Source of the DNA: a virus
Length of the DNA stretch: 20,069 nucleotides
Reading direction: 5' to 3' (one strand)
IMG/VR virus record: IMGVR_UViG_3300025469_000045
Location: 1 to 20,069 of that record
Below, one piece after another: positions 1 to 20,069 of this stretch (its first letter is position 1; each line of letters starts with the position of its first letter). The notes beneath the pieces are model-generated. The model was not told the DNA's origin, did no database searches, and saw only the letters and a list, made by a program, of their open reading frames with translations. A program made the translations under genes and the position numbers.

Positions 1-1
1 G

Positions 2-1054
2 CATCGCTGCGGAACTGGCGGCGTCGATATTGGGGCGATTGAGCGCTCGGGATTCAAGGTTGTTGACGGCGTCATAATCGACCTTCAGTTCAAAATTCCG
101 CGCGCCTACCTGATCGCGGATGATTTCGATGGGAGCAAGGTTCAAGCGTATCCGGCTAGTGAAATCATTCCAGTGTGGAACCGCAGGCGCGCGGGACAGT
201 ACCGCGGGCTGACGCTGTTTCATGCCGGCATCCTTGACATCCACGACCTTGATGACTTGCAAAAATATGAGATGCGCGCGGCCAAGGACGCCGCTTCGAT
301 TTCGCGCATCATCAAAACCCAGGCAGGCGCGGTCACGCCGGACGGAAACGCCATCGGTGCTTCGCTTACTGCGCTGCCGAATGCTGACCCTGCAACGCGG
401 GTGGCATATTACAAACAAGCGCTCGGCGGTGAGGTATTGGTGCCGCAGGTCGGGGATGAAATTACGCAATTCGAGAGCAAGCGCCCGTCTGCAGCGACAA
501 CCGGTTTTTGGGATCGGCTCGACGCTAAATTTGCTCAGGGTTCTGGCATTTCCTACCCGGCGTTGGTCGATTACCGCGTCGCATCGTTGGGCGGCGCCAC
601 CCTGCGCGCCTGTCTGGAGTCGGACAACCGGCGATTCGAGTTGGAGACTATCGATCAAGCCCGCGCCGCGCAGAAGGTTTGGGAATTTGCGATAGGTTGG
701 GCCATCGCGCACGGCGAGGTTCCGAAAAATCCTGATTGGAACAAGGTCAGGTGGCACCCGCCGCGGCGCACAACGGTCGACGTGGGCAACGATTCTGCGG
801 CCCGCCTGGAGGAACTGAAGGCTGGTCGCACGACCTATCAGGACGAATACGGCGAGACCGGTGAAGACTGGCGCGAGCGTCTTGACCAGCGTGCGCAAGA
901 AGAAGCCTACATCGATGAACTCGCGGCTAAATACAAGATTCCACGTCAACTTATAGCCAGCTTCGCGATGGAGCGGCTTGCCGGACAAGCGCCCGACGCG
1001 GTCGGACCAACCCCGGCGCCAGGGGAAGGAGGCGGAAAGGGAGAAACTCAATGA
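2..1054 (+). CDS. Phage portal protein, lambda gpB-like (5' end outside window)
   Basis: This is the C-terminal 350 residues of a portal protein, the dodecameric ring at the capsid vertex through which DNA is packaged and ejected. The frame is open to the left window edge, so the GTG at 173 is an internal codon and not the start. Around 170-290 the translation has the typical lambda-portal pattern: an IIPVW..RR.GQYRGL stretch followed by an Asp/Leu-rich helix (DIHDLDDLQKYE) and an Ala-rich segment. Further on are a GFWDRLDAKFAQGSGISY segment and a W-x-P-P-R motif near 760 leading to the acidic C-terminal helices. The family is about 530 residues long, so roughly a third is missing. The C-terminal tail is rich in Pro and Gly. 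Its TGA overlaps the ATG of the capsid polyprotein. Assignment to the lambda-type portal family (Phage_portal_2) is from remembered motif pattern. Confidence 0.88.
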   Translation, partial: HRCGTGGVDIGAIERSGFKVVDGVIIDLQFKIPRAYLIADDFDGSKVQAYPASEIIPVWNRRRAGQYRGLTLFHAGILDIHDLDDLQKYEMRAAKDAASISRIIKTQAGAVTPDGNAIGASLTALPNADPATRVAYYKQALGGEVLVPQVGDEITQFESKRPSAATTGFWDRLDAKFAQGSGISYPALVDYRVASLGGATLRACLESDNRRFELETIDQARAAQKVWEFAIGWAIAHGEVPKNPDWNKVRWHPPRRTTVDVGNDSAARLEELKAGRTTYQDEYGETGEDWRERLDQRAQEEAYIDELAAKYKIPRQLIASFAMERLAGQAPDAVGPTPAPGEGGGKGETQ

Positions 1055-3297
1055 GCCGGCCCACAGGGGACAAGCTCAAGACCGTAACTGCTATTTTGAA
1101 TGCCGTGGGAGACCAGGACATCAAGCTTTCATGCCGGGAGATTGAGCGCCTAGAGGGTGTTCGCAACGGTACTATAGGCAAAATTGAGCGCACGGCGCTC
1201 AAGAAGGTGCATGCTGGTCTGGTCGGGTACAGAGTTGGTCGCGTTCAAATTCAGGCGCGCGATTCAGCGAGTGTCATTGCTTTTTCGGTGCCCTCTGCAT
1301 TGCCCTCGCTCGCTGCCTCCGACCCGATGCCCGAGGCTATCATTTGGATGCCGGCTGGCGTCCACGCCATCACAGCCTGCACGCTCGACGGTAAGGGATA
1401 CAGCGGCACGGTCATTTGTGATGAGCAGGCAGCGCGTGTTGTAGCTTCCCACCTTGCTACCCTAAAGGCCAAGGGCAAGCGCACCTGGATCGACTTCAAT
1501 CACGAGGATGGCGCCGCTTCTGCGGATATTAAGGCGTTCTCGTGGGACCCCGCCAAGGGAATCATGGCGCATCTCGACTGGACGCCGGGCGGCGAAAAGT
1601 CAGTGCGCGACAAAGAATTTATTTCGTTCAGTCCTGCTTTTGAGGCGAACCGGACTACCGGTCGCATCGAGAGCTTGATTGAGGGACATGCGTTAGGGGG
1701 CTTGGTCAACGCACCGGCCTTTGACGCAATGCCAGCTTTAATCGCGGCCCGGTATGGCCTCGATGCTTCTCACAGAAATCCGCATCCGGAGGATAACCCG
1801 GAATCCAAAAACATGAAAGAGACACTGCTCAAGATTCTGGCCGCGCTGAAGGTTACTCCACCGGCCAACGCTACCGAGGACCAGCTTGTGGACCTCCTTG
1901 CCAAGCATATCGATGGCCTCGCGCCAAGCGAGGAGGTCGTTAAACTGAAGGCTCAGCTTACCGATCTGAAGACCGCCGCCGATGCTGAAAAGACTGCATC
2001 AGTGCAGGCCAAGAAGGACGCCGACGTCAAGATCGCGGAAATGGAGCGCAAGATGACTGAGACCGCTGCTGTGCTGGCAGGTTTCAAGGCCGGTGCCGAT
2101 GGCGTGCGCGTGGTCGTGACGCAGGAGGACATGACCGATGTTCTCGCTGCCTACGCCTCCAAGGACCCGTCGCAGTTTCCGGCGAATGAGCATTTCGCGC
2201 AGCAACGCGCGGAACTCGCCGTTGATCGCGCGCTGATCTATGCGCGTAACATCAAGCCGCGCCTGTTCAAGAATCGGGAGCGCGCTTCGATTCGCGCTGC
2301 CCTGGCTGACCTGCTCAGTCATGCCGGCGTCCACAGTGCAGACATTGTCAAGATCGTCGCGAAGGCTACTACCCGCCTTCAGATTCAGGCCAACACGCTC
2401 GGCACGCTGTCCGGTTCGCTCATTGCGCAGCAGGCTCTTTCGCTGCTCAAGGCTGACCTGCCGGCGCTCAGTATGTTTACGGCCGACTTCAGCAACGCCG
2501 CTGCTAAGCTGAATCAGACGGTAATCACCCGCATACGTTCGATTCCTGCGGTGCAGAGCTACGCTGCGCCTCCGACCGGTTATGCTGCTACGGCCGTCAC
2601 CGACACTGACGTTCCGGTGACTATCGACCAGCACCGCTACGTGCAGTTCGACTACAACGCGAACGAACTCGCTTCGACCAACCGCGACCTGTTCGGAGAG
2701 CAGGCCGAGGGTTCGATCTACGCGCTCGGCAAGGATGTTGTCGACTTCATCCTCGCGCTTGTGACGGTCGGCAACTTCAACATCGGCGGGGGGAAATCGA
2801 CGGTCGCGCAGAGTGCGTGGACGCGCTCGGCGGTGATCGCACAGCGCGTCGCGCTCCGTAAACGGAAGGTGATGATTAAGGACGGCTTTGCGATAATGAA
2901 TGAGGATTACTTTGGTCAGCTCGCGGTTGACCCGGTGATCGCTACCCTCGCGACGTTCCAACGGCCTGACCTCATCACGGAATACGTATTGCCCAAGATC
3001 GCCGGTTTCATGCCGGTGGGTTACGTCGACCTGCCCACGACCAGCAACCTCGTTGCTGTCCTTGGTTCCAAGGAAGCGCTCGTGGTTGCGGCCCGCCTGC
3101 CTTACGACTACGTTGACGCTCAGATCGGCAGCAACTACGGCGCGGTTTCGCAGGTCAGTGATCCCGACACCGGGCTGTCAGTGATGCTGACGCAGTACGT
3201 CAACCACGACGCCGGCGCCAGCCGCTATCGCGTGGCGCTCATGTACGGTTCTGCGGTGGGTGACAAGACCCGCGCACAGCTCGTCGTGTCGGCCTGA
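1051..3297 (+). CDS. Mu gpI-like protease / scaffold / major capsid protein fusion
   Basis: A 748-residue polyprotein in one open frame. Residues about 85-235 resemble the phage Mu gpI head-maturation protease: a WIDFNHEDG block with His151, an EFISFSPAF block with Ser194, and a later LVNAPAF block; His151 and Ser194 are candidate catalytic residues. Residues about 255-345 are a Lys/Glu/Ala-rich helical region with coiled-coil character, as in internal scaffolds (Mu gpZ). Residues about 465-748 look like an HK97-fold major capsid protein, with a hydrophobic-acidic block at about 526-570 (DQHRYVQFDYNANELAST, then GEQAEG). The ATG overlaps the portal stop and is preceded by GGGAG at SD distance. 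In Mu these parts are genes I, Z (inside I) and T; here they are one gene. The first 60 residues are unassigned. Cleavage or internal initiation at Met255 would be needed to make excess coat protein. Confidence 0.85.
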   Translation: MSRPTGDKLKTVTAILNAVGDQDIKLSCREIERLEGVRNGTIGKIERTALKKVHAGLVGYRVGRVQIQARDSASVIAFSVPSALPSLAASDPMPEAIIWMPAGVHAITACTLDGKGYSGTVICDEQAARVVASHLATLKAKGKRTWIDFNHEDGAASADIKAFSWDPAKGIMAHLDWTPGGEKSVRDKEFISFSPAFEANRTTGRIESLIEGHALGGLVNAPAFDAMPALIAARYGLDASHRNPHPEDNPESKNMKETLLKILAALKVTPPANATEDQLVDLLAKHIDGLAPSEEVVKLKAQLTDLKTAADAEKTASVQAKKDADVKIAEMERKMTETAAVLAGFKAGADGVRVVVTQEDMTDVLAAYASKDPSQFPANEHFAQQRAELAVDRALIYARNIKPRLFKNRERASIRAALADLLSHAGVHSADIVKIVAKATTRLQIQANTLGTLSGSLIAQQALSLLKADLPALSMFTADFSNAAAKLNQTVITRIRSIPAVQSYAAPPTGYAATAVTDTDVPVTIDQHRYVQFDYNANELASTNRDLFGEQAEGSIYALGKDVVDFILALVTVGNFNIGGGKSTVAQSAWTRSAVIAQRVALRKRKVMIKDGFAIMNEDYFGQLAVDPVIATLATFQRPDLITEYVLPKIAGFMPVGYVDLPTTSNLVAVLGSKEALVVAARLPYDYVDAQIGSNYGAVSQVSDPDTGLSVMLTQYVNHDAGASRYRVALMYGSAVGDKTRAQLVVSA

Positions 3298-3312
3298 TCC
3301 TGATTCATCGCA

Positions 3313-3342
3313 GCTACCGGGCGGTTGATTCCGCCCGGTAGC
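3313..3342 (+). promoter_or_regulatory. Perfect 12-bp hairpin after the capsid gene
   Basis: Bases 3313-3324 (GCTACCGGGCGG) are perfectly complementary to 3331-3342, with a 6-base loop (TTGATT). The hairpin begins 16 bases after the capsid stop and ends 7 bases before the next ATG. No T-run follows, so it is not a standard intrinsic terminator. It could be a partial terminator, a processing site or a 3'-end stabiliser that raises capsid mRNA over the downstream genes. The structure is directly seen; the role is inferred. Confidence 0.6.
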
Positions 3343-3349
3343 CTACTCC

Positions 3350-3691
3350 ATGACCGCAGGACAGCAGGCAATCGCAGACGGTTTCGCCGCAACGCTCGCA
3401 GAGCACGGACAAGCTTGGACGCGAACTGCTGATGGCGCGGTCATCTATGGAGTAGCCTGCAAACTGAAACCCGACAATCCGCACATGGCCGGCGCGCAGG
3501 ATGAGGATTTCCCGGTCTTCGTTGCCGACCGCTCATTATCACCGCCACTCCCTATCGCCTGGGTCATGCCTGCCACCCGACTCAAGAAAGGCGACGAACT
3601 CACGAAAAACACCAAAAACTTCCGCGTCGTTCGCGCGGACTATGAGGAAGCGACGGCCCTTTGGACCGTTGTTTTCTCACCCACCTTCTAA
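3350..3691 (+). CDS. Probable head-tail joining / head-completion protein
   Basis: A 113-residue protein directly after the major capsid gene, the usual place for head-completion proteins (lambda FII is 117 residues). The N-terminal half begins with a helix (QQAIADGFAATLAEHG) and is followed by beta-type segments with a KPDNPHMAG turn. The C-terminal part has the pattern KGDELTKNTKNFRVVRADYEEATALW, common in small head-tail connectors. There is no Shine-Dalgarno sequence before the ATG, which lies just beyond a 12-bp hairpin, so initiation may depend on that structure or on a leader-independent mechanism. Function is inferred from length, position and weak pattern; other neck roles are possible. 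Confidence 0.6.
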   Translation: MTAGQQAIADGFAATLAEHGQAWTRTADGAVIYGVACKLKPDNPHMAGAQDEDFPVFVADRSLSPPLPIAWVMPATRLKKGDELTKNTKNFRVVRADYEEATALWTVVFSPTF

Positions 3692-3692
3692 A

Positions 3693-4523
3693 ATGAAAAC
3701 TACTCGATTTCTCCTCAGCGCTGTATTCGCAGCCTGTCTCTTCGCTATTCCTGCCCATGCGCAGCTTATCATGGGCACTGCTGAAACCAGCGGCACGCTT
3801 CCCGACAACGACAATGACCATTTCCCGACTGTCGCAGCGATGCTCACATATATGTCTGCGCACAGCACAGGCATTGCGCATGGTTCCGCAGGCCAAGTGC
3901 AGTACACGGACGGAAGCGGAAACTGGCAGTCGAACTCCGGGTTTACGTCAGATTCGTCAGGCAACGTCGTAGTGCTGACACTTAACGGCAATACGATCAC
4001 TACCGGCTCTGGCACGCTCGCGCTCGGCGCCGGCAAGACGATCACGTTTAACCATACGTCGACGTTTACCACGACGGATGCGCAGACCTACACGTTTCCG
4101 ACTACTTCTGCGACACTTGCCCGCACTGATGCTGGAAATGCGTTCACTGGCAATCAGAGTGCGACCGGGTCAATTCTCAGTTCTCACGCAACGGCTGGCG
4201 TCGGCTATGCTACTGGCGCGGGAGGCACGGTGACGCAGATCACCAGCCGAACGACCGGCGTAACGATCAACAAGGCTAGTGGCGCTATCACGCTCTTTAG
4301 CGCGGCGGGGTCTGCCACGCCTGCAACGTTCACCGTAACTGACAGCGCCGTCGCCGCGACTGACGTTGTGGTTGTTAATCAGAAATCTGGAACTGACACC
4401 TATGAGATTTTCGTGACCGCCGTTGGCGCCAGCAGCTTCAACGTGACGTTCTTCACTACGGGCGGAACCACGACTGAGCAGCCGGTGTTCAGTTTCGCCG
4501 TCATCAAGGGCGTTTCCTCGTAA
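3693..4523 (+). CDS. Fibre-like protein with Sec signal peptide
   Basis: A 276-residue protein starting one base after the previous stop. The start at 3693 is chosen because the first 23 residues form a textbook signal peptide: a basic n-region (KTTR), a hydrophobic core, and an AHA-Q cleavage site after Ala23. The same frame is open further upstream, but that part is a shadow of the previous gene. Residues about 85-150 are Thr/Gly/Asn-rich short beta repeats (LTLNGNTITTGSGTLALG and a TYTFPTTSATL unit), as in the shafts of phage fibres. The last 100 residues (GYATGAGGTVTQ to FAVIKG) resemble a compact domain recurrent at the ends of phage fibre or decoration proteins. Expected role: a trimeric surface or adsorption fibre. 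A secretion signal on a virion protein in the head module is unusual; it may instead act at the host envelope. Confidence 0.65.
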   Translation: MKTTRFLLSAVFAACLFAIPAHAQLIMGTAETSGTLPDNDNDHFPTVAAMLTYMSAHSTGIAHGSAGQVQYTDGSGNWQSNSGFTSDSSGNVVVLTLNGNTITTGSGTLALGAGKTITFNHTSTFTTTDAQTYTFPTTSATLARTDAGNAFTGNQSATGSILSSHATAGVGYATGAGGTVTQITSRTTGVTINKASGAITLFSAAGSATPATFTVTDSAVAATDVVVVNQKSGTDTYEIFVTAVGASSFNVTFFTTGGTTTEQPVFSFAVIKGVSS

Positions 4524-4524
4524 C

Positions 4525-5226
4525 GTGGAAGCTTCGATCCAAAGCAATATCGACGCCTTCAACGCGGCTTTTGCTGAGTACGTTAAATATACCAGCAAGA
4601 CACCTCAGGAGGCGCTTGAACACAAGGTAATGCGCTTGGGTTTCGCGCTTTGGCAAGGGTTTTCCGCGCACGAATTTGGCGGTTATCCCAGGAGACCGGG
4701 CATCGCCCGTGCGGAACTAGCCGCGCGCACCATTGCAGGATTGGGGACAAAAATTCGCGGTTGGCTGATGGACGTTTATTTAGCCGAGCGGTCTAAGTTA
4801 CGCAGTGAAACCAAGGCCATTCGAGGCAGGCAATACATGGGCCTTCAATCGGCAAAGAACGCAGGGGTTGAAAAAACGAACCGTGAAGCGCGCGTGCGAT
4901 TATGGCAAAAAATCGTCGGCACGGAAGTAGCGTTTCGACAGAGAGGAATTGGCATGCTTGGGGCTGCGTTTCTTTGGTATCGTTGGCGTCACAATAGCGC
5001 AAAGGGAAGATTTTTGCAGCGCAACACAAGCGGCAAGACTCTCGGCAGTGTGGAGGTTGGAGATGGCGTAGCGACAATCGAGGGCAACGTGGCCGGCCTA
5101 GATGTGGTGGGTGTGCGCTACGGCATCGTTAACAAGGCCATCACCGATCAGACCGCCGATATGCTTAATTTTGTCAAGGATCGGCAGGACGCCGCCGCCG
5201 CTCAGCTTCTCAGGGCATTCGCATGA
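4525..5226 (+). CDS. Probable neck or tail-completion protein
   Basis: A 233-residue, mostly helical protein whose GTG start lies one base after the previous stop, with AAGGG about 12 bases upstream. The N-terminal third is amphipathic helix; the centre is very basic (RSKLRSETKAIRGRQY and NREARVRLWQK), and the C-terminal third is a beta segment (VEVGDGVATIEGNVAGLDVVGVRYGIVNKAI) followed by a terminal helix. Position between the head-completion gene and a tail-terminator-like gene suggests an HK97 gp10-type or other head-tail connector role. No catalytic motif is visible. Its last codon overlaps the next ATG, indicating coupling. The function is inferred from gene order only. Confidence 0.5.
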   Translation: MEASIQSNIDAFNAAFAEYVKYTSKTPQEALEHKVMRLGFALWQGFSAHEFGGYPRRPGIARAELAARTIAGLGTKIRGWLMDVYLAERSKLRSETKAIRGRQYMGLQSAKNAGVEKTNREARVRLWQKIVGTEVAFRQRGIGMLGAAFLWYRWRHNSAKGRFLQRNTSGKTLGSVEVGDGVATIEGNVAGLDVVGVRYGIVNKAITDQTADMLNFVKDRQDAAAAQLLRAFA

Positions 5227-5663
5227 CTCTCGATAACGTACAAGCTTACTTCGCGGGTCTGATTACTGCCGATGCACAACTCGGATTGCTCGGCACGCCG
5301 ATTCAATTTGACCCATATAAAGACCCGGAAGAGGCGAAGTCTGCCATTGCCGACCAACTTCGCGCAACGGGTGTTTGTATAGAGATTGAGGAAGCCGAAC
5401 TTTACAACGCCGAAACGCTCTTAGACGGAACGACGAAGGGCGATGCTCATTGCAGTGTCTTGGTAGCCGAGAGTGTTTTGAAGGCGCACACGCCAAATCG
5501 CTCTGCGCTTAGGACTCGTATAATTCAAACCTGCACCAAGCGGCCCAGTGGCACACAAAAGCCGGCGCGTTATGTTCCTGGTGAGGGTGCGGTCAGGACT
5601 GAAGGTGGTTACGTCCTTCGCATGTATTCATTTTTCATTCCGCTTAACATCAAGCCCGCATGA
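5223..5663 (+). CDS. Probable tail terminator (minor tail protein)
   Basis: A 146-residue protein in the slot of tail terminators, the ring that caps the tail tube and joins it to the head (lambda gpU is 131 residues). It starts with an amphipathic helix (LDNVQAYFAGLITADAQLG), followed by alternating beta strands and an acidic helix (DPEEAKSAIADQL), a central strand-rich part (GDAHCSVLVAESV), and a final strand (GGYVLRMYSFFIPLNI), in line with the mixed alpha/beta fold of the family. Both ends overlap their neighbours by ATGA. No motif decides the assignment, so it rests on length, secondary-structure pattern and context. Confidence 0.5.
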   Translation: MTLDNVQAYFAGLITADAQLGLLGTPIQFDPYKDPEEAKSAIADQLRATGVCIEIEEAELYNAETLLDGTTKGDAHCSVLVAESVLKAHTPNRSALRTRIIQTCTKRPSGTQKPARYVPGEGAVRTEGGYVLRMYSFFIPLNIKPA

Positions 5664-5884
5664 AAACCGGAAACCGCAAAGTCATTCTCGCCGCGCTTTA
5701 TCTGGCGGGCTGTTTCGGAATCGCAGTGCTTGAGGTTCTGAACAAGCCGGACGCCGGCCAACTCGCTGCGCTCGGCGGGACGTTCACCGGCATCGCAGCA
5801 GGTCTTGGCACGTTCATGTGGGGCAACGCCAAGGAACACGAGCACGACGCAAAGGCTCCTGCAGTCAACACACCATCTCAATGA
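5660..5884 (+). CDS. Small holin-like membrane protein (two TM segments)
   Basis: A 74-residue protein with a short basic N-terminus (KTGNRK), a first hydrophobic segment at residues about 8-27, a short hinge with Asn-Lys-Pro-Asp, a second Gly-rich hydrophobic segment at about 34-55, and a hydrophilic, His/Asp-containing tail. This is the architecture of small class II holins, which make inner-membrane holes that release the endolysin. The start overlaps the previous stop and there is no Shine-Dalgarno sequence, so translation is probably coupled. It is the first of four membrane-protein genes in a row. Other small membrane roles cannot be excluded. Confidence 0.6.
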   Translation: MKTGNRKVILAALYLAGCFGIAVLEVLNKPDAGQLAALGGTFTGIAAGLGTFMWGNAKEHEHDAKAPAVNTPSQ

Positions 5885-6381
5885 GTATTCTCGATCTAGT
5901 CGGTAACGCCGCATCGGGCGGCATTCTCGGAGTCGTCGGCTCCGTTTTTACGGGAGTCGTCTCGCTGTTTCAGGCAAAGAATCAATTCGCCCATGATGAG
6001 GCGATGGCTGACCTGGAAATCAAGCGCATCGCAGCCAACTCTGAGGCGCAAAAGCAGCTCTCTGCTGACCAACTGAAGATTGTCACTGAGCAAGGGGCGG
6101 TGACGGCGTTTCAGTCTTCACAGGTTGCCGCCAGCTCGATCAACAACGTTCCTCCCATTATCGCCGGGCTGCTGTCGCTCTGGCGCCCGGTCCTGACCGC
6201 CCTGCTCCTTGGCCTGACCTACTATTTCTATTTCTCTGAGCAAGGCGCAACTCGCGATTCCATCGCAGAGGCAATCTGCAATCTCGCTGGCTTGTCGGTC
6301 GCATGGTGGTTCGGCTCGCGTCAGATGCAACACCTAGCGCCGGCTAAACCCTCGTCTGTTCAACCTGAAGATAAATCATAA
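5881..6381 (+). CDS. GTA-type 3TM holin-like membrane protein
   Basis: A 166-residue protein with three hydrophobic parts: residues about 4-30 (Gly/Val-rich), about 92-118 (PPIIAGLLSLWRPVLTALLL then YYFYF), and about 130-148 ending in WWFGSRQ. Between the first and second lies a charged helical stretch (AKNQFAHDEAMADLEIKRIAANSEAQKQ). The WRPVLT segment and the terminal W-F-G-S-R motif resemble the 3TM holin family known from gene transfer agents (GTA_holin_3TM). The start at 5881 overlaps the stop of the preceding holin-like gene, giving a likely pair. The family assignment is from remembered pattern; the membrane topology is directly suggested by the sequence. Confidence 0.6.
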   Translation: MSILDLVGNAASGGILGVVGSVFTGVVSLFQAKNQFAHDEAMADLEIKRIAANSEAQKQLSADQLKIVTEQGAVTAFQSSQVAASSINNVPPIIAGLLSLWRPVLTALLLGLTYYFYFSEQGATRDSIAEAICNLAGLSVAWWFGSRQMQHLAPAKPSSVQPEDKS

Positions 6382-6385
6382 AACC

Positions 6386-6538
6386 ATGTATTACGTTATC
6401 ACTGCAGTCGTTTCGTTCATCGTCGGTGCCGTCGTGAGCTATTTCTACCACGGTCATATCACCGCCGCAACCAAAGCCCTCGAAGCTAGGGTCACGTCCC
6501 TCGAAGCCAAGGGTAAAGCCGAGGTCAAGTCACTCTGA
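6386..6538 (+). CDS. 50-residue membrane-anchored coiled-coil peptide
   Basis: A short gene of 50 codons. Residues 3-21 are an uninterrupted hydrophobic segment (YVITAVVSFIVGAVVSYFY), followed by His-Gly-His and a heptad-like helix with Leu32, Val36, Leu39 and many Lys/Glu. This is the layout of a bitopic inner-membrane protein with a short cytoplasmic or periplasmic coiled coil, as in small lysis accessory proteins or spanin-like subunits. It starts 4 bases after the previous stop without a Shine-Dalgarno sequence. Codon composition with high GC at third positions matches the neighbours, which supports it as a real gene. The function is unknown. Confidence 0.6.
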   Translation: MYYVITAVVSFIVGAVVSYFYHGHITAATKALEARVTSLEAKGKAEVKSL

Positions 6539-6544
6539 TTCCCT

Positions 6545-6769
6545 GTGTTCCAATTTACCTTTGATACCTTCGCCGCCGCTGTCGCTGTCGTTGGTGTCGG
6601 CGCATCATTCGCTGTCTGCCGCTGGCGCATTCAGGACCTCGACCGTCGCGTCGATAAACTGGAGGGCTTTCGCGACGATCACGGCGAGCGCATGGGCGTC
6701 GTTGAAACCCGCCTCACAGCCATTGAGGAATGGCTGAAGCGCATAGCCGACAAACTCGGCGTCTCCTGA
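6545..6769 (+). CDS. Small membrane protein with C-terminal coiled coil
   Basis: A 74-residue protein with a probable GTG start 6 bases after the preceding stop. Residues about 5-25 are hydrophobic (FDTFAAAVAVVGVGASFAV), then a basic junction (CRWR) and a charged heptad-repeat helix to the end (IQDLDRRVDKLEGF, ETRLTAIEEWLKRIADKL). It has the same plan as the 50-residue gene before it: N-terminal TM, C-terminal coiled coil. The two could form a heteromer. It resembles small phage membrane proteins of the haemolysin-XhlA type only in general composition (XhlA has the TM at the other end). Probably part of the lysis or envelope cassette. Confidence 0.6.
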   Translation: MFQFTFDTFAAAVAVVGVGASFAVCRWRIQDLDRRVDKLEGFRDDHGERMGVVETRLTAIEEWLKRIADKLGVS

Positions 6770-6809
6770 TTTTTGCAATCGTCTAAAACAATCGTAATCG
6801 CAACCCGCC

Positions 6810-7376
6810 ATGACTACTGAAACAAAGTTACTCGGTTGCCTAGCCCAGTTCGCTCTGGCGGGCACCATCGAAGCCTCTCCCTCCGCCGGCACGACCGGCG
6901 TCGCCTACATCCCTTCCAACGCCGCCGTTGACGGATCTGCCGCCGCCCTATGGGTGTCGCTCGGCATCATATCGAAATGGGAGCCGAAGGTCAGCTCGAG
7001 CAAGGTTGAGGTCTACAAGCCCTCGCCCGGTACGCTGAGCCTGTCCGACATCAAGCGGTCGAAGTTCAAGCGCGAACTCACCATCACCATCACGGACTGC
7101 TCGAACGTGATGTGGCTCGCGGCCAACCGCGCGCTCGCCGTCACGTCGCCGCGCACCAGCACCGTCGGCCAGTACGTGCCCCTCACGAGTGGCACGCTCA
7201 AGGGCTGGCTCAAGGCGCAGTTCTACAACCAGGACACCAACTCGCAGGAGGTGGCCGAGCAGGTGTGGGGCGAGATGGATGTGGAGGTCACCAACATTGG
7301 TGACGACAAGAACATGGAGTTCAAGCTCACCTTCACGCAGCTCTGGTCCGCCCTCAACTCGGCAACCGGCTCCTAA
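6810..7376 (+). CDS. Major tail protein (tail tube)
   Basis: A 188-residue protein in the position of the major tail tube subunit, which polymerises into the tube around the tape measure. The sequence is beta-rich: an N-terminal strand region, a WVSLGIISKWEPKVSSSKVEVYKP block, a KRSKFKRELTITITDCSNVMW block and a GTLKGWLKAQFYNQD strand pair, ending in EVTNIGDDKNMEFKLTFTQLW. Alternating strand patterns and length fit lambda gpV/HK97-type tail tube proteins. Strong GC-rich third positions suggest high expression. The ATG follows ACCCGCC with no Shine-Dalgarno sequence. It is followed by a tail-associated surface-domain gene, the chaperone and the tape measure, the usual order. Confidence 0.75.
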   Translation: MTTETKLLGCLAQFALAGTIEASPSAGTTGVAYIPSNAAVDGSAAALWVSLGIISKWEPKVSSSKVEVYKPSPGTLSLSDIKRSKFKRELTITITDCSNVMWLAANRALAVTSPRTSTVGQYVPLTSGTLKGWLKAQFYNQDTNSQEVAEQVWGEMDVEVTNIGDDKNMEFKLTFTQLWSALNSATGS

Positions 7377-7388
7377 TCCACCATTCCA

Positions 7389-8198
7389 ATGGCCACTCCA
7401 TTCACACTCCTCGCCTCCGGCACCTGCTGGCTCGGACCGAACTCGGGGAAGCGCGTCGCCGGGACCAACGCCTTCGACGTCGACAGCGCCTTTGCTACCG
7501 TCGAGAGCTTCGTCAATGGGGCTCTCGCGGTGTGGCAAAGGGTGGGGGTTAATACTAGGATTTTGGGGGGGCTCACCCAAACGAGGTTCCCCACCACGCC
7601 GAACTATTACTCCTTCGACTACGCGATCTATTCCAATCAGAACGGGACAGCCGAGATTTGGGAGGCCGGCAGCAAGGTCGCCGACGCCGGAACCTATCTG
7701 AATGGGAGCGTGTTCAAGATCGTCTACGATGGCGTCCATGTGAAGTATTACATCGATGGCGCGCTAAAGCACACGACCAACGCCTCGGCAAACCTCACAT
7801 TGTACTTCGGCGGATGCATCAATGAGACCTCGGCGGCACTCACCAACCTGGAGTTCAGCATACCCGAGCCCGTGGCATTCACACCGCTTGATTGTACGCC
7901 CGACGCCAGCCCTCCGACTGCGTTCACGCCGCCTTCGTTCGCGACTGACACCAATCCGCCGGATCAGTTCTTCCCCGGTCCGCAGTTCTATGCGACGACC
8001 GCCGAGATGGCGGAGCAACCGACAGTGCTCGTCACGGCGGGAGCAACCATCGTCGTTTTTGTGGGAACTCCGACCGCATGGTCGACGTATACCCTCACCG
8101 CAGGCGCTCACGCCGCTGACTCGACGCATGTGCAGCCGCTCGACTACAACGCGAGCACCAACGCCAAGACCTGGGTCAAGACAGCAACCTATCCGTAA
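7389..8198 (+). CDS. LamG-like surface-domain protein, tail-associated
   Basis: A 269-residue protein between the tail tube and the chaperone genes. Residues about 30-155 form a jelly-roll-type pattern: a SFDYAIYSNQNGTAEIWEAG block, then GTYLNGSVFKIVYDG and VKYYIDGALKHTT, which recalls LamG/concanavalin-like ligand-binding domains. Residues about 160-200 are a Pro/Thr/Phe-rich linker, and the C-terminal 70 residues are a second beta-type domain. By position it may decorate the tail tube, comparable in role to the extra Ig-like domain of lambda gpV, or bind host glycans. Near residues 45-62 the DNA carries several G-tracts, including seven G at 7565-7571, so the frame there deserves checking. 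It has no Shine-Dalgarno sequence. Confidence 0.6.
   Translation: MATPFTLLASGTCWLGPNSGKRVAGTNAFDVDSAFATVESFVNGALAVWQRVGVNTRILGGLTQTRFPTTPNYYSFDYAIYSNQNGTAEIWEAGSKVADAGTYLNGSVFKIVYDGVHVKYYIDGALKHTTNASANLTLYFGGCINETSAALTNLEFSIPEPVAFTPLDCTPDASPPTAFTPPSFATDTNPPDQFFPGPQFYATTAEMAEQPTVLVTAGATIVVFVGTPTAWSTYTLTAGAHAADSTHVQPLDYNASTNAKTWVKTATYP
7565..7571 (+). repeat. G7 homopolymer inside a coding region
   Basis: Seven consecutive G within the LamG-like gene, close to other G-tracts at 7518-7521, 7540-7542 and 7544-7548. Runs of this length can slip during replication or be miscounted in sequencing; a length change would shift the frame of the surface protein. Confidence 0.7.
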
Positions 8199-8289
8199 TC
8201 CTGACAGTGCGGTTGTCTGCGATTCAGGCGCCATCACCGGTAGCCGCAGGGAGGCCGGTGCAATGCGGTTTTATATCCGCCAATAATCT

Positions 8290-8787
8290 ATGGAAACCAA
8301 ACCCTCCCCGGCCATCGCGCCGGTTCCGTTCGCGGTCACGCTGCAGGATGGCAGCGTGTGCCGCTTTCTCATCAAGCCGCTCACGATCACGAAGCTCTAC
8401 GACTGGCTCTATCTGGCCAAGGATCAGCGCGAGCCGGCGATGGTGGCAATGGCTTGCGGCAAGGATCTGGCTTGGGTCGATTCGCTTGACGAGGAGCAGT
8501 TCGGCAAACTGGCCGGCAAGTGCCATGAGGTGATTTTTCCACAGGCGCTCCGGCTCTCAAAGGGCGCACCGGCCGCCGCCGCTCTCGTCGCGCCCATTCT
8601 GCAGCAAAATCTGCTGGGTCTGCGGGTGATCGCTGCCCTTTCGATTGGGTCTGGAGACTCGTCACCCACGCCGCTGCCCAGGGAATCTGCGGCGGAGACG
8701 CCCAACGCATCGCCGACACCTATTCCATCGACGGACTCTGCGAAGTCCTCGCCGACCGCCGCCGAGAACAAGCCTGCCGCGAGCTGA
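8290..8787 (+). CDS. Tail assembly chaperone (short, gpG-type product)
   Basis: A 165-residue product directly upstream of the tape measure, the conserved place of tail assembly chaperones, which coat the tape measure before tube polymerisation. Residues 1-115 look like a genuine helical/beta domain: a PVPFAVTLQDGSVCRFLIKPLTITKLYDWLYL block, then EEQFGKLAGKCHEVIFPQAL and an Ala/Leu-rich helix. From about residue 117 the frame becomes a Ser/Pro/Thr-rich, repetitive tail that resembles a shadow, while the -1 frame becomes a well-formed protein sequence. This suggests that part of the ribosomes change frame, as in lambda gpG/gpGT. No Shine-Dalgarno precedes the ATG. If the frame change is a sequencing error instead, the true gene would run from 8290 to 8888. 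Confidence 0.65.
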   Translation: METKPSPAIAPVPFAVTLQDGSVCRFLIKPLTITKLYDWLYLAKDQREPAMVAMACGKDLAWVDSLDEEQFGKLAGKCHEVIFPQALRLSKGAPAAAALVAPILQQNLLGLRVIAALSIGSGDSSPTPLPRESAAETPNASPTPIPSTDSAKSSPTAAENKPAAS

Positions 8788-8888
8788 AGCTCCTGCGAAT
8801 CGTGAGTGCTCCCAACATGAAGGAGAGCGATTTCAAGAAATTGGCCGACGAACTCTATGAGGACGCAACCGACGAAGGGACCGAATGA
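8529..8888 (+). CDS. -1 frame extension of the tail chaperone (gpT-type part)
   Basis: This frame, open after the TGA at 8526-8528, has no usable start until GTG 8802 or ATG 8817, yet from about 8640 to its TGA at 8886-8888 it encodes a convincing 82-residue protein: a WVWRLVTHAAAQGI helix, GGDAQRIADTYSIDGLCEVLADRRRE, and an acidic end (KESDFKKLADELYEDATDEG). It lies in the -1 frame relative to the chaperone and would be made as a fused gpGT-like product after frameshifting. The first part (8529-8640) has poorer third-position GC and an Arg-rich composition and is probably not translated. It ends immediately before the tape-measure start codon. The start coordinate here is the limit of the open frame, not an initiation site. 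Confidence 0.55.
   Translation, partial: GDFSTGAPALKGRTGRRRSRRAHSAAKSAGSAGDRCPFDWVWRLVTHAAAQGICGGDAQRIADTYSIDGLCEVLADRRREQACRELKLLRIVSAPNMKESDFKKLADELYEDATDEGTE
8559..8565 (+). promoter_or_regulatory. Candidate -1 slippery heptamer AAAGGGC
   Basis: AAAGGGC sits in the correct phase of the chaperone frame (A AAG GGC) and lies inside the overlap with the -1 frame, so it satisfies the X XXY YYZ rule. However, the quality of the two frames switches about 75 bases later, near 8640, which argues against this exact site. No obvious pseudoknot was worked out. Confidence 0.3.
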
Positions 8889-11024
8889 GTGAGCGACCAG
8901 ACCTCAACCATCCTCATCAAGCTGCTCAGCACGGGCGATCTGTCCGCGCTGACCGCCGGGCAGAAGCAGGCCGAGACGCTAACCGCCTCGTTACAGGGTT
9001 TGCGGACGGCGCTGGGATCGCTGGGTGTCGGGTTGTCGTTCGGCGCGATCCTTGAGGGGATAAAGTCCACGGTCGAGTACGGTGCCAGCATCGAGCACCT
9101 TGCCGAGCAGGCGAACATTTCGACGCGTGCGTTGCAGATGTTGGACTACGCGGCGGCTAGTGCCGGGCTGAAGCAAGACGACATGGCGCAGGCGCTCGGT
9201 CTGCTCAACCGAAACATGGCGGCGGCGGCTGATGGCGCCACCAAGCAGAACAAAGCCATCGAGGAGCTCGGTCTCAATACCGCTACTCTGCTCGCGATGC
9301 CCGAGGAACAGCGTCTCGTGGCCATTGCGCAGGCATATGTCAACGCAGCCGACAAAGGGAAGGCTTGGGCGGATGTCATCGCCCTGCTCGGGCGAAACAG
9401 CGCACGGTTTCAGGAAATCATTACGCAGCTCGGCACGACCGGCCTCGGCGGCGTGCAGAGCGGGCTGATTGTTTCCGACGCCGACCTGCAGCGGTTCGAA
9501 AAGACGGAATCGGCCTGGGCGATACTTGGGCTGACCATCAAAGCTATCGCGACGATCCTGGTTGCTAGCAAGCCGAGCGAGGGCCTGACGAATTTAGCGG
9601 TTGCGATGGGGGTCAGCGAAGGTGCAAAGGCGCCCCGCAAAGCTGCCGGGGCTGCAGCCGGAACTCCGTCGCAGTCTGTGGATGACATCCGCAAGCAGAT
9701 GCAGGCCACCCTCGACGCGACGCCGCAGATGATCGCGGCGAATCTGGCGCTCTCCAAGGCGCTGAGTGACGAGGCCCATCAGTATGACACCCTTTCACAG
9801 AAAGCCGCCGCCCTGATGGCAGAGGCCGACGAAGATGAGGCCAAGGCGAAGCAGATCCAAGTCAGCGGCACGATGCGTGAGGATTTGCAGCTCGAGGCGA
9901 AGCGCCTGCTGACTGAGGCGGCCAAACTGCGGACCCAGGCCGAGAAGGATTTGGCCGCGGCGGTGAAGCAGGCCGAGACCGAGGAGGCCAGGGGCGACGC
10001 CGAACGGACACGGCGGGCCGAGCAGGGGATCGAAATGCTGGCGAAGTGGAATCAGGCGGACGTCGCGCAGGCGAAGATCGCGATAGCTGCGACCGAGCAC
10101 GATTGGAATAAGACCGACAACGAAAAGTGGCAGGAAAAGTCCGACATACTAACCGCGCTGATCCCCAAGCTGGAGCAGTACATCAAAGACCAACAGGCCA
10201 ATGCCGACAACGCCACGCTTTCGCCGGCGGCCCGGGGAAAGGCGCAGAATGCAGTAGAGAGCGGCAAGACGGGGCTCGCCTCCGCCAAGGAAGCACTGGC
10301 CGACATGGGTCCGGACCCGCATTCGTTCATACAGAATCTCAGCAAGGATTTGACGGACCTCGGGATCAAATCACGCACCGTGCAGCAGTCCATAGCGAGC
10401 GGGCTGTCGGGCGCCGTCTCGTCGGGGTTCTCCTCGATCTCGACCAACCTCACGGGGGCGATTACGAAAACCGAGACATGGGGACAAGCGATCCGCAGCA
10501 TCGGCAACACCATTGAAACGTCCCTCGTACAAGCGCTCGTGGAGGTGGGCCTTCAGATGGTGAAAAATGCGCTGCTCAAGGACGTGCTGGACGCCGCGGA
10601 TTCGTCCAAAACCAAGACCAAGACCACCGAAAAAGCGATTGAGGGAGGCATGGAATCCATTGCCCAGCTCGGGCCGATCTACGGAACGCTGGCGTTTGCC
10701 GCCTCGCTCGCGGCGATCATGGCCCTTGCTGGCGGCTTCGAAGAAGGCGGCTACACCGGCGCCGCGGGCGGCGTCGTCCATCCTCACGAGTACGTGTTCA
10801 GCGCGCCGGCCGTGCGTGCGATCGGCGCGGGCAACCTCGAGCGCGCGCATCAGGCGGCGGTTGCCAGCGGGCCAGCGGGGGGCGGCCGGAGCAAGCCACA
10901 GCGCATGATTCACGTCATGGCGCCGAACATGATTTCAGCCAAGCAGATGGCCCGCGACCCCAGCTTCGACAACGTGATGCTGGATTGGTCTCGGCGGCGC
11001 CGGGGCGAGCAAATCGAGACATGA
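8889..11024 (+). CDS. Tail tape measure protein
   Basis: A 711-residue protein that sets tail length and passes through the tube on DNA ejection. It is Ala/Gln/Lys-rich and largely helical. Residues 1-130 have the phage tape-measure start pattern (ALTAGQKQAETLTASLQGLRTAL, then YGASIEHLAEQANISTRALQMLDYAAASAGL). Residues about 255-400 are long coiled-coil (Ala/Glu/Lys heptads), about 500-530 is Ser-rich, and 545-620 contains hydrophobic segments typical for membrane passage (IYGTLAFAASLAAIMALAGGFEEGGYTG). The last 70 residues follow a FSAPAVRAIGAGNLERAHQAA pattern common at tape-measure ends. The GTG start directly follows the TGA of the chaperone -1 frame; AAGGGA at 8875-8880 is a good SD. The start could not be the ATG at 8885, which is in another frame. 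Confidence 0.88.
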   Translation: MSDQTSTILIKLLSTGDLSALTAGQKQAETLTASLQGLRTALGSLGVGLSFGAILEGIKSTVEYGASIEHLAEQANISTRALQMLDYAAASAGLKQDDMAQALGLLNRNMAAAADGATKQNKAIEELGLNTATLLAMPEEQRLVAIAQAYVNAADKGKAWADVIALLGRNSARFQEIITQLGTTGLGGVQSGLIVSDADLQRFEKTESAWAILGLTIKAIATILVASKPSEGLTNLAVAMGVSEGAKAPRKAAGAAAGTPSQSVDDIRKQMQATLDATPQMIAANLALSKALSDEAHQYDTLSQKAAALMAEADEDEAKAKQIQVSGTMREDLQLEAKRLLTEAAKLRTQAEKDLAAAVKQAETEEARGDAERTRRAEQGIEMLAKWNQADVAQAKIAIAATEHDWNKTDNEKWQEKSDILTALIPKLEQYIKDQQANADNATLSPAARGKAQNAVESGKTGLASAKEALADMGPDPHSFIQNLSKDLTDLGIKSRTVQQSIASGLSGAVSSGFSSISTNLTGAITKTETWGQAIRSIGNTIETSLVQALVEVGLQMVKNALLKDVLDAADSSKTKTKTTEKAIEGGMESIAQLGPIYGTLAFAASLAAIMALAGGFEEGGYTGAAGGVVHPHEYVFSAPAVRAIGAGNLERAHQAAVASGPAGGGRSKPQRMIHVMAPNMISAKQMARDPSFDNVMLDWSRRRRGEQIET

Positions 11025-12790
11025 AGTTCCCGGTAATCACTGCGGAGGGGCAGACGTTCGGCCTGCTGCTGATTCAGCCGAATTGGGATTCGCCGGTTGA
11101 GATCGCGCACCGCTGCGACACGCTGATTGGCGAGGGACGCACCAGCATCGAGGAACGCCGGCCCGAGAGTGCCGCGACTAGCTTGTCCATCAAATTCCAC
11201 CTGACGGCGGCGGATGACGAGGCCGACGACTGGCGCAAGGGACTGGCCGCGCTCGGAAACAATCCGGTGGCGATTCCACTCTGGCCCGATGCGCGGCCGG
11301 TGGCGGATTGGGCCAATCGCATCTATGACCCGCAGAAGGTCATCAATTTCGACCCAGACACGGGTGATTACGCGATCTACGACGCCGGCAGCCTGCCCGG
11401 CTCACCAGCCTATCCACTGTACGCGCCGCTGATGCTCTGCCGGTGGACCGAGCGCCCGAAGGCGTCGGCGCAGGACGAGACCTTCTGCGAGGTGGATCTG
11501 GATTTGTTTGAGGCGCGACCCTATGACTGGCGCATCGGGATCAACAGCTATGGCTCGACTTGGGGCGAGGAGCCGGACTGGACGAACCCGGTTGATGATA
11601 CAAGCACGCACGGCCTCGAACTGTTGCAGCCGAACCCGGTCGTGGCGCCGTTGCTCGACCGCACGAGCAGCGCGGCCCGCTGGCAGGAGGACGCTGGGTT
11701 CACCTTTGCCGACAGCCTCGCGATCCGGCAGGCGTTGACCTTCTTTGTCGCGCAGAAGGGGTCGGTCCTGTCGTTTTCGGTGCCTGCATGGTTCCAACCC
11801 GGCACGGCGACCTCGGGCACGCCCGACACCTACACCGCGCGCTTTGCGTCCGACACGTTGACCCTGACGTATCCCGATCCTGCCTATGCGACCGCAACCA
11901 TCGGCTTCATTCAGGAGGTTGCCGGCGTCACGCAATCTCAGCCATCGAAGAAGTTCCTTTTCAAATTCAGCTACGCTCAAGACCCGACTAACCCTGAGTG
12001 CTACACCGATTGGGATGCGCCGCTGACCATTGGCAGTGAGACCTACCAGCCGGCGCAGATTTCATGCGACCAGACTCAGCGCTCACTGAAGCCGCAGGAT
12101 GAGAAGGCAGAAGTCAAGATGGCTTATATCGCCGGCTCACTCGCCGCAGATTGGATTCCGGGGCGGCTATTCGGCGTCGTGACGCTGACCATATGGCAAT
12201 GCGATCCGGCGAACCCGTCAGCGCGCACACAGATTTTTACTGGTTTCATTACTCAGATAGCGCCTGAAGGAAACCTCCTGACGATCACAGCGACGCTTTT
12301 TGGCACGCTGCTTGATCGCCGCATGCCAAGCTGGATTTATGGTCCGAGCTGTAACACCTATGTTTTTTCGTCGCTCTGCGGGCTGCTTGAAACCGCCTGG
12401 CGTTGCTCGGGTACTGCAGCGCAGGCTGATTTGTCTTCTGATCGGCTGACGCTGTCAGTTCACAGTCTTTCGGGTCCGGGTTCGCCAACAAACGCGAATT
12501 GGTTTGCCGGTGGCATCCTGCGCACTGGCAGCGGTCGAAACATCCAAGTAGTGACCATTGTTTCCAGCAGCTATGCTGGTGGCGTGCTGTCCTTGGTTCT
12601 CAACCGCCCGCTGTGGGCAGACATGATTTCAGCAGGGGGCCAGGCCGTACAGCTCGTGCCTGGCTGCGATGGGCAGGCGTCTACCTGCACAACCAAGTTT
12701 AGCAATTACGCGAACCTCCGCGGCATGCCGTTTATCCCGCAGTTCCTAGCCGTCCACGAAGTCGGGGCGCCGCCCACCTCGAAGAAATGA
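11021..12790 (+). CDS. Distal tail / DUF2163-BR0599 hub protein
   Basis: A 589-residue protein; the ATG at 11021 overlaps the tape-measure stop and is preferred to the GTG at 10985. The C-terminal half (from about residue 310) matches the GTA-type hub family: a FKFSYAQDPTNPECYTDWDAPLTIG start, a strand region with TQIFTGFIT, Cys444 and Cys453 in a PSCNTY...SLCGLL block, and the signature Cys549-Cys556 block (GCDGQASTC) followed by NYANLRGMPFIP, typical of DUF2163/BR0599. The first 300 residues (LSIKFHLTAADDEADDWRKGLAALG, PVAIPLWPDARP) look like a separate tail-tube-interacting domain, so the protein may join distal tail and hub functions that are separate genes in gene transfer agents. Next to it are an unknown and the NlpC/P60 peptidase. 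Confidence 0.75.
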   Translation: MKFPVITAEGQTFGLLLIQPNWDSPVEIAHRCDTLIGEGRTSIEERRPESAATSLSIKFHLTAADDEADDWRKGLAALGNNPVAIPLWPDARPVADWANRIYDPQKVINFDPDTGDYAIYDAGSLPGSPAYPLYAPLMLCRWTERPKASAQDETFCEVDLDLFEARPYDWRIGINSYGSTWGEEPDWTNPVDDTSTHGLELLQPNPVVAPLLDRTSSAARWQEDAGFTFADSLAIRQALTFFVAQKGSVLSFSVPAWFQPGTATSGTPDTYTARFASDTLTLTYPDPAYATATIGFIQEVAGVTQSQPSKKFLFKFSYAQDPTNPECYTDWDAPLTIGSETYQPAQISCDQTQRSLKPQDEKAEVKMAYIAGSLAADWIPGRLFGVVTLTIWQCDPANPSARTQIFTGFITQIAPEGNLLTITATLFGTLLDRRMPSWIYGPSCNTYVFSSLCGLLETAWRCSGTAAQADLSSDRLTLSVHSLSGPGSPTNANWFAGGILRTGSGRNIQVVTIVSSSYAGGVLSLVLNRPLWADMISAGGQAVQLVPGCDGQASTCTTKFSNYANLRGMPFIPQFLAVHEVGAPPTSKK

Positions 12791-13149
12791 ACTTTATCAA
12801 GACAGTTTTTTTGAAGCTCCGACGCTGGTATCTCAGGCATACGAAGGTATGGCTGCGTCTCAGCGACGATGGATCGTTGTTCTACGTCGATTGTGACCGG
12901 GCGATTCACGGATTCTGGATGGAATCTAAAGCCATGGACGGCCCGACGCCGGAAAAGCTGAGAAAGATGTGCGGCGGCTTGTTCTCTCCGATGGTGATTC
13001 AGACCACGCAGAACGACGGCACCACGAAACACCGCGTGGTCTATCCGTTCGTTTGGTGGAAGGTCCGATCGAGCTTCCACCGTCGCGAGAAGGTGTCGTG
13101 GGCCGATGACCGGGTTCAAGACTGGCTCGCTTGCCGGAAAGAATTTTGA
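12787..13149 (+). CDS. Unknown 120-residue protein in tail-tip module
   Basis: A basic, Trp-rich 120-residue protein that overlaps the hub gene by ATGA and ends by TGATG at the next start. It begins with a short hydrophobic/basic helix (FIKTVFLKLRRWYLRH), then a strand-like WLRLSDDGSLFYVDCDRAIHGFW part, and a C-terminal part with HRVVYPFVWWKVRSSFHRREK and a final VSWADDRVQDWLACR. I recognise no family. Tight coupling to hub and peptidase genes suggests a tail-tip assembly or host-interaction role, but nothing in the sequence shows this. The frame has codon use like its neighbours and is the only good frame in the interval. Confidence 0.6.
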   Translation: MNFIKTVFLKLRRWYLRHTKVWLRLSDDGSLFYVDCDRAIHGFWMESKAMDGPTPEKLRKMCGGLFSPMVIQTTQNDGTTKHRVVYPFVWWKVRSSFHRREKVSWADDRVQDWLACRKEF

Positions 13150-13622
13150 TGAGCGACTACTTCACCGATCCCGCTGCCGTCTCCGCCCTGCGCACCGCCT
13201 GCGCGAGCTGGATGGGGACGCCGTTTCGCTCCAACAGCGCCGTGAAAGGGCCGTTGGGTGGCGTGGATTGCGCGGGTTTCGTGGCATCGGTCCTGCGTGA
13301 GATCGGCGCGATTTCCGAGACGGTCGCCATACCGCCGTACGATCTGAACCATGCCGAGCACAGCGCAGAAAGCGTGCTGCGTGCATGGTTTGAACAGCCT
13401 GCCGTGCGTGCCCGCGTGCGCCATGTAGACGAAACGGAGCCGCATCTTGACGGTGATTTCGTGTTCCCGCGCGTTGGCCGCACTGAGCATCATCTAGGCA
13501 TCCGCATCGGTGATCTTGTGTGGCATGTCGTGCGGCCATCGGGCGTCTGTGCCCAGACGGTCTCGCAACTCAAGTTGAGTCCGCATCGGCACCGGCTGAT
13601 GACGAAAGGGCCAAGTGAGTGA
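13149..13622 (+). CDS. NlpC/P60-family tail peptidase
   Basis: A 157-residue putative peptidoglycan peptidase that would cut cell-wall peptides at the tail tip during DNA entry. It has the NlpC/P60 layout: a helix with W21-MGTPFR, the catalytic Cys41 in GGVDCAGFV, and the His region EHHLGIRIGD (His114 or His115), followed by a strand with WHVVRPSG. The ATG at 13149 is preferred to an in-frame ATG at 13131 because it shares TGATG with the preceding stop. In gene transfer agents the same peptidase gene lies between hub and megatron genes, as here (with the methyltransferase between it and the tip protein). It is too small to be a stand-alone endolysin of a common type, so it is taken as structural. 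Confidence 0.85.
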   Translation: MSDYFTDPAAVSALRTACASWMGTPFRSNSAVKGPLGGVDCAGFVASVLREIGAISETVAIPPYDLNHAEHSAESVLRAWFEQPAVRARVRHVDETEPHLDGDFVFPRVGRTEHHLGIRIGDLVWHVVRPSGVCAQTVSQLKLSPHRHRLMTKGPSE

Positions 13623-14272
13623 CGCCTTACTATCAAGACGCTTGGGTGACGATCTACCACGGCGACTGCCGGGAGGTGCTGCCGAGGCTGGGTGAGATTG
13701 GGGTTATCGTTGCGGATCCCCCTTACGGCATTTCGCTCGAAACAGCATACCGGATGCGCGGACGCGGGCGCTTGGCTCAGTGCGTGGATTACCCGGAAGT
13801 GACCGGGGATGATAAGCCGTTTGATCCGGCCTTTGTTTTGGCCCTTGATGTTCCTACGGTTCTCTGGGGGGCGAACTATTTCAACCAACACCTTCCCGCA
13901 GCGTCCGGTTGGCTTGTGTGGGACAAGCGATGCGACCGGATGCAGAACGATCAGGCGGACGGCGAACTTGCGTGGACGAACTTCGTCAAGGGCGTCCGAA
14001 TCTTTCATCACGAGTGGAACGGATTCAGGCGAGAAAGCGAAATCGGCGAATCGTATCATCCCACACAGAAGCCGGTGATGTTGTTCAACTGGATTCTGAC
14101 GGGGAGATGGTTCCCCGCAGCCGGGGTGATTGTTGACCCATTCTACGGATCCGGGCCTTGCCTCCGCGCCGCCAAAGACCTCCAGCGCCACGCCATCGGC
14201 ATCGAAATCGAGGAACGCTACTGCGAGATCGCCGCCAAGCGGTGTGCACAGGAAGTGCTGGCACTAGCATGA
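13619..14272 (+). CDS. DNA methyltransferase (beta-class, N6-A or N4-C)
   Basis: A 217-residue amino-methyltransferase that would transfer a methyl group from S-adenosylmethionine to adenine or cytosine in DNA. Motif IV is Asp33-Pro-Pro-Tyr36 (VADPPYGIS), a PTQKPV block is at 148-153, and motif I is Asp173-Pro-Phe-Tyr-Gly-Ser-Gly179 (DPFYGSGPCLRAA) followed by GIEIEERY. Motif IV before motif I is the beta-class order. The last Thr of the usual DP-x-x-GSGTT is Pro here, a variation that may affect cofactor binding. The short space between motifs leaves only a small recognition domain. The GTG start overlaps the peptidase stop and its TGA overlaps the tip protein ATG, so it has no room for its own promoter. 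It may protect phage DNA from host restriction. Confidence 0.85.
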   Translation: MTPYYQDAWVTIYHGDCREVLPRLGEIGVIVADPPYGISLETAYRMRGRGRLAQCVDYPEVTGDDKPFDPAFVLALDVPTVLWGANYFNQHLPAASGWLVWDKRCDRMQNDQADGELAWTNFVKGVRIFHHEWNGFRRESEIGESYHPTQKPVMLFNWILTGRWFPAAGVIVDPFYGSGPCLRAAKDLQRHAIGIEIEERYCEIAAKRCAQEVLALA

Positions 14273-17200
14273 GCTTTCTCAGCAAATCCCCGAAGCTGCC
14301 CGCGACCGCCACGGCCACCACACCGCAGCAGTCGTCCTACAAGGAGGCCGAGCCAGTCGGCATCGGCTTCGGTCGGGAAATGCTCGGCTCGCACTGGCTG
14401 TCCGACGCCTTCAACTGGGTCGAGTCCTACGGCGGGGCGAATCAGGCGAACTGGCAGTTCGCGTCCATCGCGTTTGCACTCTGCGCCGGGCCGATTGATT
14501 TCATCGGAAAGGTCATGGGCAACGGCACCATGATCACCGACCTGAACTACACATTCGGCGCGGAGGAGGACTACCACGACTTCACGATCAACGGCAGCAT
14601 GGCCGGCGGCAAATCGTGGACGATGCGTGTCTACCGCGGCACCGAGACGCAGACCGCGGATTCGGTGCTCGTGGCCGGGACCGGGCAGACTCATCCAGCC
14701 TACCGCGGGCTGGCATATGTCGTGATGAAGAACATCGACTTGGGCCAGGGCTCAACGACGATGATGGACTTTCAGGTCGAGGTAGGCCGGACGCCGCCGA
14801 GTTTCGGAAGCTACACCGGTTATTACCAATGGGAGTTCGGCTGCAACCCATTCGCTGCGATCTATGCGCTGCTGACCGAAACCCGGGGCGGCGGGTGTCT
14901 CGATTCATCCCTGCTCGATGCGGCCCACTGGTCGGCGCAGGCGGCAGCCTTGGAGGCAACCGGCGTGTGCGGGCGCACTGGCTGGCAGACGTTCTGCCAT
15001 CCGTGGTTCACGCAGGGCACGACTCTGTCTGACGTGATCGCGACGATTTGTGCTTACGACAACGCTTACCTTTATGGTGACGGCGGAAAGCTAAAGGTGG
15101 GGTGGTTCCCTGGCGGAAGCGTGCCAGGCAGTCTGCCGACCATCGCGGAAGCTGACCTTGCGCAGAAGCCATCCGGCACCGGCTTTCCTGATTGGTCACA
15201 GGCCGCAACGTCAGTAGCGCTGGTCTACGAGAACGCTTACAACCTCTACGCGGATGGCGCTGCAGTCTATCAAGCGCCGGCCAATCGCGAGACGAACATC
15301 GCTCCGGCGCCCGCGCGCAACAATCGACCGTTCATTCATTCACCTACTCAGGCGGCACAGGTAGCGATGGAGATTGCTGCGGCGTCAAGCACTGACGCCG
15401 GTATGGACCTAGAGGTTCTGAAGTCTCGCGCCATGCAGACTGACGGCGTGACGCCGCTCATGCCTGGAGACCTGTTCAGTTGGAACTATGGTCCGCATGG
15501 TCTGCTGCTTGCCTGTCGCGTGACAGCCCGCAGGGTGCAGGCCGGCAGCGCGAGCGATACCTTGAGCATCATTCGTGAGCGCGGGGTGTTTCCTCAGCCC
15601 TACGTTGGCGCACCTGATTCGCGCGTGCCCTATGCGCCAGTCGCGCCGGTAGACATTGCCGACTCCCGTATTTGGTTTCTACCGTCAGGGTTTGGCGGCG
15701 CCAGGCAGATTGCCGCGCTAGTGGATCGTCCGGCTCCACAGAATATTTCAACCCTTCTGCACTTGAGCGCGACTGGCTCGGCGCCGTGGGAACAGATTTT
15801 AGCTCTGCAAGCTTTTGCCGCCAAGGGCGCGCTCAGCCTTTCGTTGGATGGCGTTGCTACTACGGTGCGCGTCGCTTCTACGTCGCTCGATTGGAATCGC
15901 ATGCAGGCGCAGAGTGCGCTGGCGCAGTCTGATGACACCTTACTGTTACTGATCGACGATGAAGTTGTGTCAGTCGGTTCAATCACCGTTGTTTCAGCGG
16001 GAGTCTATGACCTCAGTATCTTGCGCGGTCGGCAGGGAACGACTGCTGCTTCGCACAGCTCAGCAGCAGTCGCTTGGCTGTTCTACTACGATGAGCTCCA
16101 GACGACCTCGCATAATGAGTTTTATGATGTGCGCACGGCTGGTGTCTACGACTCATCACTTGCGACAAAATATTTTAAGTTTCAGGCCATTTCAGCCGAC
16201 CTTCCGGGTGATCCCAAGCCAGATGATCCCGGCATTTCGTTTGTCTTTCCCGACCTGACGGCAGCCGATGCTTCCGGTGTACGAACTTTCACCGGTTCAA
16301 TCGCTCCGACCGGTGATCTGCGGGTCGGAGATCTGTGGTATCAGACATCGGGCGGTGTTGTTGTTGCTACCTATCGATGGGACGGCTCGGCGTGGGTGGA
16401 TGTCTCCGACTCCAGAATTGCGGCCAATCTTTCGGCTGTTCAAGCCCTCATCGCTGCCGCCAACGCTGACCTCGCTGACATCCTTCAGAACGCACAAGAC
16501 CATGTCGCCGACCTCCGGCATGAACTCGATCAGCGGGCGCAGGCCATTGGCAGCCTCCAGAGCGCCTACCAGGCTGCCGACCTCGCTTATGTCACGGACC
16601 TCGCATGGCTGATCGCCAGTCTGCAGGGCTCAGAGGCGGATATGATTCAGGAGAAGAGCGTCCGGGTTACGAACGACGGATCATTGGCCTCCTCCATCTC
16701 ATCGCTTTCCTCGACGGTCAGCGGAGTATCGGCGGCAATCACCACCGAGCAGGGCACCCGCGCCTCGGCTGATTCCGCGATGGCGAGTAGCATCTCATCG
16801 CTTTCCTCGACGGTCAGCGGCATGTCCGCCAATGTCACCATCCTCGCGGCGGCTTACGTCTCTGGAGGGCAGGCTGTCGCGATGGCGGGATGGAATCTCG
16901 ACGCGAATGGGCACGCGGTCTCGCTCACCCTAATCACTTCCTCCGGGCCAGTCACAGTCAGTTCCTTGGTGTTGGGAGGGTGCGACATTCTTTCGGCTAA
17001 CTTCGTTGCGGGGACATCCGGCTGGCGCATCCGGTACGACGGCAGCGCGGAGTTTCAGAACGTCATAGTGAGGGGCACGCTCAATGCCGATGATATTGTA
17101 GCGGGCACGATCAATGCCGGGCGCCTTCCCTCGGGAATGCTCATCGGGATTGCCCCCGACCCGGTTCTTAATAATCCCGGTTCGCCAAATATCCGAGTTG

Positions 17201-17394
17201 CTGCGCCGGGTAGCCCGCCCGCTGGGTGGGGCGTCCTGTATAGCGTTGGCAGCGGGACTTCGATGTCCGCGACTAGCTTTCCTTTCACGATCACGACCGG
17301 TGGAGTCAACGTGGTGGTGCAGATACAATCCTTCGCTGACGATATGGCTCCGGGCACATGGCAGGCCGTCTCTTGGAACTCCCTCTTTTTATGA
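14269..17394 (+). CDS. Tail-tip attachment protein, J/megatron-like
   Basis: A 1,041-residue tail-tip protein expected to bind the host receptor and close the tail. The ATG at 14269 overlaps the methyltransferase stop; an ATG at 14158 in frame would only add a shadow sequence. Residues about 200-440 match the Phage-tail_3 region (CLDSSLLDAAHW, FTQGTTLSDVIATICAYDNAYLY, then AATSVALVYENAYNLYA). Residues about 555-620 contain LLLIDDEVVSVGS and SILRGRQGTTAASH, a pattern of GTA megatron/J proteins. Residues about 720-850 are coiled coil with a 32-residue duplication, and the end has GWRIRYDGSAEFQNVIVRGTLNADDIVAGTINAG, as in J-type C-termini. The last 70 residues form a beta-rich cap. Receptor specificity cannot be read from the sequence. 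Confidence 0.85.
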   Translation: MSFLSKSPKLPATATATTPQQSSYKEAEPVGIGFGREMLGSHWLSDAFNWVESYGGANQANWQFASIAFALCAGPIDFIGKVMGNGTMITDLNYTFGAEEDYHDFTINGSMAGGKSWTMRVYRGTETQTADSVLVAGTGQTHPAYRGLAYVVMKNIDLGQGSTTMMDFQVEVGRTPPSFGSYTGYYQWEFGCNPFAAIYALLTETRGGGCLDSSLLDAAHWSAQAAALEATGVCGRTGWQTFCHPWFTQGTTLSDVIATICAYDNAYLYGDGGKLKVGWFPGGSVPGSLPTIAEADLAQKPSGTGFPDWSQAATSVALVYENAYNLYADGAAVYQAPANRETNIAPAPARNNRPFIHSPTQAAQVAMEIAAASSTDAGMDLEVLKSRAMQTDGVTPLMPGDLFSWNYGPHGLLLACRVTARRVQAGSASDTLSIIRERGVFPQPYVGAPDSRVPYAPVAPVDIADSRIWFLPSGFGGARQIAALVDRPAPQNISTLLHLSATGSAPWEQILALQAFAAKGALSLSLDGVATTVRVASTSLDWNRMQAQSALAQSDDTLLLLIDDEVVSVGSITVVSAGVYDLSILRGRQGTTAASHSSAAVAWLFYYDELQTTSHNEFYDVRTAGVYDSSLATKYFKFQAISADLPGDPKPDDPGISFVFPDLTAADASGVRTFTGSIAPTGDLRVGDLWYQTSGGVVVATYRWDGSAWVDVSDSRIAANLSAVQALIAAANADLADILQNAQDHVADLRHELDQRAQAIGSLQSAYQAADLAYVTDLAWLIASLQGSEADMIQEKSVRVTNDGSLASSISSLSSTVSGVSAAITTEQGTRASADSAMASSISSLSSTVSGMSANVTILAAAYVSGGQAVAMAGWNLDANGHAVSLTLITSSGPVTVSSLVLGGCDILSANFVAGTSGWRIRYDGSAEFQNVIVRGTLNADDIVAGTINAGRLPSGMLIGIAPDPVLNNPGSPNIRVAAPGSPPAGWGVLYSVGSGTSMSATSFPFTITTGGVNVVVQIQSFADDMAPGTWQAVSWNSLFL
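16695..16724 (+). repeat. 30-bp exact direct repeat, copy 1, in tail-tip gene
   Basis: Identical to 16791-16820, with starts 96 bases apart (32 codons, in frame). It encodes the SISSLSSTVSG part of a coiled-coil shaft. The 30 bases are identical even at silent positions, pointing to a recent duplication or conversion. Confidence 0.85.
16791..16820 (+). repeat. 30-bp exact direct repeat, copy 2, in tail-tip gene
   Basis: Second copy of the repeat at 16695-16724, in the same frame. Recombination between the copies would change the shaft length by 32 residues without breaking the frame. Confidence 0.85.
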
Positions 17395-17666
17395 ACGATA
17401 AGCCCCCCACCAGTCCAATCACCGTCGCCGCTGATGCTGTCGCTGCCGCCAAGAAGGCTCACGAGCAGCACGGCGCCGCCGTCCGTTCGATCACTCGCGA
17501 ATTTCTTCTGCAACGGCAGAAGGCCATTCAGCAGGAGCTTCAGGCTGCTGTGCTGCGGGTCAATGATGCGCAGAAATATCTCACTCGAATGGAGGGCTGT
17601 TTGGCCGATGTGAACGATCTGCTGAAGCACCTCGACGAAACGCCATTACCGGAGCCTAAGAAATGA
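17391..17666 (+). CDS. Small coiled-coil protein after the tail-tip gene
   Basis: A 91-residue protein with start overlapping the tail-tip stop (ATGA at 17391); an in-frame ATG at 17358 lies inside the previous gene and is not preferred. After a Pro-rich N-terminus (DKPPTSPITV) it is a nearly continuous helix of Ala/Gln/Lys/Leu heptads (AAAKKAHEQHGAAVRS, LLQRQKAIQQELQAAVLRVND) with a single Cys, and a KPEP-type end. It may be a chaperone or a trimerising adaptor of the fibre that follows. No catalytic motif is present. Family unknown; the gene is supported by tight coupling on both sides. Confidence 0.6.
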   Translation: MNDKPPTSPITVAADAVAAAKKAHEQHGAAVRSITREFLLQRQKAIQQELQAAVLRVNDAQKYLTRMEGCLADVNDLLKHLDETPLPEPKK

Positions 17667-18892
17667 GCACCTTCCTTCCCCGCAAGCAGCTCAACCCCGA
17701 TTTCGCCCGAATGGCTTTGCTCTCCGGTGATGACTATTCGACCGAGCTATCAAAGCTCGACTCGCTCATCAACTTCTCCCGCGCCAGCGCCGGCACCCGG
17801 TTCAATGCTTCTGGCGTGCTGGAGTCTGTTGCTTCCGGTCAACCCCGTTTCGACTTCGACCCGGCGACGTTGCTACCGCGAGGTCTGCTGATCGAGGAGC
17901 AACGGACGAATTATTTTCTGCAAAGTCAGAACTTCGGCGCATCACCGTGGGTTGCACAGGGGTCTCCGTCGCGCACCGCCGGAGCTGATACCTCAATCGG
18001 CGTACCATTGGATCTCGTTACGGGTGCGGGTTACGGCGACGGCTACTATCAACTATTTCCTAGTAGCACCTTGCCCAACGGTACCGTTATTATCTCGTTC
18101 TTTTTTCGAAAAGGGACCACCGCGCAATCGAAGATTGAATTTTACCAAAATGGCTTGGGGGATATAGGGGTTCTTACTATAACATGGAACGGCAATGTGC
18201 CCTCCTTTACATACTCTGCCGGGGCGATGAATCTCGGCGCTCCGGTCCAGATCAATGCCAACGTCTGGCGGGGTTCTTTTGGTGTCCCTTCCGTTGTCGG
18301 GTCAGCGACCAACGGCATTTATACCTATCCCTCGAATGGGGCGTCGGCAAACATCTACTGGGGGGGCTTTCAGGTTGAGGCAGGTGTAAGCGTCACCTCC
18401 TATATTTCAACCACGACCGCGACCGTCACCCGCGCTGCAGACGTGGCAAGCATCACGTCTCTGGCACCCTGGTTCAATGCGGCCTCCGGGACATGGGCCG
18501 CGGAAGCGGACACGGCCAACCCCATCGGTTCGGCGAGAGCCTTTATTCTTAGCTCGAATGGGGCGACGATGCTTCCCGGTTTGGAATGGGACTCTGACTC
18601 TGGTTATGCGCGCGTAGAATGGTACGACGGAACCCACGATTTCATCCTTTATAGTGCCGGTGTTTGGTCCACCACTCGCAAAATCGCCACAAGCTATGCT
18701 GCTGCTGGTATAAGCTTCAGTGCGCTCGGTGAAGCCATCCAGACGCACGCAAATACAATGACCGCAGCGCCGACTTCCTTTTATTTGGGATGCTATAACG
18801 GAAGCAGTTTGTTCCTGAACGGTCACCTCAAGCGCCTGGCCTACCTGCCGTGGCAGGTTTCATCCGGGCTGCTCCGGGCTCTTTCAACCTGA
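17663..18892 (+). CDS. Tail fibre / receptor-binding-type protein
   Basis: A 409-residue protein beginning with the widespread phage pattern LINFSRASAGTRFNASGVLES followed by PRFDFDPATLLPRGLLIEEQRTNYF, which is often annotated as a head-spike-fibre-type domain. Residues about 80-255 are a beta jelly-roll-like, CBM-type domain (NGTVIISFFFRKGTT, IYWGGFQVEAGVSVTSYI), and residues about 260-405 form a second LamG-like domain (GTWAAEADT, ARVEWYDGTHDFILYSAG) ending in LFLNGHLKRLAYLP. This plan fits a host-glycan-binding fibre tip or decoration. The ATG overlaps the previous stop, with GGAG 8 bases upstream. Specific ligand unknown. Confidence 0.75.
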   Translation: MSTFLPRKQLNPDFARMALLSGDDYSTELSKLDSLINFSRASAGTRFNASGVLESVASGQPRFDFDPATLLPRGLLIEEQRTNYFLQSQNFGASPWVAQGSPSRTAGADTSIGVPLDLVTGAGYGDGYYQLFPSSTLPNGTVIISFFFRKGTTAQSKIEFYQNGLGDIGVLTITWNGNVPSFTYSAGAMNLGAPVQINANVWRGSFGVPSVVGSATNGIYTYPSNGASANIYWGGFQVEAGVSVTSYISTTTATVTRAADVASITSLAPWFNAASGTWAAEADTANPIGSARAFILSSNGATMLPGLEWDSDSGYARVEWYDGTHDFILYSAGVWSTTRKIATSYAAAGISFSALGEAIQTHANTMTAAPTSFYLGCYNGSSLFLNGHLKRLAYLPWQVSSGLLRALST

Positions 18893-18899
18893 TCCTCCC

Positions 18900-19271
18900 A
18901 TGATCGACCTCTATCTCCAAATTGCCTGCCGCGCCGACTGTATCGCCGATCTGGCGGCTCTCGGCTTGGTCATTATCCCGCCAGCTGTGCCCGATGGCCA
19001 GCCTCCGGGTCCCGATTGCATCCCCGTTGCCGGCGTCGCCTTCGACTATATCGGCCCGATGGTGCAAACGCCAGCCGTGCTCGACGCCTCGACGTTCCCG
19101 GCGACCGTCAAGACGCCAGCGGTCTTCTATCCCGGCGAGCGGGCCAACCTGCGGCTCTATGGCCCCGCCGCCGAACCGCAGGCTGCCGCGGTCCGCGCAG
19201 CCTCACCGATGCCGCACGGCACTGCGATAATCAATCCCGCACCTGTCGCGCCTAAGCGAGTTTGGGAGTAA
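18900..19271 (+). CDS. Small unknown protein behind the fibre gene
   Basis: A 123-residue protein, 7 bases after the fibre stop. It starts with MIDLYLQIACRADCIADLAALGL, a helix with two Cys, then a Pro-rich stretch (PPAVPDGQPPGPD), then a beta-type region (VAFDYIGPMVQTP, GERANLRLYGPA) and an Ala/Pro-rich end. I recognise no family. The position suggests a fibre accessory or a small tail-end protein, which is inference. It has no Shine-Dalgarno sequence (CTGATCCTCCC before ATG). GC-rich third positions support coding. The frame opposite is also open but has no such support. Confidence 0.55.
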   Translation: MIDLYLQIACRADCIADLAALGLVIIPPAVPDGQPPGPDCIPVAGVAFDYIGPMVQTPAVLDASTFPATVKTPAVFYPGERANLRLYGPAAEPQAAAVRAASPMPHGTAIINPAPVAPKRVWE

Positions 19272-19302
19272 CCGGCCAAGCCAGCCGGAAAAACATAAAA
19301 TA

Positions 19303-20069
19303 ATGAGTCAACAAAACATTCGCACAGCAATCGCCGAAGGGCGGTTAGCTACGAAAGAAAAGGAACTAAAGGCGGCAAGGAAACAACTAGCTCAGGCAGT
19401 TGGGGCATTGGAGCAGGCGCGTCGAACACGCCGGGCACCACCGATTGCGGTGCCCCATCCTAGACGGAGAAATGGTCACATTGTACGAGTCTGCCTTGGC
19501 GATACGCACGGCGCACAGGTTGAGTTGCCGGCCCTGACAACAGCCCTGGCTGACATCAAGACTCTTGACCCTGATGAAATTATTTTGCTCGGCGATCACG
19601 TCAACTGCGGCGGATTCCTTGCGCAAAATCATGTAATCGGATACGTCGCTGAAACTGCCACCAGCTACGAAGAAGACATCAGCCGGGCCAATAGCTTTCT
19701 CGATGCACTACAGAAGGCTGCGCCTCGCGCTCGGATTGAGTATCTTGAGGGAAACCATGAGCGCCGCGTTGAACGCTGGTGCGTCACGGAAACACTGCAG
19801 AACGGAAGAGACGCGGAACTGCTGCGCCGCGCGCTCGCGCCTGAGTTCCTTTTGCGGTTGCGCCAGCGCGGTATTCCGTACCGCCGACTGGCTGAGTTCC
19901 ACGATGGGCTTCCGGTGCCGGGTGTTATCAGGCGGGGGAAGTGCTTTTTCTTTCACGGTTTCTCGGTCGCTAAACACGCTACAGCCGTAACCCAACAGGC
20001 CATTGCGGGAAACTGTGTATTCGGACACACGCACCGGCACCAAGCCGATGTAGTGCGTCGCGTGTCAGC
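19303..20069 (+). CDS. Calcineurin-like metallophosphoesterase (3' end outside window)
   Basis: The first 255 residues of a metal-dependent phosphoesterase; the frame is open at the right edge. The ATG at 19303 follows the previous stop by 31 bases. All family motifs are visible: Gly66-Asp67-Thr-His69-Gly (GDxHG), Gly97-Asp98-His (second metal Asp), Gly150-Asn151-His152-Glu153 (GNHE), His218 in FFHGF, and Gly241-His242-Thr-His244 (GHTH), so an active di-metal centre is likely. Residues about 8-45 are a Lys/Gln-rich coiled coil in front of the catalytic domain. Phage members of this family (for example lambda PP) hydrolyse phosphoproteins, nucleotides or other phosphoesters; the substrate here is unknown. 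It lies after the fibre genes and could mark the start of another module. Confidence 0.85.
   Translation, partial: MSQQNIRTAIAEGRLATKEKELKAARKQLAQAVGALEQARRTRRAPPIAVPHPRRRNGHIVRVCLGDTHGAQVELPALTTALADIKTLDPDEIILLGDHVNCGGFLAQNHVIGYVAETATSYEEDISRANSFLDALQKAAPRARIEYLEGNHERRVERWCVTETLQNGRDAELLRRALAPEFLLRLRQRGIPYRRLAEFHDGLPVPGVIRRGKCFFFHGFSVAKHATAVTQQAIAGNCVFGHTHRHQADVVRRVS

Follow-up and report, generated by a model that had tools for sequence, protein, structure and literature searches.

A fused protease, scaffold and major capsid protein gene in a predicted Verrucomicrobiota phage: evidence for an internal start and two candidate cleavage sites

We found that the window (the whole stretch of viral DNA that was analysed, 20,069 nucleotides long) encodes a Mu-type maturation protease, a helical scaffold and an HK97-type major capsid protein in one gene. 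Because a tailed-phage head is built from hundreds of coat subunits and few proteases, one gene shared by both seemingly breaks a rule. An earlier note on this DNA, made from the letters alone, had argued that such a fusion would give one protease per coat subunit unless there is internal initiation, self-cleavage or both. The present analysis strengthens that proposal, with strong comparative support for the initiation and moderate support for the self-cleavage.

The explanation that we consider likely, in which the use of the internal start, the ratio of the products, both cuts and the sequence of cutting are all read from sequence comparison, is that this gene for head assembly in a tailed Verrucomicrobiota phage would encode two nested, C-coterminal proteins. 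Translation from position 1051 would give a protease-scaffold-coat protein of 748 aa as the minor product, and ribosomes starting at the conserved ATG within the gene, at 1813, would make a scaffold-coat protein of 494 aa as the major product, so that every coat subunit would carry an N-terminal scaffold and a minority would also carry the protease. Both products would co-assemble into the procapsid. The protease would then cut after Ala between residues 232 and 233, which would free it from the scaffold, and after Ala between residues 446 and 447, which would free the coat, and the scaffold fragments would exit before or during packaging. The features on which this explanation draws are listed in Table 1.

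Table 1. Features of the fusion gene and its upstream neighbour in the window (↓, candidate cut).
Feature	Position	Strand	Residues or details	Basis
Portal protein, 3' part	2..1054	+		PF05136, E=3.6e-19; PHROG 21
Fusion gene, protease-scaffold-major capsid protein	1051..3297	+	748 aa	Pfam and PHROG matches; same architecture in relatives
N-terminal stretch without counterpart in relatives	1051..1227	+	1-59	Alignment, Pfam, model
Protease domain, Mu gpI type (assemblin / T4 gp21 fold)	1321..1716	+	91-222	PF10123, domain model, VIA-align
His151, candidate catalytic residue	1501..1503	+	151	Invariant in 34 sequences
Ser194, candidate catalytic residue	1630..1632	+	194	Invariant in 34 sequences
Candidate release site LIA↓AR, protease/scaffold border	1738..1752	+	230-234	Motif rank; low-confidence linker
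GGAGG, poor spacing	1788..1792	+	20 bases upstream of internal ATG	
GGA, weak ribosome site	1800..1802	+	10 bases upstream of internal ATG	Duplex energy -3.5
Internal start codon Met255, candidate start of nested scaffold-coat product	1813..1815	+	Product of 494 aa	Conserved Met, open RNA
Scaffold, helical / coiled coil	1813..2388	+	255-446	Model helices, weak Pfam match
Candidate maturation site IQA↓NT, scaffold/coat border	2380..2394	+	444-448	Ala446, unfused N-termini, shared motif
Major capsid protein, HK97 fold	2389..3294	+	447-748	PHROG 283, structure match

The fusion gene and its relatives

Translation of the frame at 1051-3297 gave 748 residues with zero internal stops, as the earlier note had described, and the check for a missed stop between the parts came out in favour of that description. 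The portal gene ends in a stop codon that shares bases with the start codon of the fusion gene. The same 748-aa frame was found with 100% DNA identity in two further IMG/VR contigs (L002 and L003), whose samples are possibly not independent. Because divergent homologues are fused too, a missed stop is very unlikely. An assembly artefact, that is, a missed stop or a frameshift between genes that are in fact separate, might be suspected because the window is metagenomic; however, in addition to the two identical contigs, homologues down to about 30% identity stay in one frame in 43 viral loci and in the genomes of 11 bacteria, including an isolate. We regard the artefact as refuted by this comparison and its remaining probability as negligible, and the fusion is real. 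The sole soft point is residues 1-59, for which the Pfam search gave no match, the alignment of relatives offers no counterpart and the predicted model has a pLDDT of 30-51; this stretch was possibly acquired.

A model of the whole protein reached a pLDDT of 73.4 and is confident across most of residues 91-222 and 449-748, with low confidence in both predicted linkers, 222-253 and 408-447. A phmmer search of the fusion protein against the PDB gave no match. The Mu gpI-like protease with His151 and Ser194 that had been read from the sequence is well supported: Pfam Mu-like_Pro (PF10123) matches residues 113-385 with E=5.6e-20 and 72.6 bits, above the curated cut-off of 25.2 bits, PHROG 328 (head maturation protease) matches residues 90-378, and both residues, which are candidates for a catalytic role, are invariant among 34 aligned relatives. 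A search for Peptidase_S78 (PF04586) gave no match in the window protein up to E=1.

Structure prediction of the N-terminal part, which the earlier note had named as a check, yielded a protease fold, with a pLDDT of 89.1 for the domain modelled by itself. In the VIA-align list for this model, the first 31 rows are all herpesvirus assemblins or T4 gp21 protease (VZV protease, Z 9.0 and rmsd 3.3 over 114; T4 gp21 protease, Z 8.3 and rmsd 3.4 over 119), and mainly unrelated folds with Z ≤4.5 follow after row 31. Because plain Foldseek of the same model gave weak E-values (best 0.046), the predicted fold is assigned on three grounds: the VIA alignment, the Pfam match, and the invariance of His and Ser.

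The coiled-coil scaffold that had been expected from Met255 onwards is in line with predicted helices at residues 253-265, 276-289, 294-346 and 380-406, of which 294-346 is modelled as one long helix; the Pfam match to Phage_scaffold is weak (E=0.07). For the HK97-type coat part, likewise recognized earlier, PHROG 283 (major head protein) matches residues 447-628 with E=1.3e-16, and the model of residues 447-748 resembles the procapsid folds of HRP29 (Z 17.9) and P22 (Z 17.6).

The same fusion was looked for in related genomes, as the earlier note had suggested, and was found in viruses and in bacterial genomes. A search with an alignment of the protease returned 80 viral loci. In 43 of these (37 distinct proteins) the frame is long, with 610-945 residues, and the coat domain of the window is present in every one; the protease is separate and about 350 residues long in 33, and the contig ends short of the expected coat position in 4. 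A scan of bacterial genomes with a single sequence as query returned nothing. With an alignment then used as query, the fusion was found in 9 of 16 genome loci. G013 (641 aa) and G263 (634 aa) carry it as well, and 11 genomes have it in total. The fusion-bearing genomes belong to Verrucomicrobiota, including Opitutaceae, Chthoniobacteraceae and others, with the isolate Chthoniobacter flavus Ellin428 among them. Among 387 sampled Verrucomicrobiota genomes, 111 have a PF10123 protease above the cut-off. Most of these proteases are encoded by frames about 350 residues long, which makes the fused form the rarer one. Two seemingly longer proteins were rejected: the 2082-residue frame in L102 and G002 was not accepted as a larger polyprotein because its first 1400 residues look like other genes read antisense or out of frame, and the long N-terminal side of L028 is probably an out-of-frame reading.

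Coats of the same family are also encoded by separate genes. The coat gene of phage P8625 follows a Clp-like protease gene, that of G218 (L166) follows another protease-like gene that is not of the Mu type, and those of G114 (L183) and G085 (L151) each follow a Mu-type protease-scaffold gene that is separate from them. Unfused coats of this family start at the residue that aligns with 446, and the N-termini of several (MATNT, MSNTN and MANTL) can be placed on window residues 445-448. The fused gene therefore has the appearance of two genes, one for protease and scaffold and one for the coat, that were joined through a lost stop codon. Fused and unfused forms group strongly in a protease tree (about 7 changes), where L014, L022, L024 and L041 are labelled unfused but are merely cut by contig ends; with 139 columns, the alignment is too short for this tree to show the direction of change or the number of fusion origins.

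An internal start at Met255

In Mu-like phages, the scaffold starts in frame inside the protease gene (PMC4378225, PMC2628397). The earlier note had singled out the ATG at 1813 (residue 255) as the expected scaffold start, comparable to Z inside I, and the relatives agree with it, fused and unfused alike. Every one of the 37 distinct viral fusions has a Met either precisely at the scaffold start or no more than two residues away from it, and such a Met is also present in all 11 fused genes of bacterial genomes and in 39 of 42 unfused relatives. It is kept although the linker between protease and scaffold can hardly be aligned among the relatives.

The GGAGG at 1788-1792 lies 20 bases upstream of this ATG, exactly as had been described. 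The further claim that the start is too far from a ribosome site stands in part: the spacing of the GGAGG is poor, but a weaker GGA with a 10-base spacer had been overlooked. A GGAG or AGGA at suitable spacing precedes the scaffold Met in about half of all relatives, and strings of this type occur upstream of it in about half of the fused genes; starts in the soil clade mostly lack a Shine-Dalgarno sequence and appear to rely on unstructured RNA. Compared with synonymous shuffles, Shine-Dalgarno-like strings upstream of Met255 were not stronger (mean -3.6 versus -3.3). This comparison was dismissed as not discriminating for the internal start, because encoded Gly-Glu, Lys-Glu and Gly-Gly-Lys already create GGAG-like strings, and RNA openness was therefore used instead.

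For this purpose, segments of 42 bases were folded and ranked as a percentile of structure within their own gene. For the scaffold-start ATG the median is the 1.4th percentile, and 86% of scaffold-start ATGs fall into the lowest 5% of RNA structure; among 409 other Met codons in frame, 2.7% do so. In the genome set, which was not used in finding the pattern, the openness percentile was ≤0.034 for 11 of 11 scaffold-start ATGs. Part of the openness stems from linkers rich in Asn, Gln, Thr and Pro, and synonymous shuffles showed that the choice of codons contributes openness for which the amino acids do not account (mean quantile 0.27). The window itself is weaker than most of its relatives, with an openness percentile of 0.08, a synonymous quantile of 0.49 and only the weak GGA. 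At the scaffold/coat border there is no openness signal (mean 0.47); a start codon at that position was rejected, with the RNA signal absent and a Met nearby in only 6 of 37 genes.

Internal initiation of translation at Met255 is strongly supported by this comparison. Because the conserved Met lies in open RNA and the scaffold/coat border gives no signal, the gene probably yields abundant scaffold-coat and fewer copies of protease-scaffold-coat. If no internal start were used, every coat subunit would carry a protease, and self-cleavage would produce equimolar protease, scaffold and coat, for which the two candidate cleavage borders would be enough to free all parts and with which the weak ribosome site of the window would agree. 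We hold this to be unlikely, because all 48 fused genes have a Met at the scaffold start whose RNA openness is exceptional compared with other Met codons, and because the same start is present in unfused relatives and in published Mu-like phages.

The nested scaffold-coat protein could also be made from a second transcript with an internal promoter, in the manner of herpesvirus UL26 and UL26.5, which overlap in frame and have a common 3' end (PMC4498786). Most relatives do show a lower G+C before Met255 than in the gene; however, the openness signal is located on the ATG itself, and Mu-like phages are known to start translation internally, which makes a second transcript highly improbable compared with the internal translation start that we favour.

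Candidate cleavage sites at the two borders

The motif [ILV]-x-A↓x is common to both borders of the scaffold (residues 230-234 and 444-448). Nearly all fused proteins have [ILV]-x-A-[AGS]-[ND] before the coat, where Ala446 is nearly invariant among the relatives, and most have P-[LI]-W-A-[KA]-[NR] or L-I-A-A-R at the end of the protease. When the alignment was scored with a profile made from the scaffold/coat site, leaving out one sequence cluster at a time, the protease/scaffold column took the top rank among 610 alignment columns; scoring in the opposite direction gave a median rank of 3 among about 650 positions scanned. These ranks are to be read with the facts that the motif is short and rich in Ala and that the protease/scaffold site was noticed by eye ahead of its test. 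Two genomes (L093 and L096) are without a good match at this site.

The R- and M-sites of pseudorabies virus assemblin are YLQA-T and VQA-S (PMC4498786), and the candidate sites LIA↓A and IQA↓N resemble the pattern [VLI]-x-A↓small residue. The recurrence of the motif, together with its likeness to the herpesvirus R- and M-sites, suggests two self-cleavage sites, and self-cleavage between residues 232 and 233 and between residues 446 and 447 is moderately supported.

Because cleavage at 446 is deduced from such motifs, the scaffold/coat border might instead stay uncut, with the scaffold kept on the mature coat and a protease that releases only itself or is inert. The border Ala also occurs in the N-terminus of some unfused coats, so that its conservation may be structural. 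Against this, the [ILV] two positions before Ala446 is conserved despite being no part of the coat domain in the unfused relatives, the protease border bears the same pattern, and the His and Ser of the protease are conserved. A helical scaffold of 190 residues on each subunit would, moreover, be expected to crowd the packaged DNA. We consider an uncut border quite unlikely and prefer cleavage at both borders.

Comparison with known head-assembly genes

The gpI/gpZ system of Mu, as found in the Mu-like phages KS10 and PaMx73, has the same PF10123 protease with the scaffold on its C-terminal side and an in-frame internal scaffold start. In Mu-like phages, the gpT-like coat is encoded by a separate gene, whereas in the window the scaffold continues into the coat in one frame; the Mu-like I/Z-T order, with a coat gene separate from the protease-scaffold gene, is not found there.

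Fusions of protease and coat have been published for phages of Arthrobacter clusters AM, AU and AN and for Rhodococcus phage RRH1 (PMC5513430) as well as for Microbacterium cluster EE (PMC9671004). As in the window, protease and coat share one gene in these actinophages, but the protease of the examined member, gp5 of phage Anseraureola, is Peptidase_S78 (PF04586; 1.7e-14) instead of PF10123, and the fusions are about 520-540 aa long with a middle part shorter than that of the window. A tblastn search found no sequence relation between the actinophage fusions and the window protein. In five actinophage fusion genes, a Met at the protease border lies in open RNA (percentiles 0.011-0.058), and strings of the AAGGA or GAGGA type are present upstream of it.

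The delta domain of HK97 is removed by a protease that is encoded by a separate gene, whereas the protease of the window is the N-terminal part of the coat frame. In HK97 gp5, the delta-domain scaffold is fused before the coat (PMC5513430), like the scaffold-coat part of the window. The coat of Verrucomicrobia phage P8625 belongs to the same family as that of the window (25% identity), but its Clp-like protease and its coat are encoded by separate genes. The herpesvirus UL26/UL26.5 system has the protease fold that is predicted for the window and, in parallel to the proposed products and candidate sites there, in-frame nested products and two [VL]-x-A↓S/T sites (PMC4498786); its scaffold and major capsid protein are, in contrast, encoded by separate genes, and an overlapping gene of its own encodes the nested product.

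Protease-capsid fusions are thus already known in actinophages; for the triple fusion with a Mu-type protease, the open-licence papers that were searched gave no report, which is weak evidence that it is new. We lean towards the view that protease-capsid fusions are generally two-product genes, in at least two groups with different proteases (PF10123 in Verrucomicrobiota and S78 in actinophages), in which an internal start at the border would keep the ratio of protease to coat low and duplicated cleavage sites would give protease, scaffold and shell from one frame.

The rule of many coat subunits and few proteases would be kept if the nested start, inherited from Mu-like I/Z genes, outlives the fusion. 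Exact N-termini are predicted for the products, and the fusion gene would be a compact, self-contained gene for forming a shell. One cleavage pattern at both borders, similar to the herpesvirus R- and M-sites, would also bear on the shared ancestry of the maturation proteases of phages and herpesviruses.

Portal and N-terminal extensions of the fusion

In the L004 locus, a lambda-type portal (PF05136 match in the Pfam search, E=1.8e-52) is joined in frame to the protease and scaffold in a frame of 930 residues that ends at the contig end, where the coat has only begun. This frame is a possible four-part head polyprotein, seen in a single contig only. At the N-terminus of the window's fusion protein, residues 1-59 (window 1051-1227) are without a counterpart in the relatives, and the homologue in locus L010 seems to start close to window residue 60. 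The HNH endonuclease-like stretch of locus L015 was without a match in the Pfam search.

Features in and around the head genes of the window and related loci
Feature	Location	Basis
Portal, protease, scaffold and coat start in a single open frame	L004:2963-5752	PF05136 for portal
HNH endonuclease-like stretch, ~150 residues, in frame ahead of protease	L015:6254-7000	by eye
Protease frame extended to 1366 residues	L182:6433-10530 (G122:C44)	open frame
DNA N4/N6 methylase gene	window 13619-14272	PF01555

Extra coat residues, a probable insertion and a methylase gene

Three loci (L055, L085 and L092, the latter from Chthoniobacter flavus) carry approximately 50-100 extra residues within the HK97-fold part of the coat, recognised by the coat match falling in two. 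The L182 locus appears to hold a protease-scaffold gene with an insertion. Its protease frame continues into a region that by eye resembles a phage pyrophosphatase-like domain, and the scaffold lies in a different frame approximately 3.4 kb further on. The window's methylase gene is placed within the tail genes, flanked by an NlpC/P60-like protein on one side and the large tail protein on the other.

Initiation context of the proposed nested products

A nested scaffold-coat product was proposed to start internally at Met255 of the window's fusion. The protease border of each of five actinophage protease-capsid fusions (L184-L188) has a Met in open, little-structured RNA, with an AGGA-type string upstream in each, as if these fusions would also produce a nested capsid product. 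In fused genes of the soil clade (a subgroup of the relatives) and of bacterial genomes, the sequence ahead of the internal start is in most cases rich in C and A, poor in G and free of a Shine-Dalgarno string, a hint of Shine-Dalgarno-independent initiation in Verrucomicrobiota phages.
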